Below are positions 1 through 64,000 of a DNA stretch of 64,000 nt, in pieces. The position numbers and the translations under genes were made by a program. Below the pieces are notes generated by a model. That model had not been told where the DNA came from and ran no database searches. It saw only the letters and a program-made list of their open reading frames with translations. Origin of the DNA: Candidatus Saccharimonadota bacterium (lineage in GTDB: Bacteria; Patescibacteriota; Saccharimonadia; Saccharimonadales; Saccharimonadaceae); NCBI GenBank assembly GCA_030528025.1, contig JAUMZP010000001.1, forward strand, positions 186,001-250,000. Reading direction: 5' to 3'. Every line of letters starts with the position of its first letter. Within the stretch, counting starts at the first letter, position 1.

Positions 1-38
1 TCATCGTGCGCGATGGGCAGATCTCGGGAGGGATGTAA
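1..38 (+). CDS. ABC transporter ATP-binding protein, C-terminal end (partial)
   Basis: The first 38 bases hold the last codons of a gene cut by the window edge. They read IVRDGQISGGM and then TAA at 36-38. A VxDGxI-like ending is typical of MacB/LolD-type ABC ATPases. The stop lies two bases before the start of the next gene, an FtsX-type permease, so the two almost certainly form an exporter operon. Nothing of the nucleotide-binding motifs is inside the window, so the call rests on the tail motif and on the partner gene. Confidence 0.6.
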   Translation, partial: IVRDGQISGGM

Positions 39-39
39 T

Positions 40-2289
40 ATGAGCGTTAGTTGGTTATTACTAAAAAAATCGGGCCGGCAATCAATGATGCGCCTGGGCC
101 TCACGGCAGCAGCTATCTCGCTTGGCATCGTTATGCTGTGCTATATGGCCGCTGGGCTTAATGGGTTGGTGGGCCGTCAAAACCGGGCGATTATCTCAAG
201 TACTATCTCTGCAGCCAGGGATACACCCCAAAAGCCACAAGCAACCGACCAAGAGCCACTCAAAGCTGGTGGCGTCGAACGGGGCAACAAAGATGAATGG
301 CGAGGCAAGACGATTAGCATCATCTCGCTGCAGGGCACTGAGAAGTCCGCTAAATTTGCCAAGATAGACACACCAAAGGCAGGTGAATACTACCTCTCCA
401 AGGGCTTAGCAGCGGCGATCGCCCAACACCCAGAGGACAAGATTCTCGAGCGTTTTGGCAACCTCACCACCAACCTCGGCACACTACCAGACGAGTACTC
501 TGCTAGCCCCGATGACCTCTTCTTAGTCAAGGGTGTGAGTGCGGAGGAGGTTGAGAAGAGCAACCAATATGCTAAGAAAAATGGGCAGCCCAACTCCTAC
601 GCAGACGTCTACATTACCGATGTCAATGGTAAAGCGCAGAGTGTTGCCTTCGACCCATTCTCGCTGATGATGCTGGTCGTGGGTGGATCGATCTTGCTCT
701 TCCCAATCGTCACCTTCGTTGCTGTTGCTACACAGCTGGGTGGGGCACAGCGCGAGAAGCGCTACGCCGCCCTGCGCCTTGTGGGTGCGACCAAGGGGCA
801 AGTGGCCCGTGTGCTGCTACTCGAGTCGCTGTTTGCCTCGTTGGCTGGTGTGGTGCTAGGCCTCGTTATCTTTACGCTTACACAGAGCTCGCTTTATGGC
901 TTCTCCTATGGCGACATGCGTTTCTGGCCAGCTGATCTTGCGCTGCAGTGGTATCAATATATTATCATCGTTGGTGTGACTCTCGGCCTGACGACGTACG
1001 TCAACTGGCGCCGGATGCGCAAGGCACAACTCTCACCACTGGGCGTCTCGCGCTCAGCCGAAAAGGCAAAGAAGCTGCGGGTGTGGCGCGTCATCCCCCT
1101 GGCATTCGGCCTCAGTATCTTTGGCTGGATGGCGTCGAAGCCTGGGCACGACTGGATAACTGAGCGAGCAAGTGAGAGCTCTATACCGACCCTCATTCTC
1201 TTCGCAGCTTTCCTCAGTGTGATGTTTGGTCTGGTGCTGGCTGGTGGCTGGCTAACGAATAAAATCGCTCGCATCGTGGCACGCTATGCACGCAGTGGCT
1301 CGGCCTTGATCGCGGGCAAGCGAATTGCCGTCCATTCACAGACTGTCTTCCGCAGTGTGAGTGGGGTAGTGCTGGCCCTCTTTGCGGGGAGCTTCTATCT
1401 CTCGGCGGTGAGTGGTATTGATGCCCTCAACGCTTCATCGGTGGCCGATAACGGCTATTCACAGCTGCGCAGCAATGCCGTAGCGATCACCTCGCAAGAT
1501 CATGTCTTGCAGCCGGATACACAAAAAATCCTGAGCGAGCAGTCATACATCACTAATGTCGCACCAATGTATCCTATTGCTGGCGACAATGGCCGCACCA
1601 AAGCTCGTGCCATCCGTTGTAGCGACTTGGCCATCTACACCGAGCACAGTTGCCCCAGCGGTGCACAGGGTGATCACTATGCTTTGCTCAACTTCAACGG
1701 TGCTGTCGTCAAGACCGTCTCGCTCGCCGAGCAGCCAGTCAACACCAATGGCCCTAAGGATTATCTCCTCACCGTTGCTCACAGCAATGACGTGGAGAAG
1801 GTGCGTGCCCTCACATATGCCCGCCAGACCCCGCAAGACTTCCTCTACATCCGCAGTGGGGACTTCGAGAAGCATCCACAGATCAACCCGATCATCAAGA
1901 ACTTCGCCGAGATGGCCTACGCTGGTATGGGTGTGACACTCTTCGTCGCAGTGGCAAGCTTGATTGTCTCGACGATCGGTGGATTGTTTGAGCGCCGTCG
2001 CTCGCTCTACACGCTGCGCCTTGGTGGTATGCGTCTTGGCCAGCTCAAGCGCCTCATTATGACGGAGTCGCTGGTACCGCTGCTGAGCGTCTCGCTCCTC
2101 TCGTGCGCCATTGGGGTGTGGGTTGGTACCATCTTCGTCACAACCTTCTCTGCCTCACTTAAGCCAACGCTCTCGCCGCTGTACTTCGGCATCGTTGGCG
2201 GAGGGCTCGTTGCTGCCATCATCGGCATCTACTTGGTGCTACCTATGGTGCGCAAGCTCACCGACCCGGAGGCAAACCAGACAGAGTAG
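40..2289 (+). CDS. FtsX/MacB-like ABC transporter permease
   Basis: A 749-residue membrane protein, the likely permease of an exporter with the ATPase ending just upstream. Start ATG 40 is chosen over ATG 13 because a GGGAGGG ribosome site lies at 27-33. The architecture is a duplicated FtsX fold: a membrane segment near residues 20-42, an extracytoplasmic domain to about 200, three or four membrane segments, a second group of segments around 345-460, another extracytoplasmic domain, and three final segments. Each half has the FtsX coupling motif on the cytoplasmic side (REKRYAALRLVGA and ERRRSLYTLRLGG). The family moves peptides, lipids or antibiotics, or drives cell-wall hydrolases; the substrate here cannot be told. 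A terminator follows at 2327. Confidence 0.85.
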   Translation: MSVSWLLLKKSGRQSMMRLGLTAAAISLGIVMLCYMAAGLNGLVGRQNRAIISSTISAARDTPQKPQATDQEPLKAGGVERGNKDEWRGKTISIISLQGTEKSAKFAKIDTPKAGEYYLSKGLAAAIAQHPEDKILERFGNLTTNLGTLPDEYSASPDDLFLVKGVSAEEVEKSNQYAKKNGQPNSYADVYITDVNGKAQSVAFDPFSLMMLVVGGSILLFPIVTFVAVATQLGGAQREKRYAALRLVGATKGQVARVLLLESLFASLAGVVLGLVIFTLTQSSLYGFSYGDMRFWPADLALQWYQYIIIVGVTLGLTTYVNWRRMRKAQLSPLGVSRSAEKAKKLRVWRVIPLAFGLSIFGWMASKPGHDWITERASESSIPTLILFAAFLSVMFGLVLAGGWLTNKIARIVARYARSGSALIAGKRIAVHSQTVFRSVSGVVLALFAGSFYLSAVSGIDALNASSVADNGYSQLRSNAVAITSQDHVLQPDTQKILSEQSYITNVAPMYPIAGDNGRTKARAIRCSDLAIYTEHSCPSGAQGDHYALLNFNGAVVKTVSLAEQPVNTNGPKDYLLTVAHSNDVEKVRALTYARQTPQDFLYIRSGDFEKHPQINPIIKNFAEMAYAGMGVTLFVAVASLIVSTIGGLFERRRSLYTLRLGGMRLGQLKRLIMTESLVPLLSVSLLSCAIGVWVGTIFVTTFSASLKPTLSPLYFGIVGGGLVAAIIGIYLVLPMVRKLTDPEANQTE

Positions 2290-2326
2290 GGAGTAGCACG
2301 CTCAGTGCATCGCTTCCTCGCACAGC

Positions 2327-2356
2327 AAAACACCTCCTTTTGTGGGGGTGTTTTTG
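2327..2356 (+). terminator. Rho-independent terminator after ABC permease
   Basis: AACACCTCC pairs with GGGGGTGTT across a short loop and is followed by a T-run. It ends the ABC exporter operon. Confidence 0.85.
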
Positions 2357-2385
2357 CTACAAAAGTAGAAAATTATTCCATACTA

Positions 2386-2417
2386 TTGACAAATGTATAA
2401 TAGTATAATAGCATAAT
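2386..2417 (+). promoter_or_regulatory. Promoter region with tandem TATAATAG repeats
   Basis: TTGACA at 2386-2391 is followed by three near-tandem TATAAT-like boxes at 2396, 2404 and 2412. Spacers are 4, 12 and 20 bases, so none is ideal. The start point is uncertain, but the cluster is the only promoter-like sequence before the structured leader and the 69-residue gene downstream. Confidence 0.5.
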
Positions 2418-2419
2418 AG

Positions 2420-2629
2420 CATATCCTCTTCTTATCAGAGGTGGATAGCAACTTTTTGTGGTGAGGAGTCGAACTCTCTCGACTTGCTGCTGCCAGAGGA
2501 ACTGCCGAGCGCTATAGAGCGCCCAGTCTTCTGATGACGCTACACCAGAGCGTGCACAGCAATGGAGAGAGCTCGACACAGGGTTGAGCTCACTAATCGC
2601 ACTCACATGAGTGCAGAGAGGAGCCGATC
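2420..2629 (+). promoter_or_regulatory. Structured 5' leader or small RNA of unknown family
   Basis: About 210 bases between promoter and gene are rich in complementary segments. Visible hairpins are CCTCT/AGAGG near 2425, GTCGA/TCGAC near 2470, GCGCT/AGCGC near 2508, and ACGCT/AGCGT near 2540. A longer pairing joins CTCTCTC...TTGCTG to CAGCAA...GAGAGAG and would close a multi-branched fold. GAGCTC/GAGCTC near 2570-2592 forms a last hairpin before the ribosome site. No known riboswitch motif was recognised. It may control the small gene at 2630 or be an independent RNA. Confidence 0.4.
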
Positions 2630-2839
2630 ATGGCTCTTATGACGGCTGAGGCCACTGTGGAACTAGATATCGTTCTGGAGACAGTTTATGAAGCTGCCGA
2701 AAGAGGAGAGGCGGTGATAGAGATAAGTTGGTTCTATCAGCTTCCTAAGCGTGTCCGAGAAGTGATCATTGATTATCTTCAGACATCAGGTTATAGCCTC
2801 ACAACCACAGACGACGGTATATTCCAAGTCAGTTGGTAA
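2630..2839 (+). CDS. Small hypothetical protein (69 aa)
   Basis: A soluble acidic 69-residue protein of unknown function. GAGAGGAG lies about 8 bases before the ATG and supports translation. The sequence shows alternating helix- and strand-like stretches, with WFYQLPKRVREVIIDYL in the middle and a DDGIFQVSW end, consistent with a compact alpha/beta fold. No membrane segment, signal peptide or known motif is visible. It stands alone behind the structured leader, and a strong inverted repeat follows, so it looks like a single-gene unit. Confidence 0.6.
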   Translation: MALMTAEATVELDIVLETVYEAAERGEAVIEISWFYQLPKRVREVIIDYLQTSGYSLTTTDDGIFQVSW

Positions 2840-2851
2840 CCTCACCACCAC

Positions 2852-2909
2852 CCGCTCCCGGCGGAGGTATCGACGCGTCCATCTGGATGCTCTACCTCCG
2901 CGGGAGCGG
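2852..2909 (+). repeat. Perfect long inverted repeat (17 bp arms)
   Basis: CCGCTCCCG plus CGGAGGTA (2852-2869) pair base for base with TACCTCCG plus CGGGAGCGG (2893-2909), with only one bulged G. The loop contains a weaker GCGTCCA/TGGATGC hairpin. No T-run follows on either strand, so it is not a classic terminator. It could stabilise the 3' end of the upstream mRNA or be a palindromic repeat. Confidence 0.7.
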
Positions 2910-3080
2910 ACTACTCTTGATGGATAAAAGCAATGCAAGATTGTTTTTTGTTTTTGCACCCTCGGTTGTGTTTGCTTACTATCAACCAGCATCGCAGAAT
3001 CTCAGCAATTATTTCACCCCTAAATGCTGCAAAGCAGAATATCAACACCCAGCACCAGCGCGATCAATTACAGCTGATTT

Positions 3081-3110
3081 TTGCTCCACCCGCCCATCGA
3101 TTGTTATACT
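3081..3110 (+). promoter_or_regulatory. Promoter of udg, leaderless type
   Basis: TTGCTC (3081-3086), an 18-base spacer, then TATACT (3105-3110). The ATG is 6 bases after the -10 box, so transcription would start at or next to the start codon. Confidence 0.75.
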
Positions 3111-3116
3111 GGGTGT

Positions 3117-3734
3117 ATGACCCATCCACTCGACCCATCCACGCCAGACCAAACCCAAGCCGCTCAGCTAGCGCACCTCGCGGAGGAGATTATCGCTGCC
3201 AAGCTCTGCCCCGAGCTGGCTGCCCAGGCAACGCAGCTGGTGCTGGGTGATGGCAACCCCAGTGCCGACATCGTCTTTGTGGGGGAGGCGCCCGGTAAAA
3301 ATGAAGACCTGCAGGGCAAGCCCTTTGTGGGGGCAGCAGGGAAATTCCTGGACGAAATGCTCGCCACAGCTGGCCTCGTGCGCAGTGATGTGTACATTAC
3401 TAATATCGTCAAATATCGTCCGCCCAATAACCGCGACCCACTGCCGGAGGAGAAGCGCGCCTTTTGGCCGTACCTCATGCGGCAACTCGATATTATCCAG
3501 CCAAAGGCAGTGCTTACTCTTGGCCGGCACAGTGGTGGTGGATTCATCCCCGATCTACGTATCAGCCGTGACCATGGCCAGCCACGCAAAGTACGCTTGC
3601 ACGAGCGAGAGTTTGTCGTTATTCCGCTTTACCACCCAGCCGCTGCGCTATACAACGGTGCCATGCGTCAGACGCTCATCGACGACTTCGTGCGGGCAGT
3701 GGTGTATGTGCAGCAGACGACGCAGCATAAATAA
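3117..3734 (+). CDS. Uracil-DNA glycosylase, family 4-like, lacking the Fe-S cysteines
   Basis: Removes uracil from DNA in base excision repair. The 205-residue protein has GEAPG (56-60), then the family-4 segment GKPFVGAAGKFLDEML, the VYITNIVKYRPPNNRDP stretch, and the active-site loop HPAA at 173-176. Family-4 enzymes usually hold a 4Fe-4S cluster with four cysteines (CxxC near residue 30, one after VVK, one in the next helix). Here only C31 remains; the others read Y100 and F116. The start at ATG 3117 is preferred to upstream codons because a -10 box ends 6 bases before it. The ORF stands alone. Confidence 0.85.
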   Translation: MTHPLDPSTPDQTQAAQLAHLAEEIIAAKLCPELAAQATQLVLGDGNPSADIVFVGEAPGKNEDLQGKPFVGAAGKFLDEMLATAGLVRSDVYITNIVKYRPPNNRDPLPEEKRAFWPYLMRQLDIIQPKAVLTLGRHSGGGFIPDLRISRDHGQPRKVRLHEREFVVIPLYHPAAALYNGAMRQTLIDDFVRAVVYVQQTTQHK

Positions 3735-3817
3735 TGAATAGTATAGAGAGATATTAAGACACATCGCGCCTCATAGCCAGCAGGAGAGAAAGAGGCAAGC
3801 GCTTTGCTGGGCAAACG

Positions 3818-3850
3818 AAAAAAGGTAAGCATTGTCACAATACTTACCTT
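3818..3850 (-). terminator. Terminator of the minus-strand 216-aa gene
   Basis: AAGGTAAG pairs with CTTACCTT, with an inner ATTG/CAAT pairing. A run of A on the + strand at 3818-3823 becomes the T-run of the minus-strand transcript. Confidence 0.8.
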
Positions 3851-3873
3851 GGTATGCATATTTGCGGAGCTGG

Positions 3874-4524
3874 TTAGGCGACTTTTGTCTTGCTAGCCTC
3901 TGGTGCGGTCACGCCGTAGCCTTTGCGCTCGAGGAGCTCTTGAGCGGTTTGAAGCTCGGTGGCGATCTTGGCTTGCTCGTCGGCTTGCTTTTTCTTGGTG
4001 TTGTAGTCGGCCGTGGCTTGAGCAGTGGCATCGGCGACGTAGTCATCGAGTGTAAGCTCTTCTTTGGGCTGAGGGCCAATGCGGGTTAAGCCAGCTGGGC
4101 CATAAGGGCCAAAACTCGCACGGCCGAGGTCGCGCTCGATCAGCTCGAGGCTGGAGCTGGGTAATACCTGAAAGGGCTGGCCATTATACGAGCCGTTGAC
4201 AGGCACGCGGCGATGCTCTAGCTCAGAAAAAACACGCGATACCTCAAGCGCATGGCTGATGTAATCGCGTGCACTGGTGCCTAGCTGTGCCTCACCAATC
4301 TCGACGGCGGTCATGTGCTGCAGCGCCTTTTGCAAGGTGGCAAGCTTGCTCTTGGTTGTATCAAGCTCGCTCTGCGCAGTTGCCGACGTAGTGCGCTCAG
4401 TGTCCTCGGCAGGCTTTTGCCGGTAGGCACTGCTATCGCGGATGGCAGGGTCAGACTGGCGTGTAGCTTGTCTGCGGGCTGCTTGGGTTGGCCATGGCAG
4501 GCCAGCTGCTTCTGGTTTTGGCAT
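3874..4524 (-). CDS. Hypothetical coiled-coil protein (216 aa)
   Basis: Function unknown. The protein is soluble, Ala/Gln/Glu-rich and probably largely helical. Coiled-coil-like stretches lie around residues 48-72 (TAQSELDTTKSKLATLQKAL) and 165-205. A Pro/Gly-rich middle segment (SFGPYGPAGLTRIGPQP) separates them. There is no signal peptide or membrane segment. GAGGAGGAAACACA just upstream of the ATG supports the start. It is transcribed alone and ends at the terminator at 3818-3850. Confidence 0.7.
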   Translation of the reverse strand: MPKPEAAGLPWPTQAARRQATRQSDPAIRDSSAYRQKPAEDTERTTSATAQSELDTTKSKLATLQKALQHMTAVEIGEAQLGTSARDYISHALEVSRVFSELEHRRVPVNGSYNGQPFQVLPSSSLELIERDLGRASFGPYGPAGLTRIGPQPKEELTLDDYVADATAQATADYNTKKKQADEQAKIATELQTAQELLERKGYGVTAPEASKTKVA

Positions 4525-4790
4525 TGTGTTTCCTCCTCACCTCATTGGTATAACACTTATACTTATATATGATACTACAAATCGCCCCATTGTCATAATT
4601 GTGATATCGCTCATGCTTTGATGAAATAGGCTCATCTGAGGTAGGAAAATAGAGTGAGTGGAGAGAATGTGAGAGGCAGCAAAGAGGAGGAGGGAGCTAG
4701 AGCGAGGGCGCACCAGGGAAAGGCCTACTAATCCACTATATTCATCGGTTCTACGCTATACTATAAAATAAGTACAGTAACAAGGAGAAT

Positions 4791-5642
4791 ATGATGGACA
4801 AAACAACAAACGGTGTGGCAGCATACTATTCGCGGTTTGGCTCGTGGGCTGGCTACAACATGGTGCTGGGCCGATCGCAACACGCTGGCTATTGGACGAG
4901 CGAGATGAAGAATGAGCAGCAAGCTCAGGCGAACTTCTTGCGGATGTTTGCCAAGGAGCTGCAACTTAAGCCGACCGACCATGTGCTCGATGCCGGCTCG
5001 GGTCAGGGTGTGATGGCGCGATACCTCGTCCAGGCCAATGGCAGCGAGGTAACTGGCATTACCATCACGCCACGAGAGGTTAAGATATCTGAGAAGTTGT
5101 CGCGGCATATGACTCCTGCGCCGCGCTTTGTGCTCGGTGATTATTCGCACACCAACTTCCCAGACGAGTATTTTGATGTGGTGTATGTGAATGAGACACT
5201 ATCGCACGCGAAGGATATGCGGGCCACGATGCAGGAATTTTATCGCATCCTTAAGCCTGGTGGGCGTGTAGTGTTTGCCGATTATGAGGTCGATGCTCGC
5301 CATATGTCGGCTCGCCAGCAGCGCATGATGGACTTTTTGGAGCGGCATGCTGGTGGCTTTGGTGTGCGACAGCAGAACCCTGGTGAGATATCGCAGGCAC
5401 TGCAGCAGGCTGGCTTTGCGGATATAAGCGAGACCGATTGGACAGAGGCCGTTATGCCAACATACCATCGCTTACGGTCGCTCGCCCGGCCATTTGCCTG
5501 GATCCAGCCAGATGCGAAGCTTGCGCCATTCTTCGTTAATGCCGTGATGGCGTCGCATGGCTATAGCACGCTGTATGAAGCGGGGCTATTCCGCTACTTG
5601 CTCTACAAAGGAACAAAGCCGCTTGCCCGCCGCGCAAAGTAG
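4791..5642 (+). CDS. Class I SAM-dependent methyltransferase
   Basis: A 283-residue methyltransferase of the ubiE/sterol-methyltransferase type. Motif I is VLDAGSGQG (65-73), the acidic strand-2 end follows near 88-95, and the post-motif LKPGGRVVFADYE starts at 154. The substrate is unknown; relatives methylate lipids, quinones or small molecules. AAGGAG at 4782-4787 sits before two adjacent ATGs (4791 and 4794), either of which could be used. A TATACT box lies at 4757-4762. A GGGCTG/CAGCCC hairpin at about 5666-5687, without a good T-run, follows the stop. Confidence 0.85.
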   Translation: MMDKTTNGVAAYYSRFGSWAGYNMVLGRSQHAGYWTSEMKNEQQAQANFLRMFAKELQLKPTDHVLDAGSGQGVMARYLVQANGSEVTGITITPREVKISEKLSRHMTPAPRFVLGDYSHTNFPDEYFDVVYVNETLSHAKDMRATMQEFYRILKPGGRVVFADYEVDARHMSARQQRMMDFLERHAGGFGVRQQNPGEISQALQQAGFADISETDWTEAVMPTYHRLRSLARPFAWIQPDAKLAPFFVNAVMASHGYSTLYEAGLFRYLLYKGTKPLARRAK

Positions 5643-5826
5643 CACAAAAAGAAAATGCTAATGCCGGGCTGCCATTCATCAGCCCAGCAAAATATATGAT
5701 TGAGACTACAGATGTAGCTTAGGTTTAGATGGGCATATTCTGATGACAGGCTTGCAATAGGGAGTAGCCTATGATAATCTGGATATTAGATATTCATTAT
5801 CAATAATCAAAGAAAGGAGGAGTGAG

Positions 5827-5859
5827 GTGCTGCGTAGCGCCTCGCATATACAACTATGA
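5827..5859 (+). CDS. Short upstream ORF (10 codons) overlapping the rrf2 start
   Basis: A GTG-started ORF of ten codons, encoding MLRSASHIQL, sits 6-7 bases after the strongest ribosome site in the area (AAAGGAGG at 5814-5820). Its TGA stop overlaps the ATG of the next gene as ATGA. The Rrf2 start itself has no ribosome site, and its frame is closed upstream by a stop at 5835. The likely role is translational coupling or a leader peptide. This is inferred only from spacing. Confidence 0.5.
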   Translation: MLRSASHIQL

Positions 5860-6299
5860 GATTATCAGGAGCAGTCGAGCAGGCCTGTTGCATTGTGATT
5901 TTGCTGGCGTATCCAGACCTGCGATCACCAGTGACGAACCAGAGCTTGGCAAAGCAGATGGGGGTGTCGCCAACGTATATTACTAAAGTAACGCGCAAGC
6001 TCGTAACAGCCCAGCTGATTACCTCAGCGCGGGGTGCGGGTGGTGGCTTTCGCTTGGCGCGGGCTAGTACAGAGCTAACGCTGTGGGATATCGTGGCGGC
6101 AGTCGAGGGGACGGAGAGCTTCGTCCAGTACCAAGGAGTAGCCGAGCGGATGTTTGCCCGCCAGGCGGATGATAGCAAGATCAAACGCGGTGAGGTGAGC
6201 ATCCTTGGTGCCTTCGATCGGGCTCAGACACGCTGGGCCGAGACGCTGCAGGGCGTGACATTGCAAGATATTATTCGGGAGTTAATGAACAATGGGTGA
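5856..6299 (+). CDS. Rrf2-family transcriptional regulator
   Basis: A 147-residue DNA-binding repressor. The family signature is clear: an N-terminal winged helix (SPVTNQSLAKQMGVSPTYITKVTRKL, about 25-50), the wing with GAGGGFRLAR, and LTLWDIVAAVEG. Rrf2 proteins often sense Fe-S clusters, nitric oxide or redox state through cysteines, or respond to small molecules. Here the only cysteines are the adjacent pair at 11-12 in helix 1, so a canonical three-Cys cluster is unlikely. It overlaps the next gene by 8 bases and probably controls that YhgE-like protein. Translation seems to depend on the short ORF overlapping its start. Confidence 0.88.
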   Translation: MRLSGAVEQACCIVILLAYPDLRSPVTNQSLAKQMGVSPTYITKVTRKLVTAQLITSARGAGGGFRLARASTELTLWDIVAAVEGTESFVQYQGVAERMFARQADDSKIKRGEVSILGAFDRAQTRWAETLQGVTLQDIIRELMNNG

Positions 6300-8400
6300 G
6301 AAAATAAAACAAGCTATACGGCGTCGCCGCAGTGTGATGGTCCAGGCTGAATGGCGGCACTTGCTGCAGAGCAAAACACTACTGGTGGCAGTGATAGCGC
6401 TGGCCTTTCTGCCGGTGATATATGCGGCATTTTTTCTCAGCTCGGTGTGGGACCCGTATGGGCATACCGACCGACTGCCAATTGCCTTTGTGAATGAGGA
6501 CAAGGGGGCGCAGATTAATGGCAAGGAGCTGCAGATCGGCCGGACAATGACCGAGTCTCTGCATAAGAGCAAGGCGCTTAAGTGGGAATTCGTCTCCAAG
6601 CAGCAAGCCGATGATGGCGTACGCCGTGGCTACTACTATGCAGTAGTGACGGTGCCAGAGGATTTCTCACAGCGTGCGGCGTCACTTCGGCAGGACAAGC
6701 CGCAGCAAGCAGTGGTGGCGTATCAGCTGACGCCAGCCAAAAACTACATTGGCGCAGTCATTAGCCGCCAAGCCGCGCAAAAAGTGAAGGAAACAGTGGC
6801 TGAGCAAGTGACCCAAACCTACCTAAAAGAGGTGGCGGCGAGTATTGGTGCAGTGGGCAATGGCATGGCGCAGGCTGGTGATGGTGCTGGGCGCCTGCAT
6901 CAGGGGTCGGCACGGCTCCAAGCGGGTCTTACTCACTATACCAATGGCGTTAGCCAACTGGCGAGCAAGCAGCAGACGCTGACGGTTAGTCTAGGGCGGC
7001 TGCAGGCCGGCGCAGTGCAGGTCCAGCAGGGCACAGCGCAGCTGACTGGCCAACTGCCAACAGCAGCCCAAGTAGCCCAGCTAACGGCTGGTATGCAGCA
7101 GATCAAACAGGGGATGAATACACTCAACGCCCAAGTGGCTCAGCCATCACCAGCAGTGGCGGCTCAACAGGCGGCCGTAGCCCAAGATGCGCAGCGGGTG
7201 GTGGGTGCGCTCCAGGCAGTGCAAGTACCAGCCGCGTCGGCTGGGGCGATCCTCCAAAAGACTAGTGCCCAGGCGGCTGCATCTGGCGGTAGCACGACCA
7301 TCACACTACCCGAGCTGCAGACCTTAGCAAGCGCTCTGCAGCAGACCAAAGCTATTGCCGAGCAAACGCAGAGTTTGCTAGCCAACCTCGATACTCTTAC
7401 CAAAACGCTTGCCACTCAGCAGCAAACACTCAAGAACGGTGTGGCAGCACTCAATACTGGTGTGGAGCAGTTCACCCCGCAAGCCACCACTGCCTTTGCG
7501 GGCTACAACACGGTGCGGGCTGGTGGCGAGCGGCTCCAGGCCGGCGCAGCACAGGTGGCGGGTAATCTCGCAACAGCTCAGCAGGGTAGTGGGCAACTGG
7601 CCCAGGGTGCAGCCACCTTGCAGCAGCACTCTAGCACGCTGGTGCAGGCAAGTAACCAGCTGGCGGATGGCTCGAGCACACTGGCGCACAAACTGCAGAC
7701 TGGTGCTGCTCAGGTAAAGCTCTTGCCAACCAGCCCAGCGGCTCAGCAGCAGATGGCCGCGCCTGTGGCGAGTAGCGAGCACAGTACTGGCAGTGTGCCA
7801 AATTACGGCTATGCCATGGCACCATATATGCTCTCGCTAGCGCTCTTCGTGGGTGGGTTGGCTCTGACGACGATGTACCCAGTGCGCAAGACCTTCTCGC
7901 GCCAAGAAAATGCCTGGCGCTGGTGGCTGGCTAAGATGTCAGTCTTGGGGCTGGCTGCACTGGCGCAAGCAACGATTATGATGCTAGTGCTGGTCTATGT
8001 AGTGGGCTTGCAGCCCGACCATCCGTGGCTATTTGCTGCCACAAGCTACCTTGCCTCGCTTGCCTTTATGTCGCTTATTACGCTGATAGTGATGGTGCTT
8101 GATAACCCTGGCCGGCTGGTGGTAATGATCATCATGGTGCTCCAACTAGCCGCCAGCGAGGGAATATTCCCTATTCAAACAACCTCTGGTTTCTTCCAGA
8201 CTATCAACCCCTGGCTGCCCATGACACACTCCATCATTGCCTATCGTCATGCAATCTCGGGTGGGGTAGATAGTGCGCTTTATACGCAGCACATGCTCAT
8301 CTTGGCTGGCTTTGCGCTGGCGGCAAACGTACTCCTCATTGGCTTCTTGGCCTGGTGTGGCACGCGGCAGTTTGCTCATACGACGGTGGATGGAGATTAA
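6292..8400 (+). CDS. YhgE/Pip-family membrane protein
   Basis: A 702-residue protein of the YhgE/Pip group, related to ABC-2 permeases and to the phage infection protein. Membrane segment 1 is at about 28-50. The conserved extracytoplasmic stretch PIAFVNEDKGAQINGKEL follows. A long Gln/Ala-rich helical region with repeated LQxGxxQ units spans roughly 195-490. Five or six membrane segments lie between 505 and 695. Relatives take part in export of lipids or secreted proteins and serve as phage receptors; the role here is unknown. It overlaps the Rrf2 gene and ends in a terminator at 8429. Confidence 0.85.
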   Translation: MGEKIKQAIRRRRSVMVQAEWRHLLQSKTLLVAVIALAFLPVIYAAFFLSSVWDPYGHTDRLPIAFVNEDKGAQINGKELQIGRTMTESLHKSKALKWEFVSKQQADDGVRRGYYYAVVTVPEDFSQRAASLRQDKPQQAVVAYQLTPAKNYIGAVISRQAAQKVKETVAEQVTQTYLKEVAASIGAVGNGMAQAGDGAGRLHQGSARLQAGLTHYTNGVSQLASKQQTLTVSLGRLQAGAVQVQQGTAQLTGQLPTAAQVAQLTAGMQQIKQGMNTLNAQVAQPSPAVAAQQAAVAQDAQRVVGALQAVQVPAASAGAILQKTSAQAAASGGSTTITLPELQTLASALQQTKAIAEQTQSLLANLDTLTKTLATQQQTLKNGVAALNTGVEQFTPQATTAFAGYNTVRAGGERLQAGAAQVAGNLATAQQGSGQLAQGAATLQQHSSTLVQASNQLADGSSTLAHKLQTGAAQVKLLPTSPAAQQQMAAPVASSEHSTGSVPNYGYAMAPYMLSLALFVGGLALTTMYPVRKTFSRQENAWRWWLAKMSVLGLAALAQATIMMLVLVYVVGLQPDHPWLFAATSYLASLAFMSLITLIVMVLDNPGRLVVMIIMVLQLAASEGIFPIQTTSGFFQTINPWLPMTHSIIAYRHAISGGVDSALYTQHMLILAGFALAANVLLIGFLAWCGTRQFAHTTVDGD

Positions 8401-8428
8401 AATTAATGTGCTGCGAGGCATAGCACAG

Positions 8429-8458
8429 AGCCAGCTATTGTGAGGTAGCCGGCTTTTT
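8429..8458 (+). terminator. Terminator after YhgE-like gene
   Basis: AGCCAGCTA pairs with TAGCCGGCT (one mismatch) and is followed by TTTT. Confidence 0.75.
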
Positions 8459-8565
8459 GTCTGCTAGCTTTGTAGATTCGAATAGACCATATTTGACAGA
8501 TATAGCAAATATAAAGTACTATAACGGTAAATGGATAGTAGTAAATAAAGCAGGAGCCGATGATA

Positions 8566-9468
8566 ATGAAGAAACCTTGGCAGAAAACAAGCAGTATGGA
8601 AGGGATTTTTGCACGAAAACCGATTTTGGATAAGACGAACTCACGCATTACGTTAAGTAATGAGAGTGCTACCGATGATATAGACAAGATAGATATGCCA
8701 CGACTCTCGCTGAAGCAAAAGCTTGCCGCTCTGGCAGCCTTGCTTACTGCTATGAATGGCTTTGCGTATTGTCATAATACAGCAGAAGCACCCGTATCGA
8801 GCGAAACAGCCGCAACGGCTGAGCCATTTGGGCAATCGGGTCGTGAGGTAGAATTTACAACTCCCGATGGTGAGATTGATGTGAAGAAGGTCGACAGAGA
8901 AGTTTTGCACGGCATCACGACACGCTATACCGAGCTGCAGGGCAAGACGAAGACAGATCGTTATATGGATAATTCTCTTGTGGCTCGCCAGACTGATAAG
9001 GGTAGGGGTATTGAGGAGATTATTGCAGCGAAGCGAGCTACCGCCAGCCATGATGGGCAAAATGTCGTCGTAACGACGGTGACACACAAACAAAAAGACA
9101 CAACCACTGGCAAGACAACCACCCGAGAGGAGGTGACGCTGGAGACGCCACAAGAGCCAGGGGCTGCCCAGCCGGCTGGTGAGCTGACGACGGCAGAGCT
9201 GCTACAGATCACAGGCAACCCTGCCACAGAAGTTGCAGCGGCAAGTAGCTTCCGCCCAAGTGGCAATACTGACCCAAATAAAAAGCTATACACACAGATG
9301 ACGCGAACCACTAATGAGAATGGCGCACCAACGTTTGCCATTGAAGAAGCATCGGCTAACACAGAAAACCCTGATGATATTCCAAGTGATAGTGCATCAT
9401 GGCAGTCAGCTTCCAGTGCGGGAACAAACCAAAGTTTGAGCGATATGCTGCAATTTTGGTGCGTATAA
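8566..9468 (+). CDS. Hypothetical protein with one internal hydrophobic segment (300 aa)
   Basis: Not recognised. A basic, Ser/Thr-rich N-terminus of about 45 residues leads to a hydrophobic segment (LKQKLAALAALLTAMNGFAYC) that could be a late signal anchor or lipoprotein-like signal; the cysteine does not sit in a good lipobox. The rest is Thr/Glu/Ala-rich, low in hydrophobics and probably disordered and extracytoplasmic. Two nearby ATGs exist. ATG 8566 has the better distance to GGAG (8553-8556) than ATG 8560. It is flanked by terminators on both sides, so it is monocistronic. Confidence 0.65.
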   Translation: MKKPWQKTSSMEGIFARKPILDKTNSRITLSNESATDDIDKIDMPRLSLKQKLAALAALLTAMNGFAYCHNTAEAPVSSETAATAEPFGQSGREVEFTTPDGEIDVKKVDREVLHGITTRYTELQGKTKTDRYMDNSLVARQTDKGRGIEEIIAAKRATASHDGQNVVVTTVTHKQKDTTTGKTTTREEVTLETPQEPGAAQPAGELTTAELLQITGNPATEVAAASSFRPSGNTDPNKKLYTQMTRTTNENGAPTFAIEEASANTENPDDIPSDSASWQSASSAGTNQSLSDMLQFWCV

Positions 9469-9499
9469 ATACGCCATCAACTCGTAGTGATACGAAGCA

Positions 9500-9525
9500 A
9501 AAGCCACCTCTCGCGGGGTGGCTTT
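9500..9525 (+). terminator. Terminator before RNase J gene
   Basis: AAGCCACC and GGGTGGCTT form an 8-bp stem, followed by a short T-containing tail. Confidence 0.7.
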
Positions 9526-9629
9526 GACACACCTCACCATCATCTGCTATAATACAACCACTTATTGAGGCTCTTAGCCTGTCTCTTATTAGTAGAACCA
9601 GAATAATGTATTAGAAGGAGTGAGATACA

Positions 9630-11975
9630 ATGGGTCAACGACGAGTGGCCACACCCCAGGCAGATGACGCCAAGAAGCGTCCACACGCAAGTAAACAACC
9701 AGCGACAACCAACACGGTGCTCAGTGCCACCACCACGCGCAAAGGCGAGGTCTTTCGGGCGCAGCGCCGCACCAGCGAGGGGGTCAATGCCCAGGCCTCG
9801 CAGCATGTTATTAACGTGCCGGTCAATAAGTCGGTCTACAATGGCTATGGCGGCAAGCAGTTTACTCTCAATATGCAGCCCAAGCGGCCCCGTGCTCCGC
9901 GCCCAACGCTCAAGGTCATCCCGATTGGTGGGGTGGGCGAGATGGGCATTGGCAAGAATATGACAGCCATCGAGTACGACAATGATATTATCATCATCGA
10001 TATGGGCTTCCTCTTCCCAGGTAGTGACTATCCTGGCATCAACTACATCATCCCTGATACGCAGTGGTTGGAGGAGAATAAGCACAAGATTCGGGCACAC
10101 ATCTTTACCCACGGGCACCTCGATCATATCGGTGCCTTTCGGCATATTATCCCCAAGCTGCCTGCGCCAGTGTATGGCACAGCCTTTACATTGGGTATGT
10201 TGCAGCGCACCATGACCGAGACCGATGGTAGCTACGAGCCAGAGTATCATGAGCTAAAGCCTGAGGAGCATGAGATCGTCCAGCTGTGCGACTCCTTTAG
10301 TGTGGAGCTGGTGCGGGTGAACCACTCTATCCCCGATTCGGCCGCAGTAGTGGTGCGTACGCCAGTAGGGAACATTCTCAGCAGTGGTGACTGGCGTATT
10401 GAGGAGAACCCGGTGGATGGCCGCAAGTTCGACTTCGAGCGCTTGCAAGATATTGCGCACACCGAGGGCTTCCTCCTTATGATGAACGAATCGACCAACT
10501 GCGAGAGCGCTGGCACTCACACCCACGGTGAGCACGACATCCAGCACAGCATGGGTGAGGTGATGGATAAGTGGGCCAAGAGCCGCATCATCATCAGTAG
10601 TTTCTCTAGCCAGCTGCACCGGATTCAGCTCATCCTCGAGGAAGCAGAGAAGCATGGGCGCAAGGTAGCCTTTGCTGGGTTTAGTATGATCCAAAACCTG
10701 GAGGTGGCACTGCGTACTGGTGCTATCAAGATTCCCAAAGATACGGTAGTAAAGATGGAAGACCTCGTGAAGCTACCCGACCACAAGATCACCATCGTCT
10801 GTACGGGGAGCCAGGGAGAATTTAGTGCAGTGCTTAACCGCATGGCGACGGGAGCGCATAAATTCGTCAAGATCAAGGGGAGCGATGTGGTGGTCTTTAG
10901 CTCCAACCCTATCCCAGGCAACGAGAAGTACGTCGTACGCACCGTCGATGGCTTGATGCGCGAAGGTGGCGACGTGGTGCAAAATGGCAAGACACACCTG
11001 ACCGGGGTGGGGCCACTCCACCTATCTGGCCATGGTTATTATGATGACCACGTGCGGCTCATTAGTGCCGTCAAGCCCACATACTACTTACCCAACCACG
11101 GTGAATTCCACATGTTGGTACACAATGCTCGCCTGGCTGAGAAGGAGTGTGGCATCCCACGCAGTCATATCTTTGTCTGCGATCCGGGGGATATTGTGGA
11201 GTTTACTACCGATGGTGCACACAAGATTGGGCGCATTCCGCACTCGGGCGGCACAATGTATGACGACGCTGGTGCAGTCGTGAGTGATGTCGTGCTGAAG
11301 GATCGCATCCATATGAGCCTGGAGGGGATGTTCGTTGTGGTGCTTACCGTGCAGCGTGGGACAGGCCGCCTTCTCACCAGTCCAGATATCATCAGCCGGG
11401 GCTTCATCTATCTGCGCGATAATGAAGAGCTGATGGGGATGATCCGCGCCTATCTCAAGCAAAAAGCGGCGCGCAGCATGGTGGGCTCGTATGACCTTGA
11501 TGTCGTAAAGAAGGAAATCAAAGAAGACATTGCCCGCGTCTTGTATGACCAAACACGCCGCATGCCCATCATTATCCCAGTCATTAACGAAGTGGGTGCA
11601 CCACAAAAGGCGTCGAGTCGCACTGCTCGTGTGGGGCGCGAAGTCCCAGCTGGGCGCTCACGTCAGAGCCTCGCTGCGCCAGCTCAGCCACACACGCCAC
11701 CGCGCATTGCTAAGGGTGGTGCCGCTGCCAAAGCGGCTGCCATTGCTGCACGCAAAACTGCTGGTGTATTGCCCGCGACAACAGAAGAGAAAGCCCCAAC
11801 TCGCCCAGCTAATACGCGCAAGCGCCGCTCAGCCAATAATCGCACGACCGCACGTAGCAAGCAGCCGAGCAATGACGCCTTCGCTGGCCTGCCACGCAAA
11901 AAGTTTCCACCGCGGCAAGAGCCTGATACCGAAGTAGTCGTACCAAAGGACCGCTCGGAGCGCCGAAGCTACTAG
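9630..11975 (+). CDS. rnj: Ribonuclease J with extended N- and C-termini
   Basis: A metallo-beta-lactamase/beta-CASP ribonuclease that degrades and matures RNA by 5'-3' exonuclease and endonuclease action. The catalytic metal motif HGHLDH is at 161-166 and the family pattern runs from about residue 93 (LKVIPIGGVGEMGIGKN) to 650. At 781 residues it is about 200 longer than typical RNase J. It has roughly 90 extra N-terminal residues, basic and probably disordered, and about 130 C-terminal residues rich in Ala, Arg and Lys. Such tails may bind RNA or partners. AGAAGGAG lies 10 bases before the ATG. A terminator follows at once. Confidence 0.95.
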   Translation: MGQRRVATPQADDAKKRPHASKQPATTNTVLSATTTRKGEVFRAQRRTSEGVNAQASQHVINVPVNKSVYNGYGGKQFTLNMQPKRPRAPRPTLKVIPIGGVGEMGIGKNMTAIEYDNDIIIIDMGFLFPGSDYPGINYIIPDTQWLEENKHKIRAHIFTHGHLDHIGAFRHIIPKLPAPVYGTAFTLGMLQRTMTETDGSYEPEYHELKPEEHEIVQLCDSFSVELVRVNHSIPDSAAVVVRTPVGNILSSGDWRIEENPVDGRKFDFERLQDIAHTEGFLLMMNESTNCESAGTHTHGEHDIQHSMGEVMDKWAKSRIIISSFSSQLHRIQLILEEAEKHGRKVAFAGFSMIQNLEVALRTGAIKIPKDTVVKMEDLVKLPDHKITIVCTGSQGEFSAVLNRMATGAHKFVKIKGSDVVVFSSNPIPGNEKYVVRTVDGLMREGGDVVQNGKTHLTGVGPLHLSGHGYYDDHVRLISAVKPTYYLPNHGEFHMLVHNARLAEKECGIPRSHIFVCDPGDIVEFTTDGAHKIGRIPHSGGTMYDDAGAVVSDVVLKDRIHMSLEGMFVVVLTVQRGTGRLLTSPDIISRGFIYLRDNEELMGMIRAYLKQKAARSMVGSYDLDVVKKEIKEDIARVLYDQTRRMPIIIPVINEVGAPQKASSRTARVGREVPAGRSRQSLAAPAQPHTPPRIAKGGAAAKAAAIAARKTAGVLPATTEEKAPTRPANTRKRRSANNRTTARSKQPSNDAFAGLPRKKFPPRQEPDTEVVVPKDRSERRSY

Positions 11976-11997
11976 GCAATGACTTAGCGTCACAAAA

Positions 11998-12033
11998 GCA
12001 AAAAAGCCAGCGCTATACAGCTGGCTTTTTTGC
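11998..12033 (+). terminator. Terminator after RNase J
   Basis: AGCCAGC pairs with GCTGGCT; A- and T-runs flank the stem, so it can work in both directions. It therefore also serves the small minus-strand gene that ends at 12047. Confidence 0.9.
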
Positions 12034-12046
12034 TTGCAAACTGTGG

Positions 12047-12208
12047 TTACGTGTCTGACTTAATTCGCTGCTGCAGCTCATGCACCATCTCCTCCAGGCG
12101 TTTGATACGCTGCTGCGCGCGCAAATATTCGGCGAGCACTACCAGCACAAAGGCAATCACCGCAAAGGGTGCAATCATTGTTACTATATTCCATACCATC
12201 TGCTGCAT
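12047..12208 (-). CDS. Small single-span membrane protein (53 aa)
   Basis: A 53-residue ORF with AAGGAGG 7 bases before the ATG, a strong ribosome site. It begins MQQMVWNIVTM, continues with a hydrophobic segment (about residues 8-26), and ends in a charged helix with heptad character (RIKRLEEMVHELQQRIKSDT). This is the shape of a membrane-anchored short coiled coil. Function is unknown. It ends at the shared bidirectional terminator after RNase J and lies divergent from ftsK. Confidence 0.7.
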   Translation of the reverse strand: MQQMVWNIVTMIAPFAVIAFVLVVLAEYLRAQQRIKRLEEMVHELQQRIKSDT

Positions 12209-12282
12209 ACGACCTCCTTGCTTCTATTGTGACATAGAATGGACAAAATGGCTATTTTTGAGTTTCACGCTTTGTTCTCTTG

Positions 12283-12403
12283 CTCATCCCTCCTCAGGAA
12301 CACTATACGGATCTCTATTTCCTAAATGTTGACTGCTTGATGCTAGGGCCGCAAACAGATTATGACAATCTGCCTTCATACTCTATTTGAGGGGGGCGAT
12401 GAG
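12283..12403 (-). repeat. Three-way-junction repeat, degenerate copy
   Basis: A decayed member of the roughly 140 bp repeat family, in minus orientation. The closing helix (CTCATC...GATGAG with C/G-rich inner part) and helix 2 (CAGATT/AATCTG) still pair. Helix 3 no longer pairs well, and the conserved joining segments are altered (CACTATACGG in place of CACTATAAGG). It lies between the 53-aa gene and ftsK. Confidence 0.7.
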
Positions 12404-12530
12404 ATGATGAAACTAACACTGAGAAAACAAAGACTGTGCTCACATATCCCACACCGATTGCCTAATGTAGTAAATTATGCTACAATATACGCTATCAAAC
12501 CAAGCATAAACAGAGTACAATAAAAAGGAT

Positions 12531-14867
12531 ATGGCTACAAAAAGAAAAACCACTCGCACTCGTTCGTCTACTCGCTCAAGCACTGCTCGTCGGCGCAGCC
12601 CGAGCAAGAGCAAGGCCAAGCAAGCAGCCCCACAGCATACGTTGCCGGCGGGGTTTTGGGCGCAGGTGTCGGCGGTGCTACTGCTGGCATTTTCGGTGCT
12701 ACTAGTGGTGTCGTGGTTTGGCTCGGGTGGGCCAATTCTCAAGTGGCTTGATGCGACGATGCTGTATATTATTGGCTATGCGGTGTATGTCGTCCCAGTA
12801 GTGGCGGTGTATGTGGCGGTGGTGATCTTTCGGGCGGAGAACAACCGCTTACCAGTAGTGCTAAAGCTTGCAGCGGTGCTGATGGTGTTATGGTTTGCGG
12901 GGCTATTTGGCCTACTGCGGCGAGGTTCGGCTGCGACAGGCGGTGTGATGGGTGACCTACTCAATCGTGCCATGCTGGCACTGGTCGACCGGCCAGTAGG
13001 GGTTTTTGTGTATGTATTATTAATCGGCTTGACGCTGCTCTTCGTTTTGCGTGTCTCGCCCATGGCACTGTGGCGTGGCCTGCAAAACATGGTGCGTAGC
13101 GAGGCTGAGGCAGACGATGCCGCCAATGTGGCAGTGGCCCGCCGCGCCGCTGATAGTCAAACACCAGACACCAGCAAAAAGGCCAAGCGCAGGAAGGACG
13201 AGAAGGCCCAAGATAAGCCTGCTGCTATGAGTGACTTTAAGCTCAACGCGGGCGTCCCAACCCTCTCGGGTGATGGCCCAGCTGAGCCAAAACCAGACAA
13301 AAAACCACGGGCAACCTTGCGCGATAGCACACCGTCTACCTCTGTGGATAAAGCAGCCGAAGATCGGTCTGCCATGCTTGCTGTTAATGATCCCAACTGG
13401 CAGCCACCCAGCTTGGAGCTGCTGGAGAAGCGTCAGAGCCCGGCTGATGCTGGCGACATTGAGCAAAATGCCCACATTATCCAAGACACGCTGCACGAAT
13501 TTAATATCAATGTCGAGATGGAGGGGGCAAACATTGGCCCGAAGGTAACGCAATACACGCTCAAGCCGCCTGTTGGCGTTAAGCTTAACCGCATCACTGC
13601 GCTGGAGACGAATATCGCACTCAACCTCGCGGCATCGAGCCTTCGCATTGAGGCACCCATCCCAGGCAAGAAGGCCGTGGGTATCGAGGTACCAAACCGC
13701 AAGGCGGCCGATGTGCGCCTGCGCGGGGTGTTAGATAGCCCCGAGTGGCAACACGCTAAGGAGCCGCTAGCGTTTGCTATTGGTAAGGATATCTCGGGTA
13801 GACCCTTCGTCGGTGAGCTCAATAAAATGCCGCATCTCTTGGTAGCGGGGCAGACGGGCTCAGGTAAGTCAGTGATGATCAACACACTCCTCACCAGCTT
13901 GCTCTACCGTAACAGTCCCAGCGAAATGAAGCTCATCCTCGTCGACCCCAAGCAGGTAGAGATGGCACCGTATGCCGATATTCCACACCTCCTTACCCCT
14001 GTTATTGTTGAGCCAGAGAAAACCATTAGTGCCCTCAAGTGGGCGGTCAATGAAATGGAGCGGCGCTACAGTCTGCTGGCTGAGGAGAAGGTGCGCGACA
14101 TCAAGACGTATAACGAAAAGATCAAAACCCGCGGTAAGCAGATCGCCGTGGCCGATGAGCAAGGCCACATGCAAAAGGTAGACGAAGGCCGCATGCCGTA
14201 TGTCGTTATTGTGGTAGATGAGCTAGCCGACCTGATGATGGTGGCAGCGCGCGATGTGGAGGCGCTGATCGTCCGCTTGGCTCAGAAGGCTCGAGCAGTT
14301 GGTATTCACCTAGTGCTGGCGACGCAGCGGCCAAGCGTGGATGTGATTACCGGCCTCATTAAAGCCAATGTGCCAGCCCGCATCGCCTTTACGGTGGCGA
14401 GTCAGGTAGATAGCCGCACTATTCTCGACCAAATTGGTGCCGAAAAGCTCCTTGGTCAGGGCGACATGCTGATGAAAACCGCGAGCATGCCCAAGCCCAA
14501 ACGTATCCAGGGTGCCTGGGTGATGGACGAAGAAGTCGCTAAGGTGACTGACCACCTGCGCATGCAGTCGGCACCGCAGTATAATGACGAGATCGTGAGC
14601 CAGCCTGTCCAGCTCAATGGCAAAGGTGGTGTAGTGATGGATATGGACGGCAGTGGCGAAGGCAATGACGATATGTTCCGCGATGCCGTGCGGGTGGTGG
14701 TAGAGACCCGCAAAGCTTCGACCTCGCTCCTCCAGCGCAAGCTCCGCGTGGGCTATGCCCGAGCGGCTCGCATCATGGAAGAGATGGAAGAGCAAGGCAT
14801 CATTGGCCCAGCCGACGGCTCACGCCCGCGCGATGTGCTGATCGGCAGCATGGATGAACTGGGATAG
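12531..14867 (+). CDS. ftsK: DNA translocase FtsK/SpoIIIE
   Basis: An ATP-driven DNA pump that clears chromosomal DNA from the closing septum and helps dimer resolution with Xer recombinases. The 778-residue protein has a basic N-terminus, four membrane segments between about 42 and 175, a charged linker, and the FtsK alpha-beta motor. Walker A is GQTGSGKS near 442 and Walker B is VIVVDELADL near 560. The C-terminal winged helix (gamma domain, from about 710) contains TSLLQRKLRVGYARAARIME and should recognise polar DNA sequences. AAAAGGAT precedes the ATG and a TACAAT box lies 9 bases upstream. The Xer recombinase is at 47-48 kb. Confidence 0.96.
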   Translation: MATKRKTTRTRSSTRSSTARRRSPSKSKAKQAAPQHTLPAGFWAQVSAVLLLAFSVLLVVSWFGSGGPILKWLDATMLYIIGYAVYVVPVVAVYVAVVIFRAENNRLPVVLKLAAVLMVLWFAGLFGLLRRGSAATGGVMGDLLNRAMLALVDRPVGVFVYVLLIGLTLLFVLRVSPMALWRGLQNMVRSEAEADDAANVAVARRAADSQTPDTSKKAKRRKDEKAQDKPAAMSDFKLNAGVPTLSGDGPAEPKPDKKPRATLRDSTPSTSVDKAAEDRSAMLAVNDPNWQPPSLELLEKRQSPADAGDIEQNAHIIQDTLHEFNINVEMEGANIGPKVTQYTLKPPVGVKLNRITALETNIALNLAASSLRIEAPIPGKKAVGIEVPNRKAADVRLRGVLDSPEWQHAKEPLAFAIGKDISGRPFVGELNKMPHLLVAGQTGSGKSVMINTLLTSLLYRNSPSEMKLILVDPKQVEMAPYADIPHLLTPVIVEPEKTISALKWAVNEMERRYSLLAEEKVRDIKTYNEKIKTRGKQIAVADEQGHMQKVDEGRMPYVVIVVDELADLMMVAARDVEALIVRLAQKARAVGIHLVLATQRPSVDVITGLIKANVPARIAFTVASQVDSRTILDQIGAEKLLGQGDMLMKTASMPKPKRIQGAWVMDEEVAKVTDHLRMQSAPQYNDEIVSQPVQLNGKGGVVMDMDGSGEGNDDMFRDAVRVVVETRKASTSLLQRKLRVGYARAARIMEEMEEQGIIGPADGSRPRDVLIGSMDELG

Positions 14868-15030
14868 GGCGGCGGACAGTGTGTATGCAGATTTACGGTA
14901 AGTCTTAAAGGGTGAGAACAGAGAGTCTCGGCTGAATTTTACTTGCATCATAGGAGATGGTATAATAATAACTATTGTAGTAATACACGGGGGATGATCT
15001 ATACCAAAGGCCTTAACCGACCGATGGTCG

Positions 15031-15058
15031 AAAAGCACCTCTCGATGATTCGAGAGAC
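15031..15058 (-). terminator. Probable terminator of the prephenate dehydratase gene
   Basis: CTCTCGA and TCGAGAG form a perfect 7-bp stem with a 4-base loop just beyond the minus-strand stop. On the minus strand GTGCTTTT follows. A second small hairpin (GACC/GGTC) lies next to it. Confidence 0.55.
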
Positions 15059-15070
15059 GTGGGAATAACC

Positions 15071-15868
15071 TTACCCCGCACAATACTCACCCAGTAGCCG
15101 CACAGTATGGTCGTTTTGCTCAATGGCGCGCAGGACGTGCTTGAGTGGAGCACCAGCGCTGTCGACAACGAGGAAGAATTTGTATTGCCAGGGCTGGCCG
15201 ACGATGGGCTGAGACTGCAGGCTGCTGATATTGATGCCTGCCGCGGCGAAGATGCGCAACACCTCGAGTAGTGCACCAGGCTGGTGATTGGTCGTGATGA
15301 CGAGTGTGGCGCGGTTGGCGCGGGCTGGTGCGTGGCCTGGTGCGAGGACGATGAAGCGGGTGATGCTATCTTGGATGCTACGGCGCAGGATGGGCAGATG
15401 ATGGAGGGTAGCAGCAGCCTGGCCAGCGATGGCGGCTTTGTGTGGGTTGTCAGTTGCTTTGATGTAGGCAACCGCCCCTGCTGTGTCAAAAAATTCATTC
15501 TGCACCGCATGCGGCAGCTCGGCAGCAAGAAAGTGCTGGCACTGCGCAAGTGCGACGGGGTGCGAATACACCTCGGTAATATCAGCTAGGCGAGCGCCAG
15601 GTAGTGTAATGAGCATCTGCTCAATGGCAAGACGTACCTCACCAATGATGGGTAGCGGGCATGCCTCGAGGTAGTGGTACGGCTCGTTGACTGTCCCGTA
15701 GAGTGTGTTTTCCACCGCCACAACGATGCCCTCGGCTTGGCCAGTCACGTGCGCATGGAAAACATCGCGAAACGTCGTGCATGGCACGGTATCGACCTGT
15801 GGCCCAAACCACTGCTGCGCTGCCTGCTCATGAAACGACCCTGCTTGACCTTGGATGGCAATATGCAT
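15071..15868 (-). CDS. pheA: Prephenate dehydratase (stand-alone)
   Basis: Converts prephenate to phenylpyruvate in phenylalanine synthesis. The 265 residues comprise a catalytic domain (1-180) and an ACT domain (185-262). Catalytic features are ENTLYGTV (53-60) and the TRF triad at 170-172. The ACT domain keeps PGAL (197-200). The phenylalanine-binding motif usually written ESRP reads QSQP at 218-221, so feedback control may be altered. No other aromatic-pathway gene is in the window, which is odd for an organism of this type. It is transcribed alone from a leaderless-type promoter. Confidence 0.93.
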   Translation of the reverse strand: MHIAIQGQAGSFHEQAAQQWFGPQVDTVPCTTFRDVFHAHVTGQAEGIVVAVENTLYGTVNEPYHYLEACPLPIIGEVRLAIEQMLITLPGARLADITEVYSHPVALAQCQHFLAAELPHAVQNEFFDTAGAVAYIKATDNPHKAAIAGQAAATLHHLPILRRSIQDSITRFIVLAPGHAPARANRATLVITTNHQPGALLEVLRIFAAAGINISSLQSQPIVGQPWQYKFFLVVDSAGAPLKHVLRAIEQNDHTVRLLGEYCAG

Positions 15869-15874
15869 GAGATT

Positions 15875-15880
15875 AGTATA
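15875..15880 (-). promoter_or_regulatory. -10 box of pheA, leaderless type
   Basis: TATACT on the minus strand ends 6 bases before the ATG, which leaves no room for a ribosome site. Confidence 0.7.
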
Positions 15881-15936
15881 GCACAGGGTAGAAATAGCAG
15901 AGATTATTCAATTACGCTTAGCTTGACACAGCGCAT

Positions 15937-15966
15937 TTGCCTTAACGTACAACATCATGCTATAAT
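15937..15966 (+). promoter_or_regulatory. rpsL-rpsG promoter
   Basis: TTGCCT (15937-15942), an 18-base spacer and TATAAT (15961-15966). A further TTGACA lies upstream at 15923 but is too distant for this -10 box. Confidence 0.75.
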
Positions 15967-15972
15967 ACCACA

Positions 15973-16181
15973 CGAGTTTCCTCTTTTCGGGGTAGGGCGC
16001 TGGTGTGAGCGCACTGCCTGGCAGAGAAGGTATAGACACGAGGCGGAGGTGCTGCTCCCAATCGTACACGCAAATATACTGGGCAATAGCCTAGTAGCCA
16101 GTATTCTGTGCTGCTACACTACCAATTAGGTGAGTGGGACAGGCAGCAGAGTTACGAACTATAAGCAATAAGGAGAATTGC
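15973..16181 (+). promoter_or_regulatory. Long 5' leader of rpsL
   Basis: About 210 bases separate the predicted start of transcription from rpsL. GC-rich segments with complementary words (GGGCGCTGG...GCGCACTGCC) suggest folding. Ribosomal operons often carry autoregulatory leaders, but no known ribosomal-protein binding motif was recognised. AAGGAG at about 16170 is the ribosome site. Confidence 0.35.
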
Positions 16182-16595
16182 ATGCCAACCATTAACCAAT
16201 TGGTGCGCAAGCCACGCAAGACGGCGGCCCGGAAGTCGAAGTCGCCAGCGCTGGGGCGTATCCACAACGCACTCAAGGTGCGCTACTACGACCAAAATGC
16301 ACCACTCAAGCGTGGTGTCTGCGTCAAGGTAACAACCAAAACCCCCAAGAAGCCAAACTCCGCCATGCGCAAAGTGGCTCGTGTGCGCCTCACCAACGGC
16401 CACGAAGTCTGGGCATACATTGGCGGCGAAGGCCACAACCTACAGGAGCACGCTGTGGTGCTTGTCCGTGGTGGCCGTGTGCCGGATCTCCCGGGTGTGC
16501 GCTACCACATCGTCCGTGGTGCACTCGACCTGCAAGGGGTATCGAAGCGTAAGCAGGGCCGCAGCAAGTACGGTGCCAAGAAGGAGGGTAACTAA
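16182..16595 (+). CDS. rpsL: Ribosomal protein S12
   Basis: Small-subunit protein at the decoding centre. The 137 residues begin [13 protein letters not shown] and include the conserved [17 protein letters not shown] and the loop [17 protein letters not shown]. The start is ATG 16182, with AAGGAG about 8 bases upstream; the frame is open further upstream but lacks homology there. It forms an operon with rpsG two bases downstream. No fusA or tuf gene follows, unlike the usual str operon. Confidence 0.97.
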
Positions 16596-16597
16596 CC

Positions 16598-17077
16598 ATG
16601 CCTCGTAAAGTCACGAAAAAACTCCAGCGCACCATCAAGCCAGACCGCAAGTACCAGTCGGTGCTAGTGCAGCGCTTGATTAACAAATCGATGTTAGACG
16701 GCAAAAAACAAGTTGCTGAGCGGGCTGTCTATAGTGCGCTCGAGCAGGCTGCACGAAGCCTCAAAAGTGAGGACCCACTGGAAGTGTTTGAGGCCTGCAT
16801 CAAGAACATCAGCCCCAGCTTTGAGGTGAAGAGCCGCCGTGTTGGTGGTGCTAACTACCAGATTCCATTCCCCATTCAGGGTCATCGTCAGCAGCACTTT
16901 GCCTTTATGTGGCTAGTGCAGGCTGCCCGATCGAAGAGTGGTATGCCATATAGTAAGCGCCTGGCAACAGAGATCGTTGATGCGTGCAACCAAACTGGTG
17001 TCGCCTTCAAGAAAAAGGAAGACACCCACAAAATGGCCGAGGCCAACCGTGCCTTTGCCCACTTTGCTCGCGGCTAA
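16598..17077 (+). CDS. rpsG: Ribosomal protein S7
   Basis: Primary 16S rRNA-binding protein that organises the head of the 30S subunit. The 159-residue sequence starts MPRKVTKKLQRTIKPDRKYQ and contains the family segments LINKSMLDGKK and RVGGANYQIPFPI. The ribosome site GGAGG lies inside the end of rpsL. It ends the two-gene operon, followed by the hairpin at 17096. Confidence 0.97.
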   Translation: MPRKVTKKLQRTIKPDRKYQSVLVQRLINKSMLDGKKQVAERAVYSALEQAARSLKSEDPLEVFEACIKNISPSFEVKSRRVGGANYQIPFPIQGHRQQHFAFMWLVQAARSKSGMPYSKRLATEIVDACNQTGVAFKKKEDTHKMAEANRAFAHFARG

Positions 17078-17095
17078 GTTCTGCAGCGCAACATA

Positions 17096-17131
17096 CAAGA
17101 TCGCCCGAGGTAGATGCCTTGGGCGATCTTG
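17096..17131 (+). terminator. Hairpin at end of rpsL-rpsG operon
   Basis: A perfect 11-bp stem (CAAGATCGCCC with GGGCGATCTTG), extended by GAGG/CCTT around a small loop. There is no clear T-run, so it may protect the mRNA 3' end as much as terminate. Confidence 0.65.
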
Positions 17132-17167
17132 CTATTGCTGTATGGTGAGCGATTGGAGGAGCGAACA

Positions 17168-17413
17168 ATGACGGTGCATTATGCATCCGGCTTTGGTGGC
17201 TCTCAGTATTTAGAGGGTGCGCGAGTAGGGGAGAATCTATACCTAAAACCTCAGGAGACCTCCTGTGTGCCTCTGTGTGCTGCTTTATCAGCACCAGCTG
17301 TCGAGCCTCTGTATGCGAGGGTTGAGCTTATCTATATCTATTTGTGGTTTATATTTTACCTCGGTCCATGTGTAGCGATAGAGGCAGGCAGAGCAATAAA
17401 ATCTTGCTGGTGA
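17168..17413 (+). CDS. Possible small membrane protein (81 aa), doubtful
   Basis: Within the 613-base gap after rpsG, an ATG at 17168 has a strong GGAGGAG site 7 bases upstream. The ORF encodes a hydrophobic stretch near residues 53-70 (VELIYIYLWFIFYLG). No family resemblance is seen and codon choice does not strongly support it. The rest of the gap (17414-17650) is AT-rich and holds the promoter of the next gene. Confidence 0.25.
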   Translation: MTVHYASGFGGSQYLEGARVGENLYLKPQETSCVPLCAALSAPAVEPLYARVELIYIYLWFIFYLGPCVAIEAGRAIKSCW

Positions 17414-17542
17414 AGGTGGAGAAGTGCGCAATCAATGCCTAAAATGCTTGCGAAAAATATATATTTATCGTCCAAATAGCCACCACTGGTACGACAGGGG
17501 TACATATGGGGAAAATAATGCGAAAATAAGGCTAAAAATAGC

Positions 17543-17570
17543 TTTGCAGGCGCTGCTTTTGTGCTATAAT
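17543..17570 (+). promoter_or_regulatory. Promoter of the 247-aa hypothetical gene
   Basis: TTTGCA (17543-17548), a 16-base spacer and TATAAT (17565-17570). The predicted 5' leader is about 115 bases. Confidence 0.6.
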
Positions 17571-17650
17571 GCAAGTTGATACGATTACTTACTACCACGC
17601 TGCCAACGCCACAACGTACGCAGTAGGGAGGAATCGGCAGAAAGGAGCCA

Positions 17651-17698
17651 ATGCCGTTAACCAAAATCATAGTGCGGAGTATAAAAAACTATGAGTGA
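17651..17698 (+). CDS. Short upstream ORF (15 codons) overlapping the next start
   Basis: ATG 17651 has AAAGGAG 3-4 bases upstream and encodes MPLTKIIVRSIKNYE, stopping at TGA 17696-17698. This lies inside the start of the 247-aa gene (ATG 17691). The downstream gene has only a distant CGGAG as its own ribosome site. The arrangement matches the short ORFs before the Rrf2 gene and thrS and suggests translational coupling. Confidence 0.4.
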   Translation: MPLTKIIVRSIKNYE

Positions 17699-18434
17699 GT
17701 ATACCAACAATAATACAAGAGAAAAGTCGTTTGCTAAAAGCGACAGACCGCCAGTGGGCGAGACAAAATATACGAAATACGACACGGTAGATGATGGACT
17801 TGTGTCGACAGTCGAAGAGTTTAATAATCGGTATGGTAAGCCGAATGCTCTCGAGCTGCCATCTGCCCAAGAGGTTCGAGGCTGGTTGCAGCGTGAGCTT
17901 GGGCCGCTGTTTGCGCTGTCGATGGCAGAAATGACAGACCAGCACATCGATACCATTCATAATAAATTATCCGAGCTGCGCGATGAGCTTGGCTTGGCAA
18001 TTGGTGATGTTATTGAGATCAATGATGTCCCGTATGTTGTGCCAATTGTTAGTGACTTCAAGAGCCCTAAGGACACTCAAGGCGATGTATCATCGCTGTA
18101 TTCCGCAATTGAGTCGTCGCTATCCCATCAAGAAGCGGCGATTTCTTTAGGCGAGGACGATGGAGCGAAAGAAGGAGTAATTGGCTCATTGATTGGGTTT
18201 TATGTTGGGAAGCGCCCAGACCAAGAGATGGTCGACAGCGCCCCTGTTGTGTATGGCATTATTCAGGGTGAGCCAGGCGAAGGCCCGCAGATGATCACAG
18301 ACCAAGGTGATGTGATTGATGGAGAGCTTGGCACTGCAAGTGGTATTGTGCTGGTTCCGACCACAGAGTCGCAACGGCTTGAGTATAGTGATGAACTTGG
18401 TTTGGTCCAAGGAGACTTCTTGCTCGCTGCATAA
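17691..18434 (+). CDS. Hypothetical acidic soluble protein (247 aa)
   Basis: Not recognised. The protein is acidic and soluble without signal or membrane segment. The first 35 residues are polar and probably disordered. A helical region (SAQEVRGWLQRELGPLFALSMAEM) is followed by mixed alpha/beta sequence. Two similar valine-rich strands, PYVVPIVSDF and GIVLVPTTES, may mark a small beta domain. It has its own promoter at 17543 and terminator at 18459, so it is monocistronic. Confidence 0.7.
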   Translation: MSEYTNNNTREKSFAKSDRPPVGETKYTKYDTVDDGLVSTVEEFNNRYGKPNALELPSAQEVRGWLQRELGPLFALSMAEMTDQHIDTIHNKLSELRDELGLAIGDVIEINDVPYVVPIVSDFKSPKDTQGDVSSLYSAIESSLSHQEAAISLGEDDGAKEGVIGSLIGFYVGKRPDQEMVDSAPVVYGIIQGEPGEGPQMITDQGDVIDGELGTASGIVLVPTTESQRLEYSDELGLVQGDFLLAA

Positions 18435-18458
18435 AGATTAGTCATAGACGAGAGAAAG

Positions 18459-18484
18459 CCAGTGTGATGAGCACTGGTTTTTTT
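18459..18484 (+). terminator. Terminator after the 247-aa gene
   Basis: CCAGTG and CACTGG pair around a 7-base loop and are followed by a seven-base T-run. Confidence 0.9.
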
Positions 18485-21399
18485 CTGTGCAAAAAATCTA
18501 CGGTGATTGCAAAGAATAGACAAGGGCACATGCTATGCCATTGAATTTTTAAGATCGCGTGCATTGGTTGGTGTAATGTTGTCCGTTGTGATGAAAATAA
18601 TGCGTTTCTCGTACTGCGAGGAGATATTTGTGCGCTATATTGACGCACTTGTATGTTATAAATTATTTATGAATGAACAAGAGAATATCTGAATATAACA
18701 AGAGTATATTCAGAGCAGAGCAGTAAATGGTAAATTAAGCGAGTATAGATGTGCTCATGTACTATACATAGGGTGTGATGATGAGCATTTTGTGTGTAAA
18801 GTGAGCCGATTGCTTTATCGAATATGTCTTTTTTGTATATGATGCTACACATAACACAAGCGAGGGGGTAGTAAGAGAGCATGAATAATGCAAGAATTCG
18901 TTCATGTTATTTATTATTGCTATATTGATGAGAATTTGAGTGGGCACGAAGTAGATGACCGACGAGTGTGGTATGAATTGAAATATAAAAAAGTAAAAAA
19001 TGAGACAACAATAAAGTATAATGCAGAGCTACTAGTATTTTTTGCAGTAGCTGAGATACTTGTGTAAAATGATTTGCAAAAATATGAGCGAGCACTACGT
19101 TATTAATAGTTATTCTGCAGTAGAATATTATTTTTGTCCGTTCTAATTGGTGTGCGGTGCATATGTTGCGATATTTTCGCATACAGAAAGAGTGGTAGAA
19201 GTGTATTATTGCAAAAAAATGATTTTTCAACGACTAGAGTAGCAAGCGGATACTACATACGTGACAAAAAAATAATGGCGCATTGCGATGCTACAATAAA
19301 AAACGCTGATGGACTATTTGTTATTGATAAAAAAATAGTTATGCCTAGCAAAAACGTTTGCAACTTTGCAACATAATGCGCGTGCAAAATATTTTTTGCT
19401 GCTATACGAGTGATGAATGATGCAAAATGGATTGTTTGATAGTAAATATAAAATGAGGATGATGGTATGTACACTTGCGTGTAAATTTGTGAGTGAGCAT
19501 ACAAAAATTGGTACAGATAGATAGAAAGATAGAAAGGCGATGTACAATATGCGTGATAAAAATGAAGTGCGTGTAGTAGCAGTGTAAAATTTTCACATTT
19601 TTGATTAGGGAAATCTGCAAAAATGAATGTGAGTTCGTGAGATGAAGTAGGGAGTGAGTTCGCCTGAATAAATGGCTGCCTTGTTTTGACTAAAATCTAT
19701 GTGGCGCATGCAAACACAAGAGATCTAGATGTGATATGAGAAGCAAATTAAGTAAAGGATTGCCACGCTAAATTTCATGAACATAATATAATGATATTCA
19801 TAATAAAAATTTGAGAATGACAAAACTCAGTACGGCAAAGTAGTGCAAAAATATAATGCCAAGAAGCGATGATGGTTCGTACGCGCCAAAATAATGTGAT
19901 AATTTTGATGAGGGTGCATGACATACGAAGTATGTATTGTGATGGTTGATTGGTTGTAAACTAAAAATGGTAATTTTTGCCATGGCACGATGCAGCAATG
20001 AAATAGGTAGCGAAAATTTTCTGCATCATGAGGCGTAGTGGCATACGTTTGGGTGAGGTGAGTGTGTGAAAATAGTAGAAAAATATTTAACGATAGGCTT
20101 GGTAGCAAAATTTTCATAACAAAATAGATGGGTACAATGAGGGTTAGAAATAGGAGGCATTGGTGAGCCAAAATATGCGGTAAGTGCGAGTAACTTTATG
20201 GCTTAGAGCGTGCTTTGTGAGGTAATGGTGATAGCTGAATTTGCGTCTACACCGCACCAATATGATAGAATTACAAATTTTCATGATCAGTTGCATAATG
20301 CAAGTAAATGATGGTTGAGGGTAATATAAACATAACCAATATAGTAAAGCATAAGGTGTATAGAGCTAACTTGATGGGATGGGGCGAAGTTAAAAAATGG
20401 ATGGAGCTTGATGTGTACGATCCAGCGAGTGGGTTAGCATGGTGCTATTTTCATATTTTTGAGCGTAGGCGCCTAATTGTGTATTGAGTGCGAGTGAATA
20501 TGAGATAAACATAAGCAGTGTATAGTGGTCGTGGTTATTAAATATACACGATCTAATAGGGTGCGATGTATGGTTTGTGTAGAAAATAATGGTGCGCCAT
20601 GGATGGCTCGAATGAAGCTTTCAAAATTTTCACGTTTTGTATTATATAGTACTTTATGATATGAAAACGAATGGTAAAATATCGACCCTCATGTACGACG
20701 CATGGAGGTGGAGTAGCTGGCTCTATATAAGTAGTGTGCAAAAATGAGATCGACATAATGGCTCCATGGAGTGCCATAGGTGGCTCTGACAAAAATGCGC
20801 GAGGAGACAGCAAAACGATACTTCGCTTTATTCAGAAGCAATAGCGAAATAAGCACAAGCGAAAACTGACTCGATAATTTTTGCAGATACATCGCAGCAC
20901 TAAAAAAGCTAAAAAGGCGAGAGACTAGGTAGTATATACATGATAATTAAGGACGGTTCATTTTTTCACATTTTGACGCATAATAAGTAACATTTTATAG
21001 ATTCAATAGTGTCCAAAGGGTGCTTTATTATACTTTATATATAATACATGGGCATAATATATTAAGGACAGTGGTGGGGCGAAGAAAGCGAATTTTAGCA
21101 CTATAATGTAATTATCTTTTTTGTAAAATGTGGATGGAATGTATGATCACGCCGTGCTGCCTCTTGATCTATGGCTGGGTGGGATAAGTGCTTGCAAGAC
21201 ATGGTGCAACCATGCAGCGAATAAGGCGATTAGCAATTCGTATTACGTAGAGCGTGGAGTTATTCGAAAAATAGAAAAATCAAAAAGTACAACACCTCCA
21301 CACCTCTGTACCTCGCTAGACTTTGTATGCTGTCTCGCGTATAATATAATGCGTTATTAACCTAAGTTTATCGTCTGGGTAAACATCCATATGGATTCC
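18485..21399 (+). other. 2.9 kb AT-rich non-coding block
   Basis: No credible gene. All six frames are broken into short ORFs without ribosome sites or family motifs. The + strand is poor in C. The word TGCAAAAAT (or ATTTTTGCA) recurs exactly at about 19076, 19617, 19847, 20736 and 20876, with several near copies. AAAATTTTC-type palindromes recur near 19583, 20007, 20103, 20271 and 20617. Two diverged copies of a segment around GTGC-CCAT-G-TGGCTC lie at about 20590 and 20770. A near-palindrome at 19777-19801 pairs ATGAA with TTCAT. The end (about 21340) holds a TATAAT-like promoter for rpsF. Confidence 0.6.
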
Positions 21400-21414
21400 A
21401 AAGGAGGTTTACAT

Positions 21415-21759
21415 ATGAAACAATATGAACTAACGGTTTTGATTCGGCCAGATCTAGAATCAAACCTCGAGACACCGATTGCTAAGGTACGTGAGCTGGT
21501 GCTCGGCGCTGGTGGCTCCATCACTAGTGAAGACAACTGGGGCAAGAAAAAGCTGCAGTATAGTATTAAGAAGGAAGACTTTGCGGTGTATGTCTACTTT
21601 GAGGTGGCGCTGCCTGCCGATGCACCGCTAAAGATCAGCAATGCGCTGAATATTTCTGATGATGTGATCCGCTACTTGCTCGTCAAGGTGGATGAGAAGG
21701 GCCGCAAGCTAATGGCAGAGGCCAAAGCGCGTGAAGTCAGCCGCCAAACAGAAGAGTAA
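21415..21759 (+). CDS. rpsF: Ribosomal protein S6
   Basis: Small-subunit protein that binds S18 and 16S rRNA. The 114 residues from ATG 21415 begin MKQYELTVLIRPDLE and include the LQYSIKKEDFAVYVYFEV core. AAAGGAGG 7 bases upstream fixes the start; the frame extends upstream without homology. It heads the conserved rpsF-ssb-rpsR cluster. Confidence 0.96.
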   Translation: MKQYELTVLIRPDLESNLETPIAKVRELVLGAGGSITSEDNWGKKKLQYSIKKEDFAVYVYFEVALPADAPLKISNALNISDDVIRYLLVKVDEKGRKLMAEAKAREVSRQTEE

Positions 21760-21807
21760 AAATTACCACAACAACTAATAACCACAGTAAAGAATCGAGG
21801 AGGATAT

Positions 21808-22257
21808 ATGGCTCGAGGATTTAGCAAAGTTATTTTGATGGGCAATTTGACGCGCGATATAGAGGTGCGCACCACAGCAAGTGGGCAGAACGTTGCGAAT
21901 TTTACACTAGCGGTCACTCGTACATGGCGTAACCAAAATGGCCAAAACCAAGACCAAACCAGCTTCATTAACTGTGTAGCCTGGGGGCGGACTGGCGAAA
22001 CCATTGCACAATATGTAAAGAAGGGTAGCCCGCTGCTTGTCAGTGGTCGCCTCGACCAGCGCAGTTACGACGATAAAGACGGCAACAAGCGCTCTGTTGT
22101 AGAAGTAACAGTAGAGGACTTCACCTTCGTTGGTGGTGGACGTGCTGACGGAAATACAACACCGGCTGCAGCACCAACTAACAGTGGTAGTAGCCAGGAT
22201 GTCGTCATCGAAGACATTGATGACAAGCCGATTGACCTATCAGAAATACCATTTTAA
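21808..22257 (+). CDS. ssb: Single-stranded DNA-binding protein
   Basis: Protects single-stranded DNA in replication, repair and natural transformation. The 149-residue protein has an OB fold at about 1-112 (FSKVILMGNLTRDIEVR at the start, SFINCVAWGRTGE in the middle). A short linker precedes the acidic C-terminal tip DLSEIPF, a variant of the DDDIPF partner-binding tail. GAGGAGG precedes the ATG. It sits between rpsF and rpsR, the usual order. Confidence 0.96.
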   Translation: MARGFSKVILMGNLTRDIEVRTTASGQNVANFTLAVTRTWRNQNGQNQDQTSFINCVAWGRTGETIAQYVKKGSPLLVSGRLDQRSYDDKDGNKRSVVEVTVEDFTFVGGGRADGNTTPAAAPTNSGSSQDVVIEDIDDKPIDLSEIPF

Positions 22258-22281
22258 CAACATACTAAAGGAGAACAAATA

Positions 22282-22482
22282 ATGGCCAAGCGCATGCGCA
22301 AGGACACACCAGTCTATTTTGACTACAAAGACGCAAAGACATTGCAAAAGTTCATTAATATCTATGGGCAGATCGAGCCACGTAGCCGTACAGGGTTGTC
22401 GGATAAACAACAACGACAGCTCGCCGTAGCGGTGAAGCGTGCTCGCCACTTGGCGTTGCTGCCATTTGTGGCGCAAGGTTAG
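22282..22482 (+). CDS. rpsR: Ribosomal protein S18
   Basis: Partner of S6 in the 30S platform. The 66 residues carry the family signature [14 protein letters not shown] and [31 protein letters not shown] lies 8 bases before the ATG. rplI, often next in this cluster, is absent here. A GCGCAGT/ACTGCGC hairpin lies between this gene and efp. Confidence 0.96.
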
Positions 22483-22564
22483 GAGCTTTTTCAGCGCAGT
22501 ACCTCTGTGACTGCGCTGGCGGATGTTTCGAACGAAGCAGCAACTACTAAACAGGAGATAGGTG

Positions 22565-23125
22565 ATGTACCAACCAACTGACCTCAAAAAAGGCGTGATT
22601 GTGCAGCTCGATGGCAAGCCGTATCGGGTTGTGGACTATAATCAGAAGGTAATGGGCCGGGGTGGCTCTATTGTGAATGTGCGGCTGAAGAACTTGATCG
22701 ATGGTAGTGTGCTGCCCAAGACCTTTAAGGGGCAAGATAAGATTGAGCCCGCCGAGGTGTCAACACAGAGCGTGCAGTACCTCTATAATGATGGTGATAC
22801 GTTCTATTTTATGGATCCAACCAGTTTTGAGCAGTTTGAGCTTGCTGCAGACCTCGTCGACAGTGCCAAGGATTATCTAAAGGAAGGGGATACACTAAGC
22901 TTGCAGTTCTTCGATGGTAAAGTGATCAATGTCGAGCTACCAAAAAACCTCTACCTCCAGGTGACCTACACCGAAGATGTTGTAAAAGGTGACACAACCA
23001 GTAGCGTGCTCAAGGACGCAACGCTGGAGACGGGCCTTGTCGTCAAGGTACCAGCCTTTATTAAGACGGGCGACGTTATTTCTGTCGATACTGCAAGCGG
23101 AGAGTATCGCGAGCGCAAGAAATAG
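22565..23125 (+). CDS. efp: Elongation factor P with arginine at the modification loop
   Basis: Relieves ribosome stalling at proline runs. The 186 residues have the three-domain EF-P pattern, starting MYQPTDLKKGVIVQLDGKPYRVVDY and ending DVISVDTASGEYRERKK. The loop that reaches the peptidyl-transferase centre reads MGRGGS. The residue that is lysine in Escherichia coli and Bacillus EF-P is arginine here, as in the rhamnosylated EarP-type proteins. No modification gene is in the window. GGAG precedes ATG 22565; the GTG three bases earlier is less likely. A strong terminator follows. Confidence 0.95.
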   Translation: MYQPTDLKKGVIVQLDGKPYRVVDYNQKVMGRGGSIVNVRLKNLIDGSVLPKTFKGQDKIEPAEVSTQSVQYLYNDGDTFYFMDPTSFEQFELAADLVDSAKDYLKEGDTLSLQFFDGKVINVELPKNLYLQVTYTEDVVKGDTTSSVLKDATLETGLVVKVPAFIKTGDVISVDTASGEYRERKK

Positions 23126-23195
23126 TGCCTGAGAGCTCATGAGAGCCGCTCTCATCGCGTTTACACGCAAAAGTGAGAATACGTAGGGATAGCAC

Positions 23196-23226
23196 ATATA
23201 CACCGCGAAAAGCGGTGTATTTTTTT
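23196..23226 (+). terminator. Terminator after efp
   Basis: ATACACCGC and GCGGTGTAT form a 9-bp stem around GAAAA, followed by a seven-base T-run. Confidence 0.95.
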
Positions 23227-23229
23227 GTG

Positions 23230-24870
23230 CCGTGTGATACTCAAGCTGGAGCATCCTAGAGATGTGATAAAAACAACGCATAGTAGAGACGATTTTTGGC
23301 CGATTTTGAGCGCAAGCTTATGGGCGCGCTGTGTTTTTACTGAATGGTATGCGTAAGAAAAAGGGTATAAATAATGTTGTAATAACCAACACATAAGGTT
23401 AGCCGTCAAGCTCGATAGAGTCTAGATATTATTGTAGAGAATGCAACATAGCTCTCTGCGACGAGGATGATGCCAAAATATACAAAGTATTGTAAAAAAT
23501 ACAGAGCATAAATAGAGAATACCTAGCGAACGTTCGAAATATGAGCGTAGTAAGAAGTACAGTAATTGAATAAAACAATGATATAAGCACAACATGATGC
23601 AATAGGCATAGCGATGTACAAACAACAGCAGGGTAACCAGGAGGATATAGTGAACACAACAACGATGTGCCAGGCTCAACGATTGCTTTGTGTGATGTGC
23701 AGCAAGAGCGTGAGAGCTCATGTGTCAGGTAAACACAATAACCATAAGCATAAACGAACAAATTTCTATTACAATCGCTTAGGTGCCTTTAGTAATATAA
23801 TAACGCTTATGGCAATAGTGCATGATACAAAATGTACCAGAGTAAACATAAGCATAATATAAATAATGAACACACTTTTTTGTTGTGTAGCTGCGAAGCT
23901 ACGCACCTTGCTTTTGCATGCTACTGCAAAAAATTGCGGATAGCGACATAACGAGTGAAGCTGTCGCTGCGAGATAAAAAATGTGATCGTTGTCCAGCTC
24001 GGCTATTTTTTGGGTTTTGGATATTTTTGCTTTTCGCTGTTTCATGCAAGTTTGTTGTAGCTTATTGGAGGGTGTTTCATTTTTGATTTTTGTATGCCGG
24101 GTAAATTATAGCGAGGCGATATGCTGCTGCGAAGTATAAGCTGCGCGAATGAGCGGTTGATGACGAGAATAATCATCGTTTGTAGATTTGTGCAAAAATG
24201 GATTGCTTATTATTGCAGCTAGAATTGCTTGTAGATGGCCCATACAAATTTTGCAAAATACGCATAAATGCAAGATATGGTGTGATACATTCTTGCACAT
24301 CTATGTACTACGAAGGTGCGAAATATACCACGCGGCATACACAAATACTCACGCTTGGCTTGCAAAAATGCGATGCTGTCAAAATCAATTTTTTATTCAG
24401 ACAAGCTGACTCGCTGTGCGAAGCATCTACTGCAGTGGCATCGTGTTTTGCTATGTATAGCGCTTTTGCAGGAGGATGAATGCGCAGCTTGTTGGTGATG
24501 CGACGCAGCCATACGAGCAAGATATTTTGCTATCACGATGTTCACTCAATTTTTGTTATATATACTATATGCTTGGCTGAGCTGTCTTGTGTTTTGAATA
24601 TCCTGCTAGCTTCCAGCGACGTGTGCGAATGAAGAATAGTATGCTGCAGTGCGCGATAGTTTGAGTGGGTTATTATTATAAAAGCTGCAATAGCGCGCAA
24701 AGAACAAAGCGGATCTCTCCATCATCAAAATTTGAAAAACGACGGAAGTAAGAAGCATATCCGCGCGCAGTAATATCATCCAATCTTATCATCATCATGC
24801 TCTATAGTCTTATGTATTGTGCAAAGATGCAGCAGGTCTATTAGCTTCACACCAACTAACTATCTATCCA
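23230..24870 (+). other. 1.6 kb AT-rich non-coding block
   Basis: No convincing gene on either strand. It resembles the 18.5-21.4 kb block: AT-rich, short broken frames, and the word TGCAAAAAT at about 24190 and 24362. Local hairpins include GTAGC/GCTAC near 23890 and AGCGAC/GTCGCT near 23942-23966. The short ORFs around 24188-24479 lack ribosome sites and family similarity. The block ends at the promoter of tlyA. Confidence 0.55.
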
Positions 24871-24879
24871 CTCGTGCAG

Positions 24880-24885
24880 TATAAT
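24880..24885 (+). promoter_or_regulatory. -10 box of tlyA, leaderless type
   Basis: TATAAT ends 6 bases before the ATG at 24892, and there is no ribosome site. Confidence 0.75.
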
Positions 24886-24891
24886 AAGAAC

Positions 24892-25620
24892 ATGCAAAAA
24901 CAACGACTAGACAAAACAATGGTGGCGCGTGGCCAAGCAGCAACACGCTCAGCGGCCGAGAATTGGATTCGTCTTGGCAAGGTATTGGTGGATGGTGCAG
25001 TGGCGCATAAGCCAGGGATGTTTGTGGATGAGTCGACGCAGATAAAGCTGGTGGCGCACGAGCGCTATGTGTCGCGGGCGGGGCTTAAATTAGCCAGTGT
25101 CGCGCAGCGGCTCAATATTTCATTTGATAATACTATCGTGCTTGATGTTGGTAGCAGCACTGGCGGCTTTACTGACTATGCATTGCAGCATGGTGCACGC
25201 ATGGTGTATGCGGTGGATGTGGGAACGGAGCAGCTCCACCCCAGCCTGCGTGGCGACCCGCGCATTGAGCTGCATGAAAAAACCGACATTCGCAATTTTG
25301 TGCCAGCCACTACACCAGACATTATTGTCATTGATGTATCATTCATTAGTCTGCGCAAAATTCTACTGCACTTGGTGCATATCAGCAGTCCGCGAACTAG
25401 TATCATCGCAATGGTTAAGCCGCAGTTTGAGGCGCAGCGCGCGCAGCTTACACGCGGTGGCATCGTCAAAAATGACAGCATGCGCCGTGCCATCCTGCGC
25501 GACTTCGAGCAGTGGGTGCGCACCTACTATGTGATTATCGATAAGGCCGATAGTAGCGTGAAAGGCGCGCATGGTAATCAAGAGCGGTTTTACCGATTGC
25601 AAAAAAGCGCAAAGCGCTGA
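24892..25620 (+). CDS. tlyA: TlyA-family rRNA 2'-O-methyltransferase
   Basis: TlyA proteins methylate ribose 2'-OH groups in 16S and 23S rRNA, and some have been described as hemolysins. The 242 residues contain an S4 RNA-binding domain (1-60, starting KQRLDKTMVARGQAATRS). An FtsJ/RrmJ-type fold follows, with SAM motif LDVGSSTGGFTDYAL and DIIVIDVSFISLRKIL. ATG 24892 is chosen because a -10 box ends 6 bases before it; the longer frame from 24817 would start upstream of the promoter. It stands alone and ends with TGA. Confidence 0.93.
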   Translation: MQKQRLDKTMVARGQAATRSAAENWIRLGKVLVDGAVAHKPGMFVDESTQIKLVAHERYVSRAGLKLASVAQRLNISFDNTIVLDVGSSTGGFTDYALQHGARMVYAVDVGTEQLHPSLRGDPRIELHEKTDIRNFVPATTPDIIVIDVSFISLRKILLHLVHISSPRTSIIAMVKPQFEAQRAQLTRGGIVKNDSMRRAILRDFEQWVRTYYVIIDKADSSVKGAHGNQERFYRLQKSAKR

Positions 25621-25976
25621 TGGGCGTCGCGGCAAAATAGGGATGATTATTTAGTGCCTGGCATTTATTACCAATACACACAATGCATTACTGATGCAGC
25701 TTTAAAAGCACTACACCATAGCGCATACACACAATATGACAAAGGATGTTTTGACACTCTTGGCAGCAAGAGTGTGTTGTGAGTGCTGTTGGCTTGTGTC
25801 TATAATATTTAAACCTCAAGATACTTACCCTGTCTTGTGCATAGTAATAATGTAGGTGCCAAGCCATCAATAAATAAGATCGAAAAGTTTGGCCGCTAGA
25901 GCTACTTCATATGCTTAATAGCCTGTGTTTACCCGAGGAATACGAAGGGTATAATATTGCTCAATAATACTATATG
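25621..25976. other. Intergenic gap between convergent tlyA and ychF
   Basis: No gene seen. A perfect 9-bp hairpin, ACACTCTTG with CAAGAGTGT around GCAG (25754-25775), may end the tlyA transcript although only a mixed T/G tail follows. The rest is AT-rich without recognised motifs. Confidence 0.5.
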
Positions 25977-26008
25977 CAAAAACTCGCCATAAACTCATGG
26001 CGAGTTTG
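25977..26008 (-). terminator. Terminator of ychF (bidirectional shape)
   Basis: AACTCGCCAT and ATGGCGAGTT form a 10-bp stem. The A-run before it gives the T-run of the minus-strand transcript. Confidence 0.85.
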
Positions 26009-26028
26009 CTCATGTTTCCTAGTTAGGA

Positions 26029-27111
26029 TTACTTGCTTACATTAAATCGAAATTCTACCACATCGCCTGGCTGCATGATGTAGGCTTTGCCCTCAGTGCG
26101 GATTTTGCCTGCTTCGCGTGCTTTAGCCTCCGAGCCTGCTGCCACGAGGTCGTCATAATCCACCACCTGCGCCGCAATGAAGCCTCGCTCGAAGTCGGTG
26201 TGAATGACCCCAGCTGCTTGTGGTGCCGTCCAGCCTTGGTGGATCGTCCACGCGTGCACCTCCTTTGGTCCAGCGGTGAGGTAGCTCTGCAGGCCAAGCG
26301 TATCGTACGCTGCTCGGATCAATTGTGTCAGGCCAGCCTCGGGCACATCATAGCTCGCCAGTAGTTCTAGCGCATCCTTTGCGTCGAGTCCCTTGAGCTC
26401 ATCCTCTAGTGTGGCGCAAATGAAGAGCGCTATGCTGCCACGAGCGAGCGCCGCCAAGCGGGCTTTGGCCTCAGCGTTGGCCAGGGTGGCTTCGTTGACA
26501 TTAAAGACGTAAATGACTGGCTTGGCGGTGAGGAGGTGGAGGTCGGCGATTGCCTCATGAATAATATTTTTGTTCAGATGAACAGGAGTGCCAGCGGCAA
26601 GGTCGTCACGCAACTGCTGCAGGTACTCGAGTGTACTGCGCGCCTTTGGATCGGCCTTGGCTTCTTTGGTGAGGCGGATGAGGCGAGTCTCGATAGTCTG
26701 GATGTCTGCCAGCATGAGCTCGGTGTTAATGATGTCGATATCGCGCTGCGGGTCGACAGTGGTATCGACATGAACAATGTCGTCATTTGCAAAGGCGCGG
26801 ACGATATGGACGATCGCATCGCACTGGCGAATATGAGCGAGGAACTTATTACCCAAGCCTTCGCCACTCGCGGCACCAGCCACTAGCCCGGCGATATCGA
26901 CAAAGGTCACCGTGGCCGGCACAACCTTCTCGGTGTGGTATATATCAGCCAGCACTGCTAAACGCTCATCGGGCACAGGCACAATGCCAGTGTTGGGCTC
27001 GATGGTAGCAAAGGGGTAGTTGGCTGCCAAAATATCATTGTTGGTGAGGGCGTTGAAAAGGGTCGACTTGCCAACATTAGGCAGGCCAACGATACCAATA
27101 GATAGACTCAT
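26029..27111 (-). CDS. ychF: Ribosome-binding ATPase YchF (Obg family)
   Basis: Conserved P-loop NTPase that binds ribosomes and prefers ATP. The 360 residues from ATG 27111 start MSLSIGIVGLPNVGKSTLFNAL (G1 loop). DIAGLVAGAASGEGLGNKFL is the G3/switch region. The G4 position reads NVNE rather than NKxD, the YchF hallmark. A coiled-coil insertion and a C-terminal TGS domain (from about 280, GPKEVHAWTIHQG) follow. The upstream frame from 27132 is rejected because the -10 box TATACT lies 6 bases before ATG 27111. Confidence 0.96.
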   Translation of the reverse strand: MSLSIGIVGLPNVGKSTLFNALTNNDILAANYPFATIEPNTGIVPVPDERLAVLADIYHTEKVVPATVTFVDIAGLVAGAASGEGLGNKFLAHIRQCDAIVHIVRAFANDDIVHVDTTVDPQRDIDIINTELMLADIQTIETRLIRLTKEAKADPKARSTLEYLQQLRDDLAAGTPVHLNKNIIHEAIADLHLLTAKPVIYVFNVNEATLANAEAKARLAALARGSIALFICATLEDELKGLDAKDALELLASYDVPEAGLTQLIRAAYDTLGLQSYLTAGPKEVHAWTIHQGWTAPQAAGVIHTDFERGFIAAQVVDYDDLVAAGSEAKAREAGKIRTEGKAYIMQPGDVVEFRFNVSK

Positions 27112-27117
27112 ATATAT

Positions 27118-27123
27118 AGTATA
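27118..27123 (-). promoter_or_regulatory. -10 box of ychF, leaderless type
   Basis: TATACT on the minus strand, 6 bases before the ATG; no ribosome site fits between them. Confidence 0.7.
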
Positions 27124-27271
27124 GCAGCGCAAGGGAGAAATCGGCAGGAGAGAAGAGGAAAATGTGAGGAATGTGGATGCATTGCGCTTTATATAATTAT
27201 AAATGTAAAGGCTCTTTCGCCGTTGGTGTGCTATTTTGCTTCATCACAAGATAAGCTCTGCGCTATCTTAC

Positions 27272-27412
27272 GCTCACCCTCTCCACACCCCTCCTCCGGA
27301 ATACTATAAGGGTCGACATTCGCTGGATGTCAACCTCTTGACGCCAGGGCCGAAAACAGATTATTGCAATCTGTTTTCACACTCCATCGGATGAAGTGAT
27401 AGGGGGGTGAGC
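27272..27412 (-). repeat. Three-way-junction repeat, full copy (minus orientation)
   Basis: Closing arms GCTCACCC and GGGTGAGC. Helix 2 (GAAAACAGATT/AATCTGTTTTC) is 11 bp. Helix 3 (GGTTGACAT/ATGTCGACC) includes a wobble pair that keeps the stem. The joining segments CAAGAGG and CCTTATAG are conserved. It lies between divergent ychF and the large exported protein gene. Confidence 0.85.
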
Positions 27413-27498
27413 TAACGATACTTATGAGCTATATAAGGATATATAGCGATGTCTCTACCTTGCGTCATGAACACGGTGCACAATTGCCGTAACTTTGT

Positions 27499-27504
27499 TA
27501 TAAT
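27499..27504 (+). promoter_or_regulatory. -10 box of the large exported protein gene
   Basis: TATAAT with the ATG at 27512 only 7 bases further on, the same leaderless arrangement as in other single genes of the window. It argues against the upstream in-frame ATG at 27449. Confidence 0.6.
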
Positions 27505-27511
27505 CATAAGC

Positions 27512-29926
27512 ATGACATTTGTATATTTTTGTCGCCAATCACTGGTGCGTGCTGGCCTGCTGGGGTTACTGTGCGCTGTGGGGGTGAGTGCGGCGCTGGG
27601 CGGGCTGGTGGCAGCTCGGCCCAACAATGATGTAGAGGCGAAGTTGCCCGAGCTATGCCGCAGTGGCAGTCCCTGTGCAGTAGTGTGGTTTTCGCAGCCT
27701 GGCGAGCAGAATTATTATAAATCGGGTATATCAATTGACCACAATCAGACAGGCCTCGTCGATATTGTCATTCGTGGCTCGGGTTACTCAGGTAACCGCT
27801 CGGGTCCCTTCGACATTAGCTCGATGCACCTCGACCGCAACATGAATTGGAACTACAACCGCAATAGCCGTATCAAGAACGTCCAGTCGAGCGTGATGTA
27901 CCGTGGGCGCGTCAGTGGCCAAAACCAATACACCAGCCAGGGGGGTGAAGTGCGAGCGCAACTCGACATTGGCCAGTTTGATATCCCGGTGGGGCAGTCG
28001 CGTACGGTGGGGATTGGTCTGTATAGCTGTATCTCAACTGATGGCGGGCGTACCCTTGCCGCCAGTGAGAATATTGCCTGTGGTACGAGTGATGTGAAGG
28101 TGACGATCACGCGGCGCATCCCACCCTGGACGATCAATGGCCAAAGCTATGTGGGCAAGCAGTGGCCTGGCACGCAAAATATGCAAAAATCCGTCCGAGC
28201 CTTTCCGGGTGAACAAATCTACTGGGCGCATGATCTCCGCAACAATGGTCCCAACAGTGCAACCGTGTCCGTGGGGATGGATGGCACTGGCTTTGCTAAT
28301 AATTACAGTGGCGGGCATAGCTTAGCGCGCAATGTGACGGGCCAGTCTGGACAGCTCTTTTATACGGTGTATCCAAGTGGCGGCATGACTGACCGCTTCA
28401 CGAGTTATCGCATCCAAACGAGCGACGTTGGCCGCACACTCTGTCAACGAATATCGTGGTCACCTGGCATTGCTGGTGACCCAGCGTGGCGACGCAGCGA
28501 TCCGGCGTGTGCTAGTGTGCACTCAGACTTTGAGCTCTATCCATCGGCCACAATTGATGGCAAGAAGCTTGCGACGCTGGAGGGTGGGAATATTGCGCCC
28601 AGTCGGATTGACGAATCCATCCACAACACTGGTGCAAGCCTCGACAAAGACCGGAGCGAGAGCGAAGCCGCGGTCTACCAGTTTATCGTGCGAGGGCAGC
28701 ACCGCCAGCAGTTCCTTGGCAGCTTGAGCAGCATCTTCGATCGTGGGGCAGCAGTGGGCTATCCCTATGCCCTGGGTAGCTACAGTGGCAGTGACACAGC
28801 GTGCACCTGGCTGCGCGGCAAGCAGCCGATCGACTGCACCAACGAGCCCACCTTTCATGAGAATAAAAAATATCTCGACAGCCACACGCGCCTGAATGAC
28901 ACCAAAGATATCAATGCTGCCGATGCCAAGGTAGGAGATATGATTTGCCGCATTGTTGCTATCAAAGATTATAATTATAAACACACCGACGGCAATGAGC
29001 GTCGTATTTCCTCGCCCGCCTGCGTAACGGTGACGAAGCTACCATGGGTGCAGATCTGGGGTGGCGACTTGCGCGTTGGTAACGGTATTGGCGCGGCGAG
29101 TGGTAATGGCAATGCACAAATCGTTACTCTCAAGACAACTAAGGATGGTAATATGTATGGCAGTTGGGCTGAGTATGGCATGATGGCACCGCAAAATGGC
29201 GGCAAAATCCTATCAGCCACTGGTGGTGTATTATCTGGTCGGCGGGGGTATGGTGGTGATTATGACCGCTCGAAGGATAGCCTTGCCTTTGCTAATACCG
29301 CTACGCCAGCTGGTCGCTGGGCACCACCGAGCAATGTGAAAGTGCCAAGCTTTGGCCGAGGTGTAGTGGCTGGTACATCGATTGATGTCGGGAGCTTTGC
29401 TGGCCACAATGTGCGCAGCGTCAATGGCGATGCTGCCATTCACGGTACACTGCCAGGCAGTAGCACGCTGGTGGTGGAAGCAAGCGGCACAGTGACGATT
29501 GATGGCGACCTCAAGTATGGTGCCACTACGGTAGATGATGCTACCAAGCTTTCGCAGCTCGTCATTAAGGCTAAGAATATCGTTGTCAGGCATAATGTTA
29601 AAGAAGTGAATGCCTGGCTGATTGCTCAGCCAACCGGTGGCAGTGGGGGAGTCATTTCTACCTGCGACGAGATCCGTCACGTTGGTGCGTATTTCAATGG
29701 TCTCACCGCCGAGACCTGCAAAGAAAAGCTCACCATCAACGGTACTATCATGGCGCGTCAGCTCCAGCTGCGTCGCACCTTTGGTGCTGAGAAGGATAAC
29801 CTTGCCGAAGCCGCTGAGGTACTCAACCAACGTGCCGATGTCTTTATGTGGGGCTCGCGCTACAACAAAAACAACGACTTGCCCATCACCACCGCTACCA
29901 CAACAGAAGCCGCACCGCGGTTTTAG
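27512..29926 (+). CDS. Large exported protein of unknown function (804 aa)
   Basis: Not recognised. A basic start and a hydrophobic stretch (LVRAGLLGLLCAVGVSAALGGLVAA, ending near residue 33) form a signal peptide or anchor. The mature part is rich in Gly, Ser, Asn and aromatic residues with repeated beta-type segments, as in surface proteins. Several paired cysteines (for example LCRSGSPC and TACTWLRGKQPIDC) could form disulfides. The last 250 residues contain SGTVTIDGDLKYG and KLTINGTIMARQLQLRRTFG, a pattern like polymer-forming beta-helix domains. No sortase motif or C-terminal membrane segment is seen. It is transcribed alone, with a terminator at 29955. Confidence 0.75.
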   Translation: MTFVYFCRQSLVRAGLLGLLCAVGVSAALGGLVAARPNNDVEAKLPELCRSGSPCAVVWFSQPGEQNYYKSGISIDHNQTGLVDIVIRGSGYSGNRSGPFDISSMHLDRNMNWNYNRNSRIKNVQSSVMYRGRVSGQNQYTSQGGEVRAQLDIGQFDIPVGQSRTVGIGLYSCISTDGGRTLAASENIACGTSDVKVTITRRIPPWTINGQSYVGKQWPGTQNMQKSVRAFPGEQIYWAHDLRNNGPNSATVSVGMDGTGFANNYSGGHSLARNVTGQSGQLFYTVYPSGGMTDRFTSYRIQTSDVGRTLCQRISWSPGIAGDPAWRRSDPACASVHSDFELYPSATIDGKKLATLEGGNIAPSRIDESIHNTGASLDKDRSESEAAVYQFIVRGQHRQQFLGSLSSIFDRGAAVGYPYALGSYSGSDTACTWLRGKQPIDCTNEPTFHENKKYLDSHTRLNDTKDINAADAKVGDMICRIVAIKDYNYKHTDGNERRISSPACVTVTKLPWVQIWGGDLRVGNGIGAASGNGNAQIVTLKTTKDGNMYGSWAEYGMMAPQNGGKILSATGGVLSGRRGYGGDYDRSKDSLAFANTATPAGRWAPPSNVKVPSFGRGVVAGTSIDVGSFAGHNVRSVNGDAAIHGTLPGSSTLVVEASGTVTIDGDLKYGATTVDDATKLSQLVIKAKNIVVRHNVKEVNAWLIAQPTGGSGGVISTCDEIRHVGAYFNGLTAETCKEKLTINGTIMARQLQLRRTFGAEKDNLAEAAEVLNQRADVFMWGSRYNKNNDLPITTATTTEAAPRF

Positions 29927-29954
29927 CTATGATGATTAGCTACAGGCCACAAGA

Positions 29955-29986
29955 AAAGGAGTAGGCTAGGAGCCGCTCCTTTATTG
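29955..29986 (+). terminator. Terminator after the large exported protein gene
   Basis: AAAGGAG and CTCCTTT pair around a 14-base loop containing GGCTAGGAGCC; TTATT overlaps the end of the stem. Confidence 0.7.
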
Positions 29987-30026
29987 CGGTAGAAGATACC
30001 AGACTCAATATAGCAAAAAGCGTGAG

Positions 30027-30799
30027 CTATAGTTGCTCCAACTCCTGGCCGGGCTGGTTCTTGGCATCTTTTAGCTTTTGGCGCATCGCTGCTGGATCAA
30101 AGTTACCAGTGAATCCCATGATCATGTCGGTTATATCGGTATAGGACTCGATGATAGCTGGCTCATTTGTTGAAGCGCGAAGGCCAGTTGGTGATGACTC
30201 GTCGAGCTTCAGAGTAAGCAGTTTCGAGTGACCGTACTCCGATCCTGAGTGCCTATTACCAGAAGTAGAGCGAGTGTCTAGCTTGACAATATCGGGTAAA
30301 CACATAATAGTCAATGCGTGAGAACCATAGCCTACTGGAATAAAGTTTCCCTCACAGCTTTTCGTTGGTACCCAGACAACATTTTGGTCGTAATACGATA
30401 CTTCTTTGTCCTCAAATACTACACCGTTTGGCCCAATCGAGACAAGCGACTGCTGTGTAGTTGTCTCGTCTTTCTCGAGCTGTCCGCGTGAGAAAGGATA
30501 ATCTCTTGGATGAGTAATCTTGCTGCCCTGTTCTAGATAGGCATAGAGCCATAACGCGTATAGGTTGGGTCATGCAGGGTATGCCCCAGAACGTTCCAGG
30601 AATTCTCTACGCATTGCTCGAGAGCGCTGAGCCTCACGCTGATATTCGAGCATTTCTTCCTCGTGTCTACGTCGCTCTTCTGCAAGTCGATCTGCCGCAG
30701 CCACAAGCGCTCGCCGTGTCCGGCTGCCGGACGACTTACCGCTCAATTCATTGGGGGGGTGGTATTTGGTTCTTGAGAGAGTCGATCAAAGAATTTCAT
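30027..30799 (-). pseudogene. Broken gene: frameshift at a C7 run and in-frame TGA
   Basis: From ATG 30799 (TGAGG upstream) the frame reads MKFFDRLSQEPNTTPP and then stops just after a run of seven C (G7 at 30753-30759 on +). Shifting one base there opens a long frame with a basic coiled-coil stretch (RRALVAAADRLAEERRRHEEE). This meets a TGA (TCA at 30570-30572 on +) between GAYPA and PNLYALWLYAYLEQ. After that the same frame runs on to the stop at 30027. The rebuilt product would be about 255 residues, soluble and not recognised. Two lesions make it most likely a decayed gene; sequencing error or phase variation at the C7 run are alternatives. Confidence 0.7.
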
Positions 30800-30864
30800 A
30801 ATAACCTCATATATCAGACAATGATGAAAAAGTCAATTACTGATATTTTCCTCCACCAACCCCC

Positions 30865-30894
30865 TTGCCTAAACCAATGTCGCTTATGTATAAT
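30865..30894 (+). promoter_or_regulatory. Promoter of the pilus operon (pilM)
   Basis: TTGCCT (30865-30870), an 18-base spacer and TATAAT (30889-30894). The ATG of pilM is 8 bases after the -10 box. Confidence 0.8.
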
Positions 30895-30902
30895 AGATAA
30901 GT

Positions 30903-31955
30903 ATGAAGTTTCAAAAAGGGTCGGGCGATTTCTTTGCACTCGATATCGGCACCAATGCCGTGCGGGTTTTGCAGTTAGTACCAGCTGGCGACGAGTGGGA
31001 GCTCGTAGCACATGGGTATGCGCCCGTTGACCGCCGTATTACTAGCAGCGATGCACCAGAGTCGCGCCGTCGCCTGGGCGAAGTTATTATGACTGCCGTG
31101 GGCCAGAGTGGTATCAAGACGAAGAATGTTGCGATTGGCCTCCCTTCCAACAAGACCTTTACAACAGTGGTCGATGTGCCGCAAGTTTCCGATGCCGAGC
31201 TGCGTGCCACGATGAAATACCAAATTGACCAATATGTGCCAATGTCAGACGACGCTAAGGTAGATTGGGTGCTGCTTGGGCCATCGCTCCATGCGAGCGA
31301 TCAGCAAGAGGTGCTGATTAGCAGTGTGTCGAAGGGGTATAGTGAGGATCAGCTTGAGTTTATCGAGGGCCTCGGACTGAATGTGGTTGCTATCGAGCCC
31401 GACCCAATTGCGATGGTGCGAGCCTTTGCATCACCTCAGCAAGCGGCAAATGGTGCCGCGGTGATGCTGATCGACATTGGCGAACTCTCGACTGACCTCG
31501 CCATTACCTACGGTGGAGCACCGCGCCTTGTTCGGACTATTCCGTCTGGTGTCAGCAGCCTCGTCAAGTCGGCAGTACAAAACCTCAGCGTTCAGGAGGA
31601 CCAAGCTCGGCAGTTCATTCTCAAGTTTGGTCTGGCGGAGGATAAGCTCGATGGGCAAGTGGTGCGCGCTATTGAGGGTGTGCTGGATAACTTTGCCAGC
31701 GAGCTTATTAAATCAATCAAATTCTTCCAGACGCGCTACGCCAGTGCCCAGGTGTCGAGTATTACACTGACGGGCTTTGGCGAGATGATTCCACATCTCA
31801 GCGAGTATGTTGCAGCCAAGGTAGAGGTTCCGACCACCCCTGGTAACCCCTGGCATGGTATCCATATGCCGCAGACGAGCCAAGAGCAATTGGCTAACGT
31901 CGCACCAGAGTTTGCCACAGCAGTGGGCCTAGCAAAACGGAGGAACGACGCATGA
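30903..31955 (+). CDS. pilM: Type IV pilus assembly protein PilM
   Basis: Actin-like cytoplasmic protein that links the pilus motor to the inner-membrane PilN/PilO complex. The 350 residues start FFALDIGTNAVRVLQL (ATPase phosphate loop) and contain VAIEPDPIAMVRAF and VMLIDIGELSTDLAI, the second nucleotide-binding loop. It is the first gene of an operon running through pilC with gaps of at most about 20 bases. It overlaps pilN by four bases (ATGA). Confidence 0.94.
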   Translation: MKFQKGSGDFFALDIGTNAVRVLQLVPAGDEWELVAHGYAPVDRRITSSDAPESRRRLGEVIMTAVGQSGIKTKNVAIGLPSNKTFTTVVDVPQVSDAELRATMKYQIDQYVPMSDDAKVDWVLLGPSLHASDQQEVLISSVSKGYSEDQLEFIEGLGLNVVAIEPDPIAMVRAFASPQQAANGAAVMLIDIGELSTDLAITYGGAPRLVRTIPSGVSSLVKSAVQNLSVQEDQARQFILKFGLAEDKLDGQVVRAIEGVLDNFASELIKSIKFFQTRYASAQVSSITLTGFGEMIPHLSEYVAAKVEVPTTPGNPWHGIHMPQTSQEQLANVAPEFATAVGLAKRRNDA

Positions 31956-32677
31956 TAGAGATTAACCTCATTCCTGATGTCAAGCGCGAATACCTGCATG
32001 CCCAGCGTATGCGCAATGGTGTGATATCGCTCTCCATTCTCGTGAGCATCATCGCTGGTGCAGCGGTGGCGCTGCTAGTGGTGTATGTTGGTACGCAGAG
32101 CGCTCGCGAGTGGCTGACCGACAACGAGATCAAAGACCAGTACGGCAAGATTAGTAGTGTTAAAGATGCCAATCAGATTGTCACCATCCAGAACCAACTA
32201 GCCCAGCTTTCCTCGATGCACAAGGATAAGAGTATTGACTCGCGTATCTTCGATGTGCTCAGTGCCATCAACCCTGCTGCGCCCAATGATGTGAAGATGT
32301 CGACTGTCAGCCTCGATCCGTCTGAAACGAAGCTCTCCATCGAGGGGTCGGCAGCCAACAGTTTTGAGGCGACAGACAAACTCAAGAAAATGATCCTCAA
32401 CACCAAGCTGAGTTACACTGATAGCGATAACCGTGTCCAGACCGTCAAGCTGGCTGACGATGTGACGGTGAGCGATACCAGCTATGGTGAGGATGCCAGT
32501 GGGGCTAAGGTGCTGCGCTTCAAGCTGACCTTTACCTACCCCAAGGAGCTTCTCGCTAATAGCTCCAAGAATCTGCGCATTGAAGCCCCAACTGGTAGTA
32601 CTAATGTGACCGACTCACGCCTACATGTGCCCGATAGCCTCTTTACGCCCAAGGCGACCAACAAGGAGAAGAACTAA
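31952..32677 (+). CDS. pilN: PilN-like pilus alignment-complex protein
   Basis: The 241 residues begin MIEINLIPDVKREYLHAQR, a good match to the PilN cytoplasmic motif (INLLP) that binds PilM. One membrane segment at about 25-47 follows, then a periplasmic alpha/beta domain. Its longer than usual C-terminal region ends in polar sequence. It overlaps pilM by four bases and abuts pilO directly. Confidence 0.88.
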   Translation: MIEINLIPDVKREYLHAQRMRNGVISLSILVSIIAGAAVALLVVYVGTQSAREWLTDNEIKDQYGKISSVKDANQIVTIQNQLAQLSSMHKDKSIDSRIFDVLSAINPAAPNDVKMSTVSLDPSETKLSIEGSAANSFEATDKLKKMILNTKLSYTDSDNRVQTVKLADDVTVSDTSYGEDASGAKVLRFKLTFTYPKELLANSSKNLRIEAPTGSTNVTDSRLHVPDSLFTPKATNKEKN

Positions 32678-33361
32678 ATGAGTAAGAAAGACGCCGCCAT
32701 CCACAAGCGCCAACAGATCGAGCAGTCCAGCCGAGTAATGTTCCTTTGGGTGGCTGGAGCCTCAGTAATTGTGGGTTTCGCACTGGTGATATCGTGGTTT
32801 TTGGTACAGCAAATTATCTTCAAGGAGCGGGTGCTTGGCGAGAAAAATAACACTGCTGCCGTACTCAAGAACAACAACGACGCAGTCGAGAAGCTACGCG
32901 GCGAGCTGAAGGTGCTCGAGACCAACTCACACCTCAATGCCAGCCGCATCAACAATGATGAGAAGGCTCTTCAGGTGGTGCTTGATGCTCTACCAGCGGA
33001 GGATAATGCTCTCGCGTTGGGTGCTTCGCTCCAGTCTAAGCTGGTCAATGGCGTGGCAGGAGTGTCACTCGATTCGCTTAATATCGACCAAACGGACGAC
33101 AGTGAGTCGTCTGGCAGCACTGGTGCAGCCGCTAGCAATGGCAACTTGCAGTCCATCCACTTCACTATGGAGGTATCGGCCAGTAACCCCAATGCTCTGC
33201 GCGAGCTTTTGCAGCGCTTCGAGCGCTCCATCCGCGTGATTGAGATTGACCGCATGACCATTGAGCGGACCGACAGCAAAGTCGCCATGAAGATCTCGGC
33301 CCACGCCTACTACTCGCCAGCCAAAACCATCGAGCTAAAGAAAAAGGATATCAAACCATGA
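32678..33361 (+). CDS. pilO: PilO-like pilus alignment-complex protein
   Basis: A single-span membrane protein of 227 residues: short cytoplasmic start, membrane segment near 22-48, a coiled-coil stretch (LKNNNDAVEKLRGELKVLE) and a ferredoxin-like periplasmic end. The layout is that of PilO, partner of PilN. It overlaps the next small gene by four bases. Confidence 0.85.
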   Translation: MSKKDAAIHKRQQIEQSSRVMFLWVAGASVIVGFALVISWFLVQQIIFKERVLGEKNNTAAVLKNNNDAVEKLRGELKVLETNSHLNASRINNDEKALQVVLDALPAEDNALALGASLQSKLVNGVAGVSLDSLNIDQTDDSESSGSTGAAASNGNLQSIHFTMEVSASNPNALRELLQRFERSIRVIEIDRMTIERTDSKVAMKISAHAYYSPAKTIELKKKDIKP

Positions 33362-33588
33362 AGAAGACCGACATCGCAATGATTATTTTGATCGCTAGTA
33401 TATCAGTAGTGGTGGCGTTTTTTGTGGCGAGCAGTATCCCATTTTTGCAAATGCCGCAGCGTGGCACCAAGGTAGAGACAGTCGAGAAGCTCTCGGATAC
33501 GATTGATGAACCAGACAGTGCAGTGTTTAATAAGGAGGCGATTAACCCAGCGGTCGAGACGATCATTGGGCAATCGCAGCAGAAATAA
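33358..33588 (+). CDS. Small membrane protein of the pilus operon (76 aa)
   Basis: The 76 residues have a membrane segment at about 6-28 (IAMIILIASISVVVAFFVAS) and a short polar exterior part. Position and start overlap with pilO suggest a pilus role. PilP would normally be next, but the typical lipoprotein signal and beta domain are missing. Function is therefore unknown. Confidence 0.7.
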   Translation: MKKTDIAMIILIASISVVVAFFVASSIPFLQMPQRGTKVETVEKLSDTIDEPDSAVFNKEAINPAVETIIGQSQQK

Positions 33589-33600
33589 CAGAGGTAGCGT

Positions 33601-35364
33601 GTGGCACTGATGACAAGTGATATGCAAGAAAAACTCACTACACTCCTTGTTGACGAAGGGCTGATCACGCGCCAACGCCTTGATGATGCTACCAAGCTGG
33701 CACGTGAGAGTGGCCGACCACTATTGACTGTGCTAACTGATGAGTCGGCGATCGATAATGAGCTGCTTACCCGAGCGATTGCCCATGTGTCTGGTGTGCC
33801 GTATGTCAATCTCACTAATACAATTGTCGACCAAGATATCCTCACGCTTTTGCCATCGGATATTGCCGAGCGCTTCATGGCAGTACCACTAGCCGAGGTG
33901 CAGAACCGCTTGGCGGTGGCGATGATTGATGCCAACAACGTCCAGGCGGTCGATTACCTTGCCAACCGCGTCCAGCGCCCACTCAAGGTCTTTATGGCGT
34001 CGGAGGCTGGGGTGCGTCATGTGCTCGAGCAGTACCGCACCGACCTCAGTAGTGTCAATGTGGCAGCTCAAGTGTCGCAGGCTGAGGCAGCCGCTGAAGC
34101 TCGGGGCGATATCAAGACAATCGTCCAAGACTCGCCGATTAGTCGAGCTCTGAGTACTATCCTTGAATATGCCGTAAAGAGCCGCGCGAGCGATATCCAC
34201 ATTGAGCCGCTCGAGAAGTCGCTTAAGATCCGCTGCCGTGTCGATGGCGTGCTACGTGAAGTTATGCAATTACCTAAGAGTATCGAGCCGGCACTGGTAA
34301 GCCGGATCAAGATCCTGTCTGAGTTGAAGATCGATGAACACCGTATCCCGCAGGATGGGCAGTTTGCCGTCAAGGTGGCAGATAAGGAAGTTGACCTCCG
34401 TATTGCTATTAGCCCAGTGGTGTGGGGTGAGCAGGTAGTGATCCGTTTGTTGGATAAGACTGGCACATCCTTCGAGCTCGAGCAGATGGGCTATGCTGGG
34501 CGCGCCCTCCGGCTCATTCGCCAGGGGATCCACCGCCCCAATGGGATGATTCTCACCAGTGGCCCGACCGGTAGTGGTAAGTCGACCAGCCTCTATGCAC
34601 TGATTAAAGAAATTAAGGACGATACCATCAACATCGTCACACTGGAAGACCCCGTGGAATACAAAATGGAGGGAGTCAACCAGATCCAGGTTAATAGTGA
34701 CGTTGGTCTTACCTTTGCTAATGGTCTGCGCAGTATTCTCCGCCAAGACCCTGATGTGGTGATGGTGGGGGAGATCCGCGACAACGAGACGGCCAACCTC
34801 GCTGTTCAGGCAGCATTGACGGGTCACCTTGTCTTTAGTACGCTCCACACCAACTCGGCAGCGGGAGTGTTGCCGCGCTTGCTCGATATGCATATCGAGC
34901 CATTCCTCATTGCTAGCACCGTTAATACCATCATTGGCCAGCGCTTGGTACGCCGGATTGGGCCCCAGCACGAGAATTATTGGTCTAACCCGCTTGAGAC
35001 AGAGATGATCCTCAGCACTGTAGGGCATCTCTTACCCAAGACCAAGGCAGAAGCAGCCAAAATCTCGGCCGACCTTGGCTATAGTGACTTGCCGCTAGCT
35101 GGCCAAAAATCCTACCGCTTAGTGCGTGGACGGGACACGGCCAACACACCACGGGGCTACAGCGGCCGAGCCGGACTCTTTGAGGTGATGGAAGTGACAG
35201 AGGAGATCCAGCAGCTCATCACCGCCCAAGCGTCGAGTACCGAGATCCAGAAGAAAGCCATCGAGCAAGGGATGATCACGATGCGCCAAGATGGCTACCT
35301 CAAGGCGCTGCAAGGGATTACCACCCTGGAGGAAGTCAACCGTGTCACATCAGACATAGCATAA
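33601..35364 (+). CDS. pilB: Type IV pilus extension ATPase PilB
   Basis: Hexameric AAA-type motor that drives pilus assembly. The 587 residues comprise an N-terminal MshEN-type domain (about 1-150), then the secretion ATPase core. Walker A is GPTGSGKST near 321-329, followed by the Asp box (VTLEDPVEYKMEGVNQIQVN), Walker B (DPDVVMVGEIRDNETA) and the His box. The zinc tetracysteine motif of many PilB proteins is absent. A GTG start at 33601 with GAGG just upstream is used here; ATG 33610 or 33622 are alternatives. Confidence 0.95.
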   Translation: MALMTSDMQEKLTTLLVDEGLITRQRLDDATKLARESGRPLLTVLTDESAIDNELLTRAIAHVSGVPYVNLTNTIVDQDILTLLPSDIAERFMAVPLAEVQNRLAVAMIDANNVQAVDYLANRVQRPLKVFMASEAGVRHVLEQYRTDLSSVNVAAQVSQAEAAAEARGDIKTIVQDSPISRALSTILEYAVKSRASDIHIEPLEKSLKIRCRVDGVLREVMQLPKSIEPALVSRIKILSELKIDEHRIPQDGQFAVKVADKEVDLRIAISPVVWGEQVVIRLLDKTGTSFELEQMGYAGRALRLIRQGIHRPNGMILTSGPTGSGKSTSLYALIKEIKDDTINIVTLEDPVEYKMEGVNQIQVNSDVGLTFANGLRSILRQDPDVVMVGEIRDNETANLAVQAALTGHLVFSTLHTNSAAGVLPRLLDMHIEPFLIASTVNTIIGQRLVRRIGPQHENYWSNPLETEMILSTVGHLLPKTKAEAAKISADLGYSDLPLAGQKSYRLVRGRDTANTPRGYSGRAGLFEVMEVTEEIQQLITAQASSTEIQKKAIEQGMITMRQDGYLKALQGITTLEEVNRVTSDIA

Positions 35365-35384
35365 GAAAGGAACCAATAACTACC

Positions 35385-36455
35385 ATGGAAAATAGAGAAT
35401 TACGCATAGAAGTCCTGCTCGAGGATGTGGTGCGCCGCCGCGCCTCAGACTTGCACATTCAGGTGGGGTTACCCCCCATGCTGCGCATTGATGGTGCGCT
35501 GACCCCTGTGGCTGGCTTTGGCCCGCTGGACGAAGCACAGGTGGAGCGGCTTGTTTTTGCCATTCTCGACCAAGACCAGCAGCAGGTGCTGATGAAGGAT
35601 AAAGAGTTTGACTTTAGCTTTGCCTTTGGCAATCTTGGACGCTTCCGGGTTAATGCCTTTCATGAGCGGGGCAACTTGGCGGCTGCGCTGCGCTTGATCC
35701 CAAATGAAATCAAATCTGTGACCGAGCTCGGTATGCCGCCCGTCGTCATGACCTTTGCTGACTTCCCGCGCGGCCTGGTGCTGGTAACAGGACCAACTGG
35801 TAGTGGTAAGTCTACCACACTGGCCGCTTTGATTGATAAGATCAACACTGAGAAGTCGCACCACATCATCACCATTGAAGACCCGATTGAGTTCACTCAC
35901 AAGAGTAAGCGCTCGGTGGTCGTGCAGCGCGAAGTGCACTATGATACTTACTCCTTTAGCGCTGCGCTGCGCTCCAGCCTACGCCAAGACCCAGATGTCG
36001 TGCTGATTGGTGAGATGCGCGATCTTGAGACGATCAGTGCTGCCATTACCATTGCCGAGACAGGCCACTTGGTGTTTGCCACCTTGCACACCAATAGTGC
36101 AGCACAGAGTATCGATCGCATGATCGACGTCTTCCCGCCGCACCAGCAGCCACAGATTCGAGCTCAGCTGGCCAATATCTTGATGGCAATCTGTAGCCAG
36201 CGCCTCGTGCCAGCCATCGGTGGTGGGCGAGTGGTGGCTGCTGAGGTCTTGGTAGCCAACCCAGCGGTGCGCAACGTCATCCGCGAGGGCAAGAGTCACC
36301 AGCTTGATGCCATCATCCAGACTGGAGCAGACCAAGGTATGCAGACGATGGATCGCACACTGGTGAGTCTGGTTCAGAGTGGCACCGTGACATATGATAG
36401 CGCCCGCGAGTTTGCGGTTGACCTCACCGAATTCGAGCGCTTAATGAGAGGATAA
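35385..36455 (+). CDS. pilT: Type IV pilus retraction ATPase PilT
   Basis: Motor for pilus retraction, needed for twitching and for DNA uptake. The 356 residues have Walker A GPTGSGKST near 137-145, the Asp box (HIITIEDPIEFTH), Walker B (DPDVVLIGEMRDLETI) and a C-terminal AIRNLIREGK-like segment (AVRNVIREGKSHQLDAIIQT) typical of PilT. It follows pilB after a 20-base gap that holds AAAGGA. Confidence 0.95.
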   Translation: MENRELRIEVLLEDVVRRRASDLHIQVGLPPMLRIDGALTPVAGFGPLDEAQVERLVFAILDQDQQQVLMKDKEFDFSFAFGNLGRFRVNAFHERGNLAAALRLIPNEIKSVTELGMPPVVMTFADFPRGLVLVTGPTGSGKSTTLAALIDKINTEKSHHIITIEDPIEFTHKSKRSVVVQREVHYDTYSFSAALRSSLRQDPDVVLIGEMRDLETISAAITIAETGHLVFATLHTNSAAQSIDRMIDVFPPHQQPQIRAQLANILMAICSQRLVPAIGGGRVVAAEVLVANPAVRNVIREGKSHQLDAIIQTGADQGMQTMDRTLVSLVQSGTVTYDSAREFAVDLTEFERLMRG

Positions 36456-36458
36456 TCA

Positions 36459-37667
36459 ATGCGAAAGTTCAACTACGAAGCACGAGACAAAGCGACCGAC
36501 ACCATCATCAAATCTATCGTCCAGGCCGAGTCTGAGATGGCAGCGGCACGCGTTTTGACTGAGCAAGGCTTCGTTCCTCTCGATATCAAAGAAGTCGATG
36601 AGAGTGGTGGGCTCTTTGGTAGCCTGACGCGTCGTGTGACAACCAAAGACAAAGTGGTCTTTACTCGCCAGCTCGCAACACTAATCGGTGCAGGGCTACC
36701 TCTGTCGCAGAGCCTTCGTACGGTGCTTGAGCAGACAGAGAATAAGAAGTTACAAGAGATTATCCAAGAGATCATTGCTGATGTTGAGGGTGGTCGGCAG
36801 CTATCGGACTCCTTTGGCAAACACCCCGAGATCTTCGATAAAATCTATCTATCGCTCGTGACTGCAGGTGAGGCCTCTGGTACGCTCGATCAAGCGCTCA
36901 AGCGGGTTGCCTCCCAGCAGGAAAAGGATGCCGCCATGGTGAGCAAGATTCGCGGTGCCATGACGTATCCAGCCATTGTCCTGGCAGTGATCATGGGAGT
37001 GATGCTCTTTATGTTGCTCGTGGTGGTGCCACAGGTTGAGAAGCTATATAGCGATATGCACAAGACGCTGCCATTCCTCACTGCGGCACTAATTGCTGTG
37101 GCGAAGTTTACTGCGACCTTCTGGTGGGCGGAGCTGATTTTGCTGGTGGGTGCTATCTACTTCACCCGCCAATATGCCAAAACAGGACCTGGCACGCGCG
37201 CTTTCGACACGCTTAAGCTTAATATGCCCTTCGTCGGCAGTATGTTTCGCAAGCTTTATATGGCGCGCTTTACCCGTACTGGCCAGACGCTGCTTGCGAC
37301 TGGTGTGCCTATGCTCGACATGCTCGACATTACCGCGACAGGGGTCAATAATACGATTATCGAGGCTTCTATTCGCCGGACTGCCGAGAAGGTCAAGGGT
37401 GGGCGAGCGCTGTCTGTCTCACTGAGCCGTGAGGATTACATCTCGCCAATGGTGCCGCAGATGATCAAGATTGGTGAGCAGTCGGGCAAGATTGACGAAA
37501 TGATGGGTAAGACTGCCCAAGTCTACGAAGACGAGCTAGACGAAGAGATCCGCAACATCTCCACTGCCATTGAACCTGTGCTCATGGTTGTGCTTGCCAT
37601 TGTGGCCGGTGGTATGGTGGCGGCCATTCTCTTCCCAATATATAGCTTGGTAGGGCAGCTGACGTAG
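36459..37667 (+). CDS. pilC: Type IV pilus inner-membrane platform protein PilC
   Basis: The membrane platform rotated by PilB and PilT. The 402 residues carry two type II secretion F domains (about 65-190 and 270-395, each with a FTRQL or FTRTG start). Three membrane segments lie near 168-190, 215-235 and 372-395. It is the last gene of the first pilus operon and is followed by a structured repeat. Confidence 0.95.
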   Translation: MRKFNYEARDKATDTIIKSIVQAESEMAAARVLTEQGFVPLDIKEVDESGGLFGSLTRRVTTKDKVVFTRQLATLIGAGLPLSQSLRTVLEQTENKKLQEIIQEIIADVEGGRQLSDSFGKHPEIFDKIYLSLVTAGEASGTLDQALKRVASQQEKDAAMVSKIRGAMTYPAIVLAVIMGVMLFMLLVVVPQVEKLYSDMHKTLPFLTAALIAVAKFTATFWWAELILLVGAIYFTRQYAKTGPGTRAFDTLKLNMPFVGSMFRKLYMARFTRTGQTLLATGVPMLDMLDITATGVNNTIIEASIRRTAEKVKGGRALSVSLSREDYISPMVPQMIKIGEQSGKIDEMMGKTAQVYEDELDEEIRNISTAIEPVLMVVLAIVAGGMVAAILFPIYSLVGQLT

Positions 37668-37710
37668 TGTTTGCAGCCAGAATATCGAATACTTTGTTTT
37701 CTCTGTGCTA

Positions 37711-37847
37711 GCTCACTCTCCCACACTTCATCCGATGGAGTGTGAAAACCGGTCGTAATGACCGGTTTTCAGCCCAACGCAAGAGGTCGACATCCAGCGA
37801 ATGTCGACCCTTATAGTGTTCCGGAGGAGGGAGTTGGGAGGGTGAGC
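37711..37847 (+). repeat. Three-way-junction repeat, full copy
   Basis: Closing arms GCTCACTCTCCCA and TGGGAGGGTGAGC. Helix 2 (GAAAACCGGTC/GACCGGTTTTC) is 11 bp with loop GTAAT. Helix 3 (GGTCGACAT/ATGTCGACC) is 9 bp. Constant joining segments are AGCCCAACGCAAGAGG and CCCTTATAGTGTTCC. It lies just after pilC. Confidence 0.9.
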
Positions 37848-37859
37848 GTGAGAGGTAGT

Positions 37860-38010
37860 GATGTAGTATTGACTGTTGGGCTATGCGAGATTCTTGAATC
37901 TTGTGACGATCTCATGAGAGAAAGTCTGATTCTCTATAGTCATTTATGATAGTATAAGAGTGCACCATAGTCGGGGTCCGATAAGTGTCCATGCCTCGGT
38001 TTTTTTGTTG
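37860..38010 (+). ncRNA. Possible small RNA or 3' region ending in a terminator
   Basis: Between the repeat and tRNA-Arg, small hairpins (GATTC/GAATC near 37889, GAGAT/ATCTC near 37885-37912) precede a weak CGGGG/CCTCG stem followed by seven T (about 37974-38007). It may be the 3' end of the pilus transcript or a separate RNA. Evidence is weak. Confidence 0.25.
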
Positions 38011-38058
38011 TCTAGCACAGTTCACTTCAGAGTAAATAGCATGCTATACTATACCCAT

Positions 38059-38135
38059 GCCCTGGTAGCTCAACTGGATAGAGCGGCTCCGTCCTAAGGA
38101 GAAGGTTGTAGGTTCGACTCCTATCCGGGGTACCA
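38059..38135 (+). tRNA. tRNA-Arg (CCU)
   Basis: Cloverleaf with acceptor GCCCTGG/CCGGGGT, D arm GCTC/GAGC, anticodon loop GTCCTAA with anticodon CCT, T arm with GGTTCGACTCC, and encoded CCA. It reads AGG codons. A TATACT box ends 8 bases upstream. Confidence 0.95.
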
Positions 38136-38152
38136 ATACCCTCATATACGAA

Positions 38153-38830
38153 CTAACTACGCAGTACCTTTGCAAATGTTTGGTACTGATCCTCTGTTGT
38201 CTGTACAATCGTCCGATTCGTTTTCTCAAGATATTGCTTGACGAAATAATAGCCAAGTCGATAACCCGCCCAACGTGATAATGTATTATAGCCAGTGAAG
38301 AATACGCGAGTGTAGTCGTAATCCATGCTATTGAACGTATCTTTGAGTGTTGCAATCATGCCATTGATCTCTTCTGTGCTTGTCTGTTGTATGGTACTGA
38401 GGAAATGTTGTGTCGTAGGGCACTGAGTTGCAGTCATCGCCGCTTCTTCTAGCACAACAGCGAGGCCTTCGAGCATCATGCCGTCGAATAGCGTCTCTGC
38501 ATACTCTGGCACCTTTTCCCAACGTAGTGAATGTGATAGTTCATGGCAGATTGTCTCGAACACAAAGTCCTCGGTGATTGCATGCTGCTGCTTGTCGATC
38601 GACAGCATAATAAGCCGCGAATAGTACGTTCGCCCTGATATGCTGTCCTCAGCAATCGTCGGTAGTAGAAAAGACGGTGTTGCAATGATGAGATCAACCT
38701 CATAATCGAAGCAAGCAAATATGCTGGAAACGAATGCTTCAGCCTGCTTGGCTGCGCGACGAAAAATAGCACATTCAGCAGTGGTGAAGGTGTAGTGTGC
38801 GTTGGCGATATAGAGGCGAAGCTTTGTCAT
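38153..38830 (-). CDS. DUF2268-type putative zinc metallopeptidase
   Basis: The 225 residues contain ETICHELSHSLRW, an HExxH zinc site near residues 97-101. MMLEGLAVVLEEA follows about 20 residues later, where the conserved EGLA glutamate can be the third ligand. The C-terminal GYRLGYYFVKQYLE fits the predicted Zn-protease family DUF2268. No signal peptide is visible, so it acts inside the cell or leaves by an unknown route. Its start has a TACGCT -10 box 6 bases upstream, the leaderless pattern. It converges with tRNA-Arg. Confidence 0.8.
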   Translation of the reverse strand: MTKLRLYIANAHYTFTTAECAIFRRAAKQAEAFVSSIFACFDYEVDLIIATPSFLLPTIAEDSISGRTYYSRLIMLSIDKQQHAITEDFVFETICHELSHSLRWEKVPEYAETLFDGMMLEGLAVVLEEAAMTATQCPTTQHFLSTIQQTSTEEINGMIATLKDTFNSMDYDYTRVFFTGYNTLSRWAGYRLGYYFVKQYLEKTNRTIVQTTEDQYQTFAKVLRS

Positions 38831-38832
38831 AG

Positions 38833-38842
38833 AGATAGCGTA
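38833..38842 (-). promoter_or_regulatory. -10 box of the DUF2268 gene, leaderless type
   Basis: TACGCT on the minus strand (38837-38842) ends 6 bases before the ATG. Confidence 0.6.
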
Positions 38843-38916
38843 TTACAACTGTGCTCGCGGATGGCAGAGTCTTAATCTGTAATGATTCGAGAGGGTGGCT
38901 GGTGTATGCGAGTAGC

Positions 38917-39345
38917 TTACCTTCCAAACCCACCAACTACCTCTGCTGCCCATCGCACCCAGTCGGACATATCCTCCCATCGGCTGCAGGCAGCACCGAC
39001 GAACATAATGGCGGAGGAGAGGAGGGCGAATGAGACGACCCAAGCCATAAAGTCGGCTGGCATGGCTCGTGTGCCACCACTCGTCCAACAGAGGTAGCAT
39101 AGCCAACCAAGCGCTCCCGCGGCAAGCATGCAGAGCGCTCGCACGATGCCATGGCCAAGGCGGCGTTGCCAGTCAGGCGCTGCTATTGGCTCGGTGGGGT
39201 CGACGGCCACTGGCGTTGGTACCTTTGGCGGTGGTGGCGCAGCTGGTGGGTGGTGCGGCGGTGGCACTGGTGGTGCTCCGGCACCAGCAACAGTACGGCG
39301 CTTATGAATAAATCGCCCAGCCGTCACCATATACAAATACTCCAC
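38917..39345 (-). CDS. Hypothetical two-span membrane protein (about 142 aa)
   Basis: Not recognised. A basic start leads to a Pro-rich stretch (about 22-50), then two membrane segments (about 67-87 and 99-120) and a short Trp-rich end. The start is uncertain: GTG 39345 gives 142 residues, while ATG 39330 would give 137. It is a single gene on the minus strand. Confidence 0.55.
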   Translation of the reverse strand: MEYLYMVTAGRFIHKRRTVAGAGAPPVPPPHHPPAAPPPPKVPTPVAVDPTEPIAAPDWQRRLGHGIVRALCMLAAGALGWLCYLCWTSGGTRAMPADFMAWVVSFALLSSAIMFVGAACSRWEDMSDWVRWAAEVVGGFGR

Positions 39346-39432
39346 ATAGTATGCATAACCTCATTATACGCAGGGGCTGTGGGGCGGTGTCAAGGGGAGT
39401 GAATCACTAAAACTTTTGCTTCTTCTGCGCTA

Positions 39433-39573
39433 GCTCATTCTCCCACACTTTATCCGATGGAGTGTGAGAATCTGTCATTGTGCTGACAGATTCTCAGCCC
39501 AGCGCAAGAGGTCGATACTTGGGAAGTATCGACCCTTATAGTGTTCCATCGGAGGGAGTATGGGAGAGTGAGC
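39433..39573 (+). repeat. Three-way-junction repeat, full copy
   Basis: The closing helix is unusually long: GCTCATTCTCCCA-ACT...TCCGATGGA pairs with TCCATCGGA...AGT-TGGGAGAGTGAGC. Helix 2 (GAGAATCTGTCA/TGACAGATTCTC) is a perfect 12 bp, different in sequence from other copies. Helix 3 (GGTCGATACTT/AAGTATCGACC) is 11 bp. Joining segments are conserved. Confidence 0.92.
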
Positions 39574-39683
39574 GTGAGATAAAGTAGCTGGTAGCTAGGT
39601 TTGACACTCAAACGGAGGTAAGTTCGTGCTACAATGGACAGCAAGAAAAGCATAACAATCATCACACAAAAAGGCAGGGAATA

Positions 39684-40199
39684 ATGGCACAGACCAAGGC
39701 ATTTAATGGGCAGCGCGACGGTGAGGAGTTGCTGTTTGTCTTTCGGCGGCATATTATTGCCATGCGCAAGGGTTTTTATATGTTATTAGTGCCACTGGCG
39801 GTGGGGGCTATTCCACCACTGATCTGGCAAGACACATTGGAACTGTTTCTCTTGCCAGTGGTGGGGCTGGTGCTCGGGCTTGTTGGCTTTTGTTATCATT
39901 TTTTGATGTGGCGCTACACCTACTACATTGTGACCGACCAGCGCATCCGCCAGGTGACGCAAAAAGGATTTTTTGGTACCGATGTGGTGGAGCTGAGCTT
40001 GGCAAAAATTCAAAATATCAGCTATAATATACCAGGATTCTCGGGTGAGGTGTTTCATTTTGGTACGATTGTGATCCAAACATTTGTGGGCGATCTCATC
40101 ATCCGCAATGTCGATCATCCCGAGCATATCTACAATCAGCTGCAAGATGCCGTCAGCGAGGCGGAGCGCGCAGCACAAGCAGCAGGAGTATCACCATGA
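39684..40199 (+). CDS. Bacterial PH-domain (YdbS-like) membrane protein
   Basis: The 171 residues have two membrane segments (about 32-50 and 56-76) followed by a bacterial PH domain. Typical motifs are YTYYIVTDQRIRQVTQKGFFG and the repeated strand pattern through GTIVIQTFVGDLIIRNVDHPE. Related proteins sit in the membrane with unknown binding partners. It overlaps the foldase gene downstream by four bases, so the two are translated together. TACAAT lies upstream near 39632. Confidence 0.85.
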   Translation: MAQTKAFNGQRDGEELLFVFRRHIIAMRKGFYMLLVPLAVGAIPPLIWQDTLELFLLPVVGLVLGLVGFCYHFLMWRYTYYIVTDQRIRQVTQKGFFGTDVVELSLAKIQNISYNIPGFSGEVFHFGTIVIQTFVGDLIIRNVDHPEHIYNQLQDAVSEAERAAQAAGVSP

Positions 40200-41383
40200 A
40201 ATTACCAAGCAAAAAACCCAAACGTAGCCGTTATGGCACCCAGGCCACATCAACCGCCTCAACCACTGGCCTGAAAGATCGCCTCACAGCGCTCAAGCCG
40301 AAGCAGGGGAGCAAGAAGGAGGGTAAGTCTGCGAAAGCCAAGCCCACCAAAACAGAGGCCAGTGCAGCAAATCCCAATACTCCCAAGAAGTTCGAGCGCA
40401 TCACCAATGAGACGGTGGCAGCACACCGCGAAGAGATATTGGCTGGTGGGCGCAAGTTCAAGTACCCTATCCAGACGTCACGCCGACGGGTGATTATCAA
40501 CACGATTATTGTGGCGCTGGTAGCAGCCTTACTGCTGGCGGCAGTGGCGTGGCAGCAGCTCTACATTGCCCAGAGTTCCAACAACCTCCTCTACCGTATG
40601 ACGCAAATTTTTCCTGTGCCAGTAGCCAGTATTGATGGTGAGCTCGTGCGCTATAGCGACTACCTAGTGCAGTATCGCGGCTCCAAATTCTACTTGGGTA
40701 AGTACGACGAGATCCGCATCGACAGTGATGATGGCCGCGAGCAGCTCAAACACATTAAGCGCGAGTCGCTCAACCGAGCGCTGGTTGATACCTACGCCGC
40801 CAAGCTGGCACGCCAGCACAACATCACAGTGAGCGATCAAGACATTGATACCGTTATCGAGCAGCAGCGCAACACGGCTAATGGCAAGATTAGCCAAGAA
40901 ACGTATGATGCATCGTCGCGCATGATGTATAACTGGTCGCCATCGGATTATCGCCAAGCGGTACGGCGTAGCATTGTGCGGGCTCGAGTAGCCTTTGCGG
41001 TTGATAAAACGGCCGATGAGTTACAGCGCAAAGCTGCGGGGCTAGTGGCGAGCAGCAATGGTGAGTTTGCCAAAATAGCGACCCAGCTTGGTGGCAGTGG
41101 TCGCAGCAAACCGCAGGTGGGTGATTCTGGCCTAATCAACCTCGCCAGTAGCTACAACGGCCTCGCGGTAAGTGAGATTGCCAAGCTCGAGCCTGGCAAA
41201 CCCTCTGGTGTCATCAAGAGCACGACCGACAGCGGCTACTACTTTGTCAAAGTAAACGAGAAGAACGATAGCAAAATCCGTTTCACCTACCTCTATATCC
41301 CCCTCACTGAGCTTACCAAGCAAGTCGCGCAGCTCAAAAGCGACGGCAAAGTACAAGAATACATTGATGTCCCACAGAAATAG
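40196..41383 (+). CDS. PrsA/SurA-like peptidyl-prolyl isomerase
   Basis: A membrane-anchored extracytoplasmic foldase of 395 residues. It has a basic, low-complexity cytoplasmic start of about 95 residues, a membrane segment near 102-122, a SurA-type helical domain (about 140-265) and a parvulin-like region (about 270-385, ending with GVIKSTTDSGYYFVKVNEK). The catalytic parvulin residues are not all evident, so it may act mainly as a chaperone. It sits between the two pilus gene groups and could fold secreted pilins. Confidence 0.82.
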   Translation: MKLPSKKPKRSRYGTQATSTASTTGLKDRLTALKPKQGSKKEGKSAKAKPTKTEASAANPNTPKKFERITNETVAAHREEILAGGRKFKYPIQTSRRRVIINTIIVALVAALLLAAVAWQQLYIAQSSNNLLYRMTQIFPVPVASIDGELVRYSDYLVQYRGSKFYLGKYDEIRIDSDDGREQLKHIKRESLNRALVDTYAAKLARQHNITVSDQDIDTVIEQQRNTANGKISQETYDASSRMMYNWSPSDYRQAVRRSIVRARVAFAVDKTADELQRKAAGLVASSNGEFAKIATQLGGSGRSKPQVGDSGLINLASSYNGLAVSEIAKLEPGKPSGVIKSTTDSGYYFVKVNEKNDSKIRFTYLYIPLTELTKQVAQLKSDGKVQEYIDVPQK

Positions 41384-41543
41384 GGGATAGCAATCATACC
41401 CAAAATACCGGCAACATAGCGCAGCTTTGCGCCTCTCCATATGGGTTCATCATCTCGTGCGAACAAAACCTAGACAACGTTGCTATTCTACGCTATGATA
41501 GCAGTAACGCAAGCATATTCGTACATTGGTACAAAGGAGAAGT

Positions 41544-42002
41544 ATGAAACAACACCAAGCGAAGCAAGAAGGGTTTACTATCATCGAGGTGATGCTGGTG
41601 CTAGCGATTGCCGCCTTGATATTCTTGATGGTCTTTGTGGCGCTGCCTGCCCTGCAGCGGGGTCAGCGCGACACAGCACGCAAGAATGATGTGCAAAACA
41701 TCGCTGCTGCCGTGACGCAATATACATCAAACAACCGCGGGAAGTTCCCCGACAGCAAGGGCCTCAAGGGTTATCTGGGCGATCTCTCGAACCTCGACAA
41801 AGAGAGCATCACCGTCCAAGACAATGCGGGCAATGGTACCGTAACGCCTACCACCGAGAGCGCGATCGTCGTCAAGGGTGTGCGCTGCGACGCCACCAAC
41901 GCTGACGGTGCTACCCTTAAGAAGGGCACATCGAAGCAATTTGTCGTCGTCACCAAGCTAGAGGCGGGCGGCAACGGCGTGGCATACTGCCTCGAGTCGT
42001 AG
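41544..42002 (+). CDS. Type IV pilin
   Basis: A likely pilin of 152 residues. The class III signal QEG-FTIIEVMLVLAIAALIF has glycine at -1, phenylalanine at +1 and glutamate at +5. The hydrophobic N-terminal helix and ARKNDVQNIAAAVTQY follow. Two cysteines near the C-terminus (VRCDAT and AYCLES) can form the D-loop disulfide. AAAGGAG 6-7 bases upstream fixes ATG 41544 over the earlier ATG 41526. It has its own terminator, consistent with a highly expressed major pilin. Confidence 0.9.
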   Translation: MKQHQAKQEGFTIIEVMLVLAIAALIFLMVFVALPALQRGQRDTARKNDVQNIAAAVTQYTSNNRGKFPDSKGLKGYLGDLSNLDKESITVQDNAGNGTVTPTTESAIVVKGVRCDATNADGATLKKGTSKQFVVVTKLEAGGNGVAYCLES

Positions 42003-42026
42003 CAGACGAGCAAAAGATACACAAGA

Positions 42027-42064
42027 AGATGGCTGGCGCCAAGAGGTGCCAGCCTCTTTTTTAT
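42027..42064 (+). terminator. Terminator of the pilin gene
   Basis: GGCTGGC and GCCAGCC pair around a 10-base loop, followed by a T-run at 42056-42062. Confidence 0.92.
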
Positions 42065-42293
42065 GATGGAGTATACGAATTACTGAGTTGTGCTTGTGTA
42101 AGAAAATATCTGGAGGTCAGCAATCAAACAGGCGGAAAAGCTCTTGGTTTTATCTGGCCGGAACATTTTCGTCACAAGTATGGCCCAGTAATTCACTACA
42201 TAGTGAGGGAGATTTGGCTTGTATCTGCACTGGCCTTCGGTAGCGCGTGATGATGTAGCACGTTCTTGCATATCTTTGCTATACTAGTGAGGT

Positions 42294-43163
42294 ATGACGA
42301 TCTTGATAGCAGGCGCACTACTCCTTCTCGGCGTGGTGCTGGGTAGCTTTGCGGGCGCGCAAGTGTGGCGGGTGCGTGCGCGGCAACTGCGGACTGATAA
42401 GCAAACCGGCCACCCCTACGACAAACACGAATGGCGTCAACTGCGTGTCCTCTTGCAGGGCACGGTGCGAGACGATCGCTCGCGCTGCCTGCAGTGTGGG
42501 CATGTGCTGGCGTGGTATGATCTGCTCCCAGTAGTAAGCTGGCTGTCAACTGGTGGGCGATGCCGCTATTGTCAGCAGTTCATTGGTTGGTTCGAGCTGG
42601 TGATGGAGCTGGTGCTGGGGGTTGGCTTGGCACTGTCGTATCTGGTGTGGCCATGGGCACTGCCAGCCAGTAGCTTACTCTTTGCTGTGTGGGTGGTGGT
42701 GGCCTTAGTGCTGATGATCCTCGCGGCGTATGACGCCAAGTGGCAGCTCCTGCCTGACCCGCTCAACTATGGCTTGATGGTGCTGGGCGCACTCTTCGTG
42801 CTGGTGCGGATGACGACGCTGCACGATGTTGATCTTGTATCGCTCACGGGGGCGGTGGCGCTGCTGGCAGGGTTGTATGGTGGGCTGTATGCCATCTCGC
42901 GCGGGGCGTGGATTGGCTTTGGCGATGTGAAGCTCTGCGTGGGTTTGGCACTGCTATTGGGTGATTGGCGATTGGCCTTTATGACGCTGTTTTTCTCTAA
43001 CATGCTGGGTTGTATTATCGTTCTGCCGGGCCTGGTGCGTGGCCAGCTTAATACGCGCTCGCAGGTACCATTTGGGCCGCTGCTTATCATTGGCTGCGTT
43101 ATTTCACTCTTGTTTGGTGGGCATATCTTGCGCGCGCTGGTGGCATTGCCGCTGGGGCTGTAG
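42294..43163 (+). CDS. pilD: Prepilin peptidase PilD
   Basis: Membrane aspartic protease that cuts and usually N-methylates prepilins. The 289 residues have an N-terminal methyltransferase-type domain with two CxxC pairs (CLQCG and CRYCQ). About eight membrane segments follow, with the catalytic aspartates in YDAKWQLLPDPLNY and in GFGDVKL. A TATACT box ends 8 bases before the ATG, and GAGG sits between them. It is followed closely by the minor pilin genes it should process. Confidence 0.95.
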   Translation: MTILIAGALLLLGVVLGSFAGAQVWRVRARQLRTDKQTGHPYDKHEWRQLRVLLQGTVRDDRSRCLQCGHVLAWYDLLPVVSWLSTGGRCRYCQQFIGWFELVMELVLGVGLALSYLVWPWALPASSLLFAVWVVVALVLMILAAYDAKWQLLPDPLNYGLMVLGALFVLVRMTTLHDVDLVSLTGAVALLAGLYGGLYAISRGAWIGFGDVKLCVGLALLLGDWRLAFMTLFFSNMLGCIIVLPGLVRGQLNTRSQVPFGPLLIIGCVISLLFGGHILRALVALPLGL

Positions 43164-43217
43164 AATTGCCTCATCGCCCTGTGCTGCTAATGCTGCTTGT
43201 GCTATACTAGAGAGGTT

Positions 43218-43928
43218 ATGAGTATGCCAGTGAAGCCAGGGTTCACCATTATTGAGATGATGCTGTTTTTGGCGGTGAGTGGGGCAATGGCAGCTGGGAT
43301 TATGGTAGGTGTGGGTGCAACAGTCAATGCACAGCGCTATCGCGATGCCACCCATTCGCTGGTGAGCTTCTTCCAGGGGGAGTACGACCGGGTGGTGAAT
43401 GTCCAGAATGATCACGACCGCAACCTTGGCTGCAGCACCAGCGGCATTAGTCAGAGCATTACCCCGCAGGTGCCTGGCACAAGCGAGTGCACCATCATCG
43501 GGCGGTTCATTACCACTGGCCGTGATGGCCGAAGCCTTATAGCGCGAACAATTTATGCCACGCGCGATGGCTCAACTGCAGCAACGGATTATGAGGCGCT
43601 AACTCACTCGGGGCTTGTTTTGTCGGACACCGCCAGCCAGACAACTACCTACGAACTAGCGTGGGAGACGGCGCTGCGGCAGGGTGCACGCCACTCGTAT
43701 TTGATCGTGCGCTCGCCCTCCAGTGGTGCCATTAAGACCTACATTGGTAACACAGACAACCCTATGACTGTCCTCTCGCCTGATAATGATGCCCAAAAAG
43801 GCGATACCAACCTCTGTATCGATCCCGATGGATTGGTCTTTACTGGCATTAGTGGGGCAGTGATTGCCCGGGGTGGCAGCTCGGCCAGCAGTGTGAAGCT
43901 GATCGGTGGAGGAATAGGACAATGCTAG
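43218..43928 (+). CDS. Minor pilin-like protein 1
   Basis: Class III signal KPG-FTIIEMMLFLAVSGAMAAG with a glutamate at +5, then an extracellular domain of about 200 residues with a few cysteines (GCSTSG, ECTIIG and the C-terminal C). It fits a GspH/PilW-type minor pilin that primes pilus assembly. The start is ATG 43218 or ATG 43224; AGAGG lies 5-8 bases upstream. It overlaps the next gene. Confidence 0.83.
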   Translation: MSMPVKPGFTIIEMMLFLAVSGAMAAGIMVGVGATVNAQRYRDATHSLVSFFQGEYDRVVNVQNDHDRNLGCSTSGISQSITPQVPGTSECTIIGRFITTGRDGRSLIARTIYATRDGSTAATDYEALTHSGLVLSDTASQTTTYELAWETALRQGARHSYLIVRSPSSGAIKTYIGNTDNPMTVLSPDNDAQKGDTNLCIDPDGLVFTGISGAVIARGGSSASSVKLIGGGIGQC

Positions 43929-44524
43929 AGCGTCGCCACGAGCGGGGTGATACGATCATCGAGGTGATGTTTGCCTTCGTACTCTTTAGTATGGTAATTG
44001 TGGGAGCGTTTATGATTATGAACCAAGGTATGGCGCTGGCGCAGCGCTCTCTGGAGGTAACGCAGGTGCGGCAGCAGATCGACTCGCAGGTGTTACTGAT
44101 TCGGACTGTTCAGCAGGCGGTCAACCAGCAGCTATGGGAGACCATCAAAGGCAAGGTAGGTACGACCACGCCCATTACACTGAGCGAGCTAGCTGAGAGC
44201 AACTGCCGCCTTTCGCCGGATACATTGCGGGGGCGCGGCGCATTCTTTGTTGCGCCGCGGGCCGATACTGCCTCGGGTAAGCAGGTCATCCGCCTCTTCG
44301 AGCCGACCAATGCGAGCTACCAGCCCGAACCCACAACCTACAGCAAGGTAGACTTTGGCAATGATCCGCGGGCGCAGGGGCTCTTCGTCCAGATTGTCAA
44401 GGCGGAGGGTGCTAACGCCAACCTTGCCTATGATGTGTATGTATCTGCCTGCTGGCCGACTGTAGCGAGCGATAAACCAATGACGATTGGCACAGTAACG
44501 AGGTTATATGATGTGGCGCGCTAA
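43922..44524 (+). CDS. Minor pilin-like protein 2
   Basis: A PilV-type protein of 200 residues. The signal is ERG-DTIIEVMFAFVLFSMVIVGAF, where +1 is aspartate instead of phenylalanine but +5 is still glutamate. The rest is an alpha/beta extracellular domain. It overlaps both neighbours (7 and 17 bases), showing strong translational coupling in this cluster. Confidence 0.8.
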   Translation: MLERRHERGDTIIEVMFAFVLFSMVIVGAFMIMNQGMALAQRSLEVTQVRQQIDSQVLLIRTVQQAVNQQLWETIKGKVGTTTPITLSELAESNCRLSPDTLRGRGAFFVAPRADTASGKQVIRLFEPTNASYQPEPTTYSKVDFGNDPRAQGLFVQIVKAEGANANLAYDVYVSACWPTVASDKPMTIGTVTRLYDVAR

Positions 44525-45245
44525 CAGAGGCAGAACACAGGGAGAGAAGCTGCGGCAGGCCGCACAGCGCAAAGAGTCAGGTTTTACCCTCATCGAGCTG
44601 CTGCTGGCGATGAGCTTCCTCTCAGTGCTACTTATTGCCATTACGACCTCCACGATGCAGATCATTGGTCTGTATACAAAGGGAGTGACGCTCAAATCAA
44701 TCAACCTCGCAGGGCGCGATGTAGCGGATTCCTTCCGACGCGATGCCTTGGCCTCGGCGGATGGGATCCGCTATGTGTCGCCAGACAAAGGCGGTGGGTT
44801 GGGACGTCTATGCTTTGGTACGATGTCGTATGTGTGGAGCCCAGCCGCCAAGCTACAGCAAGGTAGTGCCATCCGCTACCAAAACGACACACGCCAGGGT
44901 GATGTGCGCGGCGATATGATTGTCCTAGCCCGTGTGGCTGATGCTGGTGCACAGTATTGCAACCCAACAGCTCGTGGTACGTACTCGACCGATGTATTTC
45001 TTAGCAAAGCAACGGAGCTGCTGGGCTCACGCGAGGGGGATTTGGCGCTGCGCGATTTGCAGATCAATCCCGTTATCGACTCAACCGAAGGCATACACAC
45101 TATATACCGCCTCCGCTTCGTCATTGGCACCAACCAGCAAGATACGATCAACACCGCCAACCAGACTTGCAAACCGCCTACGAATGACAGTGCTAATTAC
45201 AACTTCTGTGCCATTAATATTTTTGAGACGTTGATACAGGGGTAG
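44508..45245 (+). CDS. Minor pilin-like protein 3
   Basis: A PilW/GspJ-type protein of 245 residues. A long basic leader of about 26 residues precedes the class III signal ESG-FTLIELLLAMSFLSVLLIA. The exterior domain ends with cysteines CKPPTNDSANYNFC, a possible disulfide. Two adjacent ATGs (44508 and 44511) lie within the end of the previous gene. Confidence 0.82.
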   Translation: MMWRANRGRTQGEKLRQAAQRKESGFTLIELLLAMSFLSVLLIAITTSTMQIIGLYTKGVTLKSINLAGRDVADSFRRDALASADGIRYVSPDKGGGLGRLCFGTMSYVWSPAAKLQQGSAIRYQNDTRQGDVRGDMIVLARVADAGAQYCNPTARGTYSTDVFLSKATELLGSREGDLALRDLQINPVIDSTEGIHTIYRLRFVIGTNQQDTINTANQTCKPPTNDSANYNFCAINIFETLIQG

Positions 45246-45246
45246 G

Positions 45247-46407
45247 ATGATGAGGTGGATACAACAGCATAGCAACAAGCAGCGGCAGGCCGGTATGGTG
45301 TCGCTCTTTGTAGTGATGTTTTCAACAGTACTGATCACGGTAGTAACAGTGAGCTTTATTCGTCTGATGGTACAGGAGCAACAGCGCGCCAGCAATAACG
45401 ACCTTTCGCAGAGTGCCTACGACTCGGCGGTCGCTGGAGTAGAGGATGGCAAGCGTGTCATTCGTGCGGCTCTCAAGGGTAATGAGCGGGCTCGCCGCGC
45501 CATTGAGCAGCAGCGTTGCAATACCGTGGCAGCAGCTGGTGTGGTGTCGTCCGTCAGTGGTGAGACGACCATCAAGACGAGTAGTGGCAGCAGCACGCTT
45601 AACCAAGCCTACACCTGCGTCAAGATCGAGGCCAAGACTGAGGACGTCAAACTTGACCTTGCAGAAGGGGAATCGACTGTCATCCCGTTGGTTGGCGCAG
45701 ATGCCTTTGATAGTGTGCAGATCGAGTGGATGCGCAAGAAAAATAGCGACAACGAAGTTGCCTCCATCGAAACACCAACCTCCGGTGATCTCCGCTCGTT
45801 GCCACGCAAAGACCAGTGGAGCCCCAACGCGCCAGCTCTTATCCGGGCGCAGGCTGTCTTGCCCACCAAGACAAGCGTTAGCCTAAGCGAGCTCGATAGT
45901 GCCCAGGTGTCGACCAACTTCTTGCGCCCCAGCATCATCACCGACAATGCGAACCCGCTCACCATCCAACGCCCTGGCCTGCGCGCCAATAGCGATAGTG
46001 GTGCTCAGACGACCGTTAATGCCGTGCCGTGTTCCAACACGCGCTACACTGGTGGTGGCTATGCCTGTCAGGCCGTCCTCCAAATGTCTGGTGGTGAGTC
46101 TGTACCAGCTGGCTCGCGTGTGGCGTTCTTGCGTGTGACCAGCCTGTACAAAGCCTCAGCAGTCAAGATCTCGCTCAAACGAGCAAGCAGCGTGACGAAG
46201 TTCGACACCGTCCAGCCCGAAATCGACTCCACCGGCCGGGCAGACACCATCTTCCGCCGCATCAAAAGCCGCGTCAATGTCGGCTTCAATACCAATGGTA
46301 GCTTCACCTTTCCGGAGCAGGGTGTCGACATCACTGGCAGCCTCTGCAAAAACTTCTACGTCACCAACGACGAAGCAGGGCCACTGGGCACGTCGTGTAA
46401 TCCGTAG
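45247..46407 (+). CDS. PilX-like pilus protein (386 aa)
   Basis: The last gene of the minor pilin cluster. Its N-terminus (QAGMVSLFVVMFSTVLITVVTVSF) is a hydrophobic helix like PilX/GspK proteins but lacks the usual glutamate at +5. A GspK subunit at the pilus tip also lacks it. A helical neck (NNDLSQSAYDSAVAGVEDGKRVI) leads to a long exterior domain with several cysteines. It could be a tip or adhesin-bearing subunit; this is inferred. A strong terminator follows. Confidence 0.75.
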   Translation: MMRWIQQHSNKQRQAGMVSLFVVMFSTVLITVVTVSFIRLMVQEQQRASNNDLSQSAYDSAVAGVEDGKRVIRAALKGNERARRAIEQQRCNTVAAAGVVSSVSGETTIKTSSGSSTLNQAYTCVKIEAKTEDVKLDLAEGESTVIPLVGADAFDSVQIEWMRKKNSDNEVASIETPTSGDLRSLPRKDQWSPNAPALIRAQAVLPTKTSVSLSELDSAQVSTNFLRPSIITDNANPLTIQRPGLRANSDSGAQTTVNAVPCSNTRYTGGGYACQAVLQMSGGESVPAGSRVAFLRVTSLYKASAVKISLKRASSVTKFDTVQPEIDSTGRADTIFRRIKSRVNVGFNTNGSFTFPEQGVDITGSLCKNFYVTNDEAGPLGTSCNP

Positions 46408-46426
46408 GAATGAGAATCTAAAATAG

Positions 46427-46464
46427 ATAGGTCGCTATTATTTAGAATAGCGACCTATATTTAT
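46427..46464 (+). terminator. Terminator of the pilD-minor pilin operon
   Basis: A perfect 13-bp stem, ATAGGTCGCTATT with AATAGCGACCTAT, then ATTTAT. Confidence 0.85.
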
Positions 46465-46484
46465 GTATAAGAAGGGGATGTTAT

Positions 46485-47060
46485 TTAAGGCGCGTCTGGC
46501 CCAAAGTACTCGAAGTAGGCGTTTTCTGCCTCAGTAACCTTGTCCATCTCAGGGGCATCAATTATAACATTGACATGTCGAGAAATTCTTGCTAGATAAA
46601 TCAGGCCTTTAGAAGGAAGCCTCCATTCACACGACGTAACTATATCGTCCGCAGAGTTTCGCCCTTTTCCGTATTTCGTTTGCAATGATTGGCGGCATGC
46701 TTCGTACAAGTCTTCAAGCAACCCTTCAACTATGGGTTCAAGCCCATCCGACGCAAATGTTGTTAATGTGAAGGAAATTGTGGAGAGGTTTTGCGAATGT
46801 TCGTCGATAGTCATATAACCATTTGTTCGGTCGCCGACTTGAACCTGACTGTAAAATACACAATCGTCTCTTGAGGAAGGCAGCCAGCCTAAGGCGTTCC
46901 GCAATTCGAAAGCCTGCTGTTTGGTCATGGGCCAAGTATGATTTGACCATGCATGGATCAGATTGACTGCGTCTTTAGGCGTGAATGTCTTATAGATGCT
47001 TCCGTCAGGCAGTGTATGTTCGATTGTTTCGGGAAGTCTATTTTGGTGTGATGTTGTCAT
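46485..47060 (-). CDS. Hypothetical soluble protein (191 aa)
   Basis: Function unknown. The protein is acidic and globular with no signal peptide. Features include TPKDAVNLIHAWSNHTWPMT, LRNALGW, a beta-rich middle (YSQVQVGDRTNGYMTI) and WRLPSKGLIYLARISRHVNVIIDAPE. This layout recalls actinobacterial proteins of the DUF6301 kind, some of which neighbour toxins, but that is a weak recollection. AAAAGGAAAT lies before the ATG. Codon choice is more AT-leaning than in the pilus genes, which would fit transfer from a host actinobacterium. Confidence 0.65.
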   Translation of the reverse strand: MTTSHQNRLPETIEHTLPDGSIYKTFTPKDAVNLIHAWSNHTWPMTKQQAFELRNALGWLPSSRDDCVFYSQVQVGDRTNGYMTIDEHSQNLSTISFTLTTFASDGLEPIVEGLLEDLYEACRQSLQTKYGKGRNSADDIVTSCEWRLPSKGLIYLARISRHVNVIIDAPEMDKVTEAENAYFEYFGPDAP

Positions 47061-47107
47061 GATTTCCTTTTCTGTATAGATATTTAGTATATGGTATAAT
47101 GCTATTC

Positions 47108-48049
47108 CTATCCCTGTTCTCTCCCGCTATGAAATTGCTCGAAGATGTCGCGCAGGTGTTGGTCGGTGACGTGGGTGTAGACCTGTGTGGTGCTGATGTT
47201 GCTGTGGCCGAGCATACTCTGGACACTGCGCAGGTCGGCTCCGTTCATCAATAGGTCGGTCGCGAAGCTGTGGCGCATAGTGTGGGGGCTGACGTGCTTA
47301 GTGATGCCAGCGAGGCGAGCATATTTGCTAATCATCGATTGCACACTGCGCGTCGTGAGGCGGCGGAAGTCGCCACTGGTGCTTGTGGCACCATGGTTGC
47401 GACTATAGCTGATGAAAAGCGGGTCGAGCGAATCATGCCGGGCGCTGAGGTAGGTCTCGATCTGCTCGGCGGCACGGCTACTGACGAAGACCGGACGGTC
47501 TTTTTGGCCCTTACCACGCACCATGAACTCGCGGCGCTTGAGGTTGATGTGGTCGCGGTTGAGATTGACAAGCTCTGAGACGCGCAAACCACTGGAGAAG
47601 AGCAGCTCGATGATGGCTTTGTCGCGCAAGTTGGCTTCTTTGCCATCGCTTGGTACGGCATCAATCATCCGCTCTACTTCGTCATAATGCAGGAAGGTAA
47701 CTTGTCGCTTATGCGTCTTGGGGAGCTCGATCTTGCTGGGCGAGAGGCTGGCGATGTCGCGCTTGGAGAGGTAGTTGAGGAAGCCGCGCAGCGCGATGAG
47801 GTGGTAACTCTGGGTAAGCATGCCGAGTTCCTCGCCATAGACGCTTTGGTAGCGGTTGAGCCAGAGGCGGTAGCGCCGCACCAACTCGGGCGTGATCTGA
47901 TCGACCGTCAATTCAGCACCAGCAAACTCAACGAAGCGCTCGAGGTAGTGTTTGTAGTTCTCTGCTGTCTTAGACGATCGGCCGCGCTCCACCTCCATGT
48001 ATTCGATGAAGTCGATGATCAAATCTTGCATATAATAGTGCTGTGCCAT
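47108..48049 (-). CDS. Tyrosine recombinase, XerC/XerD type
   Basis: Site-specific recombinase expected to resolve chromosome dimers at a dif site together with FtsK. The 313 residues have an N-terminal SAM-like core-binding domain (5-95) and the catalytic domain with Arg in SSGLRVSEL, Lys in GKGQK, HTMRH, LGHSN and the nucleophile Tyr in TTQVYTHV. A single Xer (XerA/XerH style) system is possible. A TATACT box ends 7 bases before the ATG, so the mRNA is probably leaderless. Confidence 0.93.
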   Translation of the reverse strand: MAQHYYMQDLIIDFIEYMEVERGRSSKTAENYKHYLERFVEFAGAELTVDQITPELVRRYRLWLNRYQSVYGEELGMLTQSYHLIALRGFLNYLSKRDIASLSPSKIELPKTHKRQVTFLHYDEVERMIDAVPSDGKEANLRDKAIIELLFSSGLRVSELVNLNRDHINLKRREFMVRGKGQKDRPVFVSSRAAEQIETYLSARHDSLDPLFISYSRNHGATSTSGDFRRLTTRSVQSMISKYARLAGITKHVSPHTMRHSFATDLLMNGADLRSVQSMLGHSNISTTQVYTHVTDQHLRDIFEQFHSGREQG

Positions 48050-48050
48050 T

Positions 48051-48061
48051 TGCCATAGTAT
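48051..48061 (-). promoter_or_regulatory. -10 box of the Xer recombinase gene
   Basis: TATACT on the minus strand (48057-48062) lies 7 bases before the ATG. No ribosome site is present. Confidence 0.6.
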
Positions 48062-48440
48062 ACCACAATGGAGGCAAGGTGGTATAGCAGATCAGGTGTT
48101 GGTAGGGGGGGCAGGTAGCAAGGGCGAGTTCTTTGTAGTGTGGTTCAATAGTGAGAGTAGCAAACTCGGCACGGGTCACCTACGTTGGAGCACCTTCGCA
48201 GTTGTGCTTGGTTGATTGCAGCGTATGAGAAGGAGTGACTCCTGCATAGGCAAGGATAATCTTGCCCTTGCTGTGGAGGAAGAAGTCTCTGCACTGGAGG
48301 TGTGGTATGGCAAGGCCGCACTCTTCCATAAGTTCGCGCTCGATTGCTTGATCTGGTGTCTCGCCTGCTTCGATATGCCCACTAGGCAAACCCCAGCTCT
48401 TATTCTTATTAGTATAAAATGATAAGAATATGAGAGGCAT
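48062..48440 (-). pseudogene. Nudix hydrolase, apparently decayed
   Basis: The frame carries a complete Nudix box, with Gly-x5-Glu at GHIEAGE and RELMEECGL after seven residues, preceded by SWGLPSG. It stops at TAG 48180-48182. Beyond it the same frame still reads like a Nudix C-terminus (VTRAEFATLTIEPHYKELAL). Upstream, the expected strand (ILIR before KNKSW) is found in another frame, which suggests an additional frameshift. Two lesions point to a pseudogene. The product would have hydrolysed a nucleoside diphosphate derivative. Confidence 0.6.
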
Positions 48441-48589
48441 CCTTACTGTAAATGGCAGCCTTAGTGGAGACAGGGAAGAGTGTTCGCATAGTAGTATCGT
48501 AACACACAACGAGCTTCGTACTCCATCAGCTGTTTTGCGATCACTCACAATACGCTATAATACAAGCAAACCTAACAATAAGGAGCGTT

Positions 48590-49120
48590 ATGAGCGAAAC
48601 AACAGCGGTGCCCAACAATAATAATGTGCAAAAGACCTTGGTCGTCTTCAAGCCAGACGCTGTGCAGCGGGGGATTGTCGGCGAGATTTTGACCCGTTTT
48701 GAGCGAGTGGGCCTCAAGATCGTAGCCGTCAAGATGATCGCTCCAACGCGCGATCATTACTACCGCCACTACGAGGAGATTGGCAAAATGGTGTCGCGCC
48801 GTGGCAAGCACGCCTTTGGGGTGACGCTGGACTTTATGATGCAAGGGCCAGTTATTGCTATGGTGTTTGAGGGGGTAGAGGCTGTCAAGCTGGTGCGCAA
48901 GCTGGTGGGCCCAACCGAGCCAATGGCTGCCGAGATGGGGACGATCCGCGGCGACTACTCGCACATGAGCTTTGGCTATGCCAACGACGAAGACAAGGGT
49001 GTGCCCAACCTCATCCATGCTTCGGGTAATCCTGAGGAAGCTGAGCAAGAGATCAACCACTGGTTCTCAGATGACGAAATCTACGAGTACCATGCGTTGC
49101 ATGAGAAGTTTACGCGCTAA
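48590..49120 (+). CDS. ndk: Nucleoside diphosphate kinase, with insertion
   Basis: Balances NTP pools by phosphate transfer through a histidine. The 176 residues include VVFKPDAVQRG, the conserved GPTEP, IRGDYS and the active-site loop NLIHASGNPEEA with His143. It is longer than the usual 140-150 residues because of an N-terminal extension of about 14 and an insertion (FGYANDEDKGVP) just before the active-site loop. TATAAT near 48557 and AAGGAG before the ATG support a single-gene unit, and a terminator follows. Confidence 0.95.
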   Translation: MSETTAVPNNNNVQKTLVVFKPDAVQRGIVGEILTRFERVGLKIVAVKMIAPTRDHYYRHYEEIGKMVSRRGKHAFGVTLDFMMQGPVIAMVFEGVEAVKLVRKLVGPTEPMAAEMGTIRGDYSHMSFGYANDEDKGVPNLIHASGNPEEAEQEINHWFSDDEIYEYHALHEKFTR

Positions 49121-49141
49121 GCGTTGACATCGGGCTGCTGC

Positions 49142-49172
49142 AAAAAACACCTCTCTTGCAGAGGCGTTTTTG
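49142..49172 (+). terminator. Terminator of ndk
   Basis: AACACCTCT and AGAGGCGTT pair around a 5-base loop, followed by a T-run. Confidence 0.88.
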
Positions 49173-49235
49173 TGATGTGTGAGGGTTGAGGTGAAGATGA
49201 TGATGTGAGCTACAACAGGGGTTCTTTGTATGCCA

Positions 49236-49270
49236 AATAAAAACACCCACTTGACTCGCTGCAAGAGGGT
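49236..49270 (-). terminator. Terminator of tRNA-Asp
   Basis: ACCCTCTTG pairs with CAAGTGGGT on the minus strand, followed by GTTTTTATTT. Confidence 0.8.
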
Positions 49271-49287
49271 ATGATGGTATCCAATAC

Positions 49288-49365
49288 TGGCGCGCTCGAC
49301 CGGATTCGAACCGGCGATCTTCTCCGTGACAGGGAGACGTGATAGGCCATCTTCACTACGAGCGC
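49288..49365 (-). tRNA. tRNA-Asp (GUC)
   Basis: Acceptor GCGCTCG/CGAGCGC, D arm GTGA/TCAC, anticodon loop CTGTCAC with anticodon GTC, T loop TTCGAAT, discriminator G and encoded CCA. The cloverleaf is complete. Confidence 0.95.
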
Positions 49366-49445
49366 ATAGGCTAGATCAATAGTAGCAGCAATTACCAAAA
49401 ATCGCAAGAGGTTTGTAAGGAATCGTCCAACCTTAATCTTGTATC

Positions 49446-49522
49446 ACGCTCACCCTCTCCACACCCCCTCCTCCGGAACACTATAAGGGTCGATATTCAT
49501 CAAGCAGGTAGGAGTGGAGGGC
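49446..49522 (-). repeat. Three-way-junction repeat, internally deleted copy
   Basis: Begins as a full minus-orientation copy (GCTCACCCTCTCCACACC, then the conserved TCCGGAACACTATAAGGGTCGA), but stops in helix 3. Helix 2 and the other joining segment are missing. A downstream GTGGAGGG can still pair with the start, so a closing arm may remain. It lies between tRNA-Asp and tRNA-Thr. Confidence 0.75.
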
Positions 49523-49656
49523 ACTGCTATTACATCCTCAGCCACAACGCTTTCGTAATAGGTTATCATTGCTGTAGCAAGGTAGCTCTTCTACAGGCTA
49601 TCACCGCCGCGCTGCCTTCCATTTTCGCCTCGCCTCTAGTATAATATAGCGGTGAT

Positions 49657-49732
49657 GCCGCTGTAGCTCAGTTGGTAGAGCGGCGCTTTCGTAAAGCGTA
49701 GGTCACCGGTTCGAGTCCGGTCAGCGGCTCCA
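49657..49732 (+). tRNA. tRNA-Thr (CGU)
   Basis: Acceptor GCCGCTG/CAGCGGC, D arm GCTC/GAGC, anticodon loop TTCGTAA with anticodon CGT, T arm ACCGG/CCGGT, discriminator U and encoded CCA. Its 3' end UCCA and anticodon match the UGGA bulge and proposed ACG specifier of the T-box before thrS. TATAAT lies about 12 bases upstream. Confidence 0.95.
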
Positions 49733-49739
49733 TTTGTTT

Positions 49740-50126
49740 ATGACCAAAGAGAAGAAGGATTTTCTGCGTACCCCTCTCCGCACGATCGCAGCCGATCGGC
49801 CATTCTTTGCGGCGCTGATTGGTGTATTTGTCGCGGGTATCATCTATATGCTGGTGATGGGCTTCACGCTGCAGGTGCGCGATGTGCAGGTTTATGTGCG
49901 CTACACCGCCTTTGGCGAGGCGCATTTTTATAAGAGTTATTGGTATTATTTACTCAGTTTTGTGTTGTTTGGTGCGCTGGTAATGGTGGTGCACATTGGC
50001 CTGATGGTTAAGCTGTATAGCCTGCAGCGCCGCCAGACAGCGCTTTTTGTGGGGGCGGCGGCAGTATTGGTGCTGCTGGTTGCTGCCTCGTATGGATTAG
50101 CAGTAATGCACCTGGCATATCGATAA
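49740..50126 (+). CDS. Small three-span membrane protein (about 128 aa)
   Basis: Starts only 8 bases after the CCA of tRNA-Thr, so it is probably cotranscribed with it. A basic N-terminus (about 20 residues) is followed by three membrane segments (about 22-43, 65-90 and 100-125). No family recognised. It directly abuts the glycosyltransferase gene (stop then ATG with no gap), suggesting a helper role in that enzyme's function; this is inferred from position. Confidence 0.75.
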   Translation: MTKEKKDFLRTPLRTIAADRPFFAALIGVFVAGIIYMLVMGFTLQVRDVQVYVRYTAFGEAHFYKSYWYYLLSFVLFGALVMVVHIGLMVKLYSLQRRQTALFVGAAAVLVLLVAASYGLAVMHLAYR

Positions 50127-51833
50127 ATGAACCACAACGATCTCGAGCTGCCCATGGGCAAGCGCACTCTCCTCTACCGATTATTTGAAATTCTCCCAGC
50201 ATTCCTCAGCTATGGGATGCTGATTTTGTTTATCATTTTGTCTTTGATAAATCCACTGTGGGCGTCTATCTACCTTCTCGTCTTGGTGATGAGTGTGATT
50301 GTCCGCTCGATTGGCATTGCCTACCGTACGCTGACAGGCCACCACCAGCTAGAGAAGGCGCAGGTGGTCGATTGGCGGCAGCGCCTGGAGCAGCTCGAAG
50401 ACCCAGTAGCGAGCTATGCTGCCATTCAGCAGCAGACACTACCGAAGCGACATCAGCGTGAGTTCCATGCCCAAGAGCATTGTGAGAATCTCCGCCTTAT
50501 GGCGGCCGACCCAGCGAGCTTCCCGCGACCATCGCAACTCTACCAAGCAGTGATTGTAGCGGCGTACAATGAGTCGTATGATGTCTTGCAGCCTACCATC
50601 GAGTCAGTTAAGAATACAACATACAACAATAAGCAGATCATCCTTGTCCTTGCCTATGAGGAGCGTGGTGGGGTAGATATTGCCCGCACAGCCGCTCGTC
50701 TCCAGCAGGAGTATGGCGATGTATTTTTCACCTTCCAGACTATCATGCACCCTAAGGACATGCCTGATGAGGTGATTGGTAAGGGTGGTAACATCACCTA
50801 TGCTGGTAAGCAGCTCCAGCGCTACTGTGACGAGCAGGGGATTGCCTACAGTGATGTGATGATCACCACGCTCGACAGCGACAACCGCCCGTATCCATCA
50901 TACTTCGACTATGTGGCGTATGAGTATATCGTTCACCCCGAGCGCAAGCGTCTGTCGTACCAGCCGATTGCACTATACTTCGGCAACATCTGGGATGCCC
51001 CAGCGCCGATGCGGGTGATTGCGACGGGTAACTCCTTCTGGACGATCATCAGCAGTATGCGCCCCCACACGTTGCGCAACTTTGCCTCGCACTCACAGCC
51101 AATGGATGCTCTGGTGGAGATGAACTTCTGGAGTACACGCAGCATCGTGGAAGATGGCCACCAGTACTGGCGCAGTTACTTCTACTTTGCGGGAGACTAC
51201 AGTGTTTTGCCCATCCATGTGCCTATCTACCAAGATGCCGTGATGGATAACACCTTCTGGGGGACAGTGGTGGCACAGTTTAAGCAGCTCCGGCGCTGGA
51301 GCTATGGCGCATCGGACATCCCATATGTAGCAGTGCGTACCTTTACGCGGCGGCGCAATGTGCCGTTTGCTGAAGTGTTTGCCCGCTTCATGCGCTTACT
51401 CGATGGGCACGTTACGCTGGCAGTGATGGCCTTTTTAGTGACCTTTGGTGGGTGGGTGCCACTGTTGATCAACCAAGAATCATCGCGCAGCTATGCGGTG
51501 CATATACTGCCCGAGGTGATTAGTAATTTGCAGCGCTTTGCGATGATCGGTATCTTTATCACCGTCTTCTTGATGCTTAAGATGTTGCCGCCACGGCCTG
51601 AACGTTACAAGCGTCGGCGCAGCTTTGCTATGGTGGCGCAGTGGATCCTTATGCCCGTCACATCCATTTGCTTTAGTGCGATTGGTGCCTTTAATGCGCA
51701 GACACACCTGGCGTTTGGCCGCTATCTCGATAAATTTGATGTAACCGTCAAGGCTACTACCGGCTCACGTGACCGCGCCAAAGCCGCTAAACAAGCCCAA
51801 AAAGCCGCCAAGAAGCAGCGCAAAAAAGAGTAA
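50127..51833 (+). CDS. Membrane glycosyltransferase, GT2 family
   Basis: A processive-type glycosyltransferase of 568 residues, of cellulose-synthase-like layout. Two N-terminal membrane segments (about 25-70) precede the GT-A domain (about 135-400). This has VIVAAYNESYDVLQPTIESV, the DSD-type metal motif (TTLDSDNRP), VEDGHQYWRSYF (the ED motif) and QLRRWSYG, corresponding to the QxxRW motif. Three or four C-terminal membrane segments and a very basic tail follow. It probably builds a cell-surface polysaccharide or glycolipid. The acceptor is unknown. Confidence 0.9.
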   Translation: MNHNDLELPMGKRTLLYRLFEILPAFLSYGMLILFIILSLINPLWASIYLLVLVMSVIVRSIGIAYRTLTGHHQLEKAQVVDWRQRLEQLEDPVASYAAIQQQTLPKRHQREFHAQEHCENLRLMAADPASFPRPSQLYQAVIVAAYNESYDVLQPTIESVKNTTYNNKQIILVLAYEERGGVDIARTAARLQQEYGDVFFTFQTIMHPKDMPDEVIGKGGNITYAGKQLQRYCDEQGIAYSDVMITTLDSDNRPYPSYFDYVAYEYIVHPERKRLSYQPIALYFGNIWDAPAPMRVIATGNSFWTIISSMRPHTLRNFASHSQPMDALVEMNFWSTRSIVEDGHQYWRSYFYFAGDYSVLPIHVPIYQDAVMDNTFWGTVVAQFKQLRRWSYGASDIPYVAVRTFTRRRNVPFAEVFARFMRLLDGHVTLAVMAFLVTFGGWVPLLINQESSRSYAVHILPEVISNLQRFAMIGIFITVFLMLKMLPPRPERYKRRRSFAMVAQWILMPVTSICFSAIGAFNAQTHLAFGRYLDKFDVTVKATTGSRDRAKAAKQAQKAAKKQRKKE

Positions 51834-51881
51834 GTAGGTGCCTGTGTGCCTGTACACTTTGCGAAGCGAACTATCTTATAC

Positions 51882-51908
51882 GTAGCCGGCCAGAGAATGG
51901 CCGGTTAT
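51882..51908 (+). terminator. Hairpin after the glycosyltransferase gene
   Basis: CCGGCCA and TGGCCGG pair around GAGAA, followed by TTATTAT. A weak terminator. Confidence 0.65.
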
Positions 51909-51961
51909 TATGTTGATGTGGATTGGAGCGCAAAGTATTAGCTACTTTATCTTTTCTCTCT

Positions 51962-51998
51962 ATCCTCTCTGGCGGGAGCACTATAAGGCTCGATACCG
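51962..51998 (-). repeat. Three-way-junction repeat, small remnant
   Basis: Only the end segment survives: GGGAGCACTATAAGGCTCGATACCG matches one joining region and the base of helix 3 of the repeat family in minus orientation. Confidence 0.5.
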
Positions 51999-53380
51999 CT
52001 CCAAAATGACTATTCTTATTAATATGAGAGGAATTTGGCAGGGCTTTGCGGCAGATTTTATGCTCTATTGAAGAGTGATAGTACTGAGGAGAAGGCTAGA
52101 TTCGGTCTCACTCACAATGTATTTAAGGGAGTGATATGAAAGATGAGAGAGCATAAAGTACAAAAGGCTATTTAATGTAGGTATGAGTGGCGTGCTACGA
52201 GCCACACTGGGCTGAATTACCTTTGGCAATATTCCGATATCCACGCGAGCGACTAAGAGTGGTGCCGCCCACTTCCTGATTTGTCTTGTCTGTCTCAGGT
52301 AAGAGATGGATAGAGAGGCTAAGTGTATAGGTAAGTCATGGACTCCATAATCTCTTTCTATAGTAGTGAGGATCCTTTTGGTGGAGCAAATATGAGTGTT
52401 ATTTCTGGTGAAGTTTCTAGCGTTCTGATGGAATTTTACAGAGGTTAGGTTATTGAAATAACTATTATGCTACAAAAATACAAAAATACAAATGAGAACT
52501 ATGCAAGTATTATATCACCATACGCATATGATGAGCAGTAAAATGGCTATGTGCAATGTGGATAACTAATAGCCTGGTGTGGATGAATATTGGTCAAAGA
52601 ATCGCAGATAGTTGCGCTATAGGAGAGGATAAGTACTTTAGATGTATAGTAAATTGCTCGGTTGGGGTATATTTCGAAAGGTGTGATGGCTTGAAATGGA
52701 AGAGTTCTCAATTATACAGGGATGTTGAGTGCAGCCGTAGTATGAATATGCATACCGATTGTTCATTTAGTGCACTGGTTTTTCTGTCTCATTCTTGAAA
52801 GTAGTGGGGGTAGCACTTCTTTGCTATTGGCTTTCTGCTATAGAGTTGAGAGCTGGTAAGCAAATTAGTTACCATGCTCTATGAGAGAAAATGGAGAGAG
52901 GCGTATGTGGCACTAGGCTGTTGGATGCGGGTGGTTATATAGTGCACAGTATTGATAAACATATACGTTATATTGTATGGCTGATGCGTGAGTTTGATCA
53001 GGATGTAAGCCGCCCCTCAGGCTGTGCGGATGAGCTAGGTAAGTGTAAGGTAGTGCGTGAATATGTGCGTATTGTGTTCATAATTAATCAAAAAATAGAT
53101 TGTAGTGTAGTTTGCGATCTTGCTTGCAATATACAAGTGACGTGATGAATTAAGGGCTCGTAGAGAGAATTAAATACGAGGATGATGAGGTGCTTATGGG
53201 CGAAGGATATGCGACTGCCTGACATACTATTATATGAATATTTTTTGCTTCGATTCATAAAGTAGTAATCTTCAGGAACAAGATGGACAAGCTCGTAAAG
53301 AAAAGTATCCGCACCAAGGAGGGTATATCACTTGCAATTTGCAACCAAAATATACTATGTATTTCTACCACATATCAATT
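51999..53380 (+). other. 1.4 kb AT-rich non-coding block
   Basis: No credible gene. The + strand is C-poor like the blocks at 18.5-21.4 and 23.2-24.9 kb. ORFs at 52556-52798 and 52891-53145 lack ribosome sites, start promoters and any family motif. An AATACAAAAATACAAA direct repeat lies near 52474-52489. No terminator or RNA fold stood out. Confidence 0.5.
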
Positions 53381-53393
53381 TTTGTGAGAGGCT

Positions 53394-53846
53394 CTACCCC
53401 TGTATACCCATGGTGTTGTGGTAGTAGTCGACGAAGGTGCCGGTTTTTGCGGCAAGCATGATTTCTTGTTTGAGCAAATCTTTTTCGTTGGCAATGGTAG
53501 TGCGATAGTCGTCGCTCACAGCTGCGTGTGGGTCGGCGCAAGCACCCCAAAAGAGTAGTTCGACGAGTAGTGGCAAGAGCTGCCAGCTGCTGTCTGTTGG
53601 GCTATAAATGTATTGATTACCCTGGAGTGGATCGCGCTGCTTATCAAGCAAGCCAGCCGATTCTAACCGCGCCAAGCGATCGGCCAAAATATTGCTCGCA
53701 ATGTGCTCATCGCGTGCGAATTCGCGAAAGTAGCAGCGCCCAAAGAGCAGCACGTCACGCATGATAAGGAGTGTCCATTTGTCGCCAAAAAAGTCGAGAC
53801 TGTAGCTAATGGGGCAGGCTGAGCGTTTGTTAGCTGTTCGTGTCAT
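53394..53846 (-). CDS. HxlR-family transcriptional regulator
   Basis: A MarR-like winged-helix regulator of 150 residues. The HxlR pattern is clear: CPISYSLDFFGDKWTLLIMRDVLLFGRCYFREFARDE, then ASNILADRLARLESAGLLDKQ. Cys11 sits where redox-sensing HxlR proteins have their reactive cysteine. Its C-terminal part is longer than usual (after LVELLFWG). A leaderless-type promoter (TTGCAA, 17 bases, TACGCT) is immediately upstream. The target is not adjacent, so it may act elsewhere. Confidence 0.9.
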   Translation of the reverse strand: MTRTANKRSACPISYSLDFFGDKWTLLIMRDVLLFGRCYFREFARDEHIASNILADRLARLESAGLLDKQRDPLQGNQYIYSPTDSSWQLLPLLVELLFWGACADPHAAVSDDYRTTIANEKDLLKQEIMLAAKTGTFVDYYHNTMGIQG

Positions 53847-53852
53847 ACCTTT

Positions 53853-53881
53853 AGCGTAGCATCAAGGCTTGCGTTTTGCAA
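53853..53881 (-). promoter_or_regulatory. Promoter of the HxlR gene, leaderless type
   Basis: On the minus strand TTGCAA, a 17-base spacer and TACGCT; the -10 box ends 6 bases before the ATG. Confidence 0.75.
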
Positions 53882-53934
53882 GTTTGTGGTGTGAGCTGGT
53901 AGCGAAGTAATATCACGAGGCTTTACTATAACAA

Positions 53935-53966
53935 AAAGCACTTACTATAGTAGTAAGTGCTTTCGT
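53935..53966 (-). terminator. Terminator of tRNA-Val
   Basis: AAAGCACTTACTA and TAGTAAGTGCTTT form a long perfect stem; TTTTTGTT follows on the minus strand. Confidence 0.88.
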
Positions 53967-54015
53967 GCCAGTGTACCTTACAGACCGACATGGCGCACTG
54001 GCGAATAGACCGAAA

Positions 54016-54092
54016 TGGTGGGCAATAGAGGATTCGAACCTCTCACCTCTTCAACGTCAATGAAGCGCTCTAGCCAAATGAGCTAATCGCCC
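54016..54092 (-). tRNA. tRNA-Val (GAC)
   Basis: Acceptor GGGCGAT/ATTGCCC, D arm GCTC/GAGC, anticodon loop TTGACGT with anticodon GAC, T loop TTCGAAT, discriminator A and encoded CCA. Confidence 0.95.
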
Positions 54093-54184
54093 GACACGTG
54101 TATTGTAGCAGAAGATGCAGGGGAGGGCAAGGGTAGATGAGTTGGTACGGGGTAGATAAATGAAAGACTCGAGCAGCTATTGTG

Positions 54185-54327
54185 CATTCGCGCCCCCCGC
54201 ACTTCATTCGATGGAGTGTGAAAACAGATTGCAATAATCTGTTTTCAGCCCAGCGCAAGAGGTCGATGTCTGGGAGACATTGACCTCTTATAGTGTTCCG
54301 GAGGAGGGAGTGTGGGGTGAGTGGATG
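54185..54327 (+). repeat. Three-way-junction repeat, full copy
   Basis: The closing helix differs from other copies (CATTCGCGCCCCCCGCACT against AGTGTGGGGTGAGTGGATG, with wobble pairs). Helix 2 (GAAAACAGATT/AATCTGTTTTC) is 11 bp. Helix 3 (GGTCGATGTCT/AGACATTGACC) is 11 bp with one wobble. Joining segments AGCCCAGCGCAAGAGG and CTTATAGTGTTCCGGAGGAGG are conserved. It lies between tRNA-Val and the thrS leader. Confidence 0.9.
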
Positions 54328-54355
54328 TGAGAATACTATTGATGCCTAGCGATAT

Positions 54356-54385
54356 TTGCACCCACCCCCACTCTCGTTATACAAT
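54356..54385 (+). promoter_or_regulatory. thrS promoter
   Basis: TTGCAC (54356-54361), an 18-base spacer and TACAAT (54380-54385); the T-box leader starts right after. Confidence 0.7.
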
Positions 54386-54390
54386 GGACG

Positions 54391-54588
54391 GTAAGTGCTG
54401 ACGGGGCCTCACCAGCCTCCCGAGCTTCGTGGGCTGTCGTGATGTGCGAGAACGTTGCGTCATGAGTGCTTGGCGGTAAGCGCCAAGAAGTCCGGTGGAA
54501 CCGCCGTTTGCGTGCAAGCGGCCCGAGACATGCGAGATTGGTCGGATGGACATATCCGTGCCAGGACGCATGTTTTTATTTTTATCAA
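54391..54588 (+). promoter_or_regulatory. T-box riboswitch controlling thrS
   Basis: Senses uncharged tRNA-Thr. Stem I is closed by TGACG/CGTCA (54399-54403, 54458-54462), with TCAC/GTGA and AGCC/GGGCT above. The 3' side of the loop between them holds AACG, so ACG (54452-54454) is the likely threonine specifier. Stem III is CTTGGCG/CGCCAAG (54469-54487). The antiterminator has helix A1 GTCCGG/CCGaGAC, the 7-base bulge TGGAACC (54496-54502) and helix A2 GCCG...CGGC. The TGGA of the bulge pairs with the UCCA end of tRNA-Thr(CGU). A terminator (CATGCG/CGCATG plus T-rich tail) ends it; CCGA may switch to pair with TCGG at 54542. Confidence 0.88.
54529..54582 (+). terminator. Regulated terminator within the thrS leader
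   Basis: CATGCG (54529-54534) pairs with CGCATG (54567-54572), with an inner GGAT/ATCC hairpin, followed by TTTTTATTTTT. It precedes thrS by 86 bases, as expected for T-box control by attenuation. Confidence 0.8.
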
Positions 54589-54651
54589 AATAATTTATAT
54601 ACAAGGAGGAGCGAGTCGGCTTTTAGCTGCCAGTGTGCAGCAGAGAAGTTG

Positions 54652-54675
54652 ATGAGCAAACAAAGCAATGAATAG
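54652..54675 (+). CDS. Short upstream ORF (7 codons) overlapping the thrS start
   Basis: ATG 54652 opens MSKQSNE and stops with TAG at 54673-54675, five bases past the first base of thrS (ATG 54668). A GAGAAG site precedes the short ORF, whereas thrS has none of its own. The thrS frame has a stop at 54653, so no earlier start exists. Coupled translation is the likely meaning. Confidence 0.35.
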   Translation: MSKQSNE

Positions 54676-56479
54676 CGAGCAGCAAGCAATGCGCCATAGC
54701 TTGGCGCACATCATGGCGCAAGCCGTCCAGCATTTGTGGCCACAGGCGAAGTTTGGCGTGGGGCCAGCTATCGATCAGGGGTTCTATTATGACATTGACC
54801 TTGGTGATGTGACGATATCTGAGGCGGATTTCGGCAAAATCGAGAAGGAGATGCGGCGTATTATTGCGCGCGATCTACCCTTTACACGCCGCGATGTGCC
54901 GGTAGATGAGGCGATTGCTTGGGCGAAGGAGACAGATCAGCCATATAAAGTTGAGTTGCTCAATGACCTGAAGCGCTCGGGGACAACTATTGCCAAAGAA
55001 TTGGCTGGAGAGGCCCTTGGTAGCGCTGCAGAAGGTGAGAGTAAGGTAAAGACGGTATCACTCTACTCTCAGGGCGATTACACCGATCTGTGCCGCGGCG
55101 GGCACGTGGAGAGTACAGGTAAAGTGGGGGCTTTCAAGTTGCTGCGTGTGGCTGGTGCGTACTGGCGAGGCGACGAGACCGGGCCGCAGATGCAGCGGCT
55201 CTATGGCGTGGCCTTTGCAACACAAGTGGAGCTTGATAGCTACCTACAGATGCGCGAAGAAGCCAAAAAGCGCGACCACCGCAAGCTTGGCAAAGAACTC
55301 GACCTCTACACAATGTCGCCACTGGTGGGGGTGGGTTTGCCACTCTTTACACCGCGTGGCACGATCTTGCGCGATAAAGCAGCGCAGCTCTCTAACCAGC
55401 TGCGTGAGAAATACGGCTTTTCCAAAGTCTGGACGCCGCACATTACCAAGAAAGATTTGTATGAGATGAGTGGGCACTGGGCGAAGTTTGGTGATGAACT
55501 CTTCCTTGTGACGAGTCAAGAGACGAGCGACAAGATGGCTCTCAAGCCAATGAACTGCCCGCATCACACGCAGATTTTTGCTAGTCAGCCACGGAGCTAC
55601 CGTGATATGCCTGTGCGCTACCTCGAGACAACGACCGACTACCGCGACGAAAAAACTGGCGAGCTGGGTGGCTTGAGTCGGGTGCGCTCACTAACGCAGG
55701 ATGATAGCCATGTGTTTTGCCGGCCAGATCAGATCGAGCAGGAGATGAGCAACTTGCTAGCCTGTGCCGAGGAGCTGTACCACATTGTTGGGATGAAGCT
55801 GCGTGTCCGCCTGAGTTATCGCGATGAGGGTGAGGGCTACCTTGGGGCACCAGAATTGTGGCAATCGGCCCAGGCTCAGCTCAAGGCAGCTGTGATGGCT
55901 AAGCAACTGGATTATTTCGAGCAGGAGGGCGAAGCGGCCTTTTATGGGCCGAAGATCGACTTCATGGCGACGGATGCGATTGGCCGCGAGCACCAGGTGG
56001 CAACGGTGCAGCTCGACTTCGTCCAGCCCGAGCGCTTTGGCCTCGAATATACCGATGAAGCGGGTGACATGGCTCGGCCAGTGATGATTCACAGCGCGCT
56101 GCTGGGCTCGATTGAGCGCTTCCTGAGCGTCTTTATTGAGCACACAGCGGGGTGGTTCCCCTTCTGGATTGCGCCCGAGCAAGTCCGTATTCTTACAATT
56201 AACAACACCGTAGAAGACTATGTTGATGAAATCACATCGGTGCTCAAAACAGTGGTACTGATGCGTCCTATAAAATACAACGAGGTAAGATATACAACAG
56301 ATATGCGCAATGAATCGCTCGGTAAAAAGATTCGCGAAGCTACTGTTGTAAAAATTCCGGTGCAGATTATCGTTGGCCCGCGCGACAAAGCCAACCGCCA
56401 GGTAAGTGTACGCACCCAGCAGGACGAGACAACGGTGCCGTTGGATGAGCTAGCGGCGTACCTAGAGGGGCTGAGCTAA
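54668..56479 (+). CDS. thrS: Threonyl-tRNA synthetase without TGS domain
   Basis: Charges tRNA-Thr. The 603 residues lack the N-terminal TGS domain found in many bacterial enzymes and start directly at the editing domain (HSLAH at 10-14 and DLCRGGH in the second zinc-type motif). The class II core follows: motif 2 in the RYLETTTDYRDEKTGELGGLSRVRS region, zinc ligands in MNCPHH and DDSH, and motif 3 with HSALLGSIERF. The anticodon domain is the C-terminal 110 residues. Codon choice turns abruptly AT-rich between about 56195 and 56365 (AGA, ATA, ACA, AAA), unlike the rest. It overlaps the next gene by one base. Confidence 0.96.
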   Translation: MNSEQQAMRHSLAHIMAQAVQHLWPQAKFGVGPAIDQGFYYDIDLGDVTISEADFGKIEKEMRRIIARDLPFTRRDVPVDEAIAWAKETDQPYKVELLNDLKRSGTTIAKELAGEALGSAAEGESKVKTVSLYSQGDYTDLCRGGHVESTGKVGAFKLLRVAGAYWRGDETGPQMQRLYGVAFATQVELDSYLQMREEAKKRDHRKLGKELDLYTMSPLVGVGLPLFTPRGTILRDKAAQLSNQLREKYGFSKVWTPHITKKDLYEMSGHWAKFGDELFLVTSQETSDKMALKPMNCPHHTQIFASQPRSYRDMPVRYLETTTDYRDEKTGELGGLSRVRSLTQDDSHVFCRPDQIEQEMSNLLACAEELYHIVGMKLRVRLSYRDEGEGYLGAPELWQSAQAQLKAAVMAKQLDYFEQEGEAAFYGPKIDFMATDAIGREHQVATVQLDFVQPERFGLEYTDEAGDMARPVMIHSALLGSIERFLSVFIEHTAGWFPFWIAPEQVRILTINNTVEDYVDEITSVLKTVVLMRPIKYNEVRYTTDMRNESLGKKIREATVVKIPVQIIVGPRDKANRQVSVRTQQDETTVPLDELAAYLEGLS

Positions 56480-57102
56480 TGCGTCGCCTACGCATTGCTG
56501 TGGATGTTGATGACGTGCTGGCGGAGAATGCCGCTGGCATCGTCGCCTTTAGCAACCAGCGCTGGGGGACGAACCTGACGGTCGATGACTACGATGAGCA
56601 TTGGGCTAAGATGTGGCAGGTGGATAATGCTGAAGTGAAACGGCGCAGCGCCGAGCTGATAGATGCTAGCCTCAGTACGGGCTATGGACACATTGGCGGC
56701 GCGCTGGAGGTGCTGGAGCGCTTGGTGCAGCAGCATCACTTGATGATTGCGACATCACGTCGCTTGCAAATGAAAAGCGATACGATGGCCTGGATCGATG
56801 AGCATTTTCCGGGTATCTTTGCCAGTACATCAGTCTACTTCTCGGGCATTTGGGATGAGTTAACTAATGATTCGCACCGTGCCACCAAGGCAGAGTTGGT
56901 GGTGCAGATTAATGCCGATGTGCTGATTGACGATCAGCTCAAGCACTGCCAAGCGGTGGCAGCGTATGGCCGCAATGCGCTGCTCTTTGGCGATTACGCC
57001 TGGAACCAAGCCGCAACGCTGCCAGCTGGGGTGGTGCGCTGCGCAAATTGGTACGAAGTGGAGGTGGCAATTGAGCGACTTGCTAGCGATGAGCCTGCGT
57101 GA
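56479..57102 (+). CDS. 5'(3')-deoxyribonucleotidase-like HAD phosphatase
   Basis: A HAD-superfamily hydrolase of 207 residues of the NT5C group that dephosphorylates nucleoside monophosphates. Motif I is DVDDVL (9-14), motif II is the TS of IATSRR, and motif III/IV is VLIDDQLKHC. The cap lies between I and II. It starts on the last base of thrS and overlaps the next gene by 14 bases, so it belongs to a tight operon with thrS, the ATL protein and miaA. Confidence 0.85.
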   Translation: MRRLRIAVDVDDVLAENAAGIVAFSNQRWGTNLTVDDYDEHWAKMWQVDNAEVKRRSAELIDASLSTGYGHIGGALEVLERLVQQHHLMIATSRRLQMKSDTMAWIDEHFPGIFASTSVYFSGIWDELTNDSHRATKAELVVQINADVLIDDQLKHCQAVAAYGRNALLFGDYAWNQAATLPAGVVRCANWYEVEVAIERLASDEPA

Positions 57103-57439
57103 TGCCATCTACGAACTGATGGCGCAGCTACCGGATGATGCAGTGACGACCTATGGCGACTTGGCAGCTTTTGCTGGCTACCCATATGCTGCGCGGCGAG
57201 TGGGGGAGATTGCCCATGGTGGGTCGGAGGAGCTGCCGTGGCATAGACTTGTAAATTGCAAGGGAGGCCTTGCGGTTGGCTTTCCGGGCGGGCAGGCAGC
57301 GCAGCGGCAATTGCTTGAGCACGATGGGATCCAGTGTGATGATTCGTACCGCGTGGTTGATTTTGCACAGCGTCGCTGGCGGCCACTTACCGCGCCTCAG
57401 AATGATATGAGGAGTAGCTCGCATGCTCACAAAAAATAA
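57089..57439 (+). CDS. Alkyltransferase-like protein (ATL)
   Basis: A DNA-damage recognition protein of 116 residues related to the C-terminal domain of O6-alkylguanine-DNA alkyltransferase. The catalytic PCHR motif reads PWHR, with Trp51 in place of the acceptor cysteine. TTYGDLAAFAGYPYAARRVG is the DNA-binding helix-turn-helix with the arginine finger. ATL proteins bind O6-alkylguanine without repairing it and hand the lesion to excision repair. The start ATG 57089 lies inside the previous gene, and the end overlaps miaA by 17 bases. Confidence 0.9.
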   Translation: MSLRDAIYELMAQLPDDAVTTYGDLAAFAGYPYAARRVGEIAHGGSEELPWHRLVNCKGGLAVGFPGGQAAQRQLLEHDGIQCDDSYRVVDFAQRRWRPLTAPQNDMRSSSHAHKK

Positions 57440-58316
57440 CACACCACCTACTACGCCGCTCATTGCCATCGTTGGGCCAACCGCCAGCGGCAAGACCAGC
57501 CTGGCGATTCGCCTTGCTAGGCAATATGGTGGTGAGATCATTTGCGCCGATTCGCGCACCATCTACAAGGGTATGGATATTGGCACCGCCAAGCCCTCGC
57601 CGCACGAACAAGCCCTTGTGTCACACTGGGGGCTAGACTTGGTGGAGCCAGGCCAGCGCTTCACAGCAGTGGATTTCCAGCGCTATGCTAATCGGCAAAT
57701 TGCGGCTATTCGTCAGCGTGGGCGCATCCCATTTCTCGTCGGTGGGACGGGCCTGTATGTCGATGCGGTGTTGTATAAATTTCAATTTCCGACGGTGAAC
57801 AAAAAGCTTATGCAGCAGTTACAGGGCTATTCTATAGAAACCTTGCACGAACATTGTCGAGTACACAACATAGAATTACCCAATAATAAATACAACAAAA
57901 GGCATGTTATTAATACAATAGTGCGAGAAGGACAACAGTTACAGAGGTCAGCACATGTTGATAAAAATACCTATGTTGTAGGTATTGCATCGCCGCGTGA
58001 TGTCCTACGCGAGCGCATTGCTGAGCGGACAGAGCAGCTTTTTGCGCATGGTGTTGTACAAGAAGCTACGGAATTAGCGACCCAATACGGCTGGGACAGT
58101 GAAGCAATGACAGGGAATATCTACCCAATTATACATAAATTACAACAGGGCGAGTATACGCTTGAGCAAGCCAAAGCGGCATTTTGTACAGCAGACTGGC
58201 GCCTGGCTAAGCGGCAAATGACCTGGCTGCGGCGCAATCCCGACATCATATGGCACAGGCTGGAGGATGCTGAGGTCTACCTTGATCGGGTGCTCGCGCA
58301 AGCGCACCAGATGTGA
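57423..58316 (+). CDS. miaA: tRNA dimethylallyltransferase MiaA
   Basis: Adds dimethylallyl to A37 of tRNAs reading U-starting codons. The 297 residues have the P-loop GPTASGKT (18-25), the family signature ICADSRTIYKGMDIGTAKP and TGLYVDAVL. GAGGAG lies 10 bases before the ATG. The stretch from about 57780 to 57990 is much more AT-rich than the flanks, with codons ATA, TTA, AGG and CGA, a sign of local recombination or relaxed constraint. It overlaps the ATL gene. Confidence 0.95.
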   Translation: MLTKNNTPPTTPLIAIVGPTASGKTSLAIRLARQYGGEIICADSRTIYKGMDIGTAKPSPHEQALVSHWGLDLVEPGQRFTAVDFQRYANRQIAAIRQRGRIPFLVGGTGLYVDAVLYKFQFPTVNKKLMQQLQGYSIETLHEHCRVHNIELPNNKYNKRHVINTIVREGQQLQRSAHVDKNTYVVGIASPRDVLRERIAERTEQLFAHGVVQEATELATQYGWDSEAMTGNIYPIIHKLQQGEYTLEQAKAAFCTADWRLAKRQMTWLRRNPDIIWHRLEDAEVYLDRVLAQAHQM

Positions 58317-58342
58317 TACCATAAATCTAGTTGGTGACCGTA

Positions 58343-58954
58343 ATGATAGATGCACTGTTTGGATCAAAAACTCGTGTGAAATTGCTCCACCTTTTCTTGA
58401 ACAATCCAGGAAAGGCATTTTATGTGCGCGAGATTACGCGGCTAATTAATGAGCAGATTAATTCGGTGCGCCGTGAGCTGCTCAATATGCTGGAAGTGGG
58501 GATCATTACGAGCGACAGCGTGGATAACAAATTGTACTACGAAGTAAACCAGCAGTACGAATATTATCCACCACTGCGCGTTATCTTTGCCGACCAAAAA
58601 ATTGCTCCAGCCAAGAACAAGTCGGGTTACCGGCCTGCTTGGCAAGATGCGATTATGCAGTTGCCACGCTTGCGTGTGGCGATTGCGGCGGGGGCATTGG
58701 TGAAGGGGTCTGCCAGTACGATCGACCTGCTGCTCGTGGGTAACCTCTCGGCCACCAAGGTGCGCAGCGTGGTGGCAGTTATCGAGCGACAGGAGGGGCG
58801 CGAGCTGACGTATAGCATCCTGAGCTACGACGAGTTCTATTATCGGCTGAGCGTGCGCGACCGCTTTATTACCACCATTCTGACCAACAAGCATACCGTA
58901 TTGGTAGACGTTGATAATATATTAAAAGAAGACGAAGGAGAGAATCATGCTTGA
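58343..58954 (+). CDS. Winged-helix transcriptional regulator (203 aa)
   Basis: An N-terminal winged helix (MIDALFGSKTRVKLLHLFLNN, then FYVREITRLINEQINSVRRELLNML) is followed by a second domain of about 120 residues. This resembles an inactive nucleotidyltransferase fold (LPRLRVAIAAGALVKGSASTIDLLLVG). Such two-domain proteins are common in CPR bacteria. ATG 58343 is chosen because homologous proteins begin near here; GTG 58334 is possible. It overlaps the MBL-fold gene by 8 bases and may control it. Confidence 0.75.
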   Translation: MIDALFGSKTRVKLLHLFLNNPGKAFYVREITRLINEQINSVRRELLNMLEVGIITSDSVDNKLYYEVNQQYEYYPPLRVIFADQKIAPAKNKSGYRPAWQDAIMQLPRLRVAIAAGALVKGSASTIDLLLVGNLSATKVRSVVAVIERQEGRELTYSILSYDEFYYRLSVRDRFITTILTNKHTVLVDVDNILKEDEGENHA

Positions 58955-59582
58955 TATCGAATACAAAGGCGGCAACACAGTCATCATTGCGACGAAGAAA
59001 ACCACGCTCGCAGTTGACCCCAAGCTATCGCTGCTAGGCCTGAAGGATGCTAAGACGAAGGACGCAGTAGAGCTTGCGACCGAAGAGCGCTTTGCGGTAG
59101 CTAATCCCGAGGCACGCCTTATCATTGACCAGCCCGGCGAGTATGAAGTGGGTGACTATACCATCCGCGGCATTGCAGCCACGCGCCACATCGATACGCC
59201 AGAGAGTGAGCAGCTCTCTACAGTATATCGCATTGAGTGTGGCGATATTCGCATTGCGGTGATTGGTAATATCGCGCCAGAGCTTACTGACGCCCAGCTC
59301 GAGGCGCTGGGGGTGATCGACATTGTCATTATTCCAGTGGGTGGCTATGGTTACACGCTGGATGCGACAAGTGCCGCCGCTATTATTCGCAAGATCGAGC
59401 CACGGGTGGTGGTGCCCGTCCACTATGCTGATAGTGCGTTGCATTACGAAGTACCGCAAGACACAGTGGAGGTCTTTGAGAAGGAGCTCGGCGCACCAGT
59501 CGAGCAAAAACCCAAACTCAAGATCAAAACAGCGAGTAACCTGCCCGAAGTGCTGACGGTGTTTGAGTTGGCTCGAAGCTAG
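58947..59582 (+). CDS. MBL-fold protein without the usual zinc motif
   Basis: Metallo-beta-lactamase-like fold of 211 residues: a strand pattern with VDPKLSLLGL and LIIDQPGEYEVGDYTIRGI, then IVIIPVGGYGYTLDATSAA, and PRVVVPVHYAD near the end. The HxHxDH metal motif of active enzymes is missing. A late histidine (PVHYADS) remains, so catalysis is uncertain. AAGGAG precedes the ATG, which lies inside the end of the preceding regulator. A strong terminator follows. Confidence 0.8.
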   Translation: MLDIEYKGGNTVIIATKKTTLAVDPKLSLLGLKDAKTKDAVELATEERFAVANPEARLIIDQPGEYEVGDYTIRGIAATRHIDTPESEQLSTVYRIECGDIRIAVIGNIAPELTDAQLEALGVIDIVIIPVGGYGYTLDATSAAAIIRKIEPRVVVPVHYADSALHYEVPQDTVEVFEKELGAPVEQKPKLKIKTASNLPEVLTVFELARS

Positions 59583-59602
59583 GATTCATATACACCAAGC
59601 GC

Positions 59603-59633
59603 AACCAGCCTCGCAGAGAGGCTGGTTTTTGTG
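59603..59633 (+). terminator. Terminator after the MBL-fold gene
   Basis: AACCAGCCTC and GAGGCTGGTT form a 10-bp stem around GCAGA, followed by a T-run. Confidence 0.95.
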
Positions 59634-59824
59634 GTATATCTTTACTCCATTTTCTCCTCGCTGCTTTATCTGGTGGATATGAATATTAGTTGTAGTCGGC
59701 ACGAGTGTTGGTGGGTTGATGGGCAAGATGGGGCCAGTCCCTATAGTTTTCTCAAGAAATGAGTGCGAGACAGTGATGAGGATTGTGAGATTCATCGTGA
59801 AATCATTGTCATAATGTGGTCGAT

Positions 59825-59853
59825 TTGACACAGCGCACTAAATTCGATACACT
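59825..59853 (+). promoter_or_regulatory. Promoter of the MFS-ArsR operon
   Basis: A perfect TTGACA (59825-59830), a 17-base spacer and TACACT (59848-59853). The -10 box is the centre of the first operator. Confidence 0.9.
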
Positions 59854-59887
59854 TCGAAATATCACTATTATTTCGATTTATATCGAA
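59843..59887 (+). promoter_or_regulatory. Two palindromic operators, likely for ArsR
   Basis: TTCGA-TACACT-TCGAA (59843-59858) and TTCGA-TTTATA-TCGAA (59872-59887) are equal palindromes spaced 29 bases centre to centre. The first encloses the -10 box and the second lies before the ribosome site. The ArsR-type regulator at the end of the operon is the obvious ligand; this is inferred. Confidence 0.8.
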
Positions 59888-59902
59888 GAAAGGAATGATT
59901 TT

Positions 59903-61078
59903 ATGGAACAACAATCAACCACGCCGTGGGGTAAGATTGCGGTGCTAGCGCTAGGAGCCTTCGTGATTGGAGCGGATGGCTTTATGCTGGCAGCAGTATT
60001 GCCACAGGTGGCACAGCAGCTTGGGGTGTCGCTGGGGCAGACCGGCCTCTTGGTAACGGTGTTTGCGTGGGTGTATGCACTGGCGGCACCATTGTGTGGC
60101 ATGCTGATGGGGCGGCGCAATCGGCGGTCTACCTTGATACTAGCACTAGCGATATTTGCAATTGGTAATGTAGTGGCAGCGCTTGCGTCGTCATTTGTGT
60201 GGATGATGGCAGCTCGAGTGATGGCAGCATGGGGCTCAGCTATGATGATGCCAACGGCAATGGCCTTGGCGACTAGCCTTGCCCCAGTCAAGCATCGTGG
60301 CAAGGCAATCTCTGTCGTTACAACAGGTATGACGATGGCAACGGTGCTCGCTGTGCCACTAGGCTCGGTTATGGGGGAGCGCTATGGCTACCATATGCTG
60401 TTTTGGGCGATGGCAGTGGCTGCGGTGCTGGTGTTGTGTGGCATTGTGCTGGGCATTCGGGCACGTGAGGCACAGCCAGCGCAGCAGGTACCAACGATTC
60501 GCACATTAGTAGCAGGTCTGGCTAATCGTCAGGTTGCACTGACGTTATTGATAACAGTAGTGATATTTGTAGCCGGCACCAGCGTGATTTCATATCTGAG
60601 TGCAGTGGTACAGCAGGCGGGTCTGCACGAATACTTTAGCTGGATTTTGCTCATCTTTGGTGTGGGCTCACTCCTGGGTGGTGTGCTAGGCGGCTGGCTG
60701 ACCGATCGTTTTGCCCACATTTGGCTGGCCCGCTGGGCAATGCTTGCCTTTGCGTTGGCGCTTGCTTTGCTTGGTGTGGCGACTGGGATGCCAGGCGCGC
60801 TTGGTCTCGTTGGTGGCAGTGTGCTATTATGGACAGCTAGTGCTTGGATTGCCACGATTGCTCAGCAATACCGCATTATTGCGCTTGCTCCAGAACGGGC
60901 TCAGCTGAATCTTTCACTCAATTCATCCAGTATTTACATTGGTCAAGGCTTTGGTGGTATGCTAGGTAGTGCGATTATTAGTAGCCAGCCAGCGCAGGTA
61001 ATTCCGTTCGTGGCGTCCGGCGTAGTAGTGCTTGCCTTGGCAATGACCAGCAGGTATGAGACAATACAAAGGAAATGA
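59903..61078 (+). CDS. MFS efflux transporter (DHA1-like)
   Basis: A 12-span transporter of 391 residues. Motif A appears in the loop after span 2 (CGMLMGRRNRRSTLILAL) and again in the second half (GGWLTDRFAHIWLARWAML). The relation is to arabinose-efflux and drug-efflux permeases. ATG 59903 is supported by AAGGAAT; the frame from 59816 would begin upstream of the operators. It is cotranscribed with the regulator downstream, overlapping it by four bases, so its substrate is probably the regulator's inducer. Confidence 0.9.
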   Translation: MEQQSTTPWGKIAVLALGAFVIGADGFMLAAVLPQVAQQLGVSLGQTGLLVTVFAWVYALAAPLCGMLMGRRNRRSTLILALAIFAIGNVVAALASSFVWMMAARVMAAWGSAMMMPTAMALATSLAPVKHRGKAISVVTTGMTMATVLAVPLGSVMGERYGYHMLFWAMAVAAVLVLCGIVLGIRAREAQPAQQVPTIRTLVAGLANRQVALTLLITVVIFVAGTSVISYLSAVVQQAGLHEYFSWILLIFGVGSLLGGVLGGWLTDRFAHIWLARWAMLAFALALALLGVATGMPGALGLVGGSVLLWTASAWIATIAQQYRIIALAPERAQLNLSLNSSSIYIGQGFGGMLGSAIISSQPAQVIPFVASGVVVLALAMTSRYETIQRK

Positions 61079-61380
61079 CATCCCAACAAAACACCCCAAC
61101 TGACGCACTCGCACCAGAGCATATCTTTGCCGCTCTGTCCGATCCACTGCGGCTGCGGATTGTCCGTCGCTTGGCTGCGGAGGGGCGGCTGGGCTGCAGC
61201 CAGATCGATCATAATCTCTCACTCTCGACTGTCTCGCACCACTGCAAAGTCCTGCGCGAAGCAGGCATTGTCACGAGCGAAGCGGTTGGCACCCAGCGTG
61301 TCCTGGTGCTGCGGCCAGAGTTTGCTCGGCAGTTCGCTGGCGTGCTCGCGACGATTGCTGAGTTAGATAAAGCGAAGTAA
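61075..61380 (+). CDS. ArsR-family transcriptional regulator
   Basis: A 101-residue winged-helix repressor (AALSDPLRLRIVRRLAAEG, then CSQIDHNLSLSTVSHHCKVLREAGIV). The ELCVCDL metal-binding motif of arsenic sensors is not present, and the two cysteines at about 40 and 57 are not arranged as in ArsR. It may therefore respond to an organic inducer or redox. It probably represses its own operon through the TTCGA-N6-TCGAA sites. Confidence 0.9.
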   Translation: MTSQQNTPTDALAPEHIFAALSDPLRLRIVRRLAAEGRLGCSQIDHNLSLSTVSHHCKVLREAGIVTSEAVGTQRVLVLRPEFARQFAGVLATIAELDKAK

Positions 61381-61386
61381 CCACTA

Positions 61387-61416
61387 AAATATCCCCTATG
61401 AAAGGGGATATTTTTA
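61387..61416 (+). terminator. Terminator after ArsR gene
   Basis: AAATATCCCC and GGGGATATTT pair around a 6-base loop, followed by a T-run. The A-run on the left lets it also serve the minus-strand rpmB gene. Confidence 0.92.
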
Positions 61417-61439
61417 CAATTATCGTTTGCTCTGGGTGA

Positions 61440-61664
61440 CTACGCCGCAGCCTTGGCCTTTGTCTTGGCGCTGGTGAGCAGGCCTTTCTTCTTGAGGGTA
61501 CGGATCGCCTTGGTCGAGAGAACCATAGTGACCTTTTGCCCATCTACAATGAAGGTCTTTTTCTGAAGGTTTGGTTTGAAGACTCGCTTGGTGCGTCGCA
61601 ACGAGAAGCTCACATTGTTGCCGAATTGCTTGCCCTTGCCAGTCAGTTCACATCGTGCTGCCAT
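61440..61664 (-). CDS. rpmB: Ribosomal protein L28
   Basis: Large-subunit protein of 74 residues: MAARCELTGKGKQFGNNVSFS, RRTKRVFKPNLQKKTF and a basic tail ending AKTKAKAAA. The start is ATG 61664 with a GGAATAAG site; the longer frame is not homologous. It has no zinc cysteine pair, only one Cys. It converges with the ArsR operon and shares its terminator. Confidence 0.95.
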   Translation of the reverse strand: MAARCELTGKGKQFGNNVSFSLRRTKRVFKPNLQKKTFIVDGQKVTMVLSTKAIRTLKKKGLLTSAKTKAKAAA

Positions 61665-61753
61665 ATTCTTATTCCACTTATAACTTATATTATTACAATC
61701 TGTATTAGTATACGCTGCCAAGGAGGCAATGTCAAGGTGGGTAGACAATGTGG

Positions 61754-61759
61754 TACAAT
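61754..61759 (+). promoter_or_regulatory. -10 box of the site-2 protease gene, leaderless type
   Basis: TACAAT ends 6 bases before the ATG at 61766. Confidence 0.65.
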
Positions 61760-61765
61760 AAAGAA

Positions 61766-62401
61766 ATGCATATTGATATCGCTCACCTCATTATCGTCCT
61801 TGTTGTTATTCTTATCTCAATGACGCTGCACGAGGCGATGCATGGCTTTATGGCGTACTGGCTGGGCGATGATACGGCTAAGGAGCAGGGGCGTTTGACG
61901 CTCAATCCACTGCATCATATTGATCCATTCTTGACCATCCTTTTGCCACTGAGCTTGGCACTGCTGGGCCTACCAGTGTTTGGTGGGGCCAAGCCAGTGC
62001 CGTACAACCCCGAGCGAGTGCGTGGTGACGAATGGGGCGCAGCACTGGTGGGGTTTGCTGGGCCGCTGACGAACTTCGTCATTGCCTTCATCTGCTTCGG
62101 TCTATATGCGACGATTGCTGGGCCAGCAGTGCAGCCGCTGCTTGCTACGGCAGTGAGTGTGAATCTTGGTTTCTTTGTCTTTAATATGCTGCCTATCCCA
62201 CCGCTCGATGGTTCACGTGTGCTGTATGCTTTGGCACCGGAGTTTGTGCGCCGCGGCATGGAGGTGGTGGAGCAGTACGGCGTGATGCTGGTCTTTGTAT
62301 TGGTGCTGGTCGGTAGCTCAGCTATTGGTAATGTGATGATGGCGGCTATCAGGGGTATCTTGCAGCTTTTCTCGTTGGTGTTTGGCGTGTCGCTTGGTTA
62401 G
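61766..62401 (+). CDS. Site-2 protease family membrane peptidase (M50B)
   Basis: An intramembrane zinc protease of 211 residues. HEAMH (22-26) is in membrane segment 1, and the third ligand site is PIPPLDGSRVL (about 145-155), the DG motif of the family. About five membrane segments are seen. It is a small, PDZ-less type common in Gram-positive and CPR bacteria, whose roles include releasing membrane-bound regulators. It is transcribed alone. Confidence 0.93.
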   Translation: MHIDIAHLIIVLVVILISMTLHEAMHGFMAYWLGDDTAKEQGRLTLNPLHHIDPFLTILLPLSLALLGLPVFGGAKPVPYNPERVRGDEWGAALVGFAGPLTNFVIAFICFGLYATIAGPAVQPLLATAVSVNLGFFVFNMLPIPPLDGSRVLYALAPEFVRRGMEVVEQYGVMLVFVLVLVGSSAIGNVMMAAIRGILQLFSLVFGVSLG

Positions 62402-62602
62402 GAGTAGGAAACCTGGCTTGGTACAGGGTTTAGATTATAGGCTAGCTTGGTGGGAGATTGAATGAGGCTGTCTCTCGTACAAAGGTGAGTGTCTGTTATG
62501 AGCACTAGCAGAGTTTTAAACATCCAATACAAGAGGTGCTTCAGCAGATATTGACATGTTTAGTACTAAGGAAGAAGGTGTGAGGATCTCAACATCGCAA
62601 AC

Positions 62603-62632
62603 GTGACGCCGCTTACCATTCTGTGGTATACT
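62603..62632 (+). promoter_or_regulatory. Promoter of the 6S-like RNA
   Basis: GTGACG (62603-62608), an 18-base spacer and TATACT (62627-62632), placing the start of RNA near 62639. Confidence 0.55.
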
Positions 62633-62638
62633 AAGAGT

Positions 62639-62788
62639 GTCCCAGACGAATATCGGGCGTGTATGATTTTCCTAACATCATATGATAGGGATTCCAACAT
62701 TCACCATACCCGTGGGTATGGATGAGGAGACCCACCTTGCATCATGCAGGGGAATATCAAGCGCCTGGGGTGAGTCTGGGATTTTTTG
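62639..62788 (+). ncRNA. 6S-like structured RNA (ssrS candidate)
   Basis: About 150 bases with its own promoter and T-run. The ends pair (CCCAGAC 62641-62647 with GTCTGGG 62774-62780). Next come GGGCG with CGCCT and GATTTTCCT with AGGGGAATATC, then a large central bubble (AACATCATATGATA opposite ACCTTGCATCATGC, the latter with a small hairpin). Then GGGATTCC pairs with GGAGACCC, and an apical CCATACCC/GGGTATGG hairpin closes the rod. This is the architecture of 6S RNA, which binds RNA polymerase by imitating an open promoter. The call is from shape, not sequence similarity. Confidence 0.5.
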
Positions 62789-62819
62789 ATGGTTGAAGGT
62801 CAAGAGTATCACACAGTTT

Positions 62820-62947
62820 CTCTTCATCACTTCATCCGATGGAGTGTGCTAATCGGTTGTAATAACCAATTAGCAGCCCAGCGCAAGAGGTCGATACTTG
62901 GGGAGTATCGACCCTTATAGCGCTCTATCGGAGGAAGTGATGAAGAG
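62820..62947 (+). repeat. Three-way-junction repeat, full copy with a different closing helix
   Basis: The closing helix CTCTTCATCACTT...TCCGAT pairs with ATCGGA...AAGTGATGAAGAG; the sequence is unlike the GCTCAC...GTGAGC arms of other copies. Helix 2 (GCTAATCGGTT/AACCAATTAGC) has one mismatch. Helix 3 is GGTCGATACT/AGTATCGACC. The joining AGCCCAGCGCAAGAGG and CCCTTATAG are conserved. It lies between the 6S-like RNA and rnpB. Confidence 0.9.
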
Positions 62948-63011
62948 GGCCCTGTACTGAAGATGAAGGCTTTGACACCCACGTATCATAAATCCCTTAT
63001 GCTATAATAGG

Positions 63012-63380
63012 GAGGCAGTCTATTAGATGATCGCTTGCTACTTGGCAAGAGGAAAGTCCGGGCAGCACAGGATACGACAGTCGCTAACGGCGACCGGGGG
63101 CAACCCTAGGGAAAGTGCCACAGAAACGATACCGCTCCGCAACACCAATGCTCGTGCGCAGTAGCGCTCGAGTAGCGGGGTAAGGGTGAAAGGAGTGAGG
63201 TAAGAGCTCACAGCGCTGCATGGTGACATGCCGCGGAGGTAAACCCTGTCGGCTGCAAGGAGATAGCCACGGATGAGTGATCCGCTTGTGGCTATCGCTA
63301 ACCGCTCGATTTGCAGAGCAATTTGCAAACTAGATAGATGATCATCCACGACAGAACCCGGCTTATCGATAGGCTGCTTT
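63012..63380 (+). ncRNA. rnpB: RNase P RNA (class A)
   Basis: Catalytic RNA that trims tRNA 5' ends. Recognised by the conserved GAGGAAAGTCCGGGC near its start, ACAGAAA in the P4-P5 region, GGTAAGAGCTCAC, AAACCC, and the closing ACAGAACCCGGCTTAT. The ends pair: GCAGTCTAT (63015-63023) with ATAGGCTGC (63369-63377). TATAAT at 63003-63008 places the start a few bases upstream. A terminator follows at 63394. Confidence 0.96.
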
Positions 63381-63393
63381 ATGGTATGATGTG

Positions 63394-63424
63394 TTAGCTC
63401 CAACTTTGGAGCTTTGTTATTTTC
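63394..63424 (+). terminator. Terminator of rnpB
   Basis: AGCTCCAA and TTGGAGCT form an 8-bp stem, followed by TTGTTATTTT. Confidence 0.88.
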
Positions 63425-63479
63425 TACAACCTCCTCGCCGAACAAGAAAATATCCGGAGGCCAGCGGCTGGGCAAGCAG

Positions 63480-63512
63480 AAATACACACCCCTGTTACAG
63501 AGGTGTGTATTC
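63480..63512 (-). terminator. Terminator of the rpmI-rplT operon
   Basis: AATACACACC and GGTGTGTATT form a 10-bp stem, extended by CTGT/ACAG. It lies 27 bases beyond the rplT stop on the minus strand. Confidence 0.8.
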
Positions 63513-63538
63513 TTCACAACGTCGTATAAATTGCTACA

Positions 63539-63886
63539 CTACTTGCGGGTGACGTGCTTCACGACAGCTGCAAAAGCCTGTGGCTCGTTGACAGCGAGCT
63601 CGGCGAGGACCTTGCGGTCGAGTGCCACACCAGCAGCCTTGATATCAGCGATCAGGCGGCCATAGGTGGTGCCGTTTTGCCGGGCAGCAGCGTTGATGCG
63701 GGTGATCCACAACTGGCGCAGGTCGCGCTTGCGGTTGCGACGGTCGCGGTAGGCATATTGCAGGGCACGGATTACCCCTTGCTTGGCAAGGCGAAAGCTC
63801 CGGGTGCGATTGTGTTGCATTCCTTTAGCAGCTCGCAGCATCTTGGCGTGGCGAGCGTGGGCGGTTGTTCCTCGTTTGACGCGCAT
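63539..63886 (-). CDS. rplT: Ribosomal protein L20
   Basis: Large-subunit assembly protein and, in many bacteria, repressor of its own operon. The 115 residues start [22 protein letters not shown] and contain [23 protein letters not shown], the family core. It lies three bases after the rpmI stop, in the usual rpmI-rplT order. Confidence 0.96.
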
Positions 63887-63889
63887 ATG

Positions 63890-64000
63890 TTAGACTCCTA
63901 AGGCTCGTTTAGCATTTTTGGCCATACCACCAGTGATGGTAGCAGGGGTGTTGATATTGCGCTTGCGCGACTTGCTCTTCTTGGAGAGTATGTGGTTTCC
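63890..64000 (-). CDS. rpmI: Ribosomal protein L35, C-terminal part (cut by window end)
   Basis: The last 36 residues are present, reading GNHILSKKSKSRKRN and then TPATITGGMAKNAKRALGV before TAA at 63890-63892. This matches the L35 pattern (HxLxxKSxxRKR, then I..GxxxxxxKR). The start and any infC gene lie beyond the window. The GGAG of the rplT ribosome site overlaps its end. Confidence 0.9.
   Translation of the reverse strand, partial: GNHILSKKSKSRKRNINTPATITGGMAKNAKRALGV

Follow-up and report, generated by a model that had tools for sequence, protein, structure and literature searches.

The leader of thrS in a Candidatus Saccharimonadota genome of 1.03 Mb on 15 contigs is most probably (roughly 90%) a transcriptional T-box with an ultrashort Stem I that would sense uncharged tRNA-Thr(GGU), with the dependence on the tRNA deduced from the way known T-boxes work. 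In the window, a stretch of 64,000 nucleotides of this genome, thrS, coding for threonine--tRNA ligase, is located on the plus strand at positions 54668..56479 (NCBIfam TIGR00418, 595.1 bits versus a cut-off of 383.65) with the leader upstream at positions 54391-54588. As judged from its sequence, this leader is a T-box with a bulged antiterminator, a Stem III hairpin and a mutually exclusive terminator followed by thrS; its anatomy, covariation and mutual exclusivity and, for threonine, the agreement of codon with gene and of bulge with discriminator have been computed. The proposal of the initial annotation that a T-box precedes thrS in a CPR genome has been borne out, with the element belonging to a family conserved across Saccharibacteria and other CPR lineages.

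Detection and anatomy of the thrS leader

At the Rfam gathering thresholds, no T-box was found anywhere in the window. Searching with the T-box model RF00230, which the initial annotation had suggested as a check along with a comparison to the thrS leaders of relatives, did not report the element, as the match at 54389-54528 obtained at a permissive threshold (20.5 bits, E=0.018) is below the gathering score of 93 bits; this match aligns the stretch 54428-54462 to the conserved CGUUA of the model and Stem III to its own Stem III. The comparison with relatives recovered the same element with strong covariation, which extends to every part that the leaders share. To this end, thrS leaders were gathered from relatives and 30 loci fetched; in 26 of these, the leader has this layout and contains a UGGNAC motif. 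Three models were used, R1 and the broader R2 of the thrS type and R3 of the ileS type, the E-values of which are rough. Since R1 and R2 had the window in their training set, a leave-out profile HMM was built from the leaders of 24 relatives with the window excluded, which recognises positions 54391-54529 at E=2.8e-20; elsewhere in the 64 kb, nothing scored better than E=3.8.

Just 5' of Stem I, a promoter is proposed by direct reading (TTGCAC, 18 nt, TACAAT; 54356..54385, plus strand), with TTGCAA/TATAAT-like sequences at the equivalent place in many relatives; it is not among the results of a strict promoter scan. Between 54586 and 54668, the ATG of thrS is devoid of a clear adjoining ribosome-binding site, with AAGGAGGAG found approximately 60 nt upstream. 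An earlier start of thrS is ruled out by an in-frame TGA at 54650, a tiny open reading frame at 54652-54675 (MSKQSNE) overlaps the thrS start codon, and the spacing of the ribosome-binding site is normal in thrS of relatives. Directly upstream of the T-box, tRNA-Val(GAC) is encoded on the minus strand at 54016-54092, apparently at the same place in several relatives, and sequence similar to this region was seen in L004, L013, L018 and L028. In order-level relatives, a hairpin without Rfam family, the loop of which is invariably UUUGCGAGA, recurs upstream of thrS or inside its terminator region (L021 1193, L023 1222, L028 1404, L029 787 (-), L030 1278 and L220 1665). Furthermore, the window contains a class A RNase P RNA at 63015-63381 (268.5 bits).

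The structure of the leader was derived from 25 aligned thrS leaders because the minimum-energy fold of the single sequence mispairs Stem I. Unprompted, RNAalifold returned for these 25 leaders the outer and inner helix of Stem I, a CGY/RCG helix and the antiterminator helix A2; of the 20 pairs, 13 show compensatory changes. With the full structure including the pseudoknot, 89.6% of cells are paired versus 77.4% in shuffles, 94 cells are doubly changed versus 29.9 in shuffles, and the covariation score amounts to 0.457, with slid versions reaching at most 0.163.

All features of the leader are on the plus strand. The ultrashort Stem I (54393..54427) is a 35-nt hairpin composed of an outer helix AAGU/GCUU (54393-54396/54424-54427), a kink-turn signature with a 3-nt bulge (54397-54399) and GA 54400-54401 opposite GA 54422-54423, an inner helix GGGG/CUCC (54403-54406/54417-54420) and the loop CCUCACCAGC (54407-54416), which contains ACC; a longer Stem I, carrying the AG bulge and the distal loop, is absent. 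In the 25 leaders, the two helices are paired in 93.8% and 100% of cells, with both-side changes in seven of eight pairs. The subsequent IIA/B-like element (54428..54462) pairs CGU 54428-54430 with GCG 54446-54448, the latter sitting in the loop of a hairpin (54435-54445/54452-54462), and helix and hairpin together are an H-type pseudoknot of IIA/B topology by predicted pairing. While the CGY/RCG helix is paired in all 25 leaders with compensatory change (the varying pair being UA in 14, CG in 7 and UG in 4), the 4-pair part of the hairpin is paired in 64.9% of cells, a shortfall that is partly alignment-related. No Stem II helix with S-turn was found in the aligned thrS leaders; an AGAA...GUAGAA pattern fitting the Stem II S-turn is present in ileS-type leaders.

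Stem III, read directly and folded, spans 54465..54489 including its flanking purines AGUG and AA, with the helix at 54469-54475/54481-54487; in several relatives the hairpin is absent and only the flanking purines are left. The antiterminator (54490..54529, -15.9 kcal/mol) consists of helix A1 (54490-54495/54523-54529), the bulge UGGAACC (54496-54502) and helix A2 (54503-54510/54515-54522), with both helices covarying. A2 ends in a G-C pair (54503/54522) in place of the G-U wobble to which the principal role in sterically sensing aminoacyl-tRNA has been ascribed (PMC7583486); among the 25 leaders, GC occurs in 11, GU in 8 and UA in 6. The terminator hairpin with its U-tract (54525..54585, -26.2 kcal/mol) includes GAGAC of the A1 3' strand, which makes antiterminator and terminator mutually exclusive. 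This overlap is found in nearly all of 26 leaders, and the base common to A1 and terminator covaries with both partners, as GAGAC occurs with GUUUU and GAGGC with GCUUUU. The stem III hairpin, the antiterminator with the TGGAACC bulge and the T-rich terminator of the initial annotation are all present.

Specifier, cognate tRNA and the family in CPR genomes

Within the loop of Stem I, the predicted specifier is ACC (54411..54413), with an A as the next base (54414). In the 90 thrS leaders with R1 hits, the loop codon is ACC in 75, ACU in 10 and ACG in 4, with the alignment having failed in one; the third base of the codon varies synonymously, A or G always follows (89/90), and the bulge is UGGA in 89 of the 90. 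Being the commonest threonine specifier in TBDB (0.60; PMC7778990), ACC is ordinary, and the remark that ACG would be unusual, correct for that codon (0.01 in TBDB), does not apply to the predicted specifier. The genome encodes three tRNA-Thr, GGU (near 9802-9874 on contig C5, outside of the window), UGU (equally on C5) and CGU (window 49657..49732, plus strand), all ending in UCCA and with U73. As ACC pairs fully with the GGU anticodon alone, with the following A facing U33, tRNA-Thr(GGU) is the predicted ligand, to the UCCA of which the bulge UGGA is complementary. The complementarity of UGGA to tRNA-Thr(CGU), as initially pointed out, is real but not selective for this tRNA, since its 3' end is common to all three.

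The same architecture is found before other synthetase genes, where the T-boxes were found with the same models or RF00230, with representative genes checked and the rest read by eye; an automatic Stem I finder misassigned some loci, and specifiers were taken from model alignments and directly read loops. That the loop codon tracks gene identity is the strongest specifier test and supports the Stem I loop as the specifier site. The codon is AUC in 26 of 26 aligned Ile-type leaders, although these were selected for AUC in the loop and some have another open reading frame directly downstream with ileS outside the fetched stretch. In the other leaders, it is GGC or GGA before glyS (11/11), GUC before valS (4), GAC before aspS (4) and AGC before serS (1), with one more valS leader (L318) lacking a clear loop. 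The bulge likewise agrees with the discriminators of the tRNAs of the window genome: UGGA in the Thr leaders fits U73, UGGU, which prevails in the Ile and Val leaders, fits A73, and UGGC, the usual form in the Asp and Ser leaders, fits G73. Exceptions are three Ile-type leaders with UGGA (L308, L311, L335) and an aspS leader with UGGU (L260). The glyS leaders, from other genomes, have UGGA, and the tRNA-Gly of the window genome have A73. The window genome itself possesses a second T-box (C9:301734-301977, L361) with loop CUAUCAC (AUC-A) and bulge UGGU, followed by a short gene and ileS. The structure of the R3 type has still stronger support than that of the thrS type, with both-side changes in 25 of 28 pairs and 97.3% of cells paired, values reached by 0 of 500 shuffles.

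Short-Stem-I T-boxes thus placed before valS, serS, aspS and glyS were observed in other CPR genomes, with a cognate loop codon in nearly all (L316-L319, L338, L326, L260, L286, L334, L347, L152, L247, L249, L254, L255, L257, L261, L337, L340, L344 and L348). Nine Ile-type T-boxes (L291, L292, L295, L296, L297, L298, L300, L302 and L303) precede a first open reading frame other than ileS, for example acetyltransferase-, NUDIX- or CYTH-like, and could belong to operons in which ileS comes later or to other genes connected with isoleucine.

Among 150 relatives, 83 have an R1 match, for the most part a single one per genome; at the level of the class the count is 122 of 295 and at that of the phylum 63 of 380. 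With R2, 120 of 380 in the phylum are matched (E up to 0.02); a search of 20 non-CPR genomes at E up to 0.1 gave no match, whereas the CPR record L152 was matched. R3 matches 87 of 100 relatives, including the window genome at the C9 locus, and 143 of 380 in the phylum (E up to 0.001), with downstream genes known for a minority; another R3 match in the window genome (C3:134728-134857, E=0.009) looks like a chance match in coding DNA. RF00230 exceeds its cut-off in 0 of 100 relatives and by itself matches thrS leaders of some relatives, for example G074 at 2.9e-8. A loose pattern scan of genome contigs gave, among the matches listed, mostly apparent unrelated coding DNA; of the 14 records tested with R1, a clear score was obtained only for the named Candidatus Saccharibacteria (L113, L114, L132, L150, L159) and Magasanikbacterium (L152). 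The T-box of L132 matches the one of G199 and that of L150 the one of G108, G199 and G108 both belonging to the family of the window, which points to a Saccharibacteria affiliation of the window. The part of the literature covered yielded no publication describing T-boxes from Saccharibacteria, CPR or Patescibacteria.

Proposed mechanism and alternative readings

By analogy to the known T-box mechanism, from which binding of tRNA-Thr(GGU), rejection of charged tRNA and antitermination in vivo are deduced, the anticodon of uncharged tRNA-Thr(GGU) would pair with ACC in the Stem I loop, U33 facing the next A, and its 3' UCCA would pair with UGGA of the antiterminator bulge. The docked uncharged tRNA would hold the antiterminator, so that RNA polymerase reads into thrS; with charged tRNA, the 3' end would be unable to dock, GAGAC of the A1 3' strand would join the terminator and transcription would stop before thrS. 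Points against this reading are the RF00230 score far under the cut-off, the absence of Stem II and distal Stem I, the G-C pair terminating A2 and the lack of Stem III, reported to be indispensable, in several relatives.

Some of these features would equally suit a decayed or constitutive T-box, in which the inherited structure no longer senses charging and acts as a plain attenuator: Stem II is lost, G-C replaces G-U at the base of A2, and the element itself has been lost in several Saccharibacteria, with none in L018, L028 and L029 and about half of the relatives without an R1 match. Specifier, bulge and switch helices are, however, preserved by compensatory change across many lineages, which renders decay unlikely. 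Even less probable is the ACG specifier with tRNA-Thr(CGU), encoded in the window, as the ligand, as put forward by the initial annotation on the grounds that no threonine codon but ACG lies in the expected loop. An ACG does stand at 54452-54454, the tRNA-Thr(CGU) ends in UCCA, and a few relatives (4/90) do carry ACG in the Stem I loop. However, this ACG is located in a helix, on the paired 3' strand of the pseudoknot hairpin (54435-54445 with 54452-54462), and the aligned position reads ACG in only 9 of 25 leaders, whereas the Stem I loop contains the conserved ACC, on which the covariance-model alignment places the specifier for pairing with tRNA-Thr(GGU), an outcome that the initial annotation had itself named as a refutation; ACC would form a C-C mismatch with the CGU anticodon, and the UCCA end does not tell the three tRNA-Thr apart.

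A structured leader before thrS also fits other modes of autoregulation, either binding of ThrRS to its own leader or a threonine leader-peptide attenuator. ThrRS binds its own leader in Escherichia coli, and such control of thrS is known elsewhere. With the UGGAACC antiterminator paired to a terminator, with a loop codon that tracks gene identity in the leaders of other synthetases and with no run of threonine codons in any leader open reading frame, this is considered the most remote of the three alternatives. The preferred reading is a T-box with the specifier ACC that would respond to tRNA-Thr(GGU).

Relation to known T-boxes and implications

The closest resemblance is to the class II ileS T-box of Actinobacteria such as Mycobacterium and Nocardia, with which the thrS leader shares the ultrashort kink-turned Stem I with the specifier in the terminal loop, the IIA/B pseudoknot (predicted here), Stem III and the UGGNACC discriminator; structures of class II ileS leaders have been solved (reviewed in PMC7583486). 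In contrast to class II, the thrS leader possesses a transcription terminator with U-tract instead of a sequestered ribosome-binding site, the Thr specifier ACC instead of an Ile codon, no Stem II with S-turn and a CPR host. R3 matches actinobacterial sequences upstream of open reading frames reading as ileS, in Mycolicibacterium (62.3 bits, E=4.7e-14), Microbacterium, two Nocardia and Micromonospora and, more weakly, in Rhodococcus and Streptoalloteichus. These sequences, which contain CCGG-CCAUCA-CCGG, GGAAGAA...GUAGA, a CCGU(U/C)A-like stretch and GGUGGUACC, are the class II leaders of solved structure. Based on these matches, the architecture of the CPR Stem I is that of class II, combined with transcription termination of the class I type. 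The class II search of TBDB was confined to Actinobacteria (PMC7778990).

With the class I transcriptional T-box (RF00230, for example thrS of Firmicutes), the leader shares the UGGNACC bulge, Stem III, the antiterminator/terminator switch, the kink-turn and the purine after the specifier, but it is without Stem II and without the distal Stem I, the AG bulge and apical loop of which contact the tRNA elbow. The glycine (glyQS) T-box of Firmicutes equally lacks Stem II and S-turn and has strong codon-anticodon pairing, by which the missing Stem II of glycine T-boxes has been explained (PMC7583486); the two G-C pairs of ACC with GGU may, by analogy, allow a similar loss in the thrS leader. The long Stem I is retained in glyQS, in contrast to the 35-nt Stem I of the thrS leader, which has also kept the IIA/B-like pseudoknot.

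T-boxes have been regarded as mainly Gram-positive elements, and those with an ultrashort Stem I as an actinobacterial form that acts on translation and is limited to ileS. The combination of a class II-like short Stem I with transcription termination, widespread in CPR, is, as far as the literature covered goes, a new T-box variant, and the recombination of both traits for six amino acids across CPR genomes suggests an older or more mobile origin. It is rather likely that CPR bacteria possess a T-box lineage of their own, with ultrashort kink-turned Stem I and transcription termination before at least six synthetases (Thr, Ile, Val, Gly, Asp and Ser), the thrS branch of which has shed Stem II and sometimes Stem III to give very small T-boxes, and which, largely invisible to the current Rfam model, would be a main amino-acid sensor of these auxotrophic episymbionts. 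The models R1-R3 can be used to annotate CPR T-boxes, and natural minimal T-boxes without Stem II and sometimes without Stem III probe which parts are needed. For these genome-reduced bacteria, the element might provide a route to sense amino-acid starvation.
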